A stretch of 64,000 bases of DNA, from assembly GCA_000010565.1 (NCBI GenBank), contig AP009389.1:186001-250000 (forward strand). Direction: 5' to 3'. The translations under genes and the position numbers were made by a program. Source of the DNA: Pelotomaculum thermopropionicum SI (GTDB lineage Bacteria > Bacillota > Desulfotomaculia > Desulfotomaculales > Pelotomaculaceae). Shown here one piece after another: positions 1 through 64,000 of the stretch; within the stretch, counting starts at the first letter, position 1; every line of letters begins with the position of its first letter. The notes under the pieces were generated by a model. It saw only the letters and a list, made by a program, of their open reading frames with translations, had not been told where the DNA came from and did not search any database.

Positions 1-38
1 AATTCACGGGTTAATCTAAAAACCGGTTAAGTTAAAAA

Positions 39-132
39 TCTCCGAGCCGGTGAGCCTTAGCCGAAGAGGTATGGCTGCCTGGCCGTTAGGGTGCAGCGGG
101 AAACTGTTGCGCCTCCCACTCAGGAAAGGAGA
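39..132 (+). ncRNA. Moco-type (molybdenum cofactor) riboswitch candidate, copy 1
   Basis: The 5' TCTCC (39-43) can pair with GGAGA (128-132). Inside are CCGAGCC, CCTTAG...TATGG (resembling an 11-nt tetraloop receptor), a stem capped by a GAAA tetraloop (about 92-110), and the 3' signature GCCTCCCA-N4-GGAAAGG. The same ordered signatures recur at 4746-4863, so the two are members of one RNA family. I recognise this layout as the Moco RNA motif, which senses molybdenum or tungsten cofactor. The family name is from memory; the shared architecture is seen directly. A terminator hairpin follows at 154-197, before the next gene. Confidence 0.65.
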
Positions 133-153
133 ACATATGCTTTAAGATTATGT

Positions 154-197
154 AAAGCTTCTTCCTTTTGCTTGTGGGAGGAAGCTTTAATATTTTT
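154..197 (+). terminator. Rho-independent terminator in the leader of the Fe-S gene
   Basis: The arms AAAGCTTCTTCC (154-165) and GGAGGAAGCTTT (177-188) form a long stem with one wobble pair, followed by a T-rich tail at 191-197. It lies between the riboswitch candidate and the GTG start at 215, the layout of a transcription-attenuating expression platform. Confidence 0.75.
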
Positions 198-214
198 GCG
201 AGGGGAATTGCCCG

Positions 215-1141
215 GTGGCTGCTTGTATATTTTTCTTCCTTATGATCGTTTCGGCCGGTTTTTTTCTTTGCGAGGTTTTCAAACGCTGCCGTTATGTAAA
301 ATTGGGCAGAGCGGAAAACCGTTTTGACCGTCCTTTCGAGAGATGGAGATACTTTTTTACTCATGCATTGGGCCAGAGGAAGGTATTCGATTACCCCGTT
401 TTTGGAGTATTTCACCTGTTTATAATGTGGGGCTTTCTGGTTTTGCTCGCTGGTATGCCCAACATGATTGCGGAAGGCCTTTATCGCGCCCGCATTCCCC
501 ATGTGGGGGACAACCCTGCCTACCTCCTGCTGAAAGATCTGTTCATAGCTTTCGTAATAACCGGCATTGCCGGCAGTCTGGTGCGGCGGACCGTCAGAAA
601 GCCGGATTGGCTGAAAAACACCCCGGCGGCTTTTGTTATCCTCCTGTTAATCCTGGTCGTTGTAACGACTGAGGTTCTTTTTCACGGCTCCCAATTCGCC
701 CTGGGAGAAGGTGCGGATTTTGCCGGAGCCGCCCCATTAGCTTACGCCAGTTCCAGGTTGTTTGCCGGCATGAGTGAGGGTGCTCTTCTCACAGCCAGGG
801 CCCTTTTCTGGTGGATTCATTTCCTGGCCGTATTTTCATTATTTTTCATCATCCCCCGTTCCAAGCACCTGCATATGGTGTTTGCCCCCTTCAACATTTA
901 CTGGCGTTCGCTGGAGCCGAAAGGCTCTTTGAAAAAAATCCGGCTTGAAGGTGAAAACGCGAAAATTTATGGCGCCGGTAAGCTGGAGGATTTTACCTGG
1001 AAGCAGCTTTTTGAAGCCTACGCCTGTGTGAAATGCGGCCGCTGTGACGGAGCCTGCCCCGCCCACCAGAGCGGCGAACCGGTAAAACCAAAAAGGTTCA
1101 ACGGCCGCCTGCGCAAGCATAACAGTAGACAATTCGAATAA
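215..1141 (+). pseudogene. DUF224-type membrane Fe-S oxidoreductase, 3'-truncated
   Basis: The GTG start at 215 is preceded by GAGGGG. The reading frame has about five hydrophobic segments (near residues 4-21, 58-80, 105-122, 138-156 and 192-214), like the NarI-type cytochrome part of DUF224/HdrD-related membrane oxidoreductases. It then has a first 4Fe-4S motif, CVKCGRCDGACP (about residues 270-281). Family members continue with a second 4Fe-4S motif and two CCG domains; here homology stops near residue 300 (around base 1118) and the frame ends at 1141 in unrelated sequence. Such proteins pass electrons between ETF or similar donors and menaquinone in syntrophic fatty-acid oxidisers. The truncated product is probably non-functional. 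The specific role is inference. Confidence 0.7.
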
Positions 1142-3458
1142 AAACCTGGCAATAACAGCCAGCACGCCGGACAGTGTTACAGTAATCGTTCCAAACGGTA
1201 TTAACGATGCAAGTATCAGCGTTATAAATTTACTTGGTGCTGATGGTTCAGGTAATGTGACTTCCAGAGCCCTGCCCGCCCTGAACGTCACCGCCGGTGC
1301 TACCATAAACAGCGCCCCGGTGCAGATAACCGTCACCGTTCCGGCAGGCACCACGGTCAGCGCTCCGGCCGGCTGGGACGGTACCATCAACATGCCCACG
1401 GTGCAGACGGCCACCCAGGAGCTGGCCGGTGCCGTGGCTTCGTCAGGCACCGTCAGCGCGGTCATTGAAATAGGCTACGGAGACGTGCCGCTGACCTTCA
1501 GCCAGCCGGTGCGCATTCTAATTCCCGGCCAGGCCGGCAAAGGTGTGGGCTATTACCGGGACGGCATCTTCACCAAAATCAACCCGATCAGCGGCGACAG
1601 CGCGGCCGCCCTGGGCGCAAACAGCGACGGCTACGTGAGCGTCGGCAGCGACCTGGTGGTCTGGACCAAGCACTTCACCCAATTCGTCACTTACACTCCA
1701 ACTGGAAGCGGTGGCACTGGTGGCGGCGGTGGTTCATCCGGCGGCGACATCCAGGCACCCACCTGGCCGAACAAAACTTTTAAAACAGCCACGAAGGCAG
1801 GGCAGACGGTAATCCTCGAATGGTATTCAGCCACGGATAACGTGGGTGTCACCAAATACAGGATTTACCACGGCACCGAACAAATCGGTGAAGTGGATGG
1901 AAACACCACCAAATTCACGTACACCGCGCCAAGTGGTTCGGGCACAGGTTCATTGCCCTATTCCGTCCAGGCCGGGGACGCGGCGGGGAACTGGAGCACC
2001 GACGGCCCCAGTGTAACACTTGGTGGAAGTAACCTGCCGCTCATTGTCGAGTACGGCGTGTATAGATATGATCCCGGCAGCAACACAACCCCGCCCACCC
2101 CGGTTGGGTCAGTGCTGACCTCCGGCAAGCTGACCGGGGTGCCTACAACTTTCAGCAGCAATACTGCCATCGGGATCAGGTTTGCCACCAACGTTGCCAC
2201 CAGCACTTACTTTAGCAGCAACCAGGCTGCATTCCGGCTGCTGGACGCATCGGGCAACAGCGTCAGCATCAGAGTGGACCGGTCGGGCGACGGCACCCCC
2301 AGTGACGTTAATAGAAACTACCTCTTCGTGATTCCACAGGTTGCTTTGAAGTCAGGGAGCTCGTACAAAATCATTATCGGACCGGACCTGACCAGCAACA
2401 ACGGAATGTCGGCAGGCGTGCAGCAAGAAATAGAATTCACCACAGCCGGCAGTGCTGAAAGCCCTGGCGTCAGCGGGCCCGTCACCACCAGCGGCCCCAC
2501 CATTACCACCGGCTCCGCTTCAGTTGACCCGTCCACCGGGGCGACGGTGGGCCTGGGCGACAATGCCAGGATAGTCATACCGGCAAACGCGCTGAAAGGA
2601 ACATCTTCAGTTACAGTTACTGTCAAAGAGGTGACCTCGCCCCCGGCGGTTCCTTCCGGCTACAAGATCGCCGGCAAAGTCTACGAGTTTACCGTCGGTG
2701 ACCAGGCTGGCTATACCTTTAACACCAAGGTCGGCATCACCCTTAGCTTCGACCCGTCAGCATTAAGTTCCGGCGAGACCCCGGCCATATTCTATTACGA
2801 CGAAGCCAAAGGCCAGTGGGTCAACCTCGGCGGCACCGTATCCGGCAACACCATCACCGTAGAAGTAGACCACCTCACCAAGTTCGCCGTGTTCGTCGTA
2901 AAGAAAACGGCTGCGCCGGTGGTCCAGCCGGGCACTTTAACCGACATTGTTGGCCACTGGGCGGAGGCCGATATCAAGAAACTGGTGGGGCTAGGAGCAG
3001 TCAGCGGCTATCCCGACGGCACCTTCAAGCCCGACAGCACCATCACCAGGGCCGAGTTCGCCACCGTGCTGGTGAAGGCGTTCAAGCTCGACCTTAGGAC
3101 CGCCAGGCTGTTTAAAGACACCGCCGGGCACTGGGCCAGAGACTACATTTCCACGGCGGCCGTTTTCGGCATCGTCAACGGTTACGATGCCGACACCTTT
3201 GGGCCGGATGACCTGATCTCCCGCGAGCAGATGGCCGCGATGATCGTCAGGGCCGTCAAGCTGGAGCTGATAAATGAGGAAACCAAGTTCGCAGACCGGG
3301 CTGACATCTCGGAATGGGCCAGGAGCGCCGTGGCTACTGCCGTAAAGAACGGTATCATAAAGGGGTATACCGACAACACCTTCCGGCCCCAGGGCAATGC
3401 CACCCGGGCCGAGGCCGTGACGGTCATCGTCAACACCCTCCGGCTGCAAATCCACTGA
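1119..3458 (+). pseudogene. SLH-domain cell-surface protein, 5'-truncated
   Basis: This is the C-terminal part of an S-layer/cell-wall-anchored protein. The frame is open from 1086 with no start of its own; an internal GTG lies at 1257. Visible in order are a beta-rich region with repeated threonine/valine strands, a Gly/Ser linker (about 1705-1745), a fibronectin type III domain beginning QAPTWP (about 1750-2030), a further beta region, a ZU5/DUF-like segment with IVIPANALKG (about 2575), and three SLH repeats at the end: HWAEADI...GYPDGTFKPD, HWARDYI...GYDADTFGPD, and WARSAVA...GYTDNTFRPQ. The SLH repeats bind pyruvylated cell-wall polymer. The 5' end, including the signal peptide, was lost at a junction near 1118 with the Fe-S gene. 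Confidence 0.8.
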
Positions 3459-3504
3459 GTACAGGCGTTGACGGCTGAAACCGGATTGAATTAAACTGAC
3501 GCAC

Positions 3505-3535
3505 AGAGGGGATCCTTACGGGTTCCCTCTCTTTA
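3505..3535 (+). terminator. Terminator after the SLH protein
   Basis: AGAGGG (3505-3510) pairs with CCCTCT (3525-3530), followed by CTTTAAAATT. It lies about 50 bp after the SLH stop codon. Confidence 0.65.
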
Positions 3536-3635
3536 AAATTATTTCAAACGCTATTACTAAACGTGAGGCATTATGAGGCATTAATGCGGAGCGGAGAAAT
3601 GTATGATATAATTATAACCACAAGGAGTGGTGTCT

Positions 3636-4514
3636 TTGGCCGAATACGATCTGATAATCAAAGTCCTGGTTGAACGTTACATGGACAAGATCGCCTCTTT
3701 CGTCCGGGGTGTACCAGTTGCTGTGGAGCAAATTGAGGACAAAGACAAAGAAGCCGTGGCAGTGCAGCGTACTTCCGATGCGCTTGTTAAAGTACGTGAA
3801 GACGGTTACGAATACCTGATGCTGGTTGAATTTCAGGCCAGGCCGGATCGAAAAATGGCGAGAAGGTTGCTGGAATATACGGCCATGCACCACTGCCGGC
3901 ATGAAAAACCGGTTTACCCTGTAATAATCAACCTGACCGGCGGTAGCCTTCAGGATGGGTGGTACACATTTGAATGCCTTGACCTGACAGTGGTTAATTT
4001 CAACTACCGGCAGATAAACTTACAGGATATTGCCGGCCGGGAACTGCTCTACCGGGGACCGGTAGGTCTGCTGCCCCTTGCGCCGCTGATGAGTCATGAT
4101 GAACCGCCCGAGAAGGTGCTGGATAAATGCGCGAGGCGGTTGCAAAGCGAAGTTGAAGCGGAAGACGATAGGGCATTACTATACTTGGCGCTGGCAGCCC
4201 TTGCGTCTTTGAAATATCCAAAAGATTTAATACTAAGGGTACTGGAGGTGAGCAGGTTGGAAAATATCCCGCTGTTTGACGGTATCCGGGAAGAATGGGA
4301 AGCCAAAGGCAGGATTGAGGGAAAGAATGAAGGTAAGATTGAGGGAATGGTGGAAATGCTTTTTGACTTGGTCGAAGCCAGATTTGGGGAGGTCCCTGAC
4401 GAGTTGCGCAACCGTCTGGTAGTGTTAAAAGGACATGAAGAAATAAAGCGGGCCATGAGAAAAGCCATAAGCGCAGAAACAATAGAGGAATATATGGCAA
4501 GGCTTGAACATTAA
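3636..4514 (+). CDS. Rpn-type PD-(D/E)XK nuclease / putative transposase family protein
   Basis: This protein has about 292 residues. The start is taken as TTG 3636, because the AAGGAG ribosome site (3622-3627) overlaps the upstream GTG codons and sits 8 bases from this TTG. The N-terminal half carries the PD-(D/E)XK core of the Rpn/transposase_31 family: TSDALVKV, then LVEFQARPD, with the catalytic Asp and Glu-x-Gln. The C-terminal part has a charged EGK/EGM repeat segment (about residues 226-243) seen in many of these proteins. Rpn proteins are DNA nucleases that stimulate RecA-independent recombination. It lies alone, within a rearranged region between two SLH-gene fragments, which fits a recombination-promoting role, though that link is only inference. 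Confidence 0.75.
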   Translation: MAEYDLIIKVLVERYMDKIASFVRGVPVAVEQIEDKDKEAVAVQRTSDALVKVREDGYEYLMLVEFQARPDRKMARRLLEYTAMHHCRHEKPVYPVIINLTGGSLQDGWYTFECLDLTVVNFNYRQINLQDIAGRELLYRGPVGLLPLAPLMSHDEPPEKVLDKCARRLQSEVEAEDDRALLYLALAALASLKYPKDLILRVLEVSRLENIPLFDGIREEWEAKGRIEGKNEGKIEGMVEMLFDLVEARFGEVPDELRNRLVVLKGHEEIKRAMRKAISAETIEEYMARLEH

Positions 4515-4745
4515 AAACTAAAGAATTTTTCATTTTGAAATTTGAAGGCGTTTAAATGGACGACAGTTCCATCAGGATAATTTTTTATACAAGCAGAAAA
4601 TAGCTACTTGATGTAGAATAAACAACTGATAATGTAGAATAATTATAGATGTTGAATAACAATAGATTGAATAATTGACCAATTTCACATCCTCCGCCTA
4701 CGGCCAGGTCCGGTTACGGCGGCTCATTTTACAACCTAATACAAT

Positions 4746-4863
4746 CACCCGAGTCTACCCGCCTGTGGCTACTTGGTACATTATCCTTGGTATTAAGGGC
4801 TATGGCGGTTGACCGACAGGGTATACCTTGAAAAGGGTATGCCTCCCAGTGCGGAAAGGGTTT
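4746..4863 (+). ncRNA. Moco-type riboswitch candidate, copy 2
   Basis: It shares the ordered signatures of the element at 39-132: CCGAG, TTAAG...TATGGC, GACCG-N2-AGGGT, a stem capped by GAAA (4813-4841), and GCCTCCCA-N4-GGAAAGG. ACCC (4747-4750) can pair with GGGT (4858-4861) to close the element. A strong terminator follows. The nearest downstream functional gene is a MOT1-type transporter at 5783, separated by SLH-gene fragments; molybdate transporter genes are typical Moco-motif targets. Confidence 0.65.
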
Positions 4864-4876
4864 AGTGCTTTAAATG

Positions 4877-4907
4877 GCCGGGTGCGTTTTCCGCACCCGG
4901 CTTTTTT
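4877..4907 (+). terminator. Terminator of the Moco-type leader, copy 2
   Basis: GCCGGGTGCG (4877-4886) pairs perfectly with CGCACCCGGC (4892-4901) and is followed by six T residues. It lies 14 bases after the GGAAAGG end of the RNA element, as in a riboswitch expression platform. No complete gene starts directly after it; sequence 4910-5100 shows only a stub (ATGGAAGATTTGTAA at about 4965) and a small hairpin at about 5050-5070. Confidence 0.85.
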
Positions 4908-5109
4908 ATTTTGTCAGGCGGTTGATTTGAGAGTTCGATCAAGGGGGTGACAAAGGAAAGGTCAATGGAAGATTTGTAAAAGCCGGCCGGATAATTAATC
5001 TAACGGCAATATCATCAAAAAGGAAGTGATATCGTTATACTGACAACTGCGGCTGCTTGAGAGGCAGCTTTGTGACATTTAAAGGGACTTTTTCATTGCG
5101 TTGAGAGAC

Positions 5110-5626
5110 GAGACTGAAATTTTTCACATTATTTTGCCCAGACCGCGCTGTGAAACATCTTACGTGGTTACGAGTCTTCAACCATTCACACCATATTACT
5201 TCCGGGTAACAGCAGTAAACGGAAGTGTAGAGGGCGGTTTCTCTCCAGATGTGCTGGCCACGACCCCGGCAGATACCGCCGCGCCTGCCTGGCCGGACAA
5301 CAGCGCCTTAACAGCTCTCCCCTCCGGCGGTGAAGTGGTCCTGAGTTGGCCGGCCGCAAGTGACAACGTCAGTGTCACCGGTTATCAGGTCTACCTGGAT
5401 ACAACTCAGCTGACCACCGTCAGCGGCACCACTTACACCGTCACTGGGCTTAGCACTGGCAGCTACAACTTCAGTGTCATAGCGGTAGATGCCGCCGGCA
5501 ATACCAGCCCGCCCTTAACCGCCAGCGTTACCATTGACACGGTCCCGCCCACCACCGGCTCCGCTTCGGTCGACCCGGCTGTCGGGGCGACGGTGGGCCT
5601 GGGCGACAATGCCAGGATAGTCATAC
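5110..5626 (+). pseudogene. Internal fragment of a second FN3/SLH surface protein
   Basis: The fragment translates to the end of one fibronectin type III domain (YVVTSLQPFTPYYFRVTAVN) and one full FN3 domain (AAPAWPDNSALTALPSGGEV through SVIAVDAAGNTSPP). It ends in a segment almost identical to the SLH protein at 1119-3458: GSASVDP..GATVGLGDNARIVIP matches bases 2505-2582. No start codon with ribosome site, signal peptide or C-terminal anchor is present. At about 5627 homology jumps to an inverted SLH fragment. Confidence 0.75.
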
Positions 5627-5770
5627 CACCGCTTTCAGTTTCGCGGCCTTGACGATCATCACGGCCATCTGCTCGCGGGTGATCGGGTCGTCCGGCCCAA
5701 AGGTGTCGGCGTCGTAACCGTTGACGATGCCGAAAACGGCCGCCGTGGAAATGTAGTCTCTGGCCCAGAG
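5627..5770 (-). pseudogene. Inverted SLH-repeat fragment
   Basis: The reverse complement encodes WARDYISTAAVFGIVNGYDA followed by DTFGPDDPITREQMAVMIVK, the second SLH repeat of the protein at 1119-3458 (bases about 3132-3270), at roughly 90 percent nucleotide identity by eye. It is joined head-on to the fragment at 5110-5626 and abuts the disrupted 5' end of the transporter gene. Confidence 0.8.
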
Positions 5771-5782
5771 GAGTGAGTTTAA

Positions 5783-6946
5783 ATATTACAACCTGAAGGA
5801 ACTGAAAGTACTGCAGTTAGAACCTCGCGTAATCGCTTTGATCGCTATGAGTGGGCCGGTGCTTTTGGTGATCTGGGAACACTTATGCCTTTTGCAATGG
5901 GCTATATTATGATAATGAAGATTGAACCACTGGGTTTGCTGGTTACATTAGGCATACTGTTAATTTGTTCAGGTTTGTATTATCGAACACCTATTCCGAT
6001 TCAGCCTATGAAAGCGATCGGCAGCGCTGCAATTACCCAGGCGGCTGTCATTACTCCCGGTATGGTCTGGGGAGCCGGTCTTTTTACCGGTATATTCTGG
6101 TTGACAATGGGACTGACGGGTGCTCTTGATATTATCTCCAGAATAGTTACCAAACCGGTTGTCAGGGGTATTGTCTTGGGTCTGGGCTTTTCTTTTATCA
6201 TGGAAGGCATCAAAATGATGAAGTCCGATTTTATCGCGGCTATTATCGCTCTGGCAATTACTTTCATGCTGCTTAACAGCAAGCGTGTCCCCGCCATGTT
6301 TGTCTTAATTATCTTTGGATTTATTGCTGCTCTGGTAAGGAATCCAGATCTTTTCAAGGAATTGTCTGGTATCCGTTTCGATTTCCAACTGCCTCACTTT
6401 GTATTAGGACAAATCACATGGTCTGACTTCGTAAAGGGGACGCTCATTTTGGGCATTCCCCAGGTGCCGTTAACCCTCGGCAACGCCGTTATAGCTATAA
6501 CAGCAGAGAATAACATGTTGTTTCCCGAACGGCCTGTCACCGAAAGGAAAATTGCTGTTTCCCAGGGGGTAATAAACCTCATTTCCCCATTATTTGGTGG
6601 TATCCCCATGTGCCACGGCGCCGGGGGTATGGCCGGCCACGTTCGCTTCGGCGCCCGGACCGGCGGCGCCTTGATCATCCTGGGAGTTGTTTTATTGGTA
6701 ACCGGCCTTTGTTTTAGCAGCTCAATACTGCTGATATTTAAAATTTTCCCTTTAAGTATATTAGGGGTAATTTTATTTTTCGCGGGCTTGGAGCTGGCTG
6801 CTTCAGCCCATGACGCAGGTAGGGAGAAGAGTGATTCTTATATCTTGCTGGTAACAGCCGGATTTGCAATTTGGAATATGGGCGCCGGTTTCATAGCAGG
6901 AATAATAATGCAAGAACTGTTAAAGAGAAAGGTGTTTAAAATATAG
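5783..6946 (+). CDS. MOT1-type molybdate/sulfate transporter, start codon lost
   Basis: This is a multi-pass membrane protein. The frame is open from 5783 and contains the family's N-terminal signature EWAGAFGDLGTLMPF (about 5849-5893) and a second one, PLTLGNAVIAI (about 6466). It also has PQVP and CHGAGGMAGH motifs, as in the putative sulfate/molybdate (MOT1/SulP-like) family. No ATG, GTG or TTG exists in frame between the stop at 5780 and ATG 5885, and starting at ATG 5885 would delete the conserved first signature. GAGGAG (5769-5774) sits in front of an ATA codon at 5783. The natural start was probably removed by the SLH-fragment junction at about 5771. Molybdate versus sulfate as substrate is undecided; the Moco-type leader upstream favours molybdate. 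Confidence 0.75.
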   Translation: MLQPEGTESTAVRTSRNRFDRYEWAGAFGDLGTLMPFAMGYIMIMKIEPLGLLVTLGILLICSGLYYRTPIPIQPMKAIGSAAITQAAVITPGMVWGAGLFTGIFWLTMGLTGALDIISRIVTKPVVRGIVLGLGFSFIMEGIKMMKSDFIAAIIALAITFMLLNSKRVPAMFVLIIFGFIAALVRNPDLFKELSGIRFDFQLPHFVLGQITWSDFVKGTLILGIPQVPLTLGNAVIAITAENNMLFPERPVTERKIAVSQGVINLISPLFGGIPMCHGAGGMAGHVRFGARTGGALIILGVVLLVTGLCFSSSILLIFKIFPLSILGVILFFAGLELAASAHDAGREKSDSYILLVTAGFAIWNMGAGFIAGIIMQELLKRKVFKI

Positions 6947-7005
6947 GTTTGATCAGGTAATCTGATTGGTCTATTCCGCAAATTCACGCCACTTCAGACC
7001 CGAGC

Positions 7006-7049
7006 AATGAGGCTATACGGTTTAAAATCGTGCAGCCTCATTATTTATT
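7006..7049 (+). terminator. Terminator after the MOT1-type transporter
   Basis: AATGAGGCT (7006-7014) pairs with AGCCTCATT (7034-7042), followed by an AT-rich ATTTATT tail, 60 bp after the transporter stop. Confidence 0.6.
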
Positions 7050-7160
7050 CAAGATATTTCTCTCAGGGCAAATTCTATCCTTTTTCTGGCAAGCTTATTT
7101 TCCGTCACGGCAGGAAAAGTCTTGCCGGCGTTGAATTACGAAAATGGTCAAAGGAAGGGG

Positions 7161-7280
7161 AAAGGAGGCATACCTTCTTCACAGGTGCGTCAACAGAAGA
7201 AAGGGTACACCTCTTTTAGAGGTATGTCAGCAGTGGAAAGGGGGCGTACCTCTTTCGAAGGTATGTTCCCAATTGGAAGA
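7161..7280 (+). repeat. Three tandem imperfect palindromic units before tilS
   Basis: Three units of about 38 bp begin near 7161, 7199 and 7236, each with the pattern GGAAAGG..GTACCTCTTT..AAGGTATGT. The core of each unit is an imperfect palindrome. They lie in the leader of tilS; the last is followed by the GAGGAG ribosome site. They resemble REP-type elements; no function is visible. Confidence 0.6.
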
Positions 7281-7294
7281 AGAGGAGAAGTTAG

Positions 7295-8716
7295 ATGAGC
7301 CTGCTCCACAAGGTTCGGGAGAACATCTGCCGCCACCGGATGGTGGAGCGTGGGTGCAAAGTGCTGGTGGCCGTTTCCGGGGGGCCCGATTCGGTGGCCT
7401 TGCTGCACGCCCTGTACCTTCTTAAAGAGGAACTGGAAATATCATTGCACGTGGCCCATTTAAACCATATGTTTCGCGGGGCCGAGTCTGAGGCGGAAGC
7501 CCTTTTTGTGGCGGATATGGCCAGGCGCTACGGGCTGCCGGCAACGGTGGAGGCCCGCGACGTTCCTGCTTACCAGAAGCAGAGCGGCCTGTCCGCTCAG
7601 GCGGCGGCCCGGGAAGTGCGCTTCCGTTTTTTTTCTGAGGCGGCCGGAAAGGCGGGCGCTTCCAGGGTTGCGCTGGCGCATCACGCGGATGACCAGGCTG
7701 AAACCATATTAATAAACTTTTTAAGAGGTGCGGGCATAACGGGCCTGAAGGGCATTTCCCCGGTGCGGGAAGGGTTTTACATAAGACCCCTGCTGACGGT
7801 GAGGCGGGCGGAAATTGAACGCTATTGCAAAGAGATGAAGCTTCCCTACTGCCGTGATTCATCCAATTTAAAGGCCGTATATACCAGGAACCGGGTCAGG
7901 CTGGAACTGATTCCGCTTTTAGAGAAAGAATACAACCCTGCCCTCGTGCCCACCCTGCTCAGGCTGGGTGAGATCTGCCGGGAAGAGGACGCATACCTTG
8001 CGGAACAGGCGGTGAAGGCCTTTCAGGCGGTGCTCCGGGAAAAAGTTTCCGGCCGCGTCGTTCTGCGCCTGGACGCCTTTAAGCAGATGCCGCCGGCCAT
8101 CAGGCGGAGGGTGGTGCAGCAGGCATGGCGTTCCCTCACCGGGGCGGAGGAAAACCTCGCCTTTCAGCACGTCGAAGCGGTGCTCGATTTAATTCAGAAA
8201 GGCGGGACCGGTTCGAGCGTGGTGCTGCCCGGCAGCGTTTCCGCCATCCGTTCCTACGGGACTGTTGAGCTGGTTGAGAAGATGACGGGGCGGGCGGTGC
8301 CTTATTATGTTTATCCTCTAAAAGTTCCCGGAGCTACCTTTATTCCCGAACTGGGCTGCACCATTTACGCGGAGCTGTACCCGCGCGTTAAAGCCGGCGA
8401 TCCCGCTTCGCTGCCCGCCACTGAAGCATTGCTTGACTTTGACAAGCTGCCCGCGCAAATTTTCGTGCGCCGGCGCCGGGCGGGGGATGTTTTTTGCCCT
8501 TTTGGCCTGACCTCGGAGATGAAGCTGAAGGATTTTTTTATCAAGCAAAAGGTGCCGCGGGAAGAAAGGGACCGCATCCCGCTGGTCGGAACGCCGGACG
8601 AAATAGTCTGGGTGGGCGGGGTGCGAACGGGAGAAAAATGGAAGGTTGATCAAAACACCGCCCGGGTGCTGCACCTGAGGCTTGTATGTAATCTGGAGGG
8701 GGAAGCCGGGTTTTAG
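7295..8716 (+). CDS. tilS: tRNA(Ile)-lysidine synthase
   Basis: This 473-residue protein modifies C34 of the tRNA-Ile CAU anticodon to lysidine with ATP, changing it to read AUA. The PP-loop ATPase motif VSGGPDSVALLHAL is at about residues 28-41, and HHADDQAETILINFLRGAG follows in the N-terminal domain. The C-terminal half has the TilS substrate-binding domains, ending with RRRAGDVFCPFG...KLKDFFIKQKVP typical of the TilS_C domain. The start is ATG 7295 behind GAGGAG. Gene order tilS-ftsH is common in Bacillota, where hpt often lies between them; here hpt is absent. Confidence 0.95.
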   Translation: MSLLHKVRENICRHRMVERGCKVLVAVSGGPDSVALLHALYLLKEELEISLHVAHLNHMFRGAESEAEALFVADMARRYGLPATVEARDVPAYQKQSGLSAQAAAREVRFRFFSEAAGKAGASRVALAHHADDQAETILINFLRGAGITGLKGISPVREGFYIRPLLTVRRAEIERYCKEMKLPYCRDSSNLKAVYTRNRVRLELIPLLEKEYNPALVPTLLRLGEICREEDAYLAEQAVKAFQAVLREKVSGRVVLRLDAFKQMPPAIRRRVVQQAWRSLTGAEENLAFQHVEAVLDLIQKGGTGSSVVLPGSVSAIRSYGTVELVEKMTGRAVPYYVYPLKVPGATFIPELGCTIYAELYPRVKAGDPASLPATEALLDFDKLPAQIFVRRRRAGDVFCPFGLTSEMKLKDFFIKQKVPREERDRIPLVGTPDEIVWVGGVRTGEKWKVDQNTARVLHLRLVCNLEGEAGF

Positions 8717-8768
8717 AAAACTGTTTAACGAATGCCGGATAACGCTTAACACTTTGGCCTTGCCTTGA

Positions 8769-8797
8769 TTGAAACGGTTATTTAAATGTGGTACAAT
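8769..8797 (+). promoter_or_regulatory. Sigma-A-type promoter of ftsH
   Basis: TTGAAA (8769-8774), a 17-bp spacer and TACAAT (8792-8797) lie about 48 bp upstream of the chosen ftsH start at 8845. Confidence 0.7.
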
Positions 8798-8844
8798 ACT
8801 CATTATGGGTCGTATTAACCGACTTTTTGAGAGGAGTGGCATTT

Positions 8845-10674
8845 TTGAACAAGGTTGTAAAAAACCTTAGCATATATTTGCTGATTGTCCTTGTTATTAT
8901 CGCCATGATTAAATATACCGCACCGGCTAAAAATGTCCCCCTGTCCATGACATACAGCAAATTCTATGAGGATTTGAACCAGGGGCAGATCAAGAAGGTG
9001 GTTATTCAGTCGGAAAACCTGACCAACATAATCACCGGCGAGAAAAAGGACGGCACAAAATTTGAGACCAAGGGGCCGGCAGCCGATGCCGAACTGTACA
9101 GCCTTTTGAAAGAAAAGAAGGTTGAGTGGCAGAGCGAACTTCCTCCCCAGCCCGGATGGTGGACCAGTTTACTGACGACGCTGCTGCCGATAATTTTATT
9201 TGTCGTACTGTTTTTCTTCTTAATGCAGCAGACCCAGGGCGGCGGCAACCGGGTGATGTCTTTCGGCAAAAGCCGGGCCAGGCTTCATACCGACGACAAG
9301 AGAAAGGTGACCTTTGCCGATGTGGCCGGAGCCGACGAGGTAAAGGAGGAACTTGAAGAGATCGTTGAATTTTTGAAAAATCCAAAAAAGTTTCAGGAAC
9401 TGGGCGCAAAGATACCCAAGGGAGTGCTCCTGTTCGGCCCTCCGGGGACGGGCAAGACCCTCCTGGCCCGCGCCGTGGCCGGGGAGGCTGGAGTGCCTTT
9501 CTTCAGCATCAGCGGCTCCGATTTCGTGGAAATGTTTGTCGGCGTCGGGGCATCGAGGGTGCGCGACCTTTTCGACCAGGCCAAGAAAAACTCCCCCTGC
9601 ATCGTGTTTGTGGATGAAATAGACGCCGTCGGGCGGCAGCGGGGCGCCGGCCTGGGCGGCGGCCACGACGAGCGGGAGCAGACGCTTAACCAGCTCCTGG
9701 TGGAGATGGACGGATTTTCTCCCAACGAAGGAATTATCATTCTGGCGGCAACCAACCGCCCGGACATTCTGGACCCGGCCCTCCTGCGCCCCGGGCGCTT
9801 TGACCGCCAGGTGGTGGTTGACGCGCCGGATGTAAACGGCCGCAAGGAGATATTGAAGGTTCACATGCGCGGCAAACCGATAGATGAGAGCGTAAACCTG
9901 GAGGTTCTGGCCCGCCGCACCCCTGGCTTTACCGGCGCCGACCTGGCCAACCTGACGAACGAGGCGGCCCTTCTGGCGGCCCGGCAGAACCGGAAGAAGA
10001 TCACCATGGCCGACCTGGAAAACTCCATCGAGCGGGTTATTGCCGGGCCGGAAAAAAAGTCCAAGGTCATCAGCGAAAAGGAGAAGTGGCTGGTCTGCTA
10101 CCACGAGGCCGGGCATGCCGTTGTGGGGTACCTGCTGCCGAACACCGACCCGGTGCACAAGGTTTCGATTATTCCGCGAGGCCGTGCCGGCGGCTACACC
10201 CTGCTGCTTCCTAAAGAAGACCGCTATTACGCCACCAAGTCCCAGTTGCTGGATCAGGTAACCATGCTGCTGGCCGGCAGGGTGGCCGAACAGGTGGTGT
10301 TGAAGGAAATCAGCACCGGCGCCCAGAACGACCTGGAACGCTCTACCGACATAGTCAGGAAGATGGTAATGGAATACGGCATGAGCGACCTGGGCCCGAT
10401 GACTTACGGGCGCAAGCAGGACACCCCGTTTCTGGGCCGAGACCTGGCCAGGGACCGCAACTACAGCGAAGAGGTGGCAAATGCCATCGACGTTGAAGTG
10501 CGCCAGACCATAGACCGCTCTTATAACAAGGCCAAGGAACTGCTGGAGCAGCACATGGAGACGCTGCACCTGGTGGCCAGGACGCTTTTTGAAAAGGAAA
10601 CCATTGAGGCAGAAGAATTTGCGGAGCTCATGAAGAAGGCCGGTGAAATTGAGCGGCAGGACAGGGTGAAGTAA
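8845..10674 (+). CDS. ftsH: ATP-dependent zinc metalloprotease FtsH
   Basis: This 609-residue membrane-anchored AAA+ protease degrades misfolded and regulatory membrane and cytosolic proteins. The start is TTG 8845 behind GAGGAG (8831-8836); an ATG 19 codons upstream (8788) lies within the promoter. Two membrane segments lie near residues 7-23 and 110-130. The AAA module has Walker A GPPGTGKT, Walker [16 protein letters not shown] and the SRH region [15 protein letters not shown]. The zinc protease motif HEAGH follows in [14 protein letters not shown]. The length matches the family. It has its own promoter and is followed by a GC hairpin (10680-10705) before ndk. Confidence 0.97.
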
Positions 10675-10679
10675 ACGGT

Positions 10680-10705
10680 GCCCGCGGCTGAAGTGGCCGC
10701 GGGCG
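10680..10705 (+). other. GC-rich hairpin between ftsH and ndk
   Basis: GCCCGCGGC and GGCCGCGGGC form a perfect stem around TGAAGT. There is no T tract, so it may be a weak terminator or an mRNA-processing/stability element. Confidence 0.4.
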
Positions 10706-10756
10706 CCGGTGTATATCCAGGCAAAAATTGGGCAAATAAAAGGGGGAGGCAAAAAA

Positions 10757-11206
10757 ATGGAACGCACATATCTTATGATTAAGCCCGACGGCGTGCAGCG
10801 CGGCCTGGTGGGTGAAATTATCGCCAGGTTCGAAAAGAGGGGCTTTAAAATCGTAGGGCTGAAGATGATCCGGATCGGCAGGGAACTGGCCGAAAAGCAC
10901 TACGGCGAGCATAAGGGAAAACCCTTTTTCGAGCCGCTGGTCGGTTACATCACCAGCAGCCCGGTGGTGGCAATGGTTATTGAAGGCAAAAACGCCGTAG
11001 GCGCGGCGCGGGAAATGATGGGGGCCACCGATCCGCTGAAGGCGGCGCCCGGCACCATCAGAGGCACCTACGGCATCGACATCGGCCGGAACGTCATTCA
11101 CGGTTCCGATTCCCCGGCCAGTGCACAAAGAGAAATCGCCCTTTTCTTCAGCGCGGATGAGCTGATGGAGTACGGCCTGGAATTAGACCGCTGGGTTTAC
11201 GAATAG
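10757..11206 (+). CDS. ndk: Nucleoside diphosphate kinase
   Basis: This 149-residue protein transfers the gamma phosphate from ATP to nucleoside diphosphates. ATG 10757 is chosen: GGGGGAGG (10742-10749) precedes it and the product begins [20 protein letters not shown], the family's N-terminus. The active-site histidine lies in [16 protein letters not shown] near the C-terminus. The length is typical. It lies between ftsH and fhs, 38 bp before fhs. Confidence 0.97.
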
Positions 11207-11244
11207 GGCTAAATTTCAAGGTTTTCAGGAGAGGATTTAGGTAA

Positions 11245-13005
11245 ATGGCCTTTGACGCAACAAGGATGAAGGACTTTGAAATAGCAGAGGCGGCGGAAGC
11301 AAACATGCCCTCTCCCGAGGAGTGGCGGGAGAGGCTGGGTTTGGAGAAAAGCGAGGTTATTCCCTACGGCAGGATTTGCAAGCTCGACTTTATGAAAATT
11401 GCCGAACGCCTGAAAAACAGGCCGGACGGCAAGTACATAGAGATAACTGCCATTACGCCCACCCCCCTGGGCGAAGGGAAAACCACCACCACCCTGGGCC
11501 TGGTAGAAGGACTGGGCAGAAGGGGGCTGAACGTGGGCGCGGCTATTCGCCAGCCTTCGGGCGGCCCTACCATGAACATAAAGGGTACGGCTGCCGGCGG
11601 CGGCAATGCCCTGGCCATTCCCATGACCGAGTTTTCTCTTGGCCTGACCGGCGACATCAACGACATCATGAATGCCCATAACCTGGCCATGGTGGCCCTT
11701 AACGCCCGCATGCAGCATGAGCGAAACTACAGCGACGAGGAGCTGGCCAGGCGGAATTTAAGGCGGCTGGATATCGACCCTACCAGCGTGGCAATGAGGT
11801 GGGTCATCGACTTCTGTGCCCAGGGCCTGCGCAGGATTATTATGGGCATCGGCGGCAGGATGGACGGCTACTTGATGGAGTCCGGTTTTGACATAGCAGT
11901 CAGCTCAGAGCTCATGGCAATTCTGGCTGTTGCCACCAGTTTAAAGGACCTGCGGGACAGGATCGGAAAGATAATCGTGGCTTACGACAGGAAAGGCAAC
12001 CCGGTAACCACATCTGACCTGGAAGTTGCAGGCGCCATGTGCGCCTACATGAGAAATGCCATTAACCCGACCTTGATCAGCACGGTGGAGTACCAGCCCG
12101 TTCTGGTGCACGCCGGCCCATTTGCCAACATTGCCATCGGCCAGTCGTCCATCATAGCCGACCGCGTCGGTCTGAAGATGTTTGATTACCACGTGACTGA
12201 GAGCGGTTTTGCTGCCGATATTGGCTTTGAAAAGTTCTGGAACGTAAAGTGCCGCTTAAGCGGATTTGTTCCGAACGTTTCGGTGATTACAACCACCATC
12301 AGGGCCTTAAAGATGCACGGCGGCGGGCCCGCGGTTGTGCCCGGCCGGCCGCTGCCCGAAGAATATATGAAGGAGAACCTGGAGCTCCTGGAAAGAGGCA
12401 TTCCTAACCTGCTGCACCACATTTCAATAGTGAAGAAATCGGGAGTTAAGCCGGTCGTGTGCATCAATGCCTTCAGCACCGATACCAGGGAAGAAATTGC
12501 CATGGTGCGCCGCTACGCAGAGCAGGCCGGCGCCCGCTGCGCGCTGTCCGAGCACTGGCTGAAGGGCGGAGAAGGCGCCCTGGAGCTGGCCGACGCCGTC
12601 ATCGACGCCTGCAACGAGAAGGTGGACTTTAAGTACCTTTACCCGCAGGAAATGCCGCTCAGGCAAAAGGTTGAAGTAATTGCCAGAGAGGTATACGGAG
12701 CCGACGGAGTCTCCTGGACGCCGGAAGCCGAAGCCAAGGCGAAGCGGTTTGAGTCGGACCCTGCCTTTGACGGCTTTGCCACTATTATGGTGAAGACCCA
12801 CCTGAGCCTGTCCCACGATCCTTACCTTAAGGGTGTGCCGAAGGGCTGGGTGCTGCCGGTGCGCGACGTTCTTGTTTATGCCGGGGCCGGATTCCTCTGC
12901 CCGGTAGCCGGCTCCGTCAGCATGATGCCGGGCACCGGTTCGGACCCGGCTTACCGGAGGATAGACGTGGATGTAAATACAGGCAAAGTTCTGGGCCTGT
13001 TTTAA
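11245..13005 (+). CDS. fhs: Formate-tetrahydrofolate ligase
   Basis: This 586-residue enzyme makes 10-formyl-THF from formate, ATP and THF. It serves one-carbon supply and, in acetogens and many Peptococcaceae, the methyl branch of the Wood-Ljungdahl pathway. The P-loop-like motif [20 protein letters not shown] is at about residues 73-92, then [15 protein letters not shown] and the typical C-terminal [12 protein letters not shown]. It is about 25-30 residues longer than many homologues, through the N-terminal lead before EEWRERLGL. An AGGAGAGG site precedes the ATG. No other Wood-Ljungdahl gene is in the window; the fol genes nearby supply the cofactor. Confidence 0.96.
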
Positions 13006-13228
13006 GAAAAAACCTGTTTCAAGAAAAATATTCTAAAAAGCTTGTGAAAAAAATAACTTTTTTATATATGCGGTGCAGTTTTTTTTTATTTATACTTTTT
13101 ACTTATAACTGTTATTATTACATAATTCATAAAATTGCCGTGCAATTGCTATATAATTACTGTTAAAGGCTATTTTTGGATGATATTACCCCTGTCGAAA
13201 AGGGAAGCCGCTTTACCTTCTCTTTCCT

Positions 13229-13248
13229 CCGCCTGCCGGCGGGTTTTT
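13229..13248 (+). terminator. Hairpin with T tract upstream of chemoreceptor 1
   Basis: CCGCC-TGCC-GGCGG followed by GTTTTT lies about 80 bp before the receptor start. The 13005-13228 stretch before it is very AT-rich and contains a TATAAT at 13152-13157 without a good -35. The hairpin could terminate fhs transcription or act as a leader attenuator; I do not recognise a riboswitch in front of it. Confidence 0.5.
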
Positions 13249-13329
13249 ATATAAATATCGTGAAATATGGTGCAGAGGAGGGAAGGCCGCCTGCGGTTAC
13301 GACCTCAAGCCGGGACGGCCGGAAAAACT

Positions 13330-15240
13330 ATGGTGGGAAAAGTTACAGGAAGCCTGCGTTTGAGGATGACCATTCTGTTTGGGCTGGTGGTCCTGATCGG
13401 GTGCCTGGTGCTGGCGCTCGTCAGCGAGTTTAAATCCACCGCCGCCCTGGAGGGCGAGGCTAAAGAAGCCATGCTGAAAGTGGCCAGGCAGGCCGCCGAA
13501 ACCGTGGATAGCCAGGTTCGGGCACGGGTGTACGTGCTGGAAGTCCTGGCCAACAACAGCATCATACGCGGCGTTTCGGCCGGCCGGGAAGCTGCCCTGG
13601 AGGAAAAATTAAGCGTTCTCAGGGAAGCCCAGAAAGCGGCGGAGGGGCTGGGGTTTAAAGAGTTCACCGTCGTCGACAGGGAGGGCAACGGAAATATCTC
13701 CAACGGCGGGAAAGTGTACGTTGCCGACCGGGAATATTTCAAAACCGCCTTGAGCGGAAAGCTCTGCATTACCAGCACCCTCATCAGCAAGGCCGACAAT
13801 TCGGTGGTGTTTTCCTACAATCTGCCCATCCGCCACCATGCCACCGGTGAAATAACCGGAGTGCTCACCGGCATTGTGGATGGAGCAAAGTTTAGCGAGC
13901 TTATCGGGGCCGTCACCTACGGCCGGACCGGGCACGCCCTGGCTGTGGACGGAGCAGGCAAGATTATAGCCCATAAGGACGCTGAGAGGGTCAGGGCCCA
14001 GGAAAACATTGTCGAGCAGGCCGCCTCAAACAAGGATCTGGCTTCCCTGGCGGCGGTTGTTGCCAAAATGGCTAAAGGCGAAGAAGGCGTGGAGGGCTAT
14101 GTCCTGCAGGGCCAGAACATGCTTATAGCCTATGCGCCGGTAAAGACTACCGGCTGGTCGGTGGCCGTAACCGCTCCTGTAAACGAAGTGCTGGAAAGGG
14201 CTGCCGGACTGAAATGGGCAATGCTGGCGGTGTCCCTGGCAATAATTGTCCTGGCCCTGGTACTAACCTATGTGATGGCTAAAACCGTTGCCGAGCCGCT
14301 TAGCCAGGCGGTGAATTACCTGGGGCAACTGGCGGAAGGGAACTTTACCAGCAGGGTGCAGGAGAAACACCTAAAAAGAAATGACGAGATCGGCAGGCTG
14401 GCGCAGGCCGTCGACAGGATGTGGACAAGCCTTAGAGAGATGTTTCTGACCATCAGGGAGGACGCCCAGAACCTGGCCGCCAACAGCGAGGAACTGGCCG
14501 CTTCCGCCGAGGAGGTCAGCGCCACCGTGGAAGAGGTGGCCAGCACCACCGGGGAGGTGGCCTCAATGGCCGAAAAGAGCCTGGAGAACGCCAGCCGCAC
14601 GGCGGAGGAGTCCAGGAACGTGGTGGCCGTGGCCGAGAGCGGCGGGGCGACGGTTGGGAAGACCATCGAGAAGATCAACTCCATTGCTGCGTCGGCCGCC
14701 CGCATGGGTGAATCCGTCCAGAATCTCGGTGAACTTTCGGCGCGCATCGGCAACATTACCGACGTTATTACCGGAATAGCCGACCAGACCAACCTGCTGG
14801 CCTTAAACGCCGCCATTGAGGCGGCGCGCGCCGGCGAGCAGGGGCGCGGCTTTGCCGTGGTGGCCGAGGAAGTCAGGAAGCTGGCCGAGCAGTCGGCTGA
14901 CGCGGCCAAGGAAATCGGCCAGCTCATCGGTCAGATTCAGTCCGGGGTAGAGGCGGCTGTAAAAGCAATGGAGTACGGTTCCGCCGAAGTGAAGGATGGG
15001 GTGGAACTGGCCTCCCAGGCCGGCGCTGCTCTGCGGGACATCATCGGCGCCGTCAATAAGAACATCGGGCTGATGGAGGAGATAATCCAGGGGGCCAGGC
15101 AGGCCAGCGAGGGGATGCAGCAGCTTTCAGCCAGCAACGAGCAGGTGACCTCGACCATTCAGCAGGTGGCAGGCGCCACCCAGCAACTGGCGGAAATTGC
15201 CAGCAGGCTGCAGGCATCGGTGAACAGGTTCAAAATATAG
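13330..15240 (+). CDS. Methyl-accepting chemotaxis protein, Cache-type sensor
   Basis: About 636 residues if translated from ATG 13330; another ATG at 13267 is in frame and lacks a ribosome site, so the start is uncertain. The N-terminal membrane segment ([20 protein letters not shown]) is followed by a periplasmic ligand domain of about 250 residues with dCache features ([36 protein letters not shown]). A second membrane segment ([20 protein letters not shown]), a HAMP domain and the methyl-accepting signalling helix bundle come next. The hairpin tip [20 protein letters not shown] is intact. The 3' 760 bp of the gene is nearly identical to that of the receptor at 15551. Ligand unknown. Confidence 0.92.
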
Positions 15241-15285
15241 TCTTAAGGCCGGCGGCCGGTTCGGGGGTTATCCCCCGCCGGCCGC
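14481..15285 (+). repeat. 805-bp near-identical direct repeat, copy 1
   Basis: It matches 16381-17185 at a constant offset of 1900 bp. By eye there are only about three differences: 14686 region T/C, the AGC/GGC codon near 15200, and 15241 T/C. It covers the signalling half of the chemoreceptor gene plus the downstream hairpin. Confidence 0.95.
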
Positions 15286-15294
15286 TCTTTTTTT
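15251..15294 (+). terminator. Terminator after chemoreceptor 1
   Basis: GGCGGCCGG..CGGGGG-TTA-CCCCCG..CCGGCCGC forms a long perfect stem followed by TCTTTTTTT. The same stem lies after chemoreceptor 2 (17151-17185), but there the T tract is replaced by AAGGTT. Confidence 0.9.
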
Positions 15295-15343
15295 GCTTTA
15301 AAGCAAAAAAGTTAAATAAAAATTAACAAAATACCTTGTTAAT

Positions 15344-15372
15344 TTGGCATTTTTGTTATATTATACTAATAT
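15344..15372 (+). promoter_or_regulatory. Promoter of the riboswitch/chemoreceptor 2 transcript
   Basis: TTGGCA (15344-15349), a 17-bp spacer and TAATAT (15367-15372) lie about 25 bp before the 5' edge of the GEMM-I element. Confidence 0.6.
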
Positions 15373-15397
15373 AAATTATAATAATATACTCAATGAT

Positions 15398-15478
15398 AAT
15401 GGCAAATCCACTCGAAAGATGGAGACGCAAAGCCGCGGGTCTAAAGCAATTACGCCATGACAGCCGGGCTGCCGTGAG
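15398..15478 (+). ncRNA. Cyclic-di-GMP-I (GEMM-I) riboswitch
   Basis: The element matches the class I c-di-GMP aptamer in order: GGCAAATCCA, a GAAA tetraloop stem (CTCGAAAGATGG), the invariant GACGCAAAGCC, a variable stem with TCTAAAG, then CCATGACAGCCGGGCTGCCG. A terminator at 15486-15517 is the expression platform. The regulated gene is the chemoreceptor at 15551, a common GEMM-I target. Whether c-di-GMP turns expression on or off cannot be told by eye. Confidence 0.92.
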
Positions 15479-15485
15479 TGCACGG

Positions 15486-15517
15486 AAAAACTACCCGTCC
15501 GACGAGGTAGTTTTTTT
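15486..15517 (+). terminator. Riboswitch-controlled terminator
   Basis: AAAACTACC pairs with GGTAGTTTT around a CGTCCGACGA loop and ends in seven T residues, 33 bp before the chemoreceptor 2 start. Confidence 0.88.
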
Positions 15518-15550
15518 AAGTGGAAAAATTAAATTCGCGAGGTGTAAAAA

Positions 15551-17140
15551 ATGAAATTAAAAGTTGGGGCAAAAATGTTGGCGGGGTTTTTGATTGTTCT
15601 TGCTTTTCTTCTTGCGGTTGGAGTCACATCAGCTTTGTTTATGAGATCCATAGCTAAAGATGTTGAAACAATCAACACCATTAAAAAGGAGCTGGGATTT
15701 CAAAAAGGTATAGACAATAATTTTAACATTGCGGTTTCCGGATTGCGCGGCCTGATTGCCTACGGCACCGAAAAGTATAAAGATGAATACAAAAATGCAA
15801 TGAGCCAGGTCATCGAAATGGAAAAAAGCCTTCTTGAGATAAGCTCTCCTGAAAAAAAGGCCACGGTCCAGAAGTTGATCGAATTGACTACTGCTTATGA
15901 TGAGAGTACTCCCAAAGAATTATTTCCGGCTATAGAAAAACTGCGCCGGGCGTCCGGAGAAAAAGAAGTTGAGGAGGCAAAAAACGAAATTGCCGCGGTG
16001 GCCGGCAAATGGCAACCGGTTACTTATCAAATAAAAGAAATAGTGAATGGTTTTATTTCAAACAATGATAAGTTGTATCAGGAAAAATTCGAAAATATAA
16101 ATAAAAATATTGTCAGATCTATATATGTTTCACTTATAATGACCGTGACAGCCTTATTTTTGGGCATTGGTTTAAGCATTTTGATCACCGGCTCGATTAA
16201 AAAGCCGATTCATTTAATGATGGAGGGGGCCAAAAGATTTGCGGAAGGCGATTTCACCACCCCGATTGAGGTAAAATCTGCCGATGAATTGGGAAGCCTG
16301 GCCGGATCGCTAAACGGCATGGCGGAACAACTGAAAGCCCACATAAACGAGATTATTGCAAATGCACAGATTCTGGCAAGCAACAGCGAGGAACTGGCCG
16401 CTTCCGCCGAGGAGGTCAGCGCCACCGTGGAAGAGGTGGCCAGCACCACCGGGGAGGTGGCCTCAATGGCCGAAAAGAGCCTGGAGAACGCCAGCCGCAC
16501 GGCGGAGGAGTCCAGGAACGTGGTGGCCGTGGCCGAGAGCGGCGGGGCGACGGTTGGGAAGACCATCGAGAAGATCAACTCCATTGCCGCGTCGGCCGCC
16601 CGCATGGGTGAATCCGTCCAGAATCTCGGTGAACTTTCGGCGCGCATCGGCAACATTACCGACGTTATTACCGGAATAGCCGACCAGACCAACCTGCTGG
16701 CCTTAAACGCCGCCATTGAGGCGGCGCGCGCCGGCGAGCAGGGGCGCGGCTTTGCCGTGGTGGCCGAGGAAGTCAGGAAGCTGGCCGAGCAGTCGGCTGA
16801 CGCGGCCAAGGAAATCGGCCAGCTCATCGGTCAGATTCAGTCCGGGGTAGAGGCGGCTGTAAAAGCAATGGAGTACGGTTCCGCCGAAGTGAAGGATGGG
16901 GTGGAACTGGCCTCCCAGGCCGGCGCTGCTCTGCGGGACATCATCGGCGCCGTCAATAAGAACATCGGGCTGATGGAGGAGATAATCCAGGGGGCCAGGC
17001 AGGCCAGCGAGGGGATGCAGCAGCTTTCAGCCAGCAACGAGCAGGTGACCTCGACCATTCAGCAGGTGGCAGGCGCCACCCAGCAACTGGCGGAAATTGC
17101 CGGCAGGCTGCAGGCATCGGTGAACAGGTTCAAAATATAG
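15551..17140 (+). CDS. Methyl-accepting chemotaxis protein, four-helix-bundle sensor
   Basis: This 529-residue receptor starts at ATG 15551 behind GCGAGGTG. It has an N-terminal membrane segment (residues about 8-30), a helical periplasmic domain of about 170 residues of the 4HB_MCP kind, a second membrane segment ([20 protein letters not shown]), a HAMP domain ([18 protein letters not shown]...) and the signalling domain with the conserved [20 protein letters not shown] tip. From 16381 on, DNA is nearly identical to chemoreceptor 1. The unique 5' half is more AT-rich than the shared 3' half, which fits domain swapping onto a common signalling cassette. Expression is under the c-di-GMP riboswitch at 15398. 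Confidence 0.94.
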
Positions 17141-17185
17141 CCTTAAGGCCGGCGGCCGGTTCGGGGGTTATCCCCCGCCGGCCGC
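16381..17185 (+). repeat. 805-bp near-identical direct repeat, copy 2
   Basis: Partner of 14481-15285. The identity starts abruptly after the HAMP-proximal region and ends exactly after the hairpin GCCGC, just before the T tract present only in copy 1. Confidence 0.95.
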
Positions 17186-17429
17186 AAGGTTATCCGCGAA
17201 CTTTTCAAAGGTTATTCCTTTTTCTCTGCTCCCAGTTTTCCCGCCATGCCGTATTTTATCCCTTTGTTTGTGCCGTGCCTGTGGACGCTTTCCAGTTGCG
17301 CCTTTTGGGATTTTATTTCTCTGGGCCTCGGGACGCCGGCGGGCCGGTGGCTGTCTCCGGGCAAATCCGGGCGTTTGAAGCCGTCCTCGCTGATCGTACG
17401 GCGTTTTGGCATTATCGCTGCCTCCTCTT

Positions 17430-17800
17430 TTAAGAGTGCTTGTATAAGGCGGTGCTTTGTCACCGCTCACTCCGGTGCTCCACGCCGACAGCACTAACTG
17501 CTTGCTTCGGGCGAAATTGGGCCGCCCTCAACTCACCGTCCTGGTTCGGTTCGGGCTGGTGCGGAATTCTTTGGGGACATACCTCCCAAGGAGGTGTGTC
17601 CCCTAACCTCTGTCCCCGCACCCCCAATTTCGCAACCTCGCGGCGCAGAGTGCTGTTACCGGCGCTCCGCAAGTCGTTCGCTTATGACAAAGCACCGCCC
17701 CCGACTGCATTATTTTACCTGATTTTGATGCACCACCGTGGGCGGTTAAGAAAATGCTTGTATAAGGCAGTTCATTGTCACTGCCCTCTTAAATCTATTA
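17430..17800 (+). repeat. Intergenic repeat cluster with nested inverted repeats
   Basis: The stretch 17186-17860 has no convincing gene. It contains outer arms GCGAAATTGGG (17511-17521) and CCCAATTTCGC (17623-17633), an inner perfect-type hairpin GGGGACATACCTCC/GGAGGTGTGTCCCC (17573-17603), and two related segments TGCTTGTATAAGGC(G/A)GT (about 17439 and 17753). The segment 17657-17697, read in reverse, shares AGCGAACGACTT(T)GCGGAGCGCCGGT with 52493-52517. The layout looks like a degenerate REP/MITE-type element. Confidence 0.6.
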
Positions 17801-17860
17801 TCTGCCGTCCGGCCTTCTTTTATCCTGGCCGGCTTGTTTAATCTTTAAGGCCCCGCTGCA

Positions 17861-17889
17861 TTGATTTTCCCTCTGTCCCGCTTTATAAT
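17861..17889 (+). promoter_or_regulatory. Promoter of the folP-folB-folK operon
   Basis: TTGATT (17861-17866), a 17-bp spacer and TATAAT (17884-17889). The predicted transcript start falls after 17890, which rules out the GTG at 17890 as the folP start and supports TTG 17956. Confidence 0.75.
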
Positions 17890-17955
17890 GTGGACAGGCT
17901 TTTGAAAGCCTGGCTGACGAATTTTTTAACCGTTAATGGTGCGGGAGGTAGCGGT

Positions 17956-19155
17956 TTGGGGATCAGGGTTTACAGCATCATTGCTGAAAATATGGAGGAA
18001 GCTCACCGGCTGATTGCCTCTGTGGGAGCCGACCGGGCCGGCTGCGACTGGATGGCGCCGAAAGCCGTCCACCGCCTGGTAATGCTCGACGGGGTGCGTC
18101 CGGAGCAGGCCAACATAATCAAGCAGGAAATGCTCGCCAAGGGCGGGGAAGCCGCCGTTTCCAGGGGGGTGGTCGATCACTCCGTTGCAGAGACAAGGGT
18201 GCTGCTGATGGGCACCCTGAGGCAGTACGGGGCTTTCTTGGCCAAGCTCAAATGCCAGCCGTTCGGCCTGGCCGCTCTGGCCGGCAGGATAAAAGAGGTG
18301 CTGGACGGGCAGGAAGGGTACCGCCCTTACGATCTGGACTGCCGGGGGAAAACGCTTCGCCTGGGCGAGCGCACCCTGGTTATGGGGATTCTGAATGTTA
18401 CGCCCGATTCTTTTTCAGACGGCGGGAGGTTTTGCGAGCCCGGCCAGGCGCTTGAAAGGGCCTGGCAGATGGTGTCCGAAGGGGCCGATATCATCGACGT
18501 GGGCGGGGAGTCCACCAGGCCCGGCTATATTCCGGTGGAGGCAGGGGAAGAGCTGGCCAGGGTGGTGCCGGTGCTGAAAAGGCTGGCGGCCGAGATTCCG
18601 GTTCCGTTGTCCATAGACACCACCAAGGCTTCCGTGGCCAGGCAGGCAATGGAGGCAGGGGCCCATATTATAAACGACCAGTGGGCCCTGCGGGCCGATC
18701 CGGGGCTGGCCGCGGTGGCGGCGGAATACGGCGCTCCGCTGGTAATGATGCACAACCAGAACGGCACCCGTTACAGGGACCTGACCGGGGACATGGTTGA
18801 ATATTTTCAGGAAAGCATTGCCGCGGCTGAAAAGGCCGGGGTGGACCGGGCAAAGATTATAGTAGACCCCGGCTTTGGCTTCGGCAAAACTCCAGAGCAA
18901 AACCTCGAAATGCTGCGGCGCCTGAAAGAATTGCGCTGCCTGGGCCGGCCCATCCTGGTCGGCACTTCCCGCAAGTCCACAATCGGCAAGGTATTGGACC
19001 TGCCGGTGGATCAGCGGGTGGAGGGCACTGCGGCCACGGTGGCCGTGGCCATAGTCAACGGAGCGGACATCGTGCGGGTGCACGACGTGAAGGAAATGGC
19101 CCGGGTGGTCAAAATGACCGATGCCATTATCAGGGGAAATACCGGCGCGGTTTAA
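17956..19155 (+). CDS. folP: Dihydropteroate synthase
   Basis: About 399 residues. TTG 17956 is chosen because GGGAGG (17943-17948) lies 7 bases upstream and the promoter -10 overlaps the earlier GTG. The enzyme joins p-aminobenzoate to dihydropterin pyrophosphate. The catalytic TIM-barrel core starts at MGILNVTPDSFSDGGRF; DVGGESTRPG, SIDTTKASVA, INDQWAL, DPGFGFGKT and GTSRKSTIG follow. An additional N-terminal region of about 120-130 residues precedes the core, longer than in the E. coli enzyme. It is the first gene of a folP-folB-folK operon. Confidence 0.95.
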   Translation: MGIRVYSIIAENMEEAHRLIASVGADRAGCDWMAPKAVHRLVMLDGVRPEQANIIKQEMLAKGGEAAVSRGVVDHSVAETRVLLMGTLRQYGAFLAKLKCQPFGLAALAGRIKEVLDGQEGYRPYDLDCRGKTLRLGERTLVMGILNVTPDSFSDGGRFCEPGQALERAWQMVSEGADIIDVGGESTRPGYIPVEAGEELARVVPVLKRLAAEIPVPLSIDTTKASVARQAMEAGAHIINDQWALRADPGLAAVAAEYGAPLVMMHNQNGTRYRDLTGDMVEYFQESIAAAEKAGVDRAKIIVDPGFGFGKTPEQNLEMLRRLKELRCLGRPILVGTSRKSTIGKVLDLPVDQRVEGTAATVAVAIVNGADIVRVHDVKEMARVVKMTDAIIRGNTGAV

Positions 19156-19223
19156 GGGGCAAGGTGCCGGGCACCGGCCGTCAGGTGGCAAGTGCTAAAT
19201 ATAAAGAAAGGTGCGGCTGTTTT

Positions 19224-19622
19224 ATGGATAAGCTGATTATTGAAGGCATGGAATTTTACGGCTACCACGGGGTGCTGCCGGAGGAGCGCGCCCTGGGGCA
19301 ACGCTTTGTGGTTGACGTGGAGCTTTACCTGGACCTGCGCCCGGCCGGAGAGTCGGACAGTCTGGAGCATACCGTAAATTACGCCGGCGTCTTTGAGCTG
19401 GTGCGGTCAATTGTTTGCGGGCGCCCTTACCGCCTGATCGAGTCGGTGGCCGAGGCAATAGCTTCCGCCGTGCTGGATCGCTTTCAGGTGGCTGAAGCGG
19501 TGGTGCGCGTGAAAAAGCCTTTTGCACCCGTGCCCGGCCGGTTTTCCTGGATGGCCGTGGAAATAAGAAGGCAGGGCGGAGGTTTTTCCGGGAGGACGCA
19601 GGGCGGAGGCCGCGATGCTTAG
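19224..19622 (+). CDS. folB: Dihydroneopterin aldolase
   Basis: 132 residues from ATG 19224; an upstream in-frame start at 19164 is unlikely because AAAGGTG precedes 19224 and the product then begins DKLIIEGMEFYGYHGVLPEE, the family signature. It converts dihydroneopterin to 6-hydroxymethyl-dihydropterin. The final tail (GGGFSGRTQGGGRDA) is extra and unstructured. It overlaps folK by 8 bp, so translation is coupled. Confidence 0.94.
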   Translation: MDKLIIEGMEFYGYHGVLPEERALGQRFVVDVELYLDLRPAGESDSLEHTVNYAGVFELVRSIVCGRPYRLIESVAEAIASAVLDRFQVAEAVVRVKKPFAPVPGRFSWMAVEIRRQGGGFSGRTQGGGRDA

Positions 19623-20106
19623 GACTGCATATATCGGGCTGGGCAGCAACATGGGCGACAAGAAGGCCAATATCGAAAGGGCGCTGGAAATGCTGAAGGC
19701 TTCCGCCGGCGTGCGGGTGAAGAGAGTGGCGTCGCTTTACCGGACCGCCCCGCTGGGCTACACCCGGCAGGACTGGTTTCTCAACACCGTGGCCGAGGTG
19801 GAGACCGGCCTTGGGCCGCACGAACTGCTTGCCCTCCTGCTGGACATCGAAAGAAGGCTCGGGCGGGTGCGCACCGTCCGCTGGGGCCCGCGCCTGATCG
19901 ACCTTGACCTGCTTGTTTACGGTGACGAGGAAATAGATACTCCTGCCTTGACGGTCCCGCATCCCCGCATGGGCGAGCGCGCCTTTGTGATGGTGCCGCT
20001 GGCCGAACTGGTGCCGGATTTGACCGTGCCGGGCCGGGGCCGGGCGGCGGAACTGGCGGAAAAACTGGCGGGAGAGCAGAAGATATGCAGATTTGCCGTA
20101 AATTAA
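19615..20106 (+). CDS. folK: 2-amino-4-hydroxy-6-hydroxymethyldihydropteridine pyrophosphokinase
   Basis: 163 residues starting at ATG 19615. It pyrophosphorylates hydroxymethyl-dihydropterin to give the FolP substrate. HPPK motifs: YIGLGSNMGDKKANIERAL, VASLYRTAPLGYTRQDWFLN, and the catalytic WGPRLIDLDLLVYG followed by TPALTVPHPRM. It is last in the fol operon. Confidence 0.96.
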   Translation: MLRTAYIGLGSNMGDKKANIERALEMLKASAGVRVKRVASLYRTAPLGYTRQDWFLNTVAEVETGLGPHELLALLLDIERRLGRVRTVRWGPRLIDLDLLVYGDEEIDTPALTVPHPRMGERAFVMVPLAELVPDLTVPGRGRAAELAEKLAGEQKICRFAVN

Positions 20107-20139
20107 CTTATCATCCGGACAAGTTCTTTCAAATTTTCA

Positions 20140-20337
20140 GTGTGGCTGTTTATTGCCGGCCTATCATGCCTTTTAGCGGGGATAGCCGTTGAAATCCTGA
20201 GCAGGTATTACAGCATTTCCCGCCTGTTTAGAGATGTTGTCGGCGACGTCGTGCTGAACAGCGCCGGCACGGCTTTAATCCTGGCCGCCCTGTACCTTTT
20301 GGTGACAGAGATAGCTCAGGGGCGGCGCAGTGGCCGC
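20140..20337 (+). other. Possible small membrane protein, 3' end unclear
   Basis: From GTG 20140 a frame encodes two hydrophobic segments (LFIAGLSCLLAGIAVEIL and SAGTALILAALYLLVTEIAQ) and then a basic stretch, a plausible 60-70-residue membrane protein. The frame does not stop before running about 1 kb through the antisense of mqnC, which is not credible as coding. Either a frameshift removed its stop or it is chance. No clear ribosome site. Confidence 0.3.
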
Positions 20338-21399
20338 CTAAAAAAGGCGGATAATGTTATACAGGTTGTCCCGCTGGGCCGGCTGGAAGCCGGCCTCCCT
20401 GATGTTGTGCACCAGTTCCGCCAGAGAAGCTTTGAAGGAAACCCCCGTCGCCCGCACCACGTTTTCCTCCAGCATGGTGGAGCCGAAGTCGTTGGCCCCG
20501 AAAGCCAGGGCAATCTGGGCAATTTTCGTCCCCTGGGTCACCCAGGAAACCTGCAGGTTGGGCACGTTGTCCAGGTAAATCCTGGCCACGGCCAGGGTTC
20601 GCAGGTAATCCGCGGCGGAGGCCGCCCGCCCGCCCAGGGCGGTGTTTCCGGGCTGGTAGCTCCAGGGGATGAAGGCGGTAAAGCCGCCGGTTTCGTCCTG
20701 CAGGCGCCGGATTGCCTCCAGGTGGGCAATTCTTTCCGCCGGCGTTTCCACGCTGCCGAACATCATGGTGGCGGTACCCTTCAAACCGGCCAGGTGGGCC
20801 TCTTTCATCACTTCCAGCCAGCGGCCCGCCCCGATTTTGCGGGGGCTGATCAATTTCCGCACCCGGTCGGCCAGAATCTCCGCCCCGCCTCCGGGCAGCG
20901 AATCGAGGCCGGCGGCCGCCAGGCGGCGGATCACGGTCTCCAACGGCAGGCCGGAGGTGCGGGCCAGGTAGTCGATTTCCACCGGGGACAGGGAATGTAT
21001 TTGAACGGGGTAACGCTGCTTGATGGCCCGGAACAGGTCCTCGAAGTAGTCGAGATCCAGATCCGGGTGCAGACCCCCCTGCATCAAAATCTGGGTGCCC
21101 CCTGCCGCCAGGGTTTCCTCGATTTTTTTGAAAATTTCGGCGCGGCTGAGGACATAAGCCTCGGGGTGGCCGGGCGGCCGGTAAAAAGCGCAGAAGGCGC
21201 AGCCCGTCACGCAAACGTTGGTGTAATTGATGTTGCGGTCGGCCGCGAAGGTGACCCGCCGGTGGGGGTGCAGCCGGCGCCGCACCCGGTCGGCCAGATA
21301 GCCCAGGGTCAAAAGGTCCGCCCCGGTTAAAAGGCAAAGCCCCTCCTCCTCCGTAATCCTTTTCCCCTCAAGCACTTTGGATGCGATAGCACCGGTCAT
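20338..21399 (-). CDS. mqnC: Cyclic dehypoxanthine futalosine synthase
   Basis: This 353-residue radical SAM enzyme cyclises dehypoxanthine futalosine in the futalosine menaquinone pathway. The cluster motif is CVTGCAFCAF (CxxxCxxC), after FAADRNINYTN, followed by GGTQILMQGGLHPDL and LPGGGAEIL typical of MqnC/MqnE. It is the last gene of the minus-strand mqn operon and overlaps mqnA by 32 bp. A short CCGCC/GGCGG hairpin overlaps its stop codon. Confidence 0.95.
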   Translation of the reverse strand: MTGAIASKVLEGKRITEEEGLCLLTGADLLTLGYLADRVRRRLHPHRRVTFAADRNINYTNVCVTGCAFCAFYRPPGHPEAYVLSRAEIFKKIEETLAAGGTQILMQGGLHPDLDLDYFEDLFRAIKQRYPVQIHSLSPVEIDYLARTSGLPLETVIRRLAAAGLDSLPGGGAEILADRVRKLISPRKIGAGRWLEVMKEAHLAGLKGTATMMFGSVETPAERIAHLEAIRRLQDETGGFTAFIPWSYQPGNTALGGRAASAADYLRTLAVARIYLDNVPNLQVSWVTQGTKIAQIALAFGANDFGSTMLEENVVRATGVSFKASLAELVHNIREAGFQPAQRDNLYNIIRLF

Positions 21400-22228
21400 C
21401 TTCTTTCCCCCAGATGTTTAAAACTGCCGACGGCTCGGCCAGCCCGCATTCCGCGGCGCAGCGGTAGAAGTACATCAGGCCGTCCAGGTGATCCCAGTTC
21501 AAATCGAACTTAAGGCAGCGGAAATAATCTGACAGGACCGCTTCGGGCAGGGAGGTCAGGCTTTTTGCCCTGGCAACCAGTTCTTCGTGGTGCTCCTGCC
21601 CCCACTTTTTAGAGGAAATCATTCCCTTCCAGATGGCGGCCAGTTGCCGGGGCTGGCGGCGGGCAAAATCCGGCCTGGCAACCCACAGGGCAAACACCAT
21701 CGGGCGGCCGGTCCAGCGCTTCCATTCCTCCCCCAGGTCGTAGACGTGCAGGCTGCCGGCCCGGTTTACCTCCATAAGCGCCTCGTCGCCAATAACCAGT
21801 GATGCGTCCGGTTCGCCCCACCAGGCGGGGCTGCCGGGCGGCCGGGTGAAAAAAAGCGCTTTGACGCCGCAAAACCGTTGCAGCAGCACCTTCAAAAGCA
21901 CCACGCTGGTGGCGGAGTAGGGGGTTAGGGAAATGCGCCTGCCGGCCAGCCGCTCGGCCGGCAGGCGGCTGAGCAGGGCCACACTTCTCACCGGCCCGTC
22001 CGAGGCAATGGAGAGGCCGGGCAGGATCAGGCAGCTTTCCTGCTGCCGGGCGTACTCGATGGACGACACGGCGGTAACTTCCAGCAAACCTTCCCGGAAC
22101 ATGGCGTTGAGCTGGCTGGGGTGGTGGGCGCACAGCCTGGCCGGAACCTCCACCAGCCCCTCCTCAATGGCGTGGAATACCGGCAGGCAGTTTATGTAAG
22201 AAACTCGCCCAAGGCGCGGCCGTTCCAT
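21368..22228 (-). CDS. mqnA: Chorismate dehydratase
   Basis: 286 residues with the periplasmic-binding-protein-like MqnA fold. It converts chorismate to 3-[(1-carboxyvinyl)oxy]benzoate, the first step of the futalosine pathway. The N-terminus RLGRVSYINCLPVFHAIEEG and SIASDGPVRSVALLSRLP, TPYSATSVVLLKVLL and LVIGDEALM are family features. It is sandwiched between mqnE (1-bp gap) and mqnC (32-bp overlap). Confidence 0.93.
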   Translation of the reverse strand: MERPRLGRVSYINCLPVFHAIEEGLVEVPARLCAHHPSQLNAMFREGLLEVTAVSSIEYARQQESCLILPGLSIASDGPVRSVALLSRLPAERLAGRRISLTPYSATSVVLLKVLLQRFCGVKALFFTRPPGSPAWWGEPDASLVIGDEALMEVNRAGSLHVYDLGEEWKRWTGRPMVFALWVARPDFARRQPRQLAAIWKGMISSKKWGQEHHEELVARAKSLTSLPEAVLSDYFRCLKFDLNWDHLDGLMYFYRCAAECGLAEPSAVLNIWGKEDDRCYRIQSA

Positions 22229-22229
22229 A

Positions 22230-23342
22230 TTACAGGCTCCTTTCCGGGCCGTAGCGGCGGATGACGTTATACAGGGTGTCCCTCTCCACCGGCGTGCGGC
22301 CGGCCTCCCGGATCATTTGCAGAAAGGCTTCCGGCGGCTGGTACTGCGCCGTCTCCGCCCCCGCCTCGTGGGCGATGCGTTCCTCCCTGACCGTCCCGTC
22401 CAGGTCGTCCACGCCGAAGCTTAAGGACACCTGGGCGACCTTGGGGGTGATCATGATCCAGAAAGCCTTGATGTGATCGAAGTTGTCCAGCATCAGGCGG
22501 GCGATGGCCAGCGCTTTAAGGTCCATCATGCCGGTGGTGCCGGGCAGGTGCTCAAAAGACGTGTTTTTGGGGTGAAAGGCCAGGGGAATAAATGCCAGAA
22601 ACCCTCCGGTGCGGTCCTGCAGCTCCCGCAGGGCAATCAGGTGATCCACCCGGTCCTCAATGCTTTCCAGGTGGCCGTACAGCATTGTGGCATTGCTCCG
22701 GAAACCCAGCCGGTGCGCCTTTTCGTGCACTTCCAGCCATCTTTCGGGACCGATTTTTTTGCTGCAGATTCTTTTTCTCACGGCCGGGTTAAATATCTCG
22801 GCCCCCCCGCCGGGCAGGGAGCCCAGCCCTGCCTCTTTCAGCCGCAGCAATACTTCTTCCAGGTCCAGCCCGCTTATTTCACCTAAAAAGTCGATTTCCA
22901 CGGCGTCAAAAGCCTGAATGTGGACCTCCGGAAGAATTTCTTTAACCGTTCGCAGCATTTCCTCATAGTAGCTGAAGGGCAGGCTTTCGTTCAGGCCGCC
23001 GACGATGTGCACCTCGGTAATTCCCAGACCCCGCAGCTTTTCGGCCCGGGCGGCAATTTCCTCAATGGAGAGAGTATACGCTCCCCTGTCGCCGGGTTTT
23101 TTGCCGAAGGCGCACAGTTCGCACAGGTTCCGGCAGACGTTGGTGTGGTTGATGTGGGCGTTGTTGATGAAGAAAACGTCGTTTCCCACCTTGCGCCGCC
23201 GGGCGTAGTCGCTTAAAAGGCCAATGGCCGGCAGGTCGTCCGACTCCCACAGCCTGATCCCGTCTTCCCGGCTCAGGCGCCTGCCGTCCAGTACCTTGCG
23301 GGCCACGCCGGCCAGCGGGCCTTCTTCCAGGTTATGCACCAT
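22230..23342 (-). CDS. mqnE: Aminofutalosine synthase
   Basis: This 370-residue radical SAM enzyme joins the MqnA product with S-adenosylmethionine to make 6-amino-6-deoxyfutalosine. The cluster motif is CRNLCELCAFGK, preceded by FFINNAHINHTN and followed by GITEVHIVGGLNESLPFSYY and LPGGGAEIFNPAVR. It resembles mqnC throughout, as expected for paralogues. Its start overlaps the upstream phosphorylase gene by 11 bp. Confidence 0.95.
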   Translation of the reverse strand: MVHNLEEGPLAGVARKVLDGRRLSREDGIRLWESDDLPAIGLLSDYARRRKVGNDVFFINNAHINHTNVCRNLCELCAFGKKPGDRGAYTLSIEEIAARAEKLRGLGITEVHIVGGLNESLPFSYYEEMLRTVKEILPEVHIQAFDAVEIDFLGEISGLDLEEVLLRLKEAGLGSLPGGGAEIFNPAVRKRICSKKIGPERWLEVHEKAHRLGFRSNATMLYGHLESIEDRVDHLIALRELQDRTGGFLAFIPLAFHPKNTSFEHLPGTTGMMDLKALAIARLMLDNFDHIKAFWIMITPKVAQVSLSFGVDDLDGTVREERIAHEAGAETAQYQPPEAFLQMIREAGRTPVERDTLYNVIRRYGPERSL

Positions 23343-24210
23343 CTGGTCTCCTCCTTTTAAGGCCGATGTTTTCCGGGCGCAGCAGGGTTGGCTTGCGCAG
23401 GCCGCGGCAGGCGCATTCCGCCTCCAGGTTCACGCTTTCCAGGGCCTGCATGATGATGCTGCCGAAAGGAACGGCGTCCTCGAAAAAGATGTCTTTCAAT
23501 ACGCGGTACTCCCACGGTTTTACCGTGCCTTCGCCGTAATTCACGACCAGGTAAATGCCGGCGTAGCAGGCGCCGATTTCCCTGGCCAGGTATACCTCCG
23601 GGCACAGGCTCTGTCCCACCACGTCTGCCCCCCACTGGCGGAAGAGGGCTACTTCGGCGGGGCTTTCAAAATGCCTGCCGTCCGTGACCAGGTAGACGCC
23701 GCGGGAAAACACCCGTCCCGACGGGCTTCCTGCGGCTGCCTCCACCAGGGTGAGGCGCAGGGAAGGGCAGATGGGCTGGCGCATCACCAGCAGGTGCTCC
23801 TCGCCTATGCTTGTATCCCGCCGCATGGAAAAGTCTATGTAGTCGTCGGGAACGACAATGTCCCGGGGGTCCAGCAGGCGGTTGACGCTGCCCACCCCGC
23901 CTTCCGCTATTATCTTTTGCACCCCGGCCTCCCGGAAGACCCAGAACAGGCGGCGCGAGGCCTCGCCCCAGGGAATGCCGGGAATGCGTCCGTGCATTTT
24001 GGCGGCCAGCACCGTCCGGGGCCGCCTGCCTCCAGTTGTGAACAGCTTGAGCGGGGGACTTTCGCCGAAGGGGGTGCGGAAAATCAGGCCGGAGCCCAGA
24101 ATTTCTGTTCCGGTCCGGTTCAAATCCTCGGGGAAGCTGAGGGAGAAGGTGCCCGACCCGCCGATAAAGCCGATGTCCGCCCGGGGCACTTCTGCAGCAG
24201 AACTACGCAT
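23332..24210 (-). CDS. MTAP-family nucleoside phosphorylase of the mqn operon
   Basis: 292 residues, family 2 purine nucleoside phosphorylase/MTAP fold. It has GFIGGSGTF at the N-terminus, then the phosphate-binding region AAKMHGRIPGIPW, GGVGSVNRLLDPRDIVVPDD and the nucleoside pocket with VVGQSLCPEVYLARE. Placement between tetR and mqnE suggests it splits adenine from 6-amino-6-deoxyfutalosine (the MqnB step) or handles methylthioadenosine; substrate is inference. Usual MTAPs have a Met-Thr-x-xPE motif at this last site, here QSLCPE, which hints at a changed specificity. Confidence 0.8.
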   Translation of the reverse strand: MRSSAAEVPRADIGFIGGSGTFSLSFPEDLNRTGTEILGSGLIFRTPFGESPPLKLFTTGGRRPRTVLAAKMHGRIPGIPWGEASRRLFWVFREAGVQKIIAEGGVGSVNRLLDPRDIVVPDDYIDFSMRRDTSIGEEHLLVMRQPICPSLRLTLVEAAAGSPSGRVFSRGVYLVTDGRHFESPAEVALFRQWGADVVGQSLCPEVYLAREIGACYAGIYLVVNYGEGTVKPWEYRVLKDIFFEDAVPFGSIIMQALESVNLEAECACRGLRKPTLLRPENIGLKRRRPDGA

Positions 24211-24814
24211 GAAACCCCAACCCCCTCAGATTGTACTCCACCAAAGGGCCCGCCGCCTCTTCCAGGCTGGCCGGGTACCCCTTTCGCAGCCAGGAGAGCA
24301 CCACGTTGTAAAAAGTTCCTATAAAAGCGGCCGCCGCAATCCGGCTGTCCTGCGGCGGAATCAGGCCTGTCTCCATGGCCTCCCGGATGTCTTCCTCCAC
24401 CAGCTCGGCGAGCCGCCCGAGCAGGTCGGCCAGTTGTTCGCCGAAGGCCGGGTTGGACCCGGCGGTCTGCAGCAGGACCACCTTTGCCAGTTCCCGGTGC
24501 CTCCCTAAAGCTTCTATGGCCGCTTCCATTGATGCCTTTAGCTTTTCCCTGATGCCAAAGGCCCCTTTGCGCCTTTCGGCAATTTTTGAAATGACAGTTT
24601 CGTAAATTTCATCGACTACCGCGGCAAACAGCGCCTCCTTGTTGCGCAGGTACAGGTAAATGGTGCCGGTGGCCACGCCGGCCCGCCGGGCCACCTCTTT
24701 TATTGAGGTGCCGTGGTAGCCGTGCTCCGCAAACACAACCTGGGCCGCCTGAAGGATGGCCTTTAGCTTTTCCTCCAGCTTTTTGCCCACCTTTTCCGTT
24801 CTACGGTAGGCCAT
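24203..24814 (-). CDS. TetR-family regulator, probable repressor of the mqn operon
   Basis: 203 residues from ATG 24814 (GGGGTGAT upstream); a TTG at 24829 is an alternative. The N-terminal helix-turn-helix reads AEHGYHGTSIKEVARRAGVA then TGTIYLYLRNKEALFAAVVD, typical of TetR proteins close to FadR/YsiA. It is first in the operon, overlapping the phosphorylase gene by 8 bp. An ATGAA-N6-TTCAT palindrome lies just upstream, between the -10 and the start, so autorepression of the whole menaquinone operon is likely. Ligand unknown; FadR-like members bind acyl-CoA. Confidence 0.88.
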   Translation of the reverse strand: MAYRRTEKVGKKLEEKLKAILQAAQVVFAEHGYHGTSIKEVARRAGVATGTIYLYLRNKEALFAAVVDEIYETVISKIAERRKGAFGIREKLKASMEAAIEALGRHRELAKVVLLQTAGSNPAFGEQLADLLGRLAELVEEDIREAMETGLIPPQDSRIAAAAFIGTFYNVVLSWLRKGYPASLEEAAGPLVEYNLRGLGFHA

Positions 24815-24832
24815 CCAATCACCCCGCAAGAA

Positions 24833-24848
24833 ATGAATATCGGTTCAT
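24833..24848. promoter_or_regulatory. TetR-type operator candidate
   Basis: ATGAATATCGGTTCAT is an inverted repeat (ATGAA/TTCAT) of the TGAAT-N4-(A/G)TTCA kind used by FadR-like TetR regulators. It sits 12 bp downstream of the minus-strand -10 box and about 19 bp upstream of the tetR ATG. Confidence 0.6.
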
Positions 24849-24860
24849 AATTTCATTGCT

Positions 24861-24890
24861 ATTTTATTCCGGGCCCGGTGACTATGTCAA
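24861..24890 (-). promoter_or_regulatory. Promoter of the tetR-mqn operon
   Basis: On the minus strand TTGACA (24890-24885), an 18-bp spacer and TAAAAT (24866-24861). Confidence 0.7.
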
Positions 24891-24931
24891 GGAGGAAGAT
24901 GAGATAATAATGTGCAAAAAGGGTGACATAA

Positions 24932-25951
24932 ATGGCCTTTAAGCCGGCGCGGGTAATATTTGAACAGGACGCGTTAAAATATCCGCTGGGGGAAAAGCTA
25001 TACAGATTTTTCAGGGATAAAGGCACGGATGTCAGCTTTGCCGCCTCCCACAACAGGGTTAGTGCCATTCCCGGCAGGACCCGTTCTGAAAAGTATTTTG
25101 AGGCCAAAAGGACGCTGGTGGTCGGAGTGCGCCGCACCACGGCCTTCGAGACCTGCAAGCCGTCGGCCCACTTTCAGCTGCCCTTGGCCACCTCCTGTCC
25201 CGGCAAGTGTGAATACTGCTACCTCCTGACCAACCTGGGCAAAAAGCCGTACGTCCGCATCTACGTCAATATAGAAGAAATTTTAAGCGCTGCCCGCGGC
25301 TATATTGAGGACAGAAAGCCACAGGTGACGGTTTTTGAAGGGGCTGCCACCTCCGACCCGGTCCCGGTCGAGCCCTATACCGGGGCTTTGGCAAGGGCTG
25401 TCGAGTTTTTCGGCGGCCAGGAGTACGGCCGCTTCCGGTTTGTTACAAAATTTACCGAAGTCGATACGCTGCTGGATGTTCCCCATAACGGGCATACCAG
25501 ATTCCGGTTCAGCATAAATACGCCGGAAGTGATCAGGAGGTTCGAGCACGCCACCCCGCCGCTGGCGGAAAGGCTGGCAGCCGCCTGGAAAGTGGCGGCC
25601 GCCGGTTACCCGCTGGGATTTTTGGTGGCTCCGATCATCCTCTATGACGGATGGAGGGACAGCTACCGGGATTTATTTAAAACCGCCGCGGCCGGGCTGA
25701 ACGGCAAAGTTTATGACCTCACCTTTGAGTTCATCACCCACCGGTTTACCAAAAGGGCAAAGGGCACCATCCTGGAGGTCTTTCCCAGCACCCGGCTGGA
25801 CCTTGACGAAGAAGCCAGGGCTTTTAAATTCGGGCAGTTCGGGTACGGCAAATACGTTTACCCGAAGGAGCTGTTTTCCGACGCTAAAATCTATTTTGAG
25901 GGTTTGGCGGGGGAATATTTCCCGGGTTCGAAAGTGGAATATTTTGTGTAG
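24932..25951 (+). CDS. splB: Spore photoproduct lyase
   Basis: This 339-residue radical SAM repair enzyme reverses the 5-thyminyl-5,6-dihydrothymine lesion made by UV in spores, without excision. The cluster motif is CPGKCEYCYL (CxxxCxxC) after HFQLPLATS, followed by YVRIYVNIEEIL. The conserved tail KYVYPKE...YFPGSKVEYFV is present, although the residue after KYVYP differs from the Cys region of some homologues. It shows that the organism forms endospores. It is monocistronic, with a terminator at 25995-26042. Confidence 0.95.
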   Translation: MAFKPARVIFEQDALKYPLGEKLYRFFRDKGTDVSFAASHNRVSAIPGRTRSEKYFEAKRTLVVGVRRTTAFETCKPSAHFQLPLATSCPGKCEYCYLLTNLGKKPYVRIYVNIEEILSAARGYIEDRKPQVTVFEGAATSDPVPVEPYTGALARAVEFFGGQEYGRFRFVTKFTEVDTLLDVPHNGHTRFRFSINTPEVIRRFEHATPPLAERLAAAWKVAAAGYPLGFLVAPIILYDGWRDSYRDLFKTAAAGLNGKVYDLTFEFITHRFTKRAKGTILEVFPSTRLDLDEEARAFKFGQFGYGKYVYPKELFSDAKIYFEGLAGEYFPGSKVEYFV

Positions 25952-25994
25952 AGGCGGCTTGAAAGGCCGGGTTTGCGTTAAATGCACTAAAGTA

Positions 25995-26042
25995 AGGGAT
26001 AGACCTTATAGTACTTTACGAAAGGGTTTATCCCTATTTTTA
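25995..26042 (+). terminator. Terminator after splB
   Basis: AGGGATA (25995-26001) pairs with TATCCCT (26029-26035), extended by GACC/GGGT-type pairs, followed by ATTTTTATT. It marks the left flank of the Tn554-like region. Confidence 0.75.
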
Positions 26043-26130
26043 TTCGTAAAAAATTAATTAAATATATTGTATTAAGATAGTACTAGTAGTATAGTATAGA
26101 AAACATTGCTTCTGATGGTGGTGCATCCTA

Positions 26131-27261
26131 GTGAGGGTGGAAACAATTACGACTTCCGATGGGAAAACCCGGTACATGCTGGTTGATTCGGACGGCGAAC
26201 CCGTCCTTCCCGTCATGCGGTTCATCAAGTTCAAGGATAACAGCGGAGCCGCACGGAACAGCCTCCGCGCCTACTGCCAGCACCTGAAACTCTTTTTCGA
26301 GTTCCTTGAGCAGGAGGAGCTGGATTACCGTAAAATCAACATAGACGAGATGGCTGCCTTTTTGCGCTGGCTTCAGAACCCCTACGGGAACCTGAAAGTA
26401 ATCCCGGTGACGCCCGTGACGTCCCCCCGCGGACCGGCCACCGTGAACACCGTTATCTCCACGGTCCTCAATTTCTACGACTACCTTATGCGCCACGAGG
26501 ACTACAGCGTCCAGCTCTCTGAAAGGCTGAAAAAAACCATCCCGGGGAGCAGGAGGGGTTTTAAAGACTTTCTCTACCACATCAACAAGGACAAGGAGTA
26601 TCCGGCCAAGATTTTGAAGGTTAAGGTCCGCCGTTCCCGGCCCAAGACCATACCCAAAGAGCAGGTGGGCAAGTTAATTGACGCCTGCTCAAATTTAAGG
26701 GACAAATTTTTAATCCAGCTTTTGTGGGAAAGCTCCATGCGCATCGGCGAGGCCCTGGCCCTGTGGCTGGAAGACTTTGAGCCCGACGGACAGAAGATCC
26801 ACATCCGGGACAGGGGCGAACTTCCCAACCTCGCCGAGATCAAAACCATCTGCAGCCCCCGGACGGTGGACGTTTCCCCGGATTTAATCAACCTGTTTTT
26901 CGACTATGTGGCTGAATTTCATACGGACGAAGTGGATACGAATCACATTTTTATTAAGCTGTCTGGAAAAAACCAATACCAACCCATGGAGTACCAGGAC
27001 GTTGCCTCCCTTTTCCGCAGGCTAAAGGCCAAAACGGGAATTGACGTCAGCCCCCACATCCTCCGGCACAGTTCCTTAACCGAACTGCGCCGGGCCGGCT
27101 GGAAGCCGGAACACTTACGAAAAAGGGCTGGACATGCCCATGTCCAGACCACCATGCAAATTTACCTGCACCCAAGCGACGAAGACCTGCGCAAGGATTG
27201 GGAGAAGGCAGAGGAAAAAATGCGCCTTAAACGGCAGCAAAAGGAGGGCTCTGAACATTGA
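26131..27261 (+). CDS. tnpA: Tn554-type tyrosine recombinase TnpA
   Basis: 376 residues. It has an N-terminal SAM-like core-binding domain and a C-terminal tyrosine-recombinase catalytic domain: RIGEAL with the first Arg, then HILRHSSLTELRRAGWKPEH (HxxR), the GHAHVQTTMQIYLHP region with the late His and the nucleophilic Tyr. Together with the next two genes it matches in size and order the TnpA (about 361), TnpB (about 630) and TnpC (about 125) set of Tn554-family site-specific transposons. Its stop overlaps the TTG start of tnpB. Confidence 0.9.
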   Translation: MRVETITTSDGKTRYMLVDSDGEPVLPVMRFIKFKDNSGAARNSLRAYCQHLKLFFEFLEQEELDYRKINIDEMAAFLRWLQNPYGNLKVIPVTPVTSPRGPATVNTVISTVLNFYDYLMRHEDYSVQLSERLKKTIPGSRRGFKDFLYHINKDKEYPAKILKVKVRRSRPKTIPKEQVGKLIDACSNLRDKFLIQLLWESSMRIGEALALWLEDFEPDGQKIHIRDRGELPNLAEIKTICSPRTVDVSPDLINLFFDYVAEFHTDEVDTNHIFIKLSGKNQYQPMEYQDVASLFRRLKAKTGIDVSPHILRHSSLTELRRAGWKPEHLRKRAGHAHVQTTMQIYLHPSDEDLRKDWEKAEEKMRLKRQQKEGSEH

Positions 27262-29228
27262 GTACGGTTTACAGGCCGGCCCCGACGCCGGCAAAATTGC
27301 AGGAAATCGAGGAAACCCTGACGGGCTGCTGGAAAGAGGATGTGTGGGACATTACTGACCCCATCTTTGATGAGTTTCGGTCTGAACGTTGGACACTACC
27401 CAATAAAATTATTGACTTTTCTCGTCTACAGCCAGGCATTAAGGAAGAGGTCAAGTTTTTCTTTGTTCACCGCCTCCGTGAACACACCTTGCGGTTACAA
27501 ACGGCGGTCGTTTACGGATTTTGCTTTGCCCGCTTTGCTGACTTTCTGGAACGGGCCTATCCCAGGATCAGAAGTTTTACGTATTTGGAGATAGAGAGAG
27601 TTATGACCAGGTGGCGTTCTTACCTGGTTGAACAGGGGGTTTCGGTCAGCAAAAAAGGCCGTTTATCCAGTACCCAATACGAAACTCTGTTACAGCAGGT
27701 ATATCAGTTTATGGTCAACTTCTACGACGAGCGGGAGGAGTTTGAAAAGAACGTCTGGGACATGCGGAAAATACCGGGAGCGAAATATACCCAAAACAAA
27801 GCTCATTACCTGCTTTCTTTTACGGACATTCCCCTTCCCTTCCGGCCCCTGGCTAAAAGATACCTGAAGGTACGGGTAGGCATTCGGTCATATGCCCAAT
27901 GTGCAACAGACTTGATGGCTCTGCGTTTGTTTCTGCGTTTCATCCACAAGCAATATCCTGACTGGAAAGACCTTAAGAGTTTATCTCGTAAGGATATGGA
28001 AAATTATCTTCTATGGTATCGGTCGTACACAGAAGGCTGGCAAAAACGGCACTATGAATATTTAGTCAGCCTGCGGAACTTTTTAGATTACATACAACAG
28101 GCGGGGTATCCGGAGGCGCCAGAGAAACCTTACGTTTCGCTGTTGTTTAAGGAAGATTTTCCTAAGTTGGCTAAGCGATCGGAAGAAGATATTAAATTTA
28201 TCCCTGAAGGGGTTCTAAGGCAACTGGAAGAAAATCTGGACCAGTTGACGCCTCCGGAGTACATCCCTGTAATCGTTATTCTTCGTGCCACGGGCTGGCG
28301 CAGCTCCGACATCCTGAACCTCCGTTACGATAACTGCCTGGACCGTACTGCCCAAGGATGGTGGCTCTGCGGGGATATTCTGAAAACGCAGGTGCTAAAC
28401 CACCGCGTTCCCATTACCGACGAGGTGGCTACAGTGGTTCAGGCAGTAGTTGATGAGGTTGAGGAAAAAAGCACGCCTGAAAACAACCCTAAAAAATTGT
28501 TGTTTGTCCGCCTTGATGGAAAACGCAGGGGTCGGCCACCAATGGGGTCGTCCATTCGGCGAGCCCTTAACATATTGGCCCAAAAATGTAGTATTGTAGA
28601 CGACCAAGGCCGGTTATTCCACTTTGGCAACCACGCTTTCCGCCACACCAAGGGCGTCGAACTAATTAACAACGGGATGAACCTTGTCCATGTCCAGAAG
28701 TGGATGGCCCACGCCTCCCCAGAAATGACCCTGCGCTACGCCAGGATTCTCGACACAACCATGCGGAAGTCCTGGGAAGAGGCCACTAAAAACGGCCTTT
28801 TCCGGATTGACCCTACAGGGAAGCCGGTAAAAATTGACCCTTCCGACGTTGAGAACGAGGGCCTGATCGAGTGGGAGTATATTCGTTACAACCTAGACGC
28901 CGTGAGGACGCCTTTGGGTTATTGCCTCAAGCCCCACAAGGTGGAGTGTAAGCATCAGCTGAACCCTTGCCTAACCTGCCGCAATTTGTGCATCACCCCT
29001 GATTTTATTCCGCAGTTCGAGGCGGAAATCAGGGAGGTAAAGGCTGTCATCGAGCGCGGCAAGGCCCAGGGCCGGACCATCTGGGTGGAGAAAAACGAGG
29101 TCATTCTGGGACGTTACGAAGCGATTCTGACTGTTCTAAAGGAAGGCCATACCCACCACCTGGCAGGAAAAAAAGGGCGGGAGTACGTGGGGGAGGAACG
29201 TTTAAATGTCCGGCAAACACCAGCGTAA
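27258..29228 (+). CDS. tnpB: Tn554-type tyrosine recombinase TnpB
   Basis: 656 residues from TTG 27258 (TTGA overlap with tnpA). The large N-terminal region is followed by a catalytic domain with RATGWRSSDILNLRYDNCLD, HFGNHAFRHTKGVELINNGM (HxxR), WMAHASPEMTLRYARI with the nucleophile tyrosine, and a cysteine-bearing tail (CKHQLNPCLTCRNLCI) seen in TnpB homologues. It acts with TnpA in strand exchange during transposition. Confidence 0.9.
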   Translation: MSTVYRPAPTPAKLQEIEETLTGCWKEDVWDITDPIFDEFRSERWTLPNKIIDFSRLQPGIKEEVKFFFVHRLREHTLRLQTAVVYGFCFARFADFLERAYPRIRSFTYLEIERVMTRWRSYLVEQGVSVSKKGRLSSTQYETLLQQVYQFMVNFYDEREEFEKNVWDMRKIPGAKYTQNKAHYLLSFTDIPLPFRPLAKRYLKVRVGIRSYAQCATDLMALRLFLRFIHKQYPDWKDLKSLSRKDMENYLLWYRSYTEGWQKRHYEYLVSLRNFLDYIQQAGYPEAPEKPYVSLLFKEDFPKLAKRSEEDIKFIPEGVLRQLEENLDQLTPPEYIPVIVILRATGWRSSDILNLRYDNCLDRTAQGWWLCGDILKTQVLNHRVPITDEVATVVQAVVDEVEEKSTPENNPKKLLFVRLDGKRRGRPPMGSSIRRALNILAQKCSIVDDQGRLFHFGNHAFRHTKGVELINNGMNLVHVQKWMAHASPEMTLRYARILDTTMRKSWEEATKNGLFRIDPTGKPVKIDPSDVENEGLIEWEYIRYNLDAVRTPLGYCLKPHKVECKHQLNPCLTCRNLCITPDFIPQFEAEIREVKAVIERGKAQGRTIWVEKNEVILGRYEAILTVLKEGHTHHLAGKKGREYVGEERLNVRQTPA

Positions 29229-29595
29229 CACGGAAGGAATGAAAAAACACGCCCGGCGCAAGAGCGAGGAAACCGTGAAAAAGGTTGACGAGGCCATCCA
29301 AAGGCTGATTAAAGCCGGGGAGAAAATCAACTTCAACAGTGTGTCCCTGGAGGCCAGGGTGAGCAAGTCCTATCTTTACACCCACCAGGAGATCAAGGAA
29401 CGCATCGAGAACCTCCGCAAGCAGCAGGAGGCCGTGCCTTCTCCGAAGCATATTAAACGGGAAATGACCGATGCCAGCAAGGACATCATCATTGCCGCGA
29501 AGAACAAGCGCATCAAGGAACTGGAGGCCGAAAACAAGCGGTTGAAAGAGGAGCTGAAAATACTGCAAGGAAAACTTTACGAATCGCTGGAGTAG
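29206..29595 (+). CDS. tnpC: Tn554-type accessory protein TnpC
   Basis: 129 residues, overlapping tnpB by 23 bp. It is highly charged, with an N-terminal helix-turn-helix-like segment (INFNSVSLEARVSKSYLYTH) and a C-terminal coiled coil (NKRIKELEAENKRLKEELKI). In Tn554 TnpC is not a recombinase but influences transposition frequency and orientation; the same role is inferred here. Confidence 0.85.
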   Translation: MSGKHQRNTEGMKKHARRKSEETVKKVDEAIQRLIKAGEKINFNSVSLEARVSKSYLYTHQEIKERIENLRKQQEAVPSPKHIKREMTDASKDIIIAAKNKRIKELEAENKRLKEELKILQGKLYESLE

Positions 29596-29658
29596 GATTG
29601 ATTTTGTGAGTTTTATCATCCTCAAAATATGGCCATGCTTGTTATCGTCGCCGCCGGA

Positions 29659-29833
29659 CCTGTGGATATGTGGGCAACTCGAAGTGTTGTCCAAGCGAGT
29701 GTGGACCCTGTGGACAGGCGGAAAGCAAACCACAAGTTGCCTGGAAATTCATGGTTCGGGCAGATAACCTTTTGTCTGGGAGGATTCTCCCTTTTGCCTG
29801 TCCACAAGTCCACACGAGCGGCATATCCACAGG
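29659..29833. repeat. Long inverted-repeat element downstream of tnpC
   Basis: The outer arms CCTGTGGATATG (29659-29670) and CATATCCACAGG (29822-29833) are perfect. The inner arms GTGTGGACCCTGTGGACAGG (from 29699) and CCTGTCCACAAGTCCACAC (29797-29815) pair almost fully, giving a 175-bp cruciform-capable element with repeated GTGGA cores. The cores resemble DnaA boxes (TTATCCACA) but none is exact. The rest of 29596-30149 shows no gene; it has two CCCGGCCTTTT direct repeats at about 29998 and 30024. Confidence 0.75.
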
Positions 29834-30149
29834 CTTAAAGCATGATTTGGAGGTTCTTCACGAGAATCTTTGCCGTTAGGTTTGTTTTGGGGAAATTCCT
29901 TGTCTCCTAATGCAAAAATATACGTTGTGAATATATACAGAACGTGAATGCCTTGTGTTAGCAAGGTTTTTTCTTTCTTGGTCTATATAACAAATGCCCG
30001 GCCTTTTCTCCCGCGTTAATAAAGCCCCCGGCCTTTTTATTTAGCAGGACGGCCGGCCTGGCCTAAATCCATTGAAAGGGCTTCGAGCAATACTGGAGGC
30101 CTTGCAGTGATTATTGGTCCGCAAAAGGAGAAAGGGGGAAGAGCGTCGA

Positions 30150-30242
30150 ATGGATACATTGACCAGCTTTGAAAATTACCTGCTGAGCCGGGGCCTGTCT
30201 CCCGGAATGGCGGCCATATACCTGGGCCACGTGCGGCGCTAA
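30150..30242 (+). pseudogene. Remnant of a phage-type integrase N-terminus
   Basis: A 30-residue frame with its own AAAGGAG/AAGGGGG leader encodes LTSFENYLLSRGLSPGMAAI followed by YLGHVRR, the beginning of a SAM-like core-binding domain of a tyrosine recombinase, then TAA. The rest of the gene is missing. It is likely the scar of an integration or deletion at the boundary between the transposase genes and the restriction system. Confidence 0.6.
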
Positions 30243-30297
30243 GCTACGCCAGTCCAGAAGCGATGTTGAAGAATATAGCATGGGGGAATAAAAATAC

Positions 30298-31974
30298 ATG
30301 GCCACCCTAAATTTTAAAGGAAAAGCTTTCGTCCAAAATTATCACTTGATGGTGAAATACCACCAGCTTGTTCCGAAAAAAGAAAAAAGCCTGACCGATA
30401 AAGTCAGCTTAAATGATAATCTCATTATTCACGGAGACAATTTAAAGGCCCTCAAGGCGCTTTTACCCAATTATGCTGGTAAAGTAAAGTGTATTTATAT
30501 CGATCCCCCGTATAATACCGGCAATGAAAAATGGGTTTACAACGATAACGTAAATTCCCCTATGATGCAAGAGTGGCTAGGGAAAGTGGTGGACAGGGAA
30601 GATTTAACCCGGCACGATAAATGGCTTTGCATGATGATGCCGAGGCTGAAGCTGTTGAGGGAATTGTTGAGGGAGGATGGGGTGATTTTTGTCAGCATTG
30701 ATGATAACGAGGTTCACCATTTAAGAATGTTGATGGATGAGGTGTTTGGTGACCAGAATTTTATTGCCTGCATAGTGGTTCAATTAAATCCCAGGGGTAG
30801 AACACTTGATAGGTTTTTGGCTAAAACACATGAATATATATTACTTTATGCAAAAGATGTCACAAAAGATAACGCCGTTAATCTTATCCAAAAAGAAGGC
30901 ATTGTATTAAAAACCTATAATAAACAAGACGAAAAAGGAATATATCGAGAACTGGAACTAAGAAATCGTAACCCTGTCTTTAATAGAGAAAACAGACCAA
31001 ATCTCTTTTACCCTCTCTATGTAAATTCTGAAACGGGGCAAGTGTCACTTACAAGAGATAAAAAACACTCTATCGAAGTGCTACCCAAAAACTCAAGAGG
31101 CATTGACGGTTGTTGGACCTGGGGGCGGGAAAAAGTGGCCTCAAATATATCCAAATTAGTAGGCCGCCAGGCATCTACCGGTGCGTGGAGAATCTATCGC
31201 AAAGATTATTTATATGACGAGTCAGGAGACGTTACGGTTACAAAATCGAAAGCATTATGGGTTGAAAAGAATATCAACAACGAAAATGGTAAAGAAGTTT
31301 GCAATGAGATTTTTCTCAAATGTCCCTTCGATTTTCCAAAGTCACCAGAATTAGTGAAGAGATGTATTAAACTTGGTTCTGGAAATACGGACATCGTCCT
31401 CGACTCTTTCGCCGGTTCCGGCACAACCGCCCATGCCGTTTTAGAGTTAAACAAGGAAGACGGCGGCAACCGCAAATTCATCCTTGTTGAGTGCGAAGAT
31501 TATGCCGATGAAATTACTGCCGAACGGGTCAGAAGGGTCATAAAAGGAGTTCCGGGGGCAAAGGAACAGAAATTAAGAGAAGGCCTGGGAGGCACCTTCA
31601 GTTATTTTGAGCTGGGCGACCCTATTGAGATGGAAAGTATTCTGGAAGGAGATAACCTCCCCGGTTACCTTGAACTGGCCCGGTATATCTTTTACACAGC
31701 TACCGGGGAAGAGTTTGATCCGGAAAAGGTAGACATGGAAAGAAGTTTTATCGGCGAATCGAGAGATTACGAAGTGTACCTATTTTACAAACCCGATGTG
31801 GAATACCTCAAATCTACGGCGCTAACGCTAGATGTAGCGAAGCGGTTGGGGCAGTACAAGGGCAAGCGGAGGCTGGTCTTTGCCCCTACCAAATACCTGG
31901 ACGCAGAGCACCTTTTAGAATATAAAATTGATTACTGCCAGCTTCCATTTGAAATTTACAGGTTGAGGGATTAG
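30298..31974 (+). CDS. mod: Type III restriction-modification methyltransferase (Mod)
   Basis: This 558-residue N6-adenine methyltransferase is of the beta class: motif IV DPPY in CIYIDPPYNTGNEKWVYNDN (about residue 62-81) comes before the SAM-binding motif I, DSFAGSGTTAHAVLELN (about 366-382). The central region holds the target-recognition domain. It both protects host DNA and supplies sequence specificity to the Res partner at 31979, starting only 4 bp downstream. The location after a Tn554-type module suggests it is mobile cargo. Confidence 0.92.
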   Translation: MATLNFKGKAFVQNYHLMVKYHQLVPKKEKSLTDKVSLNDNLIIHGDNLKALKALLPNYAGKVKCIYIDPPYNTGNEKWVYNDNVNSPMMQEWLGKVVDREDLTRHDKWLCMMMPRLKLLRELLREDGVIFVSIDDNEVHHLRMLMDEVFGDQNFIACIVVQLNPRGRTLDRFLAKTHEYILLYAKDVTKDNAVNLIQKEGIVLKTYNKQDEKGIYRELELRNRNPVFNRENRPNLFYPLYVNSETGQVSLTRDKKHSIEVLPKNSRGIDGCWTWGREKVASNISKLVGRQASTGAWRIYRKDYLYDESGDVTVTKSKALWVEKNINNENGKEVCNEIFLKCPFDFPKSPELVKRCIKLGSGNTDIVLDSFAGSGTTAHAVLELNKEDGGNRKFILVECEDYADEITAERVRRVIKGVPGAKEQKLREGLGGTFSYFELGDPIEMESILEGDNLPGYLELARYIFYTATGEEFDPEKVDMERSFIGESRDYEVYLFYKPDVEYLKSTALTLDVAKRLGQYKGKRRLVFAPTKYLDAEHLLEYKIDYCQLPFEIYRLRD

Positions 31975-31978
31975 TTTT

Positions 31979-34495
31979 ATGGAGCTAAAAGAATACCAGA
32001 AAAAAGCGCTGGAACAGGTAAAACGTTATTTAGAAGCTCTGGCCGAATATAAAGCAAAAAACGAGAAAGCAATCCAGATAGACCCCGACCTTTCCATAAA
32101 CTTCCCGCTTAAAGCGTGGGAAAAGGTTGTCCGCACGCCTTATCTATCAAAGAAGAACGGTTTAGGGGAATACCTGCCGGATTTTTATTTAAAAATCCCC
32201 ACCGGCGGCGGGAAAACGCTGCTGGCCTGCCATACGATTGATTTGATCAACCGGGTTTATCTCAGAAAGCAAACGGGGATCGTCCTTTGGATTGTGCCCA
32301 CGACGCAGATTTACCGGCAAACGCTGGCCAACTTGAAAAACCGCGAACATCCCTACCGGCAGGTTTTGGACATTGCCAGCGGCGGGAGAACGCTTATTTT
32401 GGAAAAGACGGACAGGTTTACTCCCATAGATGTTGAGGAAAGCCTTGTAGTTATGCTTCTTATGCTGCCGTCGGCAAGCAGACAAAACAAAGAGGTTTTG
32501 AAGGTATTTAAAGACAGCGGCGGCTTTGCTGAATTCTTTCCTCCGGATGACGACCGGGACGGGCACGAAAAAATCCTCAAACAGTTTCCCAACCTGGATT
32601 ACTTCGGTGATGAAAATAACTTTTGGGGGAGAATTGTGAAAACTTCTCTGGGAAACGTCTTGCGGATTTTAAGGCCGGTGATCATCATCGACGAAGGGCA
32701 CAAGGCGTATAGCAACATTGCCCAGGAAACGATCAGGGGTTTTAATCCTGCAATTATTGTGGAGCTTTCGGCCACCCCGCCAAAGTACGCTAATATCCTG
32801 GTCAGCATTACCGGCCAGGAGCTTAACCGGGAAGAAATGATTAAATTAGATTTGCACATCACTAACAAAGCAAGCCCCGACTGGAAAGATACGATGCTTG
32901 CTGCCGTTGAAAAGAGGAATGTTTTAGAGCTTAAGGCGAAAGAATACGGGGCGAACACCGGAGAGTACATCCGCCCCATTTGCCTTGTCCAGGTTGAGCG
33001 AACGGGCAGGGAGCAAAGGGGTACCAGGTTTATCCACGCGGAGGATGTCAAAGAATACCTGATCAAACAATGTGGAATCCGGGAGGAAGAAATAGCTATA
33101 AAAAGCAGCGAGAAAGACGATATTGAAGGAATTGACCTCCTGAGCAAAGGTTGCCCGGTCCGCTATATTATCACCAGGCAGGCCCTCCAGGAGGGTTGGG
33201 ACTGTGCCTTTGCTTACGTTCTGGCAATCCTGACCAATCCGGCTTCCCAATTAAGCATTACGCAACTGGTAGGGAGAATTCTAAGGCAGCCGGGGGCAAG
33301 AAAAACGAAGGTAAAAGAACTTGATGAGAGTTACGTCTTTTGTTACCGGCAGAGGGCAAAGGAGGTTTTGGATGGGGTTAAGGCAGGCTTTGAGGCAGAA
33401 GGGTTAGGGGATTTGACTGGCAGGGTTTCTGTCGAGGAGGGAGATGAAGAAAGTACAGAGGCGACAAAAGAAAGATTCGTTAGTTATAGAGAGCGATTTA
33501 AAAAATTTGAAGGCAGGGTTTACCTGCCGAAGTTTGTTATCCAGGAAAGCGACGGCTGGCGGGAAGTCAATTACGAAATGGATATTTTAAGCAGGATTGA
33601 CTGGAGCAAAGTAAATCTTCAAGAACTAATAGATATTCCACTGACAGAGATGAAAGCGAATGAAGAAGAGGTAACGGTAGGGCTTAGTGCGGATAAAGAG
33701 AAGGTAATCGAAGAAAAGGAACGCATTGCTAGAGAAGGCGGTTTAGAAATTGACACAGTATTTGTTACCAGGCAAATATTGGATATTGTTCCAAACCCCT
33801 GGACTGCCTATGATATAAGCAAAAAGGTGATAGATTTATTCTTAGCAAAATACGGCGAAAAGACAGTTGCAAACAATCTTGTTTTTATTGTTGAAGAGTT
33901 AAGGAAACACTTGGCAGGGGAAAGGGACAGGCTGGCCGAACAGGTTTTCAGGACACTGGTTAAGCAAAAAATATTGTGTTTCTTCTTGCTTTCTGGCCAG
34001 GGCGGGTACAAGTTGCCGAGCAGGATAAGGGTGAGAAAGACCTCTAAGTCGCTGGTAAGATATGACAACACTCCAATTCAACAGAGCCTGTTTGATTTTG
34101 TCCCGGAAGAAGAATTTAACGAGACGGAAAAGGCCGTAGCAATTTACCTTGACGAGCAGGAGAAACTTTTGTGGTGGTACAGGAACCTGTCAAGGCAGGA
34201 TTATTATATCCAGGGGTGGAAGAAACACAAAATTTATCCTGATTTCATTTTTGCTGAAGCCAATGCGGAAAGACGGGATGATTACAATAAGGTATATGTA
34301 ATCGAGACAAAAGGGTTGCATCTGAAGAACGAGGATACCTATTACAAGAAAAACGTTTTTGATTTCTGCAACAGGCTGGGGCAGCAAAAAGACTGGAGAG
34401 AACTAGACTTGGAATTTGACGATAAAAAAATTGAGTTCCAGGTTATTTATGAAGATGAGTGGAAGGCGAAAATTAATAAAATATTTGAAATTTAA
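31979..34495 (+). CDS. res: Type III restriction enzyme, Res subunit
   Basis: 838 residues. The helicase/ATPase core has Walker A IPTGGGKTLLACHTIDL (about residues 73-89), DEGH box VIIIDEGHKAYSN, SATPPKY motif III and the late motif QLVGRILRQPG. The C-terminal PD-(D/E)XK endonuclase domain shows IYPDFIFAEAN followed by VYVIETKGLHLKNEDT. It needs Mod for DNA recognition and cuts after ATP-driven sliding between two sites. Lower GC and more A-rich codon use than neighbours, as in mod. Confidence 0.92.
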   Translation: MELKEYQKKALEQVKRYLEALAEYKAKNEKAIQIDPDLSINFPLKAWEKVVRTPYLSKKNGLGEYLPDFYLKIPTGGGKTLLACHTIDLINRVYLRKQTGIVLWIVPTTQIYRQTLANLKNREHPYRQVLDIASGGRTLILEKTDRFTPIDVEESLVVMLLMLPSASRQNKEVLKVFKDSGGFAEFFPPDDDRDGHEKILKQFPNLDYFGDENNFWGRIVKTSLGNVLRILRPVIIIDEGHKAYSNIAQETIRGFNPAIIVELSATPPKYANILVSITGQELNREEMIKLDLHITNKASPDWKDTMLAAVEKRNVLELKAKEYGANTGEYIRPICLVQVERTGREQRGTRFIHAEDVKEYLIKQCGIREEEIAIKSSEKDDIEGIDLLSKGCPVRYIITRQALQEGWDCAFAYVLAILTNPASQLSITQLVGRILRQPGARKTKVKELDESYVFCYRQRAKEVLDGVKAGFEAEGLGDLTGRVSVEEGDEESTEATKERFVSYRERFKKFEGRVYLPKFVIQESDGWREVNYEMDILSRIDWSKVNLQELIDIPLTEMKANEEEVTVGLSADKEKVIEEKERIAREGGLEIDTVFVTRQILDIVPNPWTAYDISKKVIDLFLAKYGEKTVANNLVFIVEELRKHLAGERDRLAEQVFRTLVKQKILCFFLLSGQGGYKLPSRIRVRKTSKSLVRYDNTPIQQSLFDFVPEEEFNETEKAVAIYLDEQEKLLWWYRNLSRQDYYIQGWKKHKIYPDFIFAEANAERRDDYNKVYVIETKGLHLKNEDTYYKKNVFDFCNRLGQQKDWRELDLEFDDKKIEFQVIYEDEWKAKINKIFEI

Positions 34496-34550
34496 AGGCA
34501 GTGTCAACTAATTATCAGGCAGAAAACACTAAACATAAGGAGGTTGGATT

Positions 34551-34946
34551 ATGGACGAAGTGTTAAAATTTTTGACCGACAATCCCGTCTTTTACATTGC
34601 CACCGTTGACGGCGGCAGGCCCAGGGTGCGCCCTTTCGGCTTTGTAATGAAGTACGAGGGCAAGCTCTGGTTTTGTACCAACAACCAGAAGAATGTGTAC
34701 AAGCAATTAAGGGAAAACCCTTACTTTGAGCTGTGCACGGCATCGCCCGACCGGAAATGGTTGCGCCTTAAGGGGAGGGCCGTATTTAATTCCACCCCTC
34801 AGGCAAAGGCAAAGGCCCTGGAGGTAATGCCCGAACTGAAGGCCATGTATTCGGCCGACGATCCCATTTTCGAGGTGTTTTATGTGGAGGAGGGGGAGGC
34901 AACCTTTTACTCGCTTACGGGCGAGACCAGAACGGTTAAGCTTTAA
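34551..34946 (+). CDS. Pyridoxamine 5'-phosphate oxidase family flavin-binding protein
   Basis: 131 residues with the split-barrel FMN-binding fold: FYIATVDGGRPRVRPFGFVM at the N-terminus, GKLWFCTNNQKNVYKQLREN and ATFYSLTGETRTVKL at the end. Such small PNPOx-like proteins are frequent in anaerobes; substrates are mostly unknown. ATG 34551 follows AAGGAGG. It stands alone after the restriction system and has codon use like the chromosome, so the mobile cargo probably ends before it. Confidence 0.85.
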   Translation: MDEVLKFLTDNPVFYIATVDGGRPRVRPFGFVMKYEGKLWFCTNNQKNVYKQLRENPYFELCTASPDRKWLRLKGRAVFNSTPQAKAKALEVMPELKAMYSADDPIFEVFYVEEGEATFYSLTGETRTVKL

Positions 34947-35156
34947 GCTAAAAAAATTTTTCACGGAAGAAGAAAAACTTAGCAAAGCTTTTTTATAAAT
35001 CCAATTGTTCATTTCGCCCTGCTGTGATAAAATTTGCATGAGGGCGGTATCCGGGCGCGGAACCGCACCGTAAAAAAGCGTTTTTTTGACAACCTGGTAT
35101 TTTTTGGAACCGCTTGGAGCCGGAAGGACCGAGACGGGAGGTCAGAGAAACTTACG

Positions 35157-35188
35157 CCTTTCGGGTATTCCGGAAGGCTTTTGTTTTT
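35157..35188 (+). terminator. Hairpin with T tract upstream of the pantothenate genes
   Basis: CCTTTCGG pairs with CCGGAAGG and is followed by CTTTTGTTTTT. The stretch 34947-35262 contains this and a further GC hairpin (CGGGCC..GGCCCG, 35208-35230) but no convincing gene. Confidence 0.6.
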
Positions 35189-35262
35189 GGCCCTTCCCGG
35201 CCGGGTGGAGCGGCCCGGGCCTCTTTTGGCCCGGCCCGTGTGGTAAGGGGGTTTGAACAGCT

Positions 35263-36225
35263 TTGACTAAGCCTAGCATTGCGGTGGTGGGGGCCGGCAA
35301 GGTGGGATCGGCCCTGGCGCTGCTGTTGAGCCGGCAGGGATACCGGGTGGCCGGCGTGGCCAGCAGGAGCATCTCCTCGGCCCTGTCCGTAGCCCTGCAG
35401 GTCAACGCGGCTGCCAGCGACAGGCCGGAAATGGTAACGCCGGGGGCCGAAGTGGTTTTCATCACCACCCCCGACCGGGTGATTGCCCGGGTTGCCGGAG
35501 AAATTGCCGAACGGGGAGGGTTTAAGCCCGGCCAGGTGGTTTTTCACACCAGCGGGGCGCATTCTGCCGACGAAGTGGGAGCGGCGCGGCGGGCGGGCGC
35601 CTTTGCCGCTTCGCTGCACCCTCTTCAGTCTTTTGCCGATGTGAAAACGGCCATGGAAAACCTGCCCGGATCGTATTTTGCCCTGGAGGGCGACGGCCAG
35701 GCCCTGGCAGTAGCAGAGCAGATAGTAAGGGACCTTGGCGGCAGAAGCTTTTTTATTGCGGCCGAAGACAAGCCTCTGTATCATGCTGCTGCCTGCATTG
35801 CCTCAAACTACCTCGTTTCCCTGCTGCACTTTGCCACCGGCCTTTACGGCCGCTTCGGCCTGAGCAGGGAGGAAGCCTTTAGGGCGCTTTTGCCCCTGAT
35901 TGAAGGCACTTTAAGAAATACCGGCCGGGCCGGCCCGGCGCGGGCTTTAACCGGCCCGGTGGCCAGGGGCGACGGCCCCACCCTGGAAGGGCACCTGGAG
36001 GCGCTAAAGGAAGTGGGCCGGCAGGAGCTGGAACTTTACTGCAAACTTGGCCTTTACACCGTAACGGTGGCGCTGGAAAAAGGAAGCATCAGCGCCGGCC
36101 AGGCACGGGAACTGGAAAAAATATTCAAGGAGGCAGATTTAAATGGACCAGGAGAAAGTAACAACCGCCACGATCAAGCAGATGAAGGCCGAGGGCAGGC
36201 CGGTAACCATGCTTACGGCATATGA
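35263..36225 (+). CDS. panG: Rossmann/DUF2520 protein, probable PanG-type ketopantoate reductase
   Basis: 320 residues from TTG 35263. The N-terminal Rossmann fold has IAVVGAGKVGSALALLLSRQ and VVFITTPDRVIARVAGEI; the C-terminal part is the DUF2520 helical domain (LYHAAACIASNYLVSLLHFA). The family resembles 6-phosphogluconate-dehydrogenase-like reductases. As recalled, the alternative ketopantoate reductase PanG of Francisella is of this type. The position directly before panB, with no panE in the window, supports NAD(P)H reduction of ketopantoate to pantoate. The annotated frame overlaps panB by 83 bp, and its last 25 residues look non-homologous, so an earlier natural stop may have been lost. 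Confidence 0.72.
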   Translation: MTKPSIAVVGAGKVGSALALLLSRQGYRVAGVASRSISSALSVALQVNAAASDRPEMVTPGAEVVFITTPDRVIARVAGEIAERGGFKPGQVVFHTSGAHSADEVGAARRAGAFAASLHPLQSFADVKTAMENLPGSYFALEGDGQALAVAEQIVRDLGGRSFFIAAEDKPLYHAAACIASNYLVSLLHFATGLYGRFGLSREEAFRALLPLIEGTLRNTGRAGPARALTGPVARGDGPTLEGHLEALKEVGRQELELYCKLGLYTVTVALEKGSISAGQARELEKIFKEADLNGPGESNNRHDQADEGRGQAGNHAYGI

Positions 36226-36979
36226 CTACCCCATGGCCAGAATGGTGGACGAGGCGGGCATTGACATGATTCTTGTGGGCGACTCCCTCGGCAACGTGGT
36301 GCTGGGCTACGATTCCACCCTGCCGGTGACCATGGAGGACATGCTCCACCACGTCAAGGCGGTCTGCCGCGGCGTGAGCCGGGCCATGGTGGTAGCGGAC
36401 ATGCCGTTCCTTTCCTACCAGGTGTCGGTTGAAGAGGCAGTGCGCAATGCCGGGCGTTTTTTGAAAGAAACCGGTGCCCAGGCGGTTAAGCTGGAAGGCG
36501 GCCAGGAAGTGGCCGGTGCCGTCCGCGCCATCGTCAACGCCGGCATTCCGGTGGTGGGCCACCTGGGGCTGACGCCCCAGTCAATCCACCAGCTTGGCGG
36601 GTTCAAGGTGCAGGGCAGGGAGGAGCGGGCTGCCCGGAAGCTCCTTTCTGACGCCAGAGCCCTGGAAGAGGCAGGGGCCTTCTGCATTGTTCTGGAGTGT
36701 GTGCCCGCTCCCCTGGCTAAGGTGGTTACTGAAAAGCTTCAGGCGGTTATCATCGGCATCGGCGCCGGCCCGTACTGCGACGGCCAGGTGCTGGTGACTC
36801 ACGACCTGCTGGGTCTGTACCCGAAGTTTACGCCAAGGTTCGTCAAAAAGTACCTCAACCTTCACGAAAATATAGCTGCCGCTTTGAAGCAATATAAGGA
36901 AGAGGTGGAGGAGCGCACCTTCCCAGGCCCCGAGCACAGCTTCGGAATGTCCGAAGAGGTGCTGAAGAAGCTGTATTGA
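36143..36979 (+). CDS. panB: 3-methyl-2-oxobutanoate hydroxymethyltransferase
   Basis: 278 residues. It makes ketopantoate from ketoisovalerate and 5,10-methylene-THF, first step of pantothenate synthesis. The TIM-barrel signatures are present: TMLTAYDYPMARMVDEAGID, LVGDSLGNVVLGYDSTLPVT, VKLEGG and IGIGAGPYCDGQVLVTHDLLG. AAGGAGG lies 10 bases before ATG 36143. Confidence 0.97.
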   Translation: MDQEKVTTATIKQMKAEGRPVTMLTAYDYPMARMVDEAGIDMILVGDSLGNVVLGYDSTLPVTMEDMLHHVKAVCRGVSRAMVVADMPFLSYQVSVEEAVRNAGRFLKETGAQAVKLEGGQEVAGAVRAIVNAGIPVVGHLGLTPQSIHQLGGFKVQGREERAARKLLSDARALEEAGAFCIVLECVPAPLAKVVTEKLQAVIIGIGAGPYCDGQVLVTHDLLGLYPKFTPRFVKKYLNLHENIAAALKQYKEEVEERTFPGPEHSFGMSEEVLKKLY

Positions 36980-37084
36980 TTGTCAATTAAGGTAAAGTCA
37001 AATCCCATGGATGAAAATACTGTAGGGGCGGCTCCATTTGTAAAAGCGAACGCTATACAAAATTAAATTCCGTTGGGGGTATTT

Positions 37085-37933
37085 ATGTTAGTTTGCAACA
37101 CCATTTCCGAAATCCGTGCCTTTGTCCGGGAGGCCAGGTCAAAAGGCCGCTCTATAGGCTTTGTGCCGACCATGGGCTACCTGCACGAGGGGCACCTGGA
37201 GCTGATGCGCCGGGCAAAAGAGCGCTGCGACACGGTAGTGATAAGCATTTTCGTCAATCCCACCCAGTTCGGGCCGAATGAGGATTACGACCGCTATCCG
37301 CGGGACCTGGAGCGGGACGCGCGCCTGGCCGGGCAGGTAGGGGTGGACGCCATATTCAATCCGTCCGTGGAGGAAATGTACCCGGCCGGTTACTGCACCT
37401 ACGTCGATGTGGAGCGGCTTACCGGGAAGCTGTGCGGTCTCTCCCGGCCCGGCCACTTTCGCGGCGTTTGCACGGTGGTAACCAAGCTTTTCAACATAGT
37501 CAAGCCCGATTATGCCTTTTTCGGGCAAAAGGATGCCCAGCAGGCGCTGGTGATCAAAAGGATGGCGGCCGACCTGAACATGGACCTGGAAGTGATTACG
37601 GTTCCCACGGTACGGGAGGCGGACGGGCTGGCCATGAGCTCCCGCAATGTTTACCTCGACCCGGAGCAGCGCCGCGCCGCCCTGGTCCTTTCCCGCAGTC
37701 TGGAAAAGGCGGGGGAGGCCTTCCGGGCCGGGGAGAGGGACGCCTCGAAACTGCGCCAGATGGTTTTGGACATGATTAAGGCCGAACCTCTGGCAAATAT
37801 CGACTACGTTGAAATTTACAGCTACCCGGAACTGGAGCCGCTGGATCAAATAAACGGGCCGGCGCTTTTAGCCCTGGCCGTAAAAATCGGCCAGACGCGC
37901 CTGATCGACAATGCTATCCTTGGGCAGCTTTAA
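37085..37933 (+). CDS. panC: Pantothenate synthetase (pantoate-beta-alanine ligase)
   Basis: 282 residues from ATG 37085, which lies behind GGGGG; a TTG 12 bases upstream overlaps that site. It joins pantoate and beta-alanine with ATP. Motifs: GFVPTMGYLHEGHLELMRRA with the HxGH nucleotide site, IFVNPTQFGPNEDYDRYPRD, FFGQKDAQQALVIKRMAADL, and SSRNVYL. It takes beta-alanine from PanD encoded next. Confidence 0.97.
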   Translation: MLVCNTISEIRAFVREARSKGRSIGFVPTMGYLHEGHLELMRRAKERCDTVVISIFVNPTQFGPNEDYDRYPRDLERDARLAGQVGVDAIFNPSVEEMYPAGYCTYVDVERLTGKLCGLSRPGHFRGVCTVVTKLFNIVKPDYAFFGQKDAQQALVIKRMAADLNMDLEVITVPTVREADGLAMSSRNVYLDPEQRRAALVLSRSLEKAGEAFRAGERDASKLRQMVLDMIKAEPLANIDYVEIYSYPELEPLDQINGPALLALAVKIGQTRLIDNAILGQL

Positions 37934-38035
37934 TTAAACTGCCTTTAAGGCGCCGGCCGCCTTATAACGGCGGGGGTGTAACCCGCCGTGCCGGCTGACC
38001 TTGCCGAATAAATCTTTATCCTGGAGGAGTAAGCT

Positions 38036-38434
38036 GTGTTCCTGACCATGCTAAAATCCAAGATCCACCGGGCCACCGTCACGGAGTCCAACCTGAACTA
38101 CATGGGCAGCATTACCATTGACGAGGAACTGATGGAAGCGGCGGACATCCTGCCCAATGAAAAGGTCCAGGTGGTCAACAACAACAACGGCGCCCGCTTC
38201 GAAACCTATGTAATCAAAGGGCCCCGCGGCTCCGGGGTAATCTGCCTGAACGGTGCGGCGGCCCGCCTGGTTCAGCCCGGGGACCTGGTAATAATCATTT
38301 CCTATGCCATAATGGACGCCGGGGAGGCGCGCACTTACAGACCGGCCGTAGTTATGGTGGACGGCCGCAACAAAATCGTCGAGGTCAGGCAGGGCGAGGC
38401 CCACGGTCCGGCCGGCGCGGATACTTGTCCTTGA
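38036..38434 (+). CDS. panD: Aspartate 1-decarboxylase proenzyme
   Basis: 132 residues. It makes beta-alanine from aspartate with a pyruvoyl cofactor formed by self-cleavage at Gly24-Ser25 (YMGSITID). Translation from GTG 38036 places this bond at exactly the E. coli position, and GGAGGAG (38023-38029) lies 6 bases upstream, so GTG is preferred over ATG 38048. A CGGCGGG/CCCGCCG hairpin lies in the panC-panD gap (37968-37988). Confidence 0.96.
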
Positions 38435-38599
38435 CAATAAAGAAGGCATATATGTAGAATTAAATAGAAGTTTAACAAAAAATGTAAAGTAATTCCAGTG
38501 CCGGAAAACTGTAAAGACCTTTTGTCTGCAGGCTGTTACGCCCAATATATGGATTTCACCGTTGCTGGAAAAGGCCTTAAGGCATGAGAGAGCTTTAAG

Positions 38600-38674
38600 C
38601 CGGGGCCGGCTGCCGTGCCGGAAGGAACAGTGCGGGCGGGCCGCTGCCTGGAAAGGATGCTGGCGGTTACCTAA
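38600..38674 (+). pseudogene. Remnant of a nadA 3' end
   Basis: Just before nadB a frame ends [19 protein letters not shown] and a stop. The last 25 bases before the stop region (GCTGCCTGGAAAGGATGCTGGCGGT) are identical to the end of the intact nadA at 44643-44668. It looks like the tail of a former nadA copy in a nadA-nadB order; the stop codon lies 15 bases before nadB. Confidence 0.65.
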
Positions 38675-38688
38675 GAGGAGGGTTCGTT

Positions 38689-40272
38689 TTGCCCGAAAGG
38701 TACATGTTAAATTTCGATACCCGGAATCTGCCCCAGGAGGAAGATGAGTACATAATCCTGGGAAGCGGAATTGCCGGGTTGTATACTTCCCTGGCAGCTT
38801 CCCAGGCCGGCGGTTCGGTTACCGTTTTAACCAAGCAGACAATGATGGATACGGGCACCGACAAGGCGCAGGGAGGAATAGCTGCTGCGCTGGGGGACAC
38901 CGATTCCCCCGCCCTGCACCGGGAAGATACCCTTGTCGCGGGAGCCGGCCTGTGCGACGCCGAAGCGGTAAACGCCCTGGTCAGCGAAGGGCCGGACCGG
39001 GTCAGGGAGCTGATCAAGCTGGGCGCCATCTTCGACTGCGATAATGAAGGGTTGTGCCTGACCAGGGAGGGGGCGCACAGCAGGCGGCGCATTTTGCATG
39101 CCAGCGGCGATGCCACCGGGGCCGAAATCCAGAGGGTGCTCACCAAACGGGTTCTCGAGGATGACCGGGTGAAGGTGCTGGAGAACCACTATGTGGTGGA
39201 CCTTCTGGTGCGGGAGAACGTCTGTTACGGGGTACTGGCCTACGACCGGCTGGCCCGGACCCTGAAAGTTTTTCGCGGCAAGGTGGTCGTTCTGGCCACC
39301 GGCGGGGTGGGGCGCCTTTTCGAGCACAACACCAACCCCGAAATAGCCACCGGCGACGGCGTTGCCATTGCCTTCCGGGCCGGGGCCGAGGTAATGGACA
39401 TGGAGTTTATCCAGTTTCATCCCACCGTGCTGAACCTGCCCGGCGCCCCGCGCTTTTTGATAACCGAGGCGGTGCGCGGCGAGGGGGCTTACCTGCGCAA
39501 CAGCCGGGGGCAGCGCTTCATGCCCCGCTACCACGACCTGGCCGAACTGGCTCCCAGGGATGTGGTGGTCCGGGCGATTTTAAAGGAGATGGCCGAAACC
39601 GGCTCGAATAAAGTGTACCTCGATCTGACCCACCTGGACCCGGAGGTAATTAAGGCCCGCTTTCCCAACATTACCAGAACCTGCGCGGAATACAACCTGG
39701 ATATTACCGTTGTTCCCATACCCGTTGCCCCGGCGGCGCACTACATGATGGGCGGCGTTAAAACCAACCTGGTTGGCGAGACCAGCATCAAAGGCCTTTA
39801 TGCCTGCGGGGAGGTTGCCTGCCCGGGGGTGCACGGCGCCAACCGGCTGGCCAGCAATTCCCTGCTGGAAGGGCTGGTATTTGGCGGCAGGATAGTGGAG
39901 GAGACCAGGCGGTTCCTGAAAGATTACCGCCTTCGCTACCCTGAGTTTGCCTGCGACTGGCTCCTGGAACCGGTGAAAATGGATTTTGCCTCTTTGCGCA
40001 AAGAGCTTGAGGTGCTGATGGGGCAGAAGGTGGGGCCCGTCCGCAGCGGGGCCGGGCTTAAGGAGGCACTTGAATTTTTTGACCGCTGGAGTTTTCTGAG
40101 CCGGCATCAGGTGGAGGGCGTTGAGGAAATGGAAGTTAAGAACATGCTCCAGGTGGGCGAACTGGTGGCCGAGGCGGCCCTTGCCCGCCGGGAAAGCCGC
40201 GGCGGGCACTACCGGGTGGATTACCCCGACACCCACCGGCGCTGGCAGAAGCATATAATTTTCAGGCGGTAA
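38689..40272 (+). CDS. nadB: L-aspartate oxidase
   Basis: This 527-residue FAD enzyme oxidises aspartate to iminoaspartate, the NadA co-substrate in quinolinate synthesis. TTG 38689 follows GAGGAGGG. The FAD-binding motif [66 protein letters not shown] and the active-site [20 protein letters not shown] are all present. Without oxygen the electron acceptor is probably fumarate or a quinone. Confidence 0.96.
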
Positions 40273-40434
40273 GTGCTGCCTTGCAAACAAAAAATACATA
40301 TGAAGGAGCGGACCGGCGCCAGGCGCCGGTTAATTTATAAAGAACAGGATAATATTGACTTTGCCTGCGGCCGGCAGTATACTGGCGTGGAAAAATATAT
40401 TTAATGTTGTGTTTCGGGAGCGTGTAAAAAAGAA

Positions 40435-41502
40435 ATGAAGGCCGGAAAATTGAGAACTCCTGGATTGTTCCTGGTCATCTGCGTTGCCGCCCTTTTGCTG
40501 TTAACGGCGGGCTGTTCCCTCTGGGGAGGTGAAGAGGAAGCTGTCAACCCCCTGGTTATAAAGCCGGAGGATTTTGGCATCTTCCTGTTCGAGTCCTCGG
40601 AAGAGATTTACCGGGCCAACGTGAAGGACCCCCAGATGTGGGCCAGGCTCCGGGAGTACGCCGACCGCGATCCGGAATATGCCGCCCATTACAAGTGGCT
40701 GTACGATACATACGTCCGCTGGGATGAGTACCGCCGCTCCCAGCTCAAGGAGATAATGGAAGAATATCTTCCCCAGCCGATGTCCGAAAGGCTGATCAAG
40801 AAAGGCAAGCAGACGGCCGGTTTAAACGAGGTTATCGAATTTATCAGGACAGACCGTTTCTTTGCAAAAAAAAGGAGCACCCTGGTCGATTTTTATGCCT
40901 GGTACGGGGCAAACTATGCCCTGCCGCACTACGAGCAGGTCAGGCCGCTTCTCCAGCGCAAGGCGGACATTGCTGCCGGGATGGTGGAAAAAGGGTTTGA
41001 CATTGTAGGGTTCATGGAAAAGGAAAGCGGGATTAAGCTCAAGGAGAGGCCGGGCACCATCGAGCTGCTGCTCAACATGAGGATGATTGGCGCCTCCGGC
41101 TTTTACCGGGACAGGGATTCGCTGACCACCATCCAGTGGGGGATCGGCCCGGAAAAAATCTGGGCAGTGCCCTTCCACGAGCTGTCGCACTCCTTTTTTG
41201 CCACCTTTACCAGGGGCTGGTACTTCAAATATCTGGCCTGGAAGATGAAAAAAGACGAAAAACTTATGGAGAGGTTCAAAGAAGATGTGCCGTACACCTG
41301 GGAGGGCTGGATTGAAGAAAACCTGGCGGAGGGCTTTTCGCGCTATATCAGCGTGCGCAAAGGCATAACCAGGGACGTGGGTGAAGGGATTTACGTCTTC
41401 GACAAGGAGTATGCAGAAGCTTTAGTTTCCGGCTTTAACCCTAAAAACACCTCCCTGAAGGACTTCACCATCAAGTTTTTAAAACAGAAATACAACATAT
41501 AA
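40435..41502 (+). CDS. Lipoprotein, putative HExxH zinc metallopeptidase
   Basis: 355 residues. The N-terminus is a lipoprotein signal (FLVICVAALLLLTAGC with lipobox LTAGC), so the protein is probably anchored outside the membrane. Around residue 245 is VPFHELSHSFFATFT, an HExxH zinc motif (HELSH), and about 45 residues later WIEENLAEGFSRYI offers a glutamate third ligand, as in gluzincin-like peptidases. I do not recognise the family. It lies between nadB and nadC, only 15 bp before nadC, so it is probably co-transcribed, without an obvious biochemical link to NAD synthesis. Confidence 0.7.
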   Translation: MKAGKLRTPGLFLVICVAALLLLTAGCSLWGGEEEAVNPLVIKPEDFGIFLFESSEEIYRANVKDPQMWARLREYADRDPEYAAHYKWLYDTYVRWDEYRRSQLKEIMEEYLPQPMSERLIKKGKQTAGLNEVIEFIRTDRFFAKKRSTLVDFYAWYGANYALPHYEQVRPLLQRKADIAAGMVEKGFDIVGFMEKESGIKLKERPGTIELLLNMRMIGASGFYRDRDSLTTIQWGIGPEKIWAVPFHELSHSFFATFTRGWYFKYLAWKMKKDEKLMERFKEDVPYTWEGWIEENLAEGFSRYISVRKGITRDVGEGIYVFDKEYAEALVSGFNPKNTSLKDFTIKFLKQKYNI

Positions 41503-41517
41503 AAGGGGAATAGCGAC

Positions 41518-42363
41518 GTGGAGCTGAACCAAATTGAGCTGAACAGGCTGATCGAGCGCTGCCTGAGAGAGGATATAGGCACCGGCGATCTTACCACCAA
41601 CAGCATTGTGCCGCCGGACGCCGTTTCCGGCGGTTACATACTGGCCAAGGAGGACGGAGTGGTGGCAGGGCTGCCGGTGGCGGAGGGGGTTTTTTTGCGC
41701 CTGGACCCGTTCGTTGAGTTCCGGGCCCTGGTGCGCGACGGCGAGAGGATAAAGAGCGGCCAGGTGCTGGCCGAATTGACCGGCCGGGCGCGGGCGATCC
41801 TGACCGGCGAGCGCCTGGCCTTGAATTTCCTGCAGCGCCTGTCCGGCATTGCCACCAGGACGGCGCGGCTGGTTGAACTGATTGCCGGGGAAAAGGCCCG
41901 CCTGGTGGATACCAGAAAAACCACGCCGGGCCTCAGGATGCTTGAAAAATACGCGGTCCGGGTGGGCGGCGGGTACAATCACCGCTTCGGCCTTTACGAT
42001 GCCGTGCTGATCAAGGACAACCACATCAAAGCGGCCGGCGGGATCAGGGCGGCGGTGGAGGCGGCGCGGCGGGGCGCTCCCCACACGGCCAGGATTGAGG
42101 TTGAAGTGGAGGACCTGGCTGGGGTAGAAGAGGCCCTGCAGGCCGGGGCCGACATCATCATGCTGGACAACATGGACCCGGCGGCCATGAAGGAGGCCGT
42201 GGCCCTGATTAACGGGCGCGCCCTGGTGGAGGCCTCCGGCCGGATCAGCGAAGAAAACATCCGGGCCGTGGCCGCAGCAGGGGTCGACCTGATTTCGGCC
42301 GGCGCCCTCACCCACTCCGTCAAATCCCTCGACATCAGCCTCGAACTCCGGGGTCAGGCTTAA
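41518..42363 (+). CDS. nadC: Nicotinate-nucleotide pyrophosphorylase (quinolinate phosphoribosyltransferase)
   Basis: 281 residues from GTG 41518 behind AAAAGGGGAA. It converts quinolinate and PRPP to nicotinate mononucleotide. Motifs: EDIGTGDLTTNSIVPPDA, ERLALNFLQRLSGIATRTAR, DTRKTTPGLRMLEKYAVRVG, HRFGLYDAVLIKDNHI, IEVEVEDL, IMLDNM and SAGALTHSVKSLDISLEL. Confidence 0.97.
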   Translation: MELNQIELNRLIERCLREDIGTGDLTTNSIVPPDAVSGGYILAKEDGVVAGLPVAEGVFLRLDPFVEFRALVRDGERIKSGQVLAELTGRARAILTGERLALNFLQRLSGIATRTARLVELIAGEKARLVDTRKTTPGLRMLEKYAVRVGGGYNHRFGLYDAVLIKDNHIKAAGGIRAAVEAARRGAPHTARIEVEVEDLAGVEEALQAGADIIMLDNMDPAAMKEAVALINGRALVEASGRISEENIRAVAAAGVDLISAGALTHSVKSLDISLELRGQA

Positions 42364-42409
42364 TGATTCTTAAAATTTTTTAAAAAAAATTTAAATAGTG
42401 TTGCAGCTA

Positions 42410-42438
42410 TTGACAATATCCTAGTATTTTAATAAGAT
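42410..42438 (+). promoter_or_regulatory. Promoter of nifS-nadA
   Basis: TTGACA (42410-42415), a 17-bp spacer and TAAGAT (42433-42438), in an AT-rich gap 58 bp before the nifS-like gene. Confidence 0.7.
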
Positions 42439-42495
42439 TAATTACAAAATAATATTATCGAATAACTATGAAAAGGATAATGGGAGGTCTAAATA

Positions 42496-43698
42496 GTGCG
42501 GAGAATATATTTCGACCATAGCGCCACCACGCCGGTGCATCCGGAGGTTGCCGAGGCGATGTACCGTTTTCTGACCGGCGATAATTTCGGCAACCCGTCA
42601 AGCATCCATTACTTCGGGCTGCAGGCCCGTAAGGCCGTGACGGAGGCGCGGGAAAAGGTGGCGCAGGCCATCGGGGCGTCGCCGAGCGAAATTGTTTTTA
42701 CGAGCGGCGGCACCGAGGCGGATAATATGGCCATCCACGGCGCGGCCGTGGCAAACAGGAAGCGTGGCAATCATGTTATCACCAGCGCCGTGGAGCACCA
42801 CGCGGTGCTCGACGCGGTCAAGAACCTGGGCAAGCAGGGCTTTGAAATTACCATCCTGCCTGTGGACGAATATGGAATGGTCAGGGTGGAAGACGTAGAA
42901 AAGGCCATTACGGATAAAACCACCTTAATTACCATCATGCATGCCAACAACGAAGTGGGCACCATCATGCCCGTCGCCGAAATCGGGAAGCTGGCCAGGG
43001 AGCGGGGCATAGTCTTCCACGTGGACGCGGTGCAGAGTTTCGGAAAAATTCCGGTCAACGTGGACGAACTGGGAGCCGATCTGCTTTCTGTTTCGGGACA
43101 CAAAATATACGGGCCGAAAGGCGTCGGCGCGCTTTATGTGCGCAAGGGTACGCCCTGGAGGCAGACCCTTGTTTTCGGGGGCGGACAGGAGCGCCGGCGC
43201 CGGGCCGGCACGGAAAACGTCCCGGGCATTGTCGGGCTGGGCAAGGCGGCCGAGCTGGCGCTGGCCAACATGGAAGAGGAAAACAGGAAGCTGACCGCCC
43301 TGCGCGACAGGCTTATAGAAGGCGTTTTGAACAGGTTTGAGGACGTAATACTGACCGGGCACCCGGAAAAGCGCCTGCCCAATCACGCCAGCTTCTGCTT
43401 TAAGTATATTGAAGGCGAGTCATTGCTGTTGAGCCTGGACATGAAGGGCATAGCCGTTTCCAGCGGCTCGGCCTGTACGTCGGGCTCCCTGGAGCCTTCC
43501 TACGTGCTGCTTGCCATGGGCATTCCGTATGAATTAGCCCACGGGTCCCTGCGCGTAACCATGGGCAAAGACAACACGGAAGAGGACGTGGATTACTTCC
43601 TTGAAGTCATGGGTCCGGTTGTGGAGAGAATACGGGCCATATCGCCTTTAACCGGGAAAACCGGTGAACCGTCTCTGGGTACGGCAGTTGCCAGGTAA
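42496..43698 (+). CDS. nifS: Cysteine desulfurase, NifS/IscS family
   Basis: This 400-residue PLP enzyme releases sulfur from cysteine for Fe-S clusters. GTG 42496 follows GGGAGG. Motifs: YFDHSATTPVHPEVAEAMYR, TSGGTEADNMAIHGAA, the PLP lysine in SVSGHKIYGPKGVGALYVRK, and the catalytic cysteine loop SSGSACTSGSLEPSYVLLAM. The location next to nadA suggests it builds the 4Fe-4S cluster of quinolinate synthase, like NifS beside nad genes in Bacillus. No scaffold gene (iscU) is adjacent. Confidence 0.95.
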   Translation: MRRIYFDHSATTPVHPEVAEAMYRFLTGDNFGNPSSIHYFGLQARKAVTEAREKVAQAIGASPSEIVFTSGGTEADNMAIHGAAVANRKRGNHVITSAVEHHAVLDAVKNLGKQGFEITILPVDEYGMVRVEDVEKAITDKTTLITIMHANNEVGTIMPVAEIGKLARERGIVFHVDAVQSFGKIPVNVDELGADLLSVSGHKIYGPKGVGALYVRKGTPWRQTLVFGGGQERRRRAGTENVPGIVGLGKAAELALANMEEENRKLTALRDRLIEGVLNRFEDVILTGHPEKRLPNHASFCFKYIEGESLLLSLDMKGIAVSSGSACTSGSLEPSYVLLAMGIPYELAHGSLRVTMGKDNTEEDVDYFLEVMGPVVERIRAISPLTGKTGEPSLGTAVAR

Positions 43699-43750
43699 TT
43701 GCCGGCCAGTTGCGCGCTTTACCGACAATTAAAGAAAGGATGGAATATTC

Positions 43751-44674
43751 ATGCCGGTTCAAGAAGACGTGCTGGAGTTAGCTAAAGAGATAGCAAGGCT
43801 GAAAAGAGAACGCAATGCCGTCATACTGGCCCACTTCTACCAGCGGCCCGAGGTTCAGGATGTGGCCGATTTTATCGGCGACTCCCTCGCTCTTTCCCGG
43901 CAGGCGGCCGGTACCGGTGCGGATGTGATTATTTTCTGCGGCGTTCACTTCATGGCCGAAAGCGCATCGATCCTGTCCCCGGATAAAATTGTCGTCCTGC
44001 CGGACGAGGAGGCAGGCTGCCCGATGGCGGACATGGTTGACGCCGTCCAGTTGGTGCAGAAAAAACAGGAAATGCCGGACGCAACCGTGGTCTGCTACGT
44101 GAACACCAGCGCCGAGGTGAAAGCGGAGTCCGACATTGCCTGCACCTCGGCCAACGCCGTCAGGGTGGTCGCTTCTCTGCCAGAAGACAGGCCGATCCTT
44201 TTTGTGCCAGACAAAAACCTGGGGCAGTACATCATTTCCAGAACCGGCAGGGAAATGACCTTATGGGATGGTTACTGCTCTACCCACGACCGCCTTACCC
44301 CGGAAGATATCTTTAAGGCCAAAGCCGAGCATCCGGAAGCCCTTGTGCTGGTTCACCCGGAATGCCGCCCGGAAGTGGTGGCCCTGGCCGATTCAGTATC
44401 CAGCACTGCCGGCATGATCCGCTTTGCCCGGGAAAGCAGCGCCCGCGAGTTTATAATCTGCACCGAAAAGGGCATCCTGCACCAGTTGCGCAAGCAGTGC
44501 CCGGACAAGCAGTTTTACCTGGCTTCGGACAAACTTGTTTGTCCCAATATGAAGAAAACAACCCTGGATAAAGTCTACAGGGCGCTCGTAGACCTTGAAC
44601 CAAGAGTCACCGTGCAGGAGGATGTCAGGGAGCGGGCCAACCGCTGCCTGGAAAGGATGCTGGCGGTCCGGTAA
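43751..44674 (+). CDS. nadA: Quinolinate synthase
   Basis: This 307-residue 4Fe-4S enzyme condenses iminoaspartate with dihydroxyacetone phosphate to quinolinate. The three cluster cysteines are visible: IIFCGVHFMAE is near the first region with EAGCPMADMVDA, then DIACTSANAVRVV and the later VHPECRPEVV, with DKNLGQY and the YCSTHDRL region between. AGAAAGG lies upstream of ATG 43751. Confidence 0.96.
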   Translation: MPVQEDVLELAKEIARLKRERNAVILAHFYQRPEVQDVADFIGDSLALSRQAAGTGADVIIFCGVHFMAESASILSPDKIVVLPDEEAGCPMADMVDAVQLVQKKQEMPDATVVCYVNTSAEVKAESDIACTSANAVRVVASLPEDRPILFVPDKNLGQYIISRTGREMTLWDGYCSTHDRLTPEDIFKAKAEHPEALVLVHPECRPEVVALADSVSSTAGMIRFARESSAREFIICTEKGILHQLRKQCPDKQFYLASDKLVCPNMKKTTLDKVYRALVDLEPRVTVQEDVRERANRCLERMLAVR

Positions 44675-44675
44675 A

Positions 44676-44731
44676 CTGTGACAAAGTTGTAACATTTCCG
44701 TGACGGATTCGTGAAAACTGCCGGCTATAAT
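44676..44731 (+). promoter_or_regulatory. PHO-box-like array with -10 box
   Basis: Four 7-bp units lie at exact 11-bp spacing: TGTGACA (44677), TGTAACA (44688), CGTGACG (44699) and CGTGAAA (44710). A TATAAT (44726-44731) follows 9 bp after the last unit. There is no good -35. This is the geometry of PhoB/PhoP-type (OmpR-family) activated promoters. It lies upstream of the secreted small protein at 44763. Confidence 0.55.
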
Positions 44732-44762
44732 AACTTCAACAAAAAAAAAGGAGGTGCGGGGT

Positions 44763-45077
44763 GTGGCAAAAAAGTGGTACATCACCACGGCACTGGTTGG
44801 AGTTTTGGCGCTGGCCGTCCTGGCTCCAGGCGCGCTTGCCGCAGTTACTGGAAACCAGGTCGATTCCGTCCGGCTCAACAAGATGTTTGATGAGCACAAG
44901 CAATGGGTGATCCAGGCGGTTGAAAACGGGGAAATCACTCCGGAACAGGGGGAGGCCTGGAACCAGCACTTCGATCAAATGAAGGAGTTTCACGCTAAAA
45001 GTGGGCTTGACTGCCACGACTCCAGCGGAGAAATGATGGGCGGCCCTGCCGGGCATGCTCAGTGCAACTCATATTAA
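44763..45077 (+). CDS. Small secreted protein, DUF2680-like
   Basis: 104 residues from GTG 44763 (GGAGG 8 bases upstream). It has a Sec signal peptide (KKWYITTALVGVLALAVLAP, cleavage likely after ALA) followed by a helical region with RLNKMFDEHKQWVIQAVENG and ITPEQGEAWNQHFDQMKEFH. This resembles short DUF2680-type proteins found secreted in Clostridia. The tail has two cysteines, several His and Met residues (CHDSSGEMMGGPAGHAQC), which could bind metal. It is monocistronic with its own promoter and terminator. Function unknown. Confidence 0.75.
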   Translation: MAKKWYITTALVGVLALAVLAPGALAAVTGNQVDSVRLNKMFDEHKQWVIQAVENGEITPEQGEAWNQHFDQMKEFHAKSGLDCHDSSGEMMGGPAGHAQCNSY

Positions 45078-45080
45078 TGT

Positions 45081-45110
45081 AAAAGGGGTCTCAGCAGAGA
45101 CCTCTTTTAA
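45081..45110 (+). terminator. Terminator after the small secreted protein
   Basis: AAAAGGGGTCTC (45081-45092) pairs with GAGACCTCTTTT (45097-45108). Confidence 0.75.
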
Positions 45111-45243
45111 ATTATGCCTGTTCATAAAACTAAATATCATACCCAAAAATTTATAATGTCGAGCACTAAAAACTTTAACTTATAACTTTTTTCGTGGCTG
45201 GTTCCAGGACATTTTTACCATAAATAAGAAAAGAAGCAGGAGG

Positions 45244-45271
45244 TATATTACCATATAGTGTTTGTAATATA
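45244..45271. promoter_or_regulatory. Inverted repeat in the copA leader, operator candidate
   Basis: TATATTAC (45244-45251) and GTAATATA (45264-45271) are perfect arms 12 bp apart, 24 bp before the copA ATG. An AGGAGG just before the left arm (45238-45243) has no usable start codon after it. A metal-responsive repressor such as the ArsR protein encoded downstream could bind here; this is inference. Confidence 0.4.
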
Positions 45272-45294
45272 TGATTTTTTTGGAGGAGATTCGT

Positions 45295-47757
45295 ATGAAG
45301 GGCGTTGAAGCGGCAGCCGTTGGAGCCAAACCAGAGGGGTTGAAGAAACTGACGGTAAAAATAGCCGGGATGTCCTGCGCGGCCTGTGCCAGCCGCGTTG
45401 AAAAAGCTCTCTCTAAAATTCCCGGGGTTGAAGATGCCAGGGTAAATTTTGCGGCTGAAACTGCAACTGTGGATTACCATCCTGAGCTGGTATCCCCGGC
45501 AACTATTTTTGACAAGATCAAAGAAACAGGGTACAGGCCGGTGATGGGGCGAGCGGAGCTGAAGCTTTCCGGAATGAGCTGCGCCGCCTGCGCCGCCAGG
45601 ATTGAAAATGGTCTTAACAAGCTGCCGGGAGTTGCCCGGGCGGCGGTCAACTTCGCGACGGAAAAGGCCATTGTGGAATTTGACCCGGCCGAGATCGATG
45701 TGCCGCGGATTAAAAAGGCTGTAGCCGATATAGGCTACAGGGCTTATGAGGTGGACGACCGTACCACGGCCGGCCTGGAGCGGGAAGAGAGGGAGAGGGA
45801 GATCAGGCGGCAAAAGTCCCTGGTGATTTTCTCCGGTATATTGTCTGCTCCTCTGGTGGTTTACATGCTGGCGATGGTTTTTAACTTACACCATAAAATC
45901 CCGGCATTTTTCTTAAACCCATATTTCCAGTTTGCCCTGGCCACTCCGGTCCAGTTTATAGCAGGTGCAAACTTTTATAAGGAAGCTTACGTGGCCTTAA
46001 GAGGACGCAGCGCCAATATGTCGGTGCTGGTGGCCCTGGGGACAACCGCGGCCTACCTCTACAGTGCGGCTGCCACCTTTTTTGGGGGCCGGATCGGTGT
46101 TTCGGAAGTTTACTACGAAACCGGAGCCATCATCATTACCCTGGTTCTGCTGGGTAAAACCCTGGAGACTATTGCTAAGGGCAGGACCTCCGAGGCGATT
46201 AAAAAGCTGATCGGGCTCCAGGCCAGGAACGCCCGTGTAATAAGAAACGGCCAGGAAATAGAGATACCCGTGGAAGAAGTGGAAGTGGGAGACCTGGTAG
46301 TGGTTCGCCCGGGCGAAAAGATACCTGTGGACGGGGTTGTAAAAGAAGGCTATTCCACGGTGGATGAATCCATGCTCACGGGGGAAAGCGTGCCGGTTGA
46401 CAAGAAGGCCGGGGACGAGGTTATTGGAGCTACCATTAACAAGCTGGGGACGTTCAAGTTCGAGGCGACCAAGGTGGGGAAAGACACCGCCCTGGCGCAG
46501 ATCATCAAAATAGTGGAGGAGGCCCAGGGATCCAAGGCACCAATCCAGCGCATGGCAGACGTAATCTCCGCCTACTTTGTTCCAGCTGTGGTAGCTGCAG
46601 CCCTGATCACATTCTTCGCCTGGTATTACTTCGGCGCCCCCGGCAATTTCACCAGGTCTCTTTTGAACTTTACCGCCGTGCTGGTGATTGCCTGTCCCTG
46701 CGCCCTGGGTCTGGCCACTCCGACTTCAATTATGGTGGGAACCGGCAAAGGAGCTGAGAACGGCATCCTGATTAAAAGCGGCGAATACCTGGAAAAGGCC
46801 CACAAACTGACGGCGGTAATCCTCGACAAAACCGGGACCATAACCAAAGGGGAACCTGCTTTAACGGACCTTATCCCGGCGCCGGAATACAGTGGCTGTG
46901 AAAACGCACTGCTGCAAATTGCCGGCAGCGCAGAGAAAAATTCCGAGCATCCGCTGGCCCAGGCTGTTGTAAATTATGCAGCGGGAAAAGGTGTTGTTTT
47001 AAAAGATCCGCAGCAGTTTAAAGCCATACCCGGGCATGGTGTGGCAGCGGAATTAGAGGGCAGAAAAGTTCTTCTGGGCACAAGAAAACTAATGAAAGAC
47101 AACAATATTGACATATCTGGACTGCTTGCGGATGTCGAAAAACTTGAAGAAGAGGGTAAAACCGTCATGTTCATGGCCGTGGACGGCAGGATGGCGGCTG
47201 TTATAGGCGTCGCGGACATCATCAAGGAAAATTCCAGGGAGGCCATAGCCCAGCTTAAAGAGATGGACCTTGAAGTTTGGATGCTTACCGGGGATAACAG
47301 GCGCACCGCCCGGGCTATAGCCCGTCAGGTGGGTATAGAGAATGTACTTGCGGAAGTGCTTCCGGGGGAAAAAGCCCAACAGGTTGAAGAACTGCGCAAA
47401 CAGGGCAAGGTAGTCGGTATGGTGGGCGACGGAATCAACGACGCTCCGGCCCTGGCCGCCGCCGATGTAGGGTTTGCCATAGGCACCGGAGCCGACGTGG
47501 CCATTGAAGCCGCGGATATTACCCTGATGCGGGGGGACTTGAGGGGAATCGTGACCGCCATCAGACTTAGCCGGGCTACCATAAAAAATATTAAGCAAAA
47601 CCTTTTCTGGGCGTTAATTTATAACACCGTGGGCATTCCGGTTGCGGCGCTGGGCCTTCTCAACCCTGTAATAGCCGGGGCGGCCATGGCTTTCAGTTCG
47701 GTATCGGTGGTGACCAACGCCCTTAGATTGCGGCGGTTTAAAACGGGTTTAATATAA
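45295..47757 (+). CDS. copA: Copper-exporting P1B-type ATPase
   Basis: About 820 residues from ATG 45295, chosen because GGAGGAG (45282-45288) lies directly upstream. There are two N-terminal heavy-metal (HMA) domains, each with GMSCAACA (CxxC). Eight membrane helices follow, with the transmembrane metal motif [13 protein letters not shown] (CPC), the TGES actuator motif, the phosphorylation site [10 protein letters not shown], the HP locus (SEHPLAQ) and [20 protein letters not shown]. The CPC and dual CxxC pattern point to Cu(I) export. Confidence 0.95.
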
Positions 47758-47779
47758 TGTTTAATATAATATAGTACAA

Positions 47780-48163
47780 TCAACGGTTCAAAATCCCCGG
47801 TTTTTCCCTTGTTGCGTGCTCCAGCGCGGTCTCAATAAGGGCTCCTATGTATTTGTTGCCTATTGAATAATAAACAAACTTGCCCTCCTTGCGCTGCGTG
47901 GCAAGGCCCAGATTTCTTAAAAACCTGAGATGGTGGGATGCGGTAGCAATGTTGGACCCTATTATGGCCGCGACGTCGCACACACAGAGTTCTTCCCGGG
48001 AAAGCGCGTAGGCAATTTTAACCCTGGTGTCGTCGGCCAGCGCTTTGAACAGCAGGGCCAGCCCCTTGGTTGATTCAACCTCGTCCTTAAGCCGTTCGAC
48101 CTTTTCTTTGTTGACGCAGAAAACTTCACAAACATCATTTTGTTCGCTGTTCTTTTCAGGCAA
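47780..48163 (-). CDS. cadC: ArsR/SmtB-family metal sensor, CadC type
   Basis: 127 residues. It matches pI258 CadC in layout: N-terminal cysteines in DVCEVFC, the alpha-3 metal motif ELCVCDVA (CxC) and the recognition region IATASHHLRFLRNLGLATQR. These four cysteines form the Cd/Pb/Zn sensing site in CadC, and metal binding releases DNA. It lies 15 bp downstream of cadA on the same strand, so the pair is probably autoregulated from the cadA promoter. Confidence 0.92.
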   Translation of the reverse strand: MPEKNSEQNDVCEVFCVNKEKVERLKDEVESTKGLALLFKALADDTRVKIAYALSREELCVCDVAAIIGSNIATASHHLRFLRNLGLATQRKEGKFVYYSIGNKYIGALIETALEHATREKPGILNR

Positions 48164-48178
48164 AGTTGTCCCCCCAAA

Positions 48179-50299
48179 TTATTTTTCATTTGCCTGTTTT
48201 TCCGGCTTGATTCCCATCAGCCTGATCCCGTTCAGGGTAACGAGTACGGAAGCCCCCATGTCGGCCAGGATAGCCAGCCACAAGGTCAGCCAGCCCGGGA
48301 AAACCAGCAGCACTGCCGCGAGTTTTACTATGACCGAGAAGGATATGTTCTGCTTGATGACCCTCAGCGCAGCCCTGCTCAAGCCGACGGCAAAAGGCAA
48401 TTTGCACAGGTCGTCTGCCATTAACACAATATCTGCCGTCTCCAGCGCGATGTCAGTTCCGGCCCCGCCCATGGCGATCCCCACAGTGGCCGTTGCCAGC
48501 GCCGGCGCGTCGTTTACCCCGTCGCCGACCATTGCCACTTTGCCGTACTTTTTGAGCAGCCTGTTCACTGCAGCCACTTTGTCCTGCGGCAGCAGTTCCG
48601 CCATAAACTCGTCCACCCCGACCTTTTTAGCTATCGCGCCCGCCGTAGCGGCGTTGTCGCCGGTGAGCATAACAGTCCTTTTGATGCCCATTGCCTTCAG
48701 GCGCCATACCGTATATGCACTGGCCTGCCTCACATTGTCCGCGACCGCCAGGACCCCCGCAGGTTCTCCGTCCACTCCGACCAGTACGGCGGTTTTGCCT
48801 TCAGACTGGATCCTGGAAAGCGCTCCTTGCAAAGACGAGAGGTCTGCTTTGTTCTCCTCAAGCAGCCTGGGGCTGCCGACAACTACCTCCCTGCCGTTCA
48901 GGTCTGCCCTGGCGCCTTTGCCTACTAAAGCCTCAAAATTGCTGACTGCTTCAAGTCCTATGCCTTCCTCCGCGGCCTTATGGACAATGGCCCTGGCCAG
49001 GGGATGCTCCGACATCTTCTCGACGCTGGCGGCCGCTTTTAAAAGCTCACGCTCACTTACATTCTTAACTGTAATAATGTCCGTAACCTCAGGCGCCCCT
49101 TTTGTCAGCGTACCGGTTTTATCAAAGGCAACCACCGAAAGAGCGCCGGCCTCTTCCAGGTAAACACCCCCTTTTATTAGAACGCCGTTTCTGGCCGCGT
49201 TTCCTATCGCTGAGACGATGGCAACCGGGGTGGAAACAACCAGGGCGCAGGGGCACGCCACAACAAGCAGGGCCAGTCCGCGGTAAATCCAGGGATACCA
49301 GGGCTGCCCTGAAAAGAGCGGCGGGAAAGTTATTATTCCTGCCGCCAGCGCTATCACTGCCGGAGTGTAATACTTGGCGAACTTATCGACGAAAGCCTGG
49401 GAAGGAGCCCTTTGGGCCTGCGCCTCTTCGACCATATTTATGATTTTGGCGATGGTGGTGTCGTTGACCAGCCGGGTAACCTCAACCTCCAAAACTCCGT
49501 GCTGGTTGAGCGTTCCGGCAAAGACCTCGTCGCCCGCCGTTTTTTCCACCGGGATGGACTCGCCGGTGATAGCGGCCTGGTTGACTGCCGAATACCCGGA
49601 AAGCACTTTGCCGTCCATGGCTATTTTCTCGCCGGGTCTGACTATAAGCACGTCCCCCGGGCGTATTTCCTCCACCGGCAGTTCCTCTTCCCGTCCGTCC
49701 CGGCGGACCCGGGCGGTTTTAGGGGCAATTTCCATCAGAGAGCGGATGGACTGCCGGGCCCTGTCGATGGTGAAGGACTCAAGGGCCTCGCTGACAGAGT
49801 ATAGGAAGGCAACCACGGCGCCTTCCCTCCACTCGCCGATTGCAGCTGCGCCCGCCACGGCAACTGTCATCAAGACGTTCATGTTGAAGTCCAGCCGCCT
49901 CAGGGAAAGCAGCGCCTTGCGCGCCGTGGCGAAGCCTCCGGAAAGCATCGCCGCCAGGTACAGCCCGGTGGCGGCGACGGGCAGCTGAATGAAAGTGTCG
50001 AAAGCCCAGCCCGCCAAAAGGAGCAGGCCGGAGGCAGCGCTTATAAAGACCCTGCCAAAGACTTTAGTCTCGGGCGCCCCCTCCATGGTGGCGGCAACAC
50101 CATGGTTTTTGGATTCTTCCACTACGAGCCTGGGGTCAACCTTGCCCAGCACGGCCAGTTTGGCAGCTCCAAAGTTCAGCTCGGCCTTCTCCACGCCGGG
50201 AAGCCTTGTCACATCACGCTCCAACTGAGCGGCGCAGTCTGTTCAGGTAAGGCCTTTTAATCGAAAGATCATTAAAGATCCTGTATCGGCGTTTGGCAT
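48179..50299 (-). CDS. cadA: Cd/Zn/Pb-type P1B ATPase with in-frame TGA (candidate selenocysteine)
   Basis: About 706 residues if the TGA codon at 50243-50245 is read as selenocysteine. ATG 50299 has an ideal AGGAGG 8 bases upstream. The first domain reads MIFRLKGLT-(TGA)-TDCAAQLERDV: the TGA sits exactly at the first cysteine of the GLTCxxC heavy-metal-binding motif, and homology to HMA domains continues on both sides in the same frame. A SECIS-like hairpin follows 11 bases after the TGA. The rest is a complete zinc/cadmium-type pump: TGES, CPCALVVSTP, DKTGTLTKG, SEHPLAR, GDGVNDAPALATATVGIAMG. If TGA is a true stop, only a form restarting at TTG 50224 without the metal-binding cysteines could be made. 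Confidence 0.85.
50217..50245 (-). promoter_or_regulatory. TGA codon with SECIS-like hairpin in cadA
   Basis: On the minus strand TGA (50245-50243) is followed after 11 bases by CGCTC-AGTTG-GAGCG (50231-50217): a perfect 5-bp GC-rich stem with a 5-nt loop. The loop starts 16 nt after the TGA and has G in its second position, within the range described for bacterial SECIS elements. It also carries GU as in known loops. Confidence 0.6.
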
Positions 50300-50378
50300 A
50301 TTAATGTCCTCCTGGAAGCTTATTATTTTCCGCTCCAGCCAGGAAAATACAATATAATAATCATATAATCGTTTGAAT

Positions 50379-50409
50379 ATTATAATATGTTGTTTTTTGC
50401 TTTTGTCAA
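50379..50409 (-). promoter_or_regulatory. Promoter of cadA-cadC
   Basis: On the minus strand TTGACA (50409-50404) is followed by overlapping -10 candidates TATTAT (16-bp spacer) and TATAAT (19-bp spacer). Downstream, ATATTCAAACGATT..ATTATTATAT resembles a degenerate CadC/SmtB-type operator. Confidence 0.55.
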
Positions 50410-50430
50410 CAGTTTTAAAATAACAAATGG

Positions 50431-50459
50431 TTGACAGTGCTTTTTCTGTGGGATAGACT
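50431..50459 (+). promoter_or_regulatory. Promoter of the Rrf2 regulator
   Basis: TTGACA (50431-50436), a 17-bp spacer and TAGACT (50454-50459). Confidence 0.65.
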
Positions 50460-50542
50460 ATTAATAAATAACAGTAAATTAATTGGAAATATAAACATAG
50501 CAAAATGTAAGGGTTTATTGTTATAAAAGGAAGGTGCGGAGA

Positions 50543-50998
50543 TTGAAGTTTTCTACAAGAGCGCGGTACGGCCTGCGTGCCATGGTTGACCTGGCGCAAA
50601 ACTACGCTTCAAATGAACCTATACCTCTCTTCCAGGTGGCGGAAAGACAGGGGATATCCGAAGGCTACCTGGAGCAGTTGATGACCTATCTGCGCAAAGG
50701 GGGGCTGGTGCGCAGCGTGAGGGGAGCCCAGGGGGGGTACCTCCTGGCCAGGGAGCCGTCCAGGATCACTGCCGGTGAAATTATCAGGTGCCTGGAAGGA
50801 CCCTTAAGTCCCACGGATTGTGTGAGTGAGGATGACCCGGAGTTTTGTGACCGGGCCGATGCTTGCGTGACGCGTTTGCTGTGGGAAAGAGTCAGGGAAT
50901 CGGTGGCGTCCGTTCTGGATAACACCAGCCTTGAGGATCTTTGTAAAAACGCGGATAAAATTCGCCTGTCAAGGGAAGCTAATATGTATTTTATTTGA
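50543..50998 (+). CDS. Rrf2-family regulator (CymR/IscR-like)
   Basis: 151 residues from TTG 50543; GGAAGG lies 8 bases before it and the product then begins MKFSTRARYGLRAMVDLA, the canonical Rrf2 start. The winged helix has ISEGYLEQLMTYLRKGGLVR and GAQGGYLLAREP. Three cysteines (DCVSEDDPEFCDRADAC) occupy the IscR cluster-binding region, so it may carry a 2Fe-2S cluster. It stands first in a locus of sulfate assimilation genes ending in cysK. CymR, the Rrf2 sulfur regulator of Bacillus and Staphylococcus, works in complex with CysK, which supports a sulfur-control role. Confidence 0.88.
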   Translation: MKFSTRARYGLRAMVDLAQNYASNEPIPLFQVAERQGISEGYLEQLMTYLRKGGLVRSVRGAQGGYLLAREPSRITAGEIIRCLEGPLSPTDCVSEDDPEFCDRADACVTRLLWERVRESVASVLDNTSLEDLCKNADKIRLSREANMYFI

Positions 50999-51044
50999 AA
51001 TGGCAGTTAAAACGCCGCCGGTGACCGCTAGATGTTATATAAAT

Positions 51045-51061
51045 ATGCCCCGTAGGGGCAT
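51045..51061 (+). terminator. Hairpin after the Rrf2 gene
   Basis: ATGCCCC-GTA-GGGGCAT is a perfect stem followed by TTAAG. The T tract is weak. Confidence 0.5.
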
Positions 51062-51166
51062 TTAAGAGCGATATTTCCTACTAATTTAATATGTTTAATA
51101 ACGTATCATTATTTTAACTATATTTTAACTGTAGTAGCATATTATTTCATCGTTATCCAACAAACT

Positions 51167-51209
51167 CACTATATTCCCAGATTTTGATAAGTACCTTTTA
51201 AATATAGTG
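51167..51209. promoter_or_regulatory. Inverted repeat upstream of the sulfur ABC operon, operator candidate
   Basis: CACTATATT (51167-51175) and AATATAGTG (51201-51209) are perfect 9-bp arms 25 bp apart in a very AT-rich stretch (51062-51240). Further ones nearby include GTAGTATATTAC (51213-51224). It is a plausible site for the Rrf2 protein; no published consensus is claimed to match. Confidence 0.4.
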
Positions 51210-51254
51210 AACGTAGTATATTACTGGAACTTTTAGCTTAAGGGGTGAGGCATA

Positions 51255-51278
51255 TTGCAAAAAGGCATAACGGCATAA
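51255..51278 (+). other. Possible seven-codon leader peptide
   Basis: AAGGGGTGAGG (51240-51250) stands 4 bases before TTG 51255, which opens a frame reading MQKGITA and a stop. A good ribosome site before such a short frame could mean a leader peptide or the relic of a longer gene. Confidence 0.25.
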
Positions 51279-51393
51279 AAAGTTTCTTTTTTTAATTTAA
51301 TTTTCTTAAAATAATGCAGTCGTTTTTTTAAAAAGAGAAGTTTTTTATTAACCAAAAAATATAAGAGCGAAACTTTTGGGAGGTGAGAGATAT

Positions 51394-52440
51394 TTGAAAA
51401 TCAAGATTGCTTTCAAAGTAGCTGCCGTTGTCCTGTTGGCCGCTGCTTTTTTGGCAGCAGCAGCCGGTTGCGGGAACAAGAAGGAGGAAGACAAGGCCAG
51501 GCCGGTTGTTAAAGTCGGATATTTTCCGAACATGACTCACGCCCAGGCGCTGGTGGGGTTGAGTGACGGAACTTTTCAAAAGGCACTGGGAGACAATGTG
51601 ACTATTGAAGAACACACTTTTAACGCGGGCCCCGCTGAGATAGAAGCGCTGCTGGCCGGCCAAATCGACCTCGGGTACATAGGACCGGTGCCTGCTATTA
51701 ACGGGTTTGTCACGTCCAAAGGGGAGCTGAAGATTGTTGCCGGGGCGGCCGATGCCGGCGTGGTACTCGTGGCGCGGAAGGGTTCGAATATCAAGAGCGT
51801 CAGCGATCTTAACGGCAAAAAAGTAGCCGTTCCCCAAATCGGCAATACTCAGGACATCTCTTTGAGACACCTTTTGAGCGAGGCCGGCCTCAAGGACGCG
51901 GCAAAAGGCGGTACGGTGACGATAGTTCCGGCGGATAACCCCGACATTTTGACCCTTATTTCCAGGGGGGAAGTTGACGCTGCGCTGGTTCCGGAACCGT
52001 GGGGCTCCAGAATCGTAAAACAGGCCGGCGCAAGCATTGTTCTGGACGCCGGCGAGGTCTGGCGGGGCGGAAAGTACACCACCGCCGTTGTAATTGCCAG
52101 CAATAAATTCCTTAAGGAGCACCCTGATCTGGTGCAAAAGTGGCTGGAAGCCCACGTCGATCTGACTGAGCGCATTAACAGGGATAAAAACAGCGCCAAA
52201 ACCGTCGTTAACAGCCAGATAGAAAAACTGACGAAGAAAAGCCTGCCTGAAGACGTGCTCAACAGCTCGTTTGAGAGGATTGTTGTTACCTATAACCCTG
52301 AAACTGAATCCGTCAGGGAGTTTGTTAAACTTTCCGTTGAAAACGGCTATATTAAGGGCAATCCGGATATTGCCGGTCTTTTTAGTCTCGACCTGTTAAA
52401 TAAAGTGCTCGAACAAAAGGGTTTACAGCCGCTGCAGTAA
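51394..52440 (+). CDS. NitT/TauT-type ABC transporter substrate-binding lipoprotein
   Basis: 348 residues from TTG 51394 behind GGGAGGTGAG. A lipoprotein signal (AAVVLLAAAFLAAAAGC) precedes a type II periplasmic-binding fold like SsuA/TauA: VKVGYFPNMTHAQALVGLSD, GQIDLGYIGPVPAINGFVTS, VALVPEPWGSRIV-like PEPW motif. Such proteins carry sulfonates, nitrate, or taurine, but here the operon encodes sulfate activation, so sulfate or an organosulfonate is the likely substrate. Confidence 0.87.
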   Translation: MKIKIAFKVAAVVLLAAAFLAAAAGCGNKKEEDKARPVVKVGYFPNMTHAQALVGLSDGTFQKALGDNVTIEEHTFNAGPAEIEALLAGQIDLGYIGPVPAINGFVTSKGELKIVAGAADAGVVLVARKGSNIKSVSDLNGKKVAVPQIGNTQDISLRHLLSEAGLKDAAKGGTVTIVPADNPDILTLISRGEVDAALVPEPWGSRIVKQAGASIVLDAGEVWRGGKYTTAVVIASNKFLKEHPDLVQKWLEAHVDLTERINRDKNSAKTVVNSQIEKLTKKSLPEDVLNSSFERIVVTYNPETESVREFVKLSVENGYIKGNPDIAGLFSLDLLNKVLEQKGLQPLQ

Positions 52441-52550
52441 CTTGCGCCTGCAACTATTTGGTAAAATCGTTTAAGGTGCGGCGTTGTCTTTAGCGAACGA
52501 CTTTGCGGAGCGCCGGTCGCAGGGCTTTATCTTTAGAAGGAGGTGTTCAG

Positions 52551-53387
52551 ATGTTAAGAATTGTGGGCGCCGGAAAGATTTTTAACACAAATAACGGGAA
52601 TACGAAAGCCCTTGAAGATGTAAACCTGACAGTTGCCAGAGGTGAATTCGTCTCTTTGGTGGGCCCTTCCGGCTGCGGCAAGTCAACCATCTTAAACATC
52701 ATTGCCGGCCTGGAGAGGGCCAGCAGCGGCAAAGTTTTGAAGGAAGGGCGTGAAATAACCGGCGCCGGGCCGGACAGGGTGGTGATGTTCCAGGAACCTG
52801 CCCTGTTTCCCTGGCTCAGAGTAATAGACAACGTGGAATACGGCATGAAAATTGCCGGTATTCCGAAGCGGGAGAGAAGGGAAAAAGCCCTGCACTATTT
52901 GAAGATGGTCCACCTGACCAGGTTTGCCTCGTCCTACATCCACGAGCTGTCAGGCGGCATGCGCCAGCGGGTGGCCCTGGCCCGGGCGCTGGCCATGGAC
53001 TCCGACATTTTGTTGATGGATGAACCTTTTGCCGCCTTAGACAGCCAGACCAGAAGCATTCTTCATGGGGAGCTCCAGCAGATATGGGAAGCCACAAGAA
53101 AGACAATCATTTTTGTCACCCACAACGTTGAGGAAGCTGTATTGCTTGCAGACAGGGTAGCGGTAATGGCCGCCAACCCAGGCCGGATTAAAAGGGAATT
53201 TGAAATTAAACTGCCCAGGCCGAGGGACATGGAAAACGTTGAATTTGTATACTTAGTGGGCCAGATCATGAAAGAGTTAAAGGATGAGGTGGAAAAGGTT
53301 GCCAGGTCAGAATTCGACAGCGGCTGGTCTCTTAAAAAGAGCACTTTTCTACTTAGCCCTGATAGCAATCTGGGAGGGAGTATTTAG
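52551..53387 (+). CDS. NitT/TauT-type ABC transporter ATPase
   Basis: 278 residues from ATG 52551 (AAGGAGGTG just upstream). Walker A VGPSGCGKSTILNIIAGL, Q-loop MFQEPALFPWL, signature LSGGMRQRVALARALAMDSD, Walker B ILLMDEPFAALD and the H-loop THNVEEA are complete. The 3' end overlaps the permease frame by 104 bp; the last 25 residues may be dispensable. Confidence 0.93.
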   Translation: MLRIVGAGKIFNTNNGNTKALEDVNLTVARGEFVSLVGPSGCGKSTILNIIAGLERASSGKVLKEGREITGAGPDRVVMFQEPALFPWLRVIDNVEYGMKIAGIPKRERREKALHYLKMVHLTRFASSYIHELSGGMRQRVALARALAMDSDILLMDEPFAALDSQTRSILHGELQQIWEATRKTIIFVTHNVEEAVLLADRVAVMAANPGRIKREFEIKLPRPRDMENVEFVYLVGQIMKELKDEVEKVARSEFDSGWSLKKSTFLLSPDSNLGGSI

Positions 53388-54078
53388 GGCCGGTTTATGG
53401 CCCGAATACCTCTTCCCCTCCCCTGTGGGGGTGTTGCAGAACCTGGTAACGGGATTTCAGGACAGCACTTTTCTCATCGCCATCGGAGCTAGCATGAAAA
53501 GGGTTGTGGTGGGCTATTCCATCTCGCTGGCTGTCGGGCTGTCGTTGGGCCTGCTGATCGTCTCCTCCCGTTATCTGGACGAAACGCTGAGCCCCCTTCT
53601 GCTGGGCTTGCAGACCCTTCCGAGCATCTGCTGGCTTCCCTTGGCCATCCTCTGGTTCGGCCTCGGTGAGGACTCAATAATTTTTGTAATCGCCATAGGA
53701 TCGATTTTTTCAGTAACCATGGGTACCCTTTCGGGCATAAAAAACGTGCCCCCGATTTATATGAGGGTGGCCAAAACAATGGGGGCTAAGGGGCTGAAGG
53801 CATATACCACCGTCGTTATACCTGCCGCCTTCCCGGCCATTATAGGAGGCATGAAGCAGGGCTGGTCTTTTGCCTGGAGGGCTTTAATGGCGGGCGAACT
53901 TTTATCTCCGAAAGACGGGCTGGGCTACGTCCTGACCATTGGCAGGGACCTGCATGACATGAACCAGGTTGTGGGCGTGATGATTATAATCATCATTATC
54001 GGCCTCATTATAGATAAGTTCATTTTCGGGAGAATCGAGCACTCAATTAGAAGCCGCTGGGGTTTAACCGGAGCGTGA
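53284..54078 (+). CDS. NitT/TauT-type ABC transporter permease
   Basis: 264 residues with six membrane segments. The first, LFYLALIAIWEGVFRAGLWP, is encoded at 53344-53403, so translation must begin inside the ATPase gene (ATG 53284, or TTG 53299). The binding-protein-dependent loop (EAA-like) is at MGAKGLKAYTTVVIPAAFPA. It forms the membrane channel of the transporter. Confidence 0.9.
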   Translation: MRWKRLPGQNSTAAGLLKRALFYLALIAIWEGVFRAGLWPEYLFPSPVGVLQNLVTGFQDSTFLIAIGASMKRVVVGYSISLAVGLSLGLLIVSSRYLDETLSPLLLGLQTLPSICWLPLAILWFGLGEDSIIFVIAIGSIFSVTMGTLSGIKNVPPIYMRVAKTMGAKGLKAYTTVVIPAAFPAIIGGMKQGWSFAWRALMAGELLSPKDGLGYVLTIGRDLHDMNQVVGVMIIIIIIGLIIDKFIFGRIEHSIRSRWGLTGA

Positions 54079-54119
54079 CAGTTCCCGGAGAAAATGAAGC
54101 AGGAGGTAAAACTACAGAC

Positions 54120-54746
54120 ATGGCGGTGCAAAAGGCGTCAAATATCGTATGGCATGAGGGTAGCGTGTCTAAAAAGGACCGGGAAAGGTTCCTGGGGCAA
54201 AAAGGCGTCGTGGTCTGGTTTACCGGCCTTTCAGGTTCAGGCAAGTCGACTGTGGCGCGGGAAGTCGAGGCGAGGCTGTTGAAACTGGGGTGCCTGTCCT
54301 ACGTTTTGGACGGGGACAACATCCGTTTCGGGCTCAACAATAACCTGGGCTTTTCGCCCGAAGACCGCGCCGAAAACATCAGAAGAGTAAGCCATGTCGC
54401 CAGGCTGTTTGCCGACGCCGGAATCATAACCCTCACCGCCTTTATATCCCCCTACCGGGCCGACCGGGAGGCGGCCAGGGCCCTCTTGGGGCCGGGGGAG
54501 TTTATAGAGATTTACGTCCGGTGCTCACTGGAGGAATGCGAAAAAAGAGACGCCAAGGGCCTTTACAAAAAGGCCAGGGCCGGGGAAATAAAAGAATTCA
54601 CCGGAATTTCCGCCCCCTACGAAGAACCCCTGTCGCCCGAACTGGTGCTGGAAACGGAAAGGGAGACCCCGCAAGAGTCGGCTGAAAAAGTAATCCGGTT
54701 CCTGGCGGACCGGGGGATCATCAGCAAAGGGGTGTGCCGGCATTGA
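54120..54746 (+). CDS. cysC: Adenylylsulfate kinase
   Basis: About 208 residues from ATG 54120 (AGGAGG 13 bases before); a GTG at 54075 overlapping the permease stop is an alternative. It phosphorylates APS to PAPS. P-loop WFTGLSGSGKSTVAREVEA, DGDNIRFGLNNNLGFSPEDR, FISPYRADREAARALL and KGLYKKARAGEIKEFTGISA are family motifs. As the locus reduces APS directly through AprBA, CysC may serve PAPS-dependent sulfation or buffer APS. Confidence 0.94.
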   Translation: MAVQKASNIVWHEGSVSKKDRERFLGQKGVVVWFTGLSGSGKSTVAREVEARLLKLGCLSYVLDGDNIRFGLNNNLGFSPEDRAENIRRVSHVARLFADAGIITLTAFISPYRADREAARALLGPGEFIEIYVRCSLEECEKRDAKGLYKKARAGEIKEFTGISAPYEEPLSPELVLETERETPQESAEKVIRFLADRGIISKGVCRH

Positions 54747-56425
54747 ACGCAGGCCGGGTGAAAATAGAAAGAAAATCGGCTGACATAGTGATAGTGGGGG
54801 GCGGGACGGCGGGTTGTTTTGCAGCGGTGACCATAAAGGAGATGTGCCCGTCGGCCGACGTCCTGGTGGTGGAAAAGGCCCATGTCAAGAGAAGCGGATG
54901 CCTGGCGGCGGGGGTCAATGCCATCAACGCGTACCTCGGTCCCGGCGAGACGCCGGAGAGCTACCTGGATTATGTAAAAAGGGATTCGGCCGGGCTGGTC
55001 AGGGAAGACCTGGTGTTGTCTATCGGGCAGCGGCTGAACCGGGTGACGGAGAAGCTGGAGTCGTGGGGCCTTCCTTTTCTGAAGGATGAGTCGGGCCGCT
55101 ACAAGTTCCGCGGAAAGAGAAGCGTTGAGATAAACGGCGAGCACATAAAACCTGTCATTGCGTCCGCCCTGCGGCGGTCGGGGGCCGGGATCCTCAACAG
55201 GGCCGTGGCTACCAACTATGTCGTCAAAGACGGTCGGGCTGCAGGTGTTTTTGCTTTTTCCGCCAGGGAAGAGAAGTTTTACGTTATTTCCGCAAAAGCG
55301 GTGATCTGTGCCGCCGGCGGGGCCGCAGGCATATACAGGCCCAACAACGGCGGCCCGGCCAGGCATAAGATGTGGTACTGCCCTTTCAATGTCGGCACCG
55401 GGTTTGCCATGGGACTCAGGGCCGGGGCGGAAATGACCACCTTTGAGATGCGCTTCATAGCCTTAAGGATAAAAGACGTCCTTTCTCCAACGGGAACCGT
55501 TGTCCAGGGCGTCAAGGCCCGCCAGATCAACGCCCTGGGCGAGGAATACCTGAACAGGTACGGGAGCGATTCAACCCCGGTGAGGCTTTACGCGACGGTT
55601 GAGGAGAACAAGGCCGGGCGGGGGCCGTGTTATCTGGACCTGACCGGCCTTCCGGATTCAGACAACTCCCGCCTGAAGGAAGCCTATCTGAACATGTCTC
55701 CCGGAATTGTCCTGAAATGGGCTGACGAAGGGGTTGAGCCCAACGGCAAACCGCTGGAGATCTGCGGGTCAGAACCTTACGTTGTGGGAGGCCACGGCCA
55801 GGCGGGATACTGGGTGGACAGCCGCAGGAGGACGACGCTCGAGGGGTTGTTTGCCGCAGGGGACGCAGCCGGGGGAGCCCCCAAAAAGTACGTTTCAGGA
55901 TGTCTTGCCGAGGGGGAAATCGCCGCCCTGGCCGCCCTGGAGTACATCAGGGGCATTGAGGTACCTGCAGCCGGCGATCAGGAGGTTGCGGCGGAGTTGG
56001 GCCGGGTGTTTGAACCGCTGGGGAGGCAAAAAGGGGCGGCCCCGGATGACTATGAGGAAAGGCTGCAGAAAATCATGGACGAGTACGCCGGCGGTATTTC
56101 TGCAAACTACGAGCTGTCCGGGCCTAAATTGCTTATAGCCCGGGAACTGCTGCGTGAGCTTCAGGACGAAATAAGCGCCAACATATCAGCCGGGGACATG
56201 CATGAACTGGTGAAGGCCCATGAAGTGATCGACAGGGCGCTGGTAGCCAGGGTGCTGGTGGAACACCTTTTGTACCGGAAGGAAACCAGGTGGAGGTCCT
56301 ACCAGGAAAGGGTAGACTACCCTGTACGGGACGACAGGCGCTGGCTTGTCTTCGTAAACTCCGTCTATGACGGTGAAACGAAAAACATCCGGATAATCGA
56401 GCGCCCGTGGAAAGGGTTGGGGTAA
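54743..56425 (+). CDS. aprA: APS reductase alpha subunit, AprA type
   Basis: About 560 residues. TTG 54743 is chosen: it forms a TTGA overlap with the cysC stop and lies 10 bases after AAAGGGG. The FAD fold opens with ADIVIVGGGTAGCFAAVTIK, followed by HVKRSGCLAAGVNAINAYLG, CAAGGAAGIYRP, TFEMRFIALRIKDVLSPTGT and GLFAAGDAAGGAPKKYVSGC. With AprB it reduces APS to sulfite and AMP. It is shorter than AprA of dissimilatory sulfate reducers (about 620-670), which fits the biosynthetic setting. Confidence 0.93.
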   Translation: MNAGRVKIERKSADIVIVGGGTAGCFAAVTIKEMCPSADVLVVEKAHVKRSGCLAAGVNAINAYLGPGETPESYLDYVKRDSAGLVREDLVLSIGQRLNRVTEKLESWGLPFLKDESGRYKFRGKRSVEINGEHIKPVIASALRRSGAGILNRAVATNYVVKDGRAAGVFAFSAREEKFYVISAKAVICAAGGAAGIYRPNNGGPARHKMWYCPFNVGTGFAMGLRAGAEMTTFEMRFIALRIKDVLSPTGTVVQGVKARQINALGEEYLNRYGSDSTPVRLYATVEENKAGRGPCYLDLTGLPDSDNSRLKEAYLNMSPGIVLKWADEGVEPNGKPLEICGSEPYVVGGHGQAGYWVDSRRRTTLEGLFAAGDAAGGAPKKYVSGCLAEGEIAALAALEYIRGIEVPAAGDQEVAAELGRVFEPLGRQKGAAPDDYEERLQKIMDEYAGGISANYELSGPKLLIARELLRELQDEISANISAGDMHELVKAHEVIDRALVARVLVEHLLYRKETRWRSYQERVDYPVRDDRRWLVFVNSVYDGETKNIRIIERPWKGLG

Positions 56426-56426
56426 A

Positions 56427-56759
56427 ATGGCTGTAAGGGTAAACAGGTCCTTGTGCAACGGCTGCGGTGATATGGCGGAGCCCATGTGTGTCGCCGTCTG
56501 CCCTGGAGATCTTTTGTACAGGGACGAGTCAAACAGGTGTGCGGTCAGGGACTGGAGGGACTGCTGGGACTGCGCTGCCTGTGTTAAGGAATGCCCCAGG
56601 CAGGCGATTGAAATGTTCCTGCCCGTGCAGATAGGCGGCAGGGGCTCGACCTTGACAGCAAGGTCCGGCAGGGGCCGGATTACCTGGAAGCTGACCAGGC
56701 CGGACGGAAAGGAAGAAATATTTGAGATAATCAACCAGACGTTTAACGAGGTGAAGTGA
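56427..56759 (+). CDS. aprB: APS reductase beta subunit, AprB type ferredoxin
   Basis: 110 residues starting 1 bp after aprA. Two 4Fe-4S motifs are visible: CNGCGDMAEPMCVAVCPGDL and CWDCAACVKECPRQAIEM. The tail resembles the C-terminal extension of AprB that clamps on AprA, but is shorter than in dissimilatory enzymes (about 145 residues). It delivers electrons to the AprA flavin. Confidence 0.93.
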   Translation: MAVRVNRSLCNGCGDMAEPMCVAVCPGDLLYRDESNRCAVRDWRDCWDCAACVKECPRQAIEMFLPVQIGGRGSTLTARSGRGRITWKLTRPDGKEEIFEIINQTFNEVK

Positions 56760-56762
56760 AGC

Positions 56763-57914
56763 ATGGCGGTAAAACCTCACGGCGGAACCTTGATCGACCG
56801 GGTTTTAAAAGGCCCGGCCAGGGAGGAGGCGCTGAAGAGAGCAAAAGAGCTGCCCCGTTTGTTTTTGGACCGCTGGGAAGCATCAGACCTTGAACTCATT
56901 GCAAACGGCGCTTTCAGCCCGCTTGCCGGTTTTATGAATAAGGCCGACTACGAGAATGTAGTCGATAACATGCGGCTGGCCGACGGTACGGTGTGGACCA
57001 TTCCGATTGTCCTGGGGGTTGCCTCTGGAGAGGCGGGATCCCTTGCACCCGGCCGGGAGGCCGCCCTTTGTGCGGAGGACGGCGAGCTCCTGGGTTTGAT
57101 TAAGGTCGAAGAAATATATGACTACGACCGGAGGCGGGAAGCGGAGAAGGTTTATAAAACAACAGATGAAGCCCACCCGGGGGTAAAAAGAGTTTATGAG
57201 CGGGCTCAATACCTTTTGGGCGGGGAAATAAGCCTTATAAGCAGGAGAAGGCCGGGGCAGTTTCCCGAAATGTACCTTGACCCCTCTGAAACAAGGCGTA
57301 TTTTTGCGGAAAAAGGCTGGAAGCGGGTGGCTGCTTTTCAAACCCGCAACCCCATTCACAGGGCCCACGAGTACCTCCTGAAGTGCGCCCTGGAAATTTG
57401 TGACGGCCTGTTTGTAAATCCATTGGTCGGGGAAACCAAGAGCGATGACGTTCCGGCAGCGGTCAGGGTGGAATGCTACAATGTCCTGCTGTCCAGATAT
57501 TTTCCCGCAGACAGGGTCTTCCTGTCGGCTTTTCCCGCCGCCATGCGCTACGCTGGCCCCAGGGAGGCGGTCTTTCACGCTATTGTGCGGAAGAACTACG
57601 GGGCCACGCACTTCATCGTCGGGCGCGATCACGCAGGGGTGGGCAGCTATTACGGAGCGTACGACGCCCAGCTTATTTTTGACAATTTTGAGCCCGAAGA
57701 GTTGGGAATCACCCCTCTTTTCTTTGAACACGCGTTTTACTGCAGGACTTGCGGCGGCATGGCAAGCCGCAAGACGTGCCCGCACGGCGGGGAGGACCGC
57801 GTTTTTTTAAGCGGCACCAGGGTGAGGGAAATGCTGTCGGCCGGAGAGATGCCTCCCGAAGAGTTCACAAGGAGGGAGGTAGCCGAAGTGCTGGTCCGCT
57901 ATTATGCGAAATAA
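56763..57914 (+). CDS. sat: Sulfate adenylyltransferase (ATP sulfurylase)
   Basis: 383 residues. It activates sulfate with ATP to APS. The homo-oligomeric Sat/MET3 type is shown by [20 protein letters not shown] (QTRN and HxxH), [39 protein letters not shown] and the zinc-like [16 protein letters not shown]. It starts 3 bp after aprB, so it is part of the aprAB transcript. Confidence 0.96.
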
Positions 57915-57997
57915 CTGCGAAATGCGCGCAGAGAACATGCGCGGACTTGCGAGTTGGCAGAGAAACAGGAGAAACAATAGGTGCGGGGAGTGAGCGT

Positions 57998-58849
57998 ATG
58001 GCTGTTGATTATAACCAGCTGAAAAAAGGCGGTTTTATCAAACAAAAACAAAAGGATTATTTTATCGTTCGGTTCCGCAGCATTGCGGGCAACCTGACCA
58101 GCGACCAGTTGAGGCATCTGGCATACCTGGCGGACAAGTACGGCAGGGGCTATGTCCATATCACCACCAGGCAGGGCGCCGAAATCTCCTGGGTCAACAT
58201 TAACGACCACATGGAGATGAATCAGGAAATCAAGGCCCTGGGCCTTAATACCGGCACGTGCGGCCCTAGAATCCGGACAGTGGTGGCCTGCCCGGGCAGT
58301 GAAATATGCGGGTGCGGGCTGATGAACACGAGGGAAACGGCTGTCCAGCTTGACAGGGAATTTTTCGGCCGGCAGATGCCCGCAAAAGTTAAAATCGCTG
58401 TTTCGGGCTGTCCGAATTGCTGTGCCAGGCCGCGGGAGAACGACATAGGCCTCGTTGGGGCGGTCGAACCAGTTTTATGTGAAGAAAAATGCGTGGGATG
58501 CGGCCTTTGCCAAAAAGTCTGCCCCCGCCAGGCTATCAGCATGGCTGAGGGTAAGCCCTATATTCACAGGTCAAGGTGCCTGCTGGAAGGCAACTGCATC
58601 TCGTCATGCCCTGCGGACGCCTGGCAGGAGAAAAGAAAAGGCTATTTGTTATATATCGGAGGAAAAGTTATCAGTAAACTCCACTTGGGGCAGGAGGCAG
58701 CATTGTTTATTCAGGAAAGTGAAGTAACACAAGCAGTGCAAAAAGCTTTAATGGCTTTTGTAGCTTTAGGACAAGAAGGTGAGCGTATGCGGAATACCGT
58801 TGCGAGAATTGGCATCAAGGCTTTCGCAAAAGAAATGGACAAGCTTTAA
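57998..58849 (+). CDS. Siroheme sulfite reductase with ferredoxin domain (AsrC/Fsr-like)
   Basis: 283 residues from ATG 57998 behind GGGGAGTGAG. The NIR/SIR half-repeat (YVHITTRQGAEISWVNINDH) is followed by the siroheme/4Fe-4S cysteines VVACPGSEICGCGLMNT and VSGCPNCCARPRENDIGLVG. A ferredoxin domain (CVGCGLCQKVCPRQAI and CLLEGNCISSCPADAW) comes next, then a short helical tail. This is the compact group of sulfite reductases related to AsrC. Next to Sat and AprBA it probably reduces sulfite to sulfide for cysteine synthesis. Confidence 0.9.
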   Translation: MAVDYNQLKKGGFIKQKQKDYFIVRFRSIAGNLTSDQLRHLAYLADKYGRGYVHITTRQGAEISWVNINDHMEMNQEIKALGLNTGTCGPRIRTVVACPGSEICGCGLMNTRETAVQLDREFFGRQMPAKVKIAVSGCPNCCARPRENDIGLVGAVEPVLCEEKCVGCGLCQKVCPRQAISMAEGKPYIHRSRCLLEGNCISSCPADAWQEKRKGYLLYIGGKVISKLHLGQEAALFIQESEVTQAVQKALMAFVALGQEGERMRNTVARIGIKAFAKEMDKL

Positions 58850-58899
58850 AGATTAAAGGTGTTGGGTACGTGGAATTGGACAAAGAGAGGTAAATTAAT

Positions 58900-59139
58900 A
58901 TGAAAAGCATTAAAATAGATGATACTTTGGATATTACAGATGTTGTTTGCCCGGTAACCTTTGCCAAAACATTACTAAAGCTGGAAGATATGCAGGAGGG
59001 TCAAATACTCGAAGTAATTCTCAACGACGGGGAACCTATCCAAAACGTACCTAAAAGCCTCAAAAACGAGGGGCACAAGATTATTCTGGTGGAGAAGATT
59101 GGGGACAAGTACAGGATGTTGGTGGAGAGAGGAGAGTAG
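58900..59139 (+). CDS. TusA-family sulfur carrier-like protein
   Basis: 79 residues from ATG 58900 (GAGAGG upstream). The TusA fold is indicated by TDVVCPVTFAKTLLKLEDMQ, with the conserved cysteine in CPVTF (classical TusA has CPxP), and EVILNDGEPIQNVPKSLKNE. The cysteine would carry sulfane sulfur as persulfide. Placement between sulfite reductase and a MoeB/ThiF-like protein suggests that the three handle reduced sulfur together. Confidence 0.88.
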   Translation: MKSIKIDDTLDITDVVCPVTFAKTLLKLEDMQEGQILEVILNDGEPIQNVPKSLKNEGHKIILVEKIGDKYRMLVERGE

Positions 59140-59175
59140 AGGCGGAAGGTAGACTTTGAAGGAGGGGTGGTGCAA

Positions 59176-59985
59176 TTGACTTTTACAGAGGAACAGGTTG
59201 TCAGGTACAGCAGGCATATCATACTTACAGAAGTAGGTTCCAGGGGCCAAAAAAAAATAAATGCTGGCAGAGTTCTGATAATCGGAGCCGGAGGTCTGGG
59301 TTCACCGGTGGCCTTTTACCTGGCGGCAGCAGGGGTGGGGACACTGGGCATAATTGATGATGACGTTGTGGATTTAAGCAACTTACAGAGGCAAATCCTG
59401 CATTTTACTGAAGACGTCGGCAGGCCCAAGGTCGATTCGGCGAAGGAGAAGTTACTCGCCTTGAATCCTGATTGTAATGTAGTGTCCTACCGGGAGAGGC
59501 TGATGGCCCATAATATATTAGATATCATTAAACAATATGACATTATAGTAGACGGAACCGATAATTTTCCCACCCGTTTTTTGGCTAACGACGCCTGCAT
59601 CATGGCCAAGAAGCCTTTTGTCTACGGGGGGGTACTCAGGTTTTTCGGTCAGGTCATGACTATCGTGCCGGGGAAGGGACCTTGTTTTCGCTGCATTTTT
59701 AGTGAACCGCCCCCACCCGGTGCTGTGCCTACATGTTCAGAAGTCGGAATCTTGGGGGTTCTTCCGGGGACAATTGGACTGATCCAGGCAACCGAAGTTT
59801 TGAAATACTTGTTAGGAATCGGCAATCTGCTGGTGGGCCGGCTGATGATGTATGACGCGCTATTAATGGAATTCAGGGATGTCCAGGTTAAGAGAAACCC
59901 CGACTGTCCTGTTTGCGGGGACAACCCAACTATCATCGACCTGGTTGATTACGAAACACCAGTATGTAGCATACAAAGAAGGTAA
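59176..59985 (+). CDS. MoeB/ThiF-family adenylyltransferase
   Basis: About 269 residues from TTG 59176; two GTG codons upstream overlap or crowd the GGAGG site. The E1-like fold has RVLIIGAGGLGSPVAFYLAA, DDVVDLSNLQRQILH, DGTDNFPTRFLANDAC, the zinc pairs CFRC and CPVC, and the catalytic cysteine in AVPTCSEVGILG. Such enzymes adenylate the C-terminal glycine of ThiS/MoaD-like carriers before sulfur transfer. No ThiS/MoaD gene is adjacent; the TusA-like protein does not end in GG, so its partner is unknown. Confidence 0.9.
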   Translation: MTFTEEQVVRYSRHIILTEVGSRGQKKINAGRVLIIGAGGLGSPVAFYLAAAGVGTLGIIDDDVVDLSNLQRQILHFTEDVGRPKVDSAKEKLLALNPDCNVVSYRERLMAHNILDIIKQYDIIVDGTDNFPTRFLANDACIMAKKPFVYGGVLRFFGQVMTIVPGKGPCFRCIFSEPPPPGAVPTCSEVGILGVLPGTIGLIQATEVLKYLLGIGNLLVGRLMMYDALLMEFRDVQVKRNPDCPVCGDNPTIIDLVDYETPVCSIQRR

Positions 59986-60098
59986 GGCTGTAAAAAAACA
60001 ACCTGTCAACATCTCTACTTTAGACTCCGGGCGCAAGGGGACCGCAGAACCCCTAGTATCTACCAACTGGCAGATATGGCCTAGAAGATGGAAGAACC

Positions 60099-60247
60099 GC
60101 GGGAAGCCTTATGTTCTTGCCGTAAAGCTTAAAGAAAGCGGTATCCCAATTCTTGCGATTGAAACCGATTACGGGCAGGAAGACACCGGGCAGTTGAAAA
60201 CCCGTATAGAAGCATTTTTCTGCCAGATTGAGAATGGAGGAACTGCC
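60099..60247 (+). pseudogene. C-terminal remnant of a 2-hydroxyacyl-CoA dehydratase (HgdB-like) subunit
   Basis: In the 262-bp gap after the MoeB-like gene, the frame reading into the response regulator encodes VLAVKLKESGIPILAIETDY followed by GQEDTGQLKTRIEAFFCQIE. This is the characteristic C-terminus of HgdB/FldC and benzoyl-CoA reductase subunits (IETDYGxxDTGQLxTRxEAF). The rest of the gene is absent. Confidence 0.65.
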
Positions 60248-60952
60248 GTGGAAAAAACTAAAATCCTGGTAGTTGATGACGAGCGAAAAATTCGTGAGGT
60301 TGTACGTATGTATCTTGAAAATGAGGGCTTTGCGGTCGGGGAGGCCACTGACGGCAGGGAGGCATTGAACCTTCTCACGGGGGGGAAATGGGACCTCCTG
60401 ATCCTGGATCTGATGATGCCCGGAGTTGATGGCTGGTCGGTTTGCAGAGAGGTGAGAAAAACCACGGCCCTGCCCATTATTATGCTTACGGCCAGGGATG
60501 CTGAAGTCGACCGCATAGTCGGCCTTGAATTGGGAGCGGATGATTACGTTGTTAAGCCGTTCAGTCCGAGGGAGCTTGTTGCCAGGGTAAAGGCAGTGCT
60601 GCGCCGCAGCCAGATTGCCCCGCCTGCGGCACAGGACGGTAAGCCGGTGGTTCTGAACTACCCGGGCCTGTCGATTAACCCCGAATCGCGCCTGGTGCTG
60701 GTAAATGAACAGCCGGTAAACCTAACGCCCAAGGAATATGATATGCTGTATTTGATGGCAAGGTCGCCCAGCCGGACCTTCACCAGGGAGGAACTGATTG
60801 AGTCCGTGTGGGGATATGATTATTTCGGCGACACCAGGACTGTAGATACCCATGTCAACCGGCTGCGGGACAAGCTGCAAAAGGCCTCCGGTTATAGGTC
60901 ATATATTTCTACTGTTTGGGGAGTAGGCTACAAGTTTGAGGTGGATAAATGA
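60248..60952 (+). CDS. OmpR/PhoB-family response regulator
   Basis: 234 residues from GTG 60248, with GGAGG 7 bases upstream. The receiver domain has the acidic pair VVDDE, the phospho-acceptor Asp in LLILDLMMPGVDGW and the Lys of YVVKPFSPREL. The winged-helix DNA-binding domain ends with RTVDTHVNRLRDKLQKASGY and TVWGVGYKFE. It overlaps the sensor kinase gene by 4 bp. It could be the OmpR-type factor for the 11-bp-phased sites at 44676, but nothing here proves it. Confidence 0.95.
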   Translation: MEKTKILVVDDERKIREVVRMYLENEGFAVGEATDGREALNLLTGGKWDLLILDLMMPGVDGWSVCREVRKTTALPIIMLTARDAEVDRIVGLELGADDYVVKPFSPRELVARVKAVLRRSQIAPPAAQDGKPVVLNYPGLSINPESRLVLVNEQPVNLTPKEYDMLYLMARSPSRTFTREELIESVWGYDYFGDTRTVDTHVNRLRDKLQKASGYRSYISTVWGVGYKFEVDK

Positions 60953-62412
60953 GCATCATAAGCAGGAGCATTGTAGTAAAGTTTTGGCTGACAATGGTTT
61001 TAATTGTTATGATCATTTTATTTTTTTCCGGTTTGGTCCAAACCAGGGAACTTAAAAAGCTTTATTACAACCAACAAATGGAACAGCTGATCAAGGAAGG
61101 AGAACATATTTCCATAAACTTTGCCGGAAATAGACTGTACCCTCTTACCGGCATCCTTAAGACTATGGCTGATATGCTCAGCGCCAATATTATGATTGTT
61201 GACAGCGAGGGGTATATAAAAGAGTGCCAGGGTATGGGAATAAACATGAGCGGCGGTGGGGGGGAAAGAATCAATGTTGCCGGTCACCACGGCATGCCCT
61301 GGAAGGAGCAGGACCTGGAATCTGTAAAGCAGGGCAGGACCATAACATACCGCGGGCCGAATAGTTTCTTTGACAAAGACATAATATCAGTGGCGGTTCC
61401 CGTTTACGAGGGGCAACAGGTCACGGGGGCCGTTATGCTGAGCGCCCCCCTGGCGCCTATAGAGGGACGGATCCTGGACCTCCAAAAGATCACTCTTTAC
61501 ACCGGAATCGCGGGAATAATTTTAGCCACTATTTTGAGCCTGTTTTTCTCCCGCACTCTTTCCCGGCCGTTATTGAATATGAACATGATTGCGCGGGCGA
61601 TGGCCGGCGGGGATTACTCCCGCCAGGTTGAAGTAAAGTCAAAAGACGAGATAGGAATTCTGGCTGAATCACTTAATTCCCTGTCCCTGCGGCTTCAGGA
61701 TAAAGTCGCGGCTCTCGAGCGGCTTGACCAGACAAGACGTGAGTTCGTGGCCAACGTTTCGCACGAGCTAAGGACCCCCCTTTCAATTATGCTGGGGTAT
61801 ACGGAAGCTTTAATTGACGGCCTCGCCCACAGCGACACCGACAGGCAGAAATATCTAAACAATATTCACGAGGAAATACTGAGGCTGCGCAGGCTGGTCA
61901 CCGAACTGCTTGATCTGAGCCGGATGGAAGCCGGCCAGGTTAACGCGGAAATGCATGAAACCGACGTTGCTGCAGTAGCCGGCCGGGTGTTTGACAAGTT
62001 CCAGGCCGTGGCGGCGAAAAAAGGTGTGGAGTTGAGAAACAGCCTGCCCAGTGTGCTGCATCCGGTTCTGGCGAATCCCGACCGGCTCGAGCAGGTTTTT
62101 ATCAACCTGCTTGACAACGCCATCAGGGTAACCCCCGCCGGGGGCGTAGTGGAAATGACCGCATATGAGTTAAAAAATGAGCTTAGGGTGTCGATAAGCG
62201 ACGAAGGCCACGGGATACCGCCGGAGGAGCAGCCTCTGGTCTGGGAGCGGTTTTATAAGGTCGACAAATCCAGGACAAGAACTGGTGAGGGAACCGGCCT
62301 CGGGCTGGCTATCGTAAAAAAAATTGTAGAAGCGCACGGGGGATCAGTAGAGATAGCAAGTATGCCGGAAAAGGGAAGCACGTTCTCATTTACCATACCT
62401 AAAAAGCTGTAA
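60949..62412 (+). CDS. Sensor histidine kinase
   Basis: 487 residues. Membrane segments lie near residues 10-28 and 183-205 and bracket an extracytoplasmic sensor of about 150 residues, which contains an unusual glycine/histidine loop (NMSGGGGERINVAGHHGMPW). HAMP, HisKA (ANVSHELRTPLSIMLGYTEA with the phosphorylated His) and HATPase with DNAI, EGHGIPP-like and TGLGLAIVKKIVEAHGGS follow. It pairs with the regulator before it. The signal is unknown; the HH loop suggests a metal or cofactor. Confidence 0.94.
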   Translation: MSIISRSIVVKFWLTMVLIVMIILFFSGLVQTRELKKLYYNQQMEQLIKEGEHISINFAGNRLYPLTGILKTMADMLSANIMIVDSEGYIKECQGMGINMSGGGGERINVAGHHGMPWKEQDLESVKQGRTITYRGPNSFFDKDIISVAVPVYEGQQVTGAVMLSAPLAPIEGRILDLQKITLYTGIAGIILATILSLFFSRTLSRPLLNMNMIARAMAGGDYSRQVEVKSKDEIGILAESLNSLSLRLQDKVAALERLDQTRREFVANVSHELRTPLSIMLGYTEALIDGLAHSDTDRQKYLNNIHEEILRLRRLVTELLDLSRMEAGQVNAEMHETDVAAVAGRVFDKFQAVAAKKGVELRNSLPSVLHPVLANPDRLEQVFINLLDNAIRVTPAGGVVEMTAYELKNELRVSISDEGHGIPPEEQPLVWERFYKVDKSRTRTGEGTGLGLAIVKKIVEAHGGSVEIASMPEKGSTFSFTIPKKL

Positions 62413-62434
62413 TTTAAGGTTCCTGATGGTTTTT

Positions 62435-62536
62435 ATGATGCGCGGCGGCTGTTGCGGTCACGGCGGCCGTCAGAGGCATGACGAACATGGAAACAATGGG
62501 CAAAAAGACGGCCGCAAACAGGAAAAAGAAACATGA
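62435..62536 (+). CDS. Candidate 33-residue Cys/His/Gly-rich microprotein
   Basis: Twenty-two bases after the kinase stop, ATG 62435 opens a 33-codon frame that begins MMRGGCCGHGGRQRHDEHGN and ends in a Lys/Glu-rich tail. Two adjacent cysteines and four histidines suggest metal binding, and the composition is unlike random frames around it. AAGG at 62415 is a weak ribosome site. It may be translationally coupled to the kinase. No homologue recognised. Confidence 0.4.
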   Translation: MMRGGCCGHGGRQRHDEHGNNGQKDGRKQEKET

Positions 62537-62658
62537 CTTTAAGGGCTAATAAAAAATCATAACCCGCAGGAGAAAGACTTTTTTATTTCAGCCGGGTTTG
62601 CGCCCGGGCGCTTCCAACGTTTTTATAAAAAAACTGGAGAATATTTTTAATTATTTTG

Positions 62659-62687
62659 TTGACAAAATAATAACTGTAAGGTAAAAT
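62659..62687 (+). promoter_or_regulatory. Promoter of cysK
   Basis: TTGACA (62659-62664), a 17-bp spacer and TAAAAT (62682-62687). The 125-bp leader to the cysK start is AT-rich; I see no T-box or S-box. Confidence 0.75.
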
Positions 62688-62814
62688 TTAATAAACCTAC
62701 TGAAATACTAAGCATTAAACATAATTGATTTACTAGGGTATAAGGGAATAAACAGTTCCGAAGAACATGTTGCCTCAGGCAGTTAAAATAATAAATAACA
62801 GGAGGTAAACAGTA

Positions 62815-63747
62815 ATGGCTAAAATTGCAAACAACCTGACTGATTTAATTGGTAGAACTCCCCTGCTGAAACTGAACCGGGTGACCGCCGGGTTAGGGGC
62901 AGAGGTCGTTGCAAAGCTTGAGTCCTTTAATCCTGCGGGAAGCGTAAAAGACCGGATCGGTTACAGCATGATCAAGGATGCAGAGGAGAAGGGTTTGCTT
63001 AACAAGGATAGTGTCATTATTGAACCAACCAGCGGAAATACCGGCATCGCCCTGGCTTTTGTGGCCGCGGCCAAGGGTTACAAGCTGATCCTGACCATGC
63101 CCGACACCATGAGCGTTGAGCGCCGGAACCTGTTGAAGGCTTACGGGGCGGAACTCGTATTAACTCCAGGTGCGGATGGAATGAAAGGCGCCATCCGGAA
63201 GGCAGAAGAACTTGCAGCTCAAATACCAAATGCCTTTATGCCCCAGCAGTTTAAAAACCCGGCCAACCCGGAAATTCACCGGGTCACCACTGCAGAAGAG
63301 ATCTGGGAAGACACCGACGGCAGGGTTGATATTGTCGTAGGTGGTGTTGGTACCGGCGGCACCATTACCGGTGTGGGTGAAGTAATCAAGAAACGCAAGC
63401 CGGACTTTAAGATAGTTGCCGTGGAGCCCTTTGATTCCCCGGTACTGTCCGGAGGCAAGCCCGGACCTCACAAGATCCAGGGAATTGGTGCGGGCTTTGT
63501 GCCCGACGTGCTGAATCTGGACATAGTCGATGAGATTTTTAAAGTCAAAAATGAAGAAGCTTTTGAAACCGGGCAGAGGCTGGCCAGAGAGGAAGGCCTG
63601 CTGGTGGGCATTTCATCCGGCGCGGCGGCTTTTGCTGCCCTGCAGGTTGCCAAGCGGCCGGAGAACAAAGGTAAACTTATCGTGGTAATATTACCGGACA
63701 CCGGTGAAAGATATTTGAGTACGGCATTGTTCCAGGAACAGAAGTAA
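62815..63747 (+). CDS. cysK: Cysteine synthase (O-acetylserine sulfhydrylase)
   Basis: This 310-residue PLP enzyme makes cysteine from O-acetylserine and sulfide. The PLP lysine lies in [20 protein letters not shown], followed by [20 protein letters not shown], the [19 protein letters not shown] phosphate loop and [24 protein letters not shown] precedes ATG 62815. It closes the sulfate assimilation locus but has its own promoter. No cysE is in the window. Confidence 0.97.
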
Positions 63748-63752
63748 TAAGC

Positions 63753-63938
63753 TTGAGCGACAAAGCCCTGGCGGCGGCCCGCTTCCTTGAAACCAGTTTA
63801 TGCGGAGGTCGTGAACAACTTAAGGAAAAGCAGTTTGATGCTTTGCTTGCAGCCATTAACGGCATGATGATTGGCGGTTATCTCACGACTCCGGGCAATG
63901 AAGTCCGTGAGAAAAAAAGTGAGTGCGGCGGGGAATGA
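63753..63938 (+). CDS. Small hypothetical protein after cysK
   Basis: 61 residues from TTG 63753, 5 bp after the cysK stop. The sequence LAAARFLETSLCGGREQLKE is helical and soluble with two cysteines (one near the C-terminus, KKSECGGE). No family recognised and the ribosome site is weak (GAAG). Close spacing suggests co-expression with cysK. Confidence 0.45.
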   Translation: MSDKALAAARFLETSLCGGREQLKEKQFDALLAAINGMMIGGYLTTPGNEVREKKSECGGE

Positions 63939-64000
63939 AATTTTTCTTAAAAAACCAATTCAGCCAATATCCAAGGCCTACCAGGGTTTGTCGGGCGTTA

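Follow-up and report, generated by a model that had tools for sequence, protein, structure and literature searches.

What do two riboswitches of the molybdenum cofactor (Moco) family control when neither of them directly leads an intact molybdenum gene? Riboswitches of the Moco/Wco type act on cofactor synthesis, metal transport and cofactor-using enzymes. The stretch analyzed here (64,000 nucleotides of Pelotomaculum thermopropionicum SI, GCA_000010565.1 AP009389.1:186001-250000, hereafter the window) was described in a first-pass annotation as carrying two Moco-type elements within 5 kb, both without an intact molybdenum gene directly behind them, and the latter point holds for both copies. 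The two elements and their terminators are the following.

28-147, + strand: copy 1, P3-less Moco/Wco aptamer of the canonical subclass GAGCC/GGCC (RF01055, 74.9 bits; fold z -4.81)
153-197, + strand: intrinsic terminator of copy 1 (hairpin and T run)
4735-4877, + strand: copy 2, P3-less Moco/Wco aptamer of the surface-protein subclass GAGUC/GACC, CCUGUGG...CUAUGG (RF01055, 54.9 bits)
4876-4912, + strand: intrinsic terminator of copy 2 (hairpin and T run)

A cmscan search against Rfam 15 matched RF01055 twice within the first 5 kb of the window, both times spanning all 135 model positions and exceeding the gathering score of 36 (E 2.9e-16 for copy 1 and 2e-10 for copy 2). The conserved junction and the GNRA tetraloop are present in both copies as judged from motifs and alignment, as are the common motifs listed earlier (CCGAG, TATGGC, a GAAA-capped P4 and GCCTCCCA-N4-GGAAAGG) and the terminator then placed behind each element. 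Both are far more stably folded than shuffled sequences (z -3.65 for copy 2), and both are genuine members of the Moco riboswitch family. The span first assigned, 39-4907, covers the two elements but begins 11 nt inside copy 1. Only some 3-5 nt separate P2 from AGGG, so stem P3 is missing in both copies, and copy 2 has a long P2 loop. RNAs without P3 form the class proposed to sense the tungsten cofactor, Wco (Regulski et al. 2008, PMC2408646). With our home-made model R1, whose alignment includes copy 2 itself, copy 2 scores 97.1 bits; an R1 scan of the window for further degenerate copies returned one chance-level match (14277-14357, E 0.45).

The fold and the terminators were then considered among relatives. 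RNAalifold, given an alignment of 25 RNAs with copies 1 and 2 included, recovered P1, P2, P4 and P5 unaided; 17 of 28 pairs carry two-sided changes, these make up 119 cells where shuffling predicts 43, and none of 500 shuffles reaches the observed value while every slid control is far lower. A hairpin like the terminator of copy 1 (AAAGCTT-TCCTTTT) follows the first RNA of a tandem pair in both G011 and G016, two of the relatives, and the terminator hairpin of copy 2 is kept in the same two genomes with a two-sided pair change. Across 148 RNAs, 78% have a terminator (-12 kcal or lower) within 160 nt, compared to 13% at a control position and 5% after shuffling, so transcription termination is the likely output of these RNAs; a test for antiterminator pairing of the terminator with the 3' strand of P1 gave a weak signal. 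E. coli genes behind the Moco RNA are expressed less when Moco is made (PMC2408646), and by analogy the copies in the window would be OFF switches for a presumed tungsten-type ligand: plentiful cofactor would stabilize the aptamer and let the terminator form, and scarce cofactor would permit read-through.

The sequence between the two RNAs is composed as follows.

215-1141, + strand: truncated gene for an HdrD/DUF224-type Fe-S membrane protein; homology to full-length orthologs stops at about 1121
1104-3561, + strand: C-terminal part and 3' flank of an SLH surface-protein gene (three SLH repeats), joined to the broken DUF224 gene
3627-4514, + strand: ORF weakly matching the Rpn/YhgA-like nuclease-transposase superfamily (PF04754, TIGR01784)

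Copy 1 lies about 70 nt upstream of the 308-aa ORF at 215-1141, of which about 302 aa align with full-length counterparts of 680-719 aa in the closest relatives, its N-terminal 300 aa or so being 68% identical to a 719-aa ORF in G011 and 66% identical to a 680-aa ORF in G016. The intact G011 ortholog has Fer4 and CCG domains (PF02754) and is of the HdrD/DUF224 type; the C-terminal CCG cysteine-rich domain is absent from the window protein. The ORF is a fragment, and its earlier description as a truncated DUF224-type gene is borne out. The C-terminal half was sought across the whole genome and not found, and relocation of the 3' half within the genome was rejected, since the best matches were paralogs at 39% identity or less.

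The partnership itself had been called unusual for the family and attributed to displacement, and here the comparison with relatives came out the other way. RF01055 RNAs stand directly before an intact HdrD/DUF224 ortholog or paralog in G011 and G016 (as tandems in these two), G020, G049, a Desulfoscipio geothermicus MAG (90 nt) and Desulfosporosinus SbF1 (155 nt), which makes six other genomes with the same pairing; no RNA was found upstream of the DUF224 genes of Sporomusa, P. terephthalicicum and UBA3102. Because the pairing recurs in relatives, copy 1 sits in its usual place. Judged by this comparison, copy 1 serves as leader to an HdrD/DUF224 electron-transfer gene, with which the RNA is repeatedly paired, and the 3' half of this gene has been deleted here.

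Downstream of copy 2, the following features were mapped.

4954-5036, + strand: leader end and RBS AAGGAAGTGATATC of a lost surface-protein gene, matching G011 L108:12874-12956, the start of a giant SLH gene
5068-5627, + strand: fragments, of which 5068-5151 derives from G011 L109:2916-2998, followed by fn3 and SLH-protein pieces
5627-5768, - strand: inverted SLH-gene scrap, 86% identical to G011 L108:18515-18656 in reverse
5768-6946, + strand: MOT1-type molybdate transporter gene (PF16983) with an intact coding part; upstream of 5768 the native sequence has been replaced

In G011, copy 2 has its ortholog at L108:12598-12740, 82.5% identical over 212 nt with the terminator included, and this ortholog lies 174 nt upstream of an intact gene for a 1975-aa protein with DUF7948, SBBP, fn3, Big_5 and three SLH domains. 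The G016 ortholog is followed, at a distance of about 1.06 kb, by an 825-aa open ORF that likewise has the DUF7948/SBBP/fn3 architecture. The window tracks the leader of the giant SLH gene of G011 up to the RBS and diverges immediately thereafter. With the giant surface protein being the partner of copy 2 in two relatives, the SLH debris is probably the remnant of the target gene of copy 2 itself. The SLH debris and the MOT1-type gene reported behind copy 2 were both found, with fn3 pieces in the debris, and a riboswitch standing before such debris can identify a lost gene through comparison with relatives. The RNAs of these relatives precede non-molybdenum genes, an outcome that the first-pass annotation had itself named as speaking against its reading. 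Just upstream of the copy 2 ortholog, G011 also holds a further, degenerate copy of the 5' half of this RNA (L108:12515-12560, CCGAGTAACCCGCCTGTGGCTATTTG), which suggests a decayed member of a former tandem pair.

The breakpoints can be read against the same genome. Window positions 2505-3561 show 81% identity to the terminal part of the giant G011 SLH gene, the inverted scrap at 5627-5768 contains a 133-nt inverted repeat of 3131-3263, and the ORF at 3627-4514 scores 20.3 bits against PF04754 (just under the cut-off) and 24.5 bits against TIGR01784. Contig C33 of G011 holds DUF224, the giant SLH gene and MOT1 within one 26-kb stretch, together with eight RF01055 copies, and the window therefore resembles such an arrangement after deletions and shuffling, this being the simplest reading and not a reconstruction. 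A rearrangement of a G011-like region (RNAs-DUF224, RNA-giant SLH and MOT1, in this order) would have fused the start of the DUF224 gene to the end of the SLH gene, and the same rearrangement would have severed the gene of copy 2 at its start codon and put MOT1 downstream.

Building on the observed RNA family and subclass, terminators, gene pairings in relatives and breakpoints, we consider it likely that both elements are P3-less, Wco-type terminating riboswitches in a rearranged region, with copy 1 leading DUF224 and copy 2 leading a giant S-layer-type gene. We think it unlikely that the two RNAs are instead non-functional relics that survive beside dead genes. Both downstream genes are broken, as a relic would have it, and the wider group of RNA-led surface proteins described below is almost gone from the window genome, in which no cohesin or Oxidored_molyb matches were found. 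However, copy 1 outscores the RNAs that stand before intact DUF224 genes (74.9 versus at most 69.8 bits), copy 2 outscores its G011 ortholog before the intact gene (54.9 versus 48.8 bits), and the terminator pairing of copy 2 has been kept through a two-sided change.

The pairing of copy 2 with a surface-protein gene was then placed in a survey of 148 RF01055 copies (131 units after merging of tandems) in eight genomes, in which the first gene after each unit was examined. In about 25 of the 131 units, this gene encodes a giant or secreted surface protein (219 to 2994 aa), a share that is not a family average since the genomes were chosen for their DUF224 or MOT1 relatives or their many RNAs, and not at random. 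Pfam domains in these proteins comprise SLH, Cohesin, Dockerin_1, fn3, Shr-like_HID, RCC1/NHL/Kelch propellers and Big_5. G049 belongs to a different family within the order; each of its three cohesin genes and four of its roughly 17 SLH genes stand immediately behind an RNA (chance 3e-7 and 4e-6, respectively, for about 23 units and an estimated 3300 or so genes), as do three of the eight cohesin genes of G020 (chance 1e-5); these figures assume independence, an assumption that gene duplication weakens. Many surface-leading RNAs lie on a single G020 contig (C210), and RNA and surface gene may have been duplicated together. Little of this group is present in the window genome, G001 and G016. 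The cohesin/dockerin giants at L234, L240, L186, L202, L237 and L242 have RCC1 and fn3 repeats, and not glycoside hydrolases, among their matches, and a non-cellulosomal cohesin-dockerin system in the syntroph relatives is possible.

The RNAs before these genes differ in sequence from the rest. Surface-leading RNAs often read GAGUC...CCUGUGG...CUAUGG...GACC, compared to the canonical GAGCC...CCUAAAG...AUGG...GGCC, and the receptor-type sequence occurs in 18 of 29 surface-leading versus 17 of 119 other RNAs (Fisher p 6e-7, a descriptive value as the split was spotted and tested in the same data). The accompanying P2 base pair switches on both sides from C-G to U-A (U-A in 11 and C-G in 10 of the 25 aligned RNAs; p 3e-9 among copies with both sides readable by pattern). 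Copy 2 belongs to this group and copy 1 does not; by these sequence criteria, copy 2 is a member of a distinct RNA subclass that is enriched before giant surface proteins.

Giant secreted proteins are a new target class for a known riboswitch family, with no earlier report found: a search of the literature, mostly outside the subscription journals, yielded no paper that connects S-layer, cohesin or dockerin proteins with Moco/Wco riboswitches. In S. wolfei, two P3-less RNAs that lead putative sulphite oxidases were noted as possible exceptions (PMC2408646) and may be the visible edge of the surface-protein group. These same RNAs would fit a plainer account, in which the pairing is due only to Oxidored_molyb domains and amounts to ordinary regulation of cofactor enzymes; such domains are found by Pfam in two RNA-led giants (L238 and L247) and by a home-made HMM in several others. 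We regard this account as improbable, the cohesin-SLH, dockerin and DUF7948-SBBP-SLH proteins showing no such domain.

The pairings in relatives point to an unrecognized link from tungsten cofactor supply to the cell exterior. We propose, tentatively and with somewhat less than balanced confidence, that the P3-less subclass (GAGUC/GACC, CCUGUGG...CUAUGG) couples W/Mo cofactor status to cohesin-dockerin-SLH surface assembly in syntrophic Pelotomaculum relatives, copy 2 being the last trace of this branch in the window genome. In relatives, the proteins often encoded behind RNAs of the subclass are SLH anchors, cohesin scaffolds, and dockerin-bearing and propeller proteins, some with Oxidored_molyb. 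As to purpose, we infer only that syntrophs would need tungsten formate dehydrogenases for formate transfer and, when short of cofactor, may depend on closer contact for hydrogen transfer; P. thermopropionicum co-aggregates with its methanogen (literature cited in PMC11224092). If this proposal is true, a metal cofactor signal would govern the envelope of bacteria whose way of life depends on contact with a partner, for example by increasing contact with the methanogen when the tungsten-dependent formate dehydrogenase cannot be made, and would constitute a concrete, testable regulator of aggregation in syntrophy.

This leaves the molybdate transporter gene behind copy 2, which matches PF16983 (MFS_MOT1) at 151.8 bits (cut-off 30) and from 5768 on is 88% identical at the DNA level to the MOT1 locus of G011 (L109:4771-5953). 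Compatible with copy 2 as the leader of the giant surface-protein gene, though in itself doubtful, is a capture in which MOT1, stripped of its native upstream region, now depends on read-through from copy 2. Position 5768 is where similarity to the native MOT1 locus sets in, the terminator of copy 2 is the only + strand terminator-like site between copy 2 and MOT1, and a search of 4915-5790 gave no promoter-like site on the + strand; both searches are, however, crude consensus scans, and the 880-nt leader contains untranslated gene scraps. That MOT1 was the original target of copy 2, parted from it by insertion of the SLH debris, is largely refuted and very improbable: MOT1 does lie about 880 bp downstream on the same strand, and P3-less RNAs do lead transporters elsewhere (including Tup-type genes in this genome), but none of the MOT1 loci in 16 relatives has RF01055 upstream on the MOT1 strand, and from copy 2 to the RBS the sequence matches the leader of the giant SLH gene, not MOT1. 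Two of the 16 loci carry RF01055 on the opposite strand, as a divergent pair. MOT1 is thus not the separated partner, and of the view that a rearrangement parted riboswitch and target, the rearranged region stands, whereas copy 1 is in place and MOT1 was not what copy 2 lost. In the MOT1 frame (5768-5890), also in G011 and G016, the interval from the upstream stop to the conserved N-terminus is free of ATG, GTG and TTG codons, and an ATA codon comes after the RBS-like GAGGAGTGAG; a non-standard start or a later internal start is possible.

Several other elements were observed. The window contains a c-di-GMP-I riboswitch (15391-15476, + strand; RF01051, 77.5 bits) and a pan motif (35041-35141, + strand; RF01749, 56.4 bits). 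Successive similar hairpins (ACCTC...GAGGT) with GGAAAGG-like spacers lie at 7150-7290, just before a tilS-like gene; by eye these resemble the 3' part of the Moco motif, they match neither RF01055 nor R1, and a search for a tandem-repeat array before tilS reported none. In relatives, RF01055 copies stand before a TrmO_N-type gene at L108:148, L110:4328, L231:166, L020:1505 and L165:1611, the assignment being by Pfam for G011 only and by N-terminal likeness in G016, G001, G020 and G015; in G011 this gene is followed by a TnpB-like ORF with a Cas12f1-like TNB domain.

The window genome (one contig, 3,025,375 bp) has ten RF01055 copies, including a triple at 656534-657045 that leads an [FeFe] hydrogenase. 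The other genes led by such RNAs in this genome encode a Tup-type binding protein, a Tup-type permease, the small subunit of a NiFe hydrogenase, a molybdopterin protein of the NuoG/formate-dehydrogenase type and a sigma-54 response regulator; the two Tup-type proteins and the molybdopterin protein are candidates for tungsten metabolism. The RNA occurs in 59 of 60 relatives, with up to 30 copies per genome.

In clostridia, c-di-GMP riboswitches control surface adhesins. The arrangement proposed here is alike in placing a riboswitch over cell-surface proteins and differs in the ligand, which in the clostridial case is a second messenger instead of a metal cofactor. The S. wolfei DUF224 protein Swol_0698, assigned as an EtfAB:quinone oxidoreductase feeding formate dehydrogenase (PMC3582634), is a membrane Fe-S protein like the intact relatives of the window gene with their Fer4 and CCG domains, whereas the window copy is without its CCG half. 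Tandem Wco riboswitches have been described as P3-less tandems before hydrogenases (PMC9481103), to which the triple before the [FeFe] hydrogenase corresponds; tandems before DUF224 and giant surface proteins are absent from the list given there. The S. wolfei "sulphite oxidase" RNAs (PMC2408646) resemble those RNA-led giants that have Oxidored_molyb, but the set found here is wider (SLH, cohesin, dockerin and fn3), with many members free of that domain. With the Moco RNA motif as defined in the accessible text of PMC2408646, both copies share P1, P2, P4, P5, the GAAA tetraloop and the terminators, and with its proposed tungsten-cofactor type the absence of P3; the subclass of copy 2 departs from that motif in the P2 pair (C-G to U-A) and the tetraloop-receptor stretch (CCUAAG to CCUGUGG), and the surface-protein and DUF224 partners identified here are additional to those named in that text.

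Follow-up and report, generated by a model that had tools for sequence, protein, structure and literature searches.

Which proteins carry out the middle steps of menaquinone synthesis in Pelotomaculum thermopropionicum SI, and what controls their genes? The question is raised by a short gene run in the 64,000-nucleotide stretch of its genome analysed here (the window), in which three genes of the futalosine pathway follow a TetR-type regulator gene and a gene for a protein resembling S-methyl-5'-thioadenosine phosphorylase (MTAP). Relative to the canonical pathway (MqnA/E/(X)/B/C/D), the genome retains MqnA, MqnE and MqnC, whereas MqnD is absent, MqnB has no match and the MTAP-like protein, MqnZ, is present instead.

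Layout of the operon

The five genes all lie on the minus strand and overlap or almost abut. The first, tetR (24203..24814), encodes a TetR-family regulator of 203 residues (TetR_N PF00440, 63.4 bits; TetR_C_24, 39 bits), and is followed by mqnZ (23332..24210), whose product is an MTAP-like 'phosphorylase' of 292 residues (PF01048, 108 bits). Next come mqnE (22230..23342), encoding the radical SAM aminofutalosine synthase (TIGR03700, 488.3 bits; cut-off 434.55), mqnA (21368..22228), encoding a chorismate dehydratase (PF02621, 248.9 bits) which groups with the MqnA clade of our tree and not with MqnD, and mqnC (20338..21399), encoding the cyclic dehypoxanthinyl futalosine synthase (TIGR03699, 515.5 bits; cut-off 428.1). 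Overlaps amount to 8 bp between tetR and mqnZ, 11 bp between mqnZ and mqnE, and 32 bp between mqnA and mqnC, while 1 bp separates mqnE from mqnA. The start of tetR was set at the ATG at 24814, where a mechanical list of open reading frames had the TTG at 24829, because its orthologues share that start position, whether their first codon is ATG or TTG.

Upstream of tetR, and on the same strand, a -35 box (TTGACA, 24885..24890; TTGAC in 8/8 mqn promoters) and a -10 box recognised from sequence and alignment (TAAAAT, 24861..24866) lie 18 bp apart, against 17 bp in P. propionicicum. Twelve bases beyond the -10 box lies an operator-like dyad, ATGAACCGATATTCAT (ATGAA-N6-TTCAT, 24833..24848), followed by the Shine-Dalgarno-like GGGGTG of tetR (24820..24825). 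Coordinates and family scores bear out the first-pass annotation, which had described a compact tetR-phosphorylase-mqnE-mqnA-mqnC operon with a palindrome just past a good -10 box; the promoter as a whole is a good one.

The promoter dyad and the linked regulator

By comparison with relatives, the dyad occupies the same promoter position in 7/7 loci in which tetR is linked to mqnZEAC (the window, P. propionicicum, PH28_bin88 and four Moorella). The tetR orthologues of the other six are 57-82% identical to that of the window. An eighth promoter with the dyad in the same place is found in G120 (locus L145), where tetR lies away from the mqn locus and its product is 42% identical over residues 1-201; here the dyad precedes mqnZ and also precedes the unlinked tetR. 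The latter is followed by ABC importer genes adjoining menA, a neighbourhood which is a quinone context. A conserved tetR without the palindrome, which the first-pass annotation had named as evidence against its reading, was looked for among these relatives; every linked locus carries the palindrome and the unlinked case has both. Elsewhere, mqnZEAC occurs with no adjoining tetR of this kind (L138, L144-L148), and four of these loci (L138, L144, L146, L147) also have no such dyad, the TetR matches of their genomes being weak (≤65 bits).

Could the palindrome be a chance dyad, or the site of another TetR, with the linked regulator acting elsewhere? The pattern WTGAAYN4RTTCATT occurs at three places in the 3.03-Mb genome of P. 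thermopropionicum (reversed-pattern control, 0), at one to three places in six of seven relatives and at four in the seventh, G120; in these relatives the control matches (0-2) about equal the non-mqn sites in number. With such counts the pattern by itself proves nothing. Moreover, a second TetR gene in G120 is flanked by two similar sites, so that the motif is not exclusive to the mqn-linked regulator. The weight of the evidence therefore comes from position, which is conserved: across the eight mqn promoters, mean base agreement is 7.25/8 in the dyad arms, 4.75 in the dyad spacer and 3.5 far upstream, although these are not eight independent cases because the four Moorella loci are closely related. 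Together with the site before the unlinked tetR of G120, this conservation of place and arms makes a fortuitous or borrowed dyad highly improbable. The operator of the linked TetR is very probably this palindrome, and these comparisons of sequence uphold the idea that the operon has a dedicated regulator and, at its promoter, an operator-like dyad. A TetR_N domain encoded behind a conserved dyad at its own promoter further points to a predicted autorepressor.

The first-pass annotation went further, proposing that the regulator is a FadR-type acyl-CoA sensor tying quinone supply to fatty-acid oxidation. Several likenesses favour such a relationship. Bacillus FadR (YsiA) is both the top NCBIfam match (NF053878, 102.7 bits) and the top PDB sequence match, identity to FadR structures is 28-32% with the same fold (Z 18.7-19.9) and a GTIYLY recognition helix, and the YsiA-like TetR_C_4 domain exceeds its cut-off (32.1 vs 21 bits). 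However, the FadR score is half the curated cut-off of 200 bits, and Arg109 of the FadR motif LAIVTQLELRQSN corresponds to Ala118 in the window protein and to Ala, Gly or Pro in 7/7 orthologues. While Bacillus FadR governs a beta-oxidation regulon, the window TetR would have few targets: a search for the palindrome at other promoters returned none in its own genome, where the two non-mqn sites fall within open reading frames and the mqn site alone does not. The spacing of the dyad arms also appears unlike that of the Bacillus FadR box as we take it to be, and no consensus for that box was found in the literature searched. The Thermus FadR site, TTRNACYNRGTNYAA, differs from the mqn dyad (PMC5597230, available text), and the available portion of PMC6449355 writes out no consensus for Sulfolobus FadR. 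Since the score is below cut-off, Arg109 is replaced and only the mqn site lies outside open reading frames, the link to FadR and fatty-acid oxidation is unsupported, and we consider an acyl-CoA sensor quite improbable. The structural neighbours of the window TetR are likewise mixed (EthR, FadR, MtrR, EthR2, FasR and TtgR, Z 18-21) and rank so closely that a ligand hint from the fold search was dropped. Judged from its sequence, the regulator is a distant FadR relative.

MqnZ and the MqnB and MqnD steps

MqnZ, a little-studied enzyme, was named in 2016 by Ravcheev and Thiele, who predicted it as a substitute for MqnD and listed P. thermopropionicum SI with mqnEAC; this much is already known, and the available portion of their paper (PMC4746308) makes no mention of regulation of the operon. 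The gene treated here is the same, a PF01048 protein beside mqnE, mqnA and mqnC in a genome without mqnD, the setting and similarity by which those authors recognised it. Whereas the available text of PMC4746308 has MqnD alone replaced, we find by genome comparison that MqnZ nearly excludes the mqnB-mqnD pair and that it has lost the phosphate-site Arg of MTAP. The near-exclusion, like the confinement of MqnZ to genomes with MqnC/MqnE-family genes, was observed across 120 genomes and is new here.

Of these genomes, 81 match TIGR03699 and 39 do not. MqnZ occurs in 38/81 of the former and 0/39 of the latter, and solely alongside MqnC/MqnE-family genes (38/38). MqnB exceeds its cut-off in 1/38 MqnZ-positive against 24/43 other TIGR03699-positive genomes (Fisher 9e-8), and a single PF02621 gene is present in 32/38 against 6/43 (Fisher 1e-10). 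In one genome, G078, MqnZ coexists with MqnB and with a PF02621 gene next to it; in another, G114, TIGR03664 has a match under the cut-off (84 bits). G028 and G082 carry mqnEAC with neither system. As 19 TIGR03699-positive genomes have neither MqnZ nor MqnB, the absence of MqnB alone is weak evidence. Extra matches of G002, G003, G112 and G114 were left out of the PF02621 typing, and the mqnB loci L229, L230 and L234 out of the tree. A second MqnA as a general stand-in for MqnD was ruled out, 32 of the 38 MqnZ-positive genomes having one PF02621 gene only. Some MqnC positions (e.g. 284 and 191) differ between 58 sequences from MqnZ-positive and 32 from MqnZ-negative genomes, but no inference follows as the two sets differ in phylogeny too.

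In P. thermopropionicum itself, MqnB (TIGR03664) has no match in the genome at E 1e-10, and both PF02621 genes of the genome group in the MqnA clade, confirming the earlier suggestion that mqnD is absent. Nor was any MqnB- or MqnD-like sequence found in 80 loci at E 1e-8, a search which recovered 24/24 positive controls. Against aminofutalosine deaminase, the genome gives one partial match of 36% near its MTAP locus and two matches of 27%. Eight complete clusters of the form mqnL-P-M-E-A-C-Z plus an amidohydrolase gene have intergenic gaps of at most 234 bp, and within them MqnZ is the sole candidate for the MqnB and MqnD steps.

The MqnZ protein has the fold of MTAP or the corresponding inosine phosphorylase (MTIP), with 24-28% identity to solved MTAPs; its AF2 model is nearest to MTAP 3t94 (Z 25.0, rmsd 3.2, 244 residues aligned). 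The first reading of the phosphorylase as unusual is borne out by its score against MTAP TIGR01694, 114.8 bits, under the curated cut-off of 274.85, and futalosine hydrolase (TIGR03664) is not among its 11 NCBIfam matches. The Arg preceding a His in MTAP, which we take to be a phosphate-site residue, is kept in 28/28 neighbouring MTAPs, whereas it is Met72 in the window MqnZ and Met, Ile or Leu in 38/38 MqnZ. The Thr of the next motif has become Glu or Asp (in the window protein, Thr-Ala-Ala is replaced by Glu-Gly-Gly), and a Met by Gln200. In contrast, the purine-site residues Phe181 and Asn224 are retained in 38/38. The window MqnZ deviates at positions 76 and 81, which are Arg in 36/38. True phosphorolysis by MqnZ is doubtful because the phosphate Arg has gone while the purine-site residues remain.

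Two alternative chemistries have to be weighed. Firstly, MqnZ may replace MqnD only, the purine being removed by the second PF01048 protein of the genome, an MTAP/MTIP-type phosphorylase encoded beside mtnA, much as section 9 of PMC4746308, in the text available, proposes for P. thermopropionicum. The association of MqnZ with a single PF02621 gene agrees with this, as does the existence of genomes with MqnD and no MqnB (e.g. G025, with one PF01048 protein). Yet MqnZ keeps a PNP/MTAP fold and the purine-site residues, excludes mqnB nearly as cleanly as mqnD, and adjoins an amidohydrolase in the eight clusters; the one amidohydrolase scanned has aminofutalosine deaminase as its fourth-best NCBIfam match (155 bits, cut-off 320). 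We regard replacement of MqnD only as possible, if doubtful.

Secondly, a phosphorolytic branch would account for the loss of both mqnB and mqnD: MqnZ would yield a 1-phosphate, MqnC would cyclise it, and methylthioribose-1-phosphate isomerase with an aldolase-type enzyme would release 1,4-dihydroxy-6-naphthoate and DHAP. Its chemistry parallels MTR-1-P salvage, and mtnA (TIGR00512, 458 bits; cut-off 279) adjoins the MTAP gene in this genome. The substituted phosphate site described above tells against it, however, and in the eight complete clusters the stretch from mqnL to the amidohydrolase gene is too full to house an isomerase or aldolase gene; such a branch is improbable.

A proposed working of the operon

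We consider it probable that the locus is a self-regulated operon for the early menaquinone pathway, in which TetR represses its own promoter and MqnZ cleaves the purine in place of MqnB. From the position of the dyad we infer that TetR, presumably as a dimer, would bind ATGAA-N6-TTCAT immediately past the -10 box, thereby blocking the promoter that serves both tetR itself and the closely packed mqnZ-mqnE-mqnA-mqnC. Its role would be local, confined to a single target or very few, and an aromatic compound of the quinone pathway is a likelier inducer than an acyl-CoA. MqnA would form 3-enolpyruvylbenzoate and MqnE aminofutalosine, activities established for these families. MqnZ would then most likely remove the purine from the nucleoside, by hydrolysis or with an altered phosphate site, and MqnC may cyclise its product; the MqnD reaction might fall to MqnZ itself or to an enzyme yet to be recognised. 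MqnZ seems to take the place of two steps that are standard in the pathway. A more specific version is tentative and, in our view, rather unlikely: that MqnZ, an MTAP derivative with a lost phosphate site, and MqnC together convert futalosine (or cyclised futalosine) into 1,4-dihydroxy-6-naphthoate, covering both MqnB and MqnD, and that the Pelotomaculum-Moorella set is under a dedicated quinone-pathway TetR which, where it is unlinked, precedes a putative naphthoate importer by menA.

Syntrophic propionate degraders need menaquinone for succinate oxidation, and enzymes of the futalosine route are recognised as targets for antibacterials. A branch that dispenses with both MqnB and MqnD leaves this widespread pathway with two steps lacking an assigned enzyme, and the exclusion pattern of MqnZ makes this question directly addressable with one protein. 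No regulator of menaquinone supply in anaerobes was found described in the literature searched for one; the conserved tetR-dyad pair offers a concrete candidate.

Conservation and reach of the putative tetR-linked operator

The operon occupies the minus strand as tetR (24203-24814; TetR family), mqnZ (23332-24210; MTAP-like), mqnE (22230-23342; passing its curated cut-off), mqnA (21368-22228; PF02621) and mqnC (20338-21399; also passing its curated cut-off). The close packing and the palindrome just downstream of a good -10 box, both reported in the first-pass annotation, were recovered: three of four junctions overlap, the remaining one being a 1-bp gap, and a minus-strand TTGACA-18-TAAAAT promoter (24890-24861, from sequence) precedes the dyad ATGAACCGATATTCAT (24848-24833, minus strand), positioned between the -10 box and a Shine-Dalgarno-like sequence. 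A spore photoproduct lyase gene, starting at 24932, diverges from tetR. The same five-gene order is found in P. propionicicum, where no such lyase gene is among the genes listed upstream of tetR.

Searching with an MqnZ profile gave 321 loci, of which the best 80, all named, were retrieved; in six of them an orthologue of the window TetR with at least 50% identity directly precedes mqnZ-mqnE-mqnA-mqnC: PH28_bin88, P. propionicicum and four Moorella species. The refuting condition set in the first-pass annotation, relatives that conserve tetR but not the palindrome, did not arise: [AT]TGAAY-N4-RTTCATT lies right behind the -10 box in all seven tetR-mqnZEAC loci, the window counted in. An eighth promoter with the same dyad is that of mqnZEAC in Clostridiales K_7_2_bin.50 (genome G120), with no linked tetR orthologue within the 20.8-kb stretch (L145); that genome encodes a TetR orthologue at another locus (42% identity over residues 1-201), with the dyad 22 bp 5' of its start codon. 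At four mqnZEAC loci without an adjacent orthologue of this tetR (L138, L144, L146, L147) the pattern is absent from the stretches compared, and TetR matches in their genomes are weak (≤65 bits); it is likewise absent from the stretch of a further mqnZEAC locus, L148. Mean ungapped agreement across the eight mqn promoters, which represent fewer than eight independent cases because the four Moorella loci are closely related, is 7.25/8 in the arms, 4.75/8 in the spacer and 3.5/8 in bases 60-120 upstream. Judged by comparison across these loci, the regulatory unit of tetR and dyad is real.

The own genome is a single contig of 3,025,375 bases (the window being bases 186001-250000), and WTGAAYN4RTTCATT occurs in it at three places (control, 0). 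The search for the palindrome at other promoters, proposed in the first-pass annotation, gave none in the own genome: besides the mqn promoter site, the other two places lie inside open reading frames. The relatives G120 and G125-G130 contain 4, 3, 2, 1, 1, 2 and 1 places (control matches: 0, 1, 2, 1, 1, 0 and 1), the mqn site among them in all seven. As counts minus the mqn and tetR sites are near chance level, the mqn TetR is putatively a local regulator. Dyads of this kind may also serve further TetRs, since two of the G120 places flank a different TetR gene (L335, ORF 896-1483; 195 aa), which has a TGAAY-N4-RTTCA dyad on both sides.

No copy of the operator pattern was found in the second menaquinone cluster of the own genome (G000:C1:1499441-1504297; L104 9441-14297), which lies away from the window operon. 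The remaining pathway genes are encoded there: a second mqnA, an mqnP-like gene, mqnL (TIGR03701, 676.8 bits; cut-off 495.9) and one for a demethylmenaquinone methyltransferase together span C1:1499441-1503481, and the cluster also has a gene resembling polyprenyl-diphosphate synthases, which scores below cut-off. Near this cluster, C1:1494026-1497490 repeats with zero differences the 3465 bases of a recombinase-type mobile element at window 26131-29595 (plus strand; three genes of 376, 656 and 129 aa, by eye). At window 51376-56425 (plus strand), translations read by eye indicate genes for a binding protein, an ABC ATPase and a permease, followed by an APS-kinase-like gene and an APS-reductase-like flavoprotein gene.

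Candidate ligands of TetR

The first-pass annotation likened the operator to that of acyl-CoA-sensing FadR-like regulators and drew from this a link between quinone supply and fatty-acid oxidation, a link which our comparisons do not support. The window TetR scores 102.7 bits against the FadR model NF053878 (cut-off 200) and is, by sequence, a distant FadR relative. A passage of PMC13176608 places a key residue, Arg109, in the FadR motif LAIVTQLELRQSN; the equivalent position is Ala118 in the window TetR and Ala, Gly or Pro in seven aligned orthologues. The AF2 model of the window TetR (pLDDT 87.1) aligns comparably well with EthR, FadR, MtrR, EthR2 and FasR (Z 18-21). Acyl-CoA sensing is possible, though without specific support.

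At L342 5854-10024 in G120, genes for an ABC ATPase and a permease come after the unlinked tetR; menA (TIGR00751, 222.5 bits; cut-off 102.15) is convergent to the permease gene, and an NMT1-type binding protein gene is divergent from menA. This locus is a candidate for naphthoate uptake and prenylation, and its neighbourhood, the sole clue and from one genome, hints at naphthoquinone precursors as TetR ligands.

MqnZ and the missing futalosine steps

MqnZ has been named as the replacement of MqnD on the basis of co-localisation and mqnD absence in section 9 of PMC4746308, a source which also lists P. thermopropionicum SI as having mqnZ together with mqnEAC; the word mqnZ was not found in the main text of PMC5738691. 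Across 120 genomes, the own genome among them, MqnZ orthologues occur in 38. TIGR03699, a model which also catches MqnE, matches 81 genomes including all 38, and the 39 genomes that it does not match all lack MqnZ; 76 genomes exceed the MqnC cut-off, among them every MqnZ-positive genome except G016, which is 64% complete (37/38). MqnB exceeds its cut-off in 25 genomes, with an adjoining PF02621 match by coordinates in each: one of 38 MqnZ-positive genomes, versus 24 of 43 others matching TIGR03699. A single PF02621 match is present in 32/38 versus 6/43, and exactly two PF01048 proteins (counted by eye) in 32/38 MqnZ-positive genomes. These distributions suggest that MqnZ replaces the mqnB-mqnD pair rather than mqnD alone. 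Exceptions are G078, with both MqnZ and MqnB; G028 and G082 (99% and 95% complete), with mqnEAC and neither; and the MqnZ-positive G114, with MqnB below cut-off and a split second PF02621 match. MqnB is also missing from 19 of the 43 TIGR03699-matching genomes that lack MqnZ.

The order mqnL, mqnP, mqnM (UbiX), mqnE, mqnA, mqnC, mqnZ, amidohydrolase occurs in eight loci of the best 80 of 321, with inter-match gaps of ≤234 bp, so that no additional gene fits inside. The one amidohydrolase scanned (L153) fell below every cut-off listed, 5'-deoxyadenosine deaminase being its second-best family and aminofutalosine deaminase its fourth-best. No MqnD- or MqnB-like sequence was detected in the best 80 of 321 loci at E 1e-8, using queries which recovered 24/24 control mqnB-mqnD loci. 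Within these eight clusters, both missing steps have MqnZ as their sole candidate.

In relatives (L067-L103), an adenylate kinase family gene accompanies 28/37 MqnZ stretches and in most of these immediately precedes mqnZ; 15/37 contain a SAM methyltransferase family gene. Each family was identified from one member. Six Selenomonad-type loci (L193, L202, L206, L211, L212, L213) have two tandem MqnE-matching stretches before mqnC-mqnZ, with no MqnA match reported within the locus.

We compared 38 MqnZ with 28 neighbouring MTAPs, taking residue roles from structures of MTAP and PNP. At the position of the phosphate Arg of MTAP, 34 MqnZ have Met, three Ile and one Leu, a loss which speaks against simple phosphorolysis; Thr-Ala-Ala becomes Glu/Asp-Gly-Gly, Met becomes Gln200, and Phe181 and Asn224 are retained. 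Asn224 suggests a 6-oxopurine, hence futalosine over aminofutalosine, though weakly because neighbouring MTAPs also have Asn. The AF2 model (pLDDT 82.0) has MTAP as its closest fold; further matches, at Z 20.6-21.6, are to MTAN and to entry 4bmx, a futalosine hydrolase of H. pylori. W75, R76 and R81 occur in 36/38 aligned MqnZ; the window protein (residues 75-81; 23968-23988, minus strand) and the orthologue from P. propionicicum carry R75, W81 and no Arg at 76, so that Trp and Arg seem to have traded places close to the former phosphate site.

Autorepression by TetR is ordinary in itself; the tetR-dyad unit seems undescribed, as far as our literature searches for such a regulator show. The enzyme is a known prediction, its role sharpened here to the gap left by MqnB plus MqnD.
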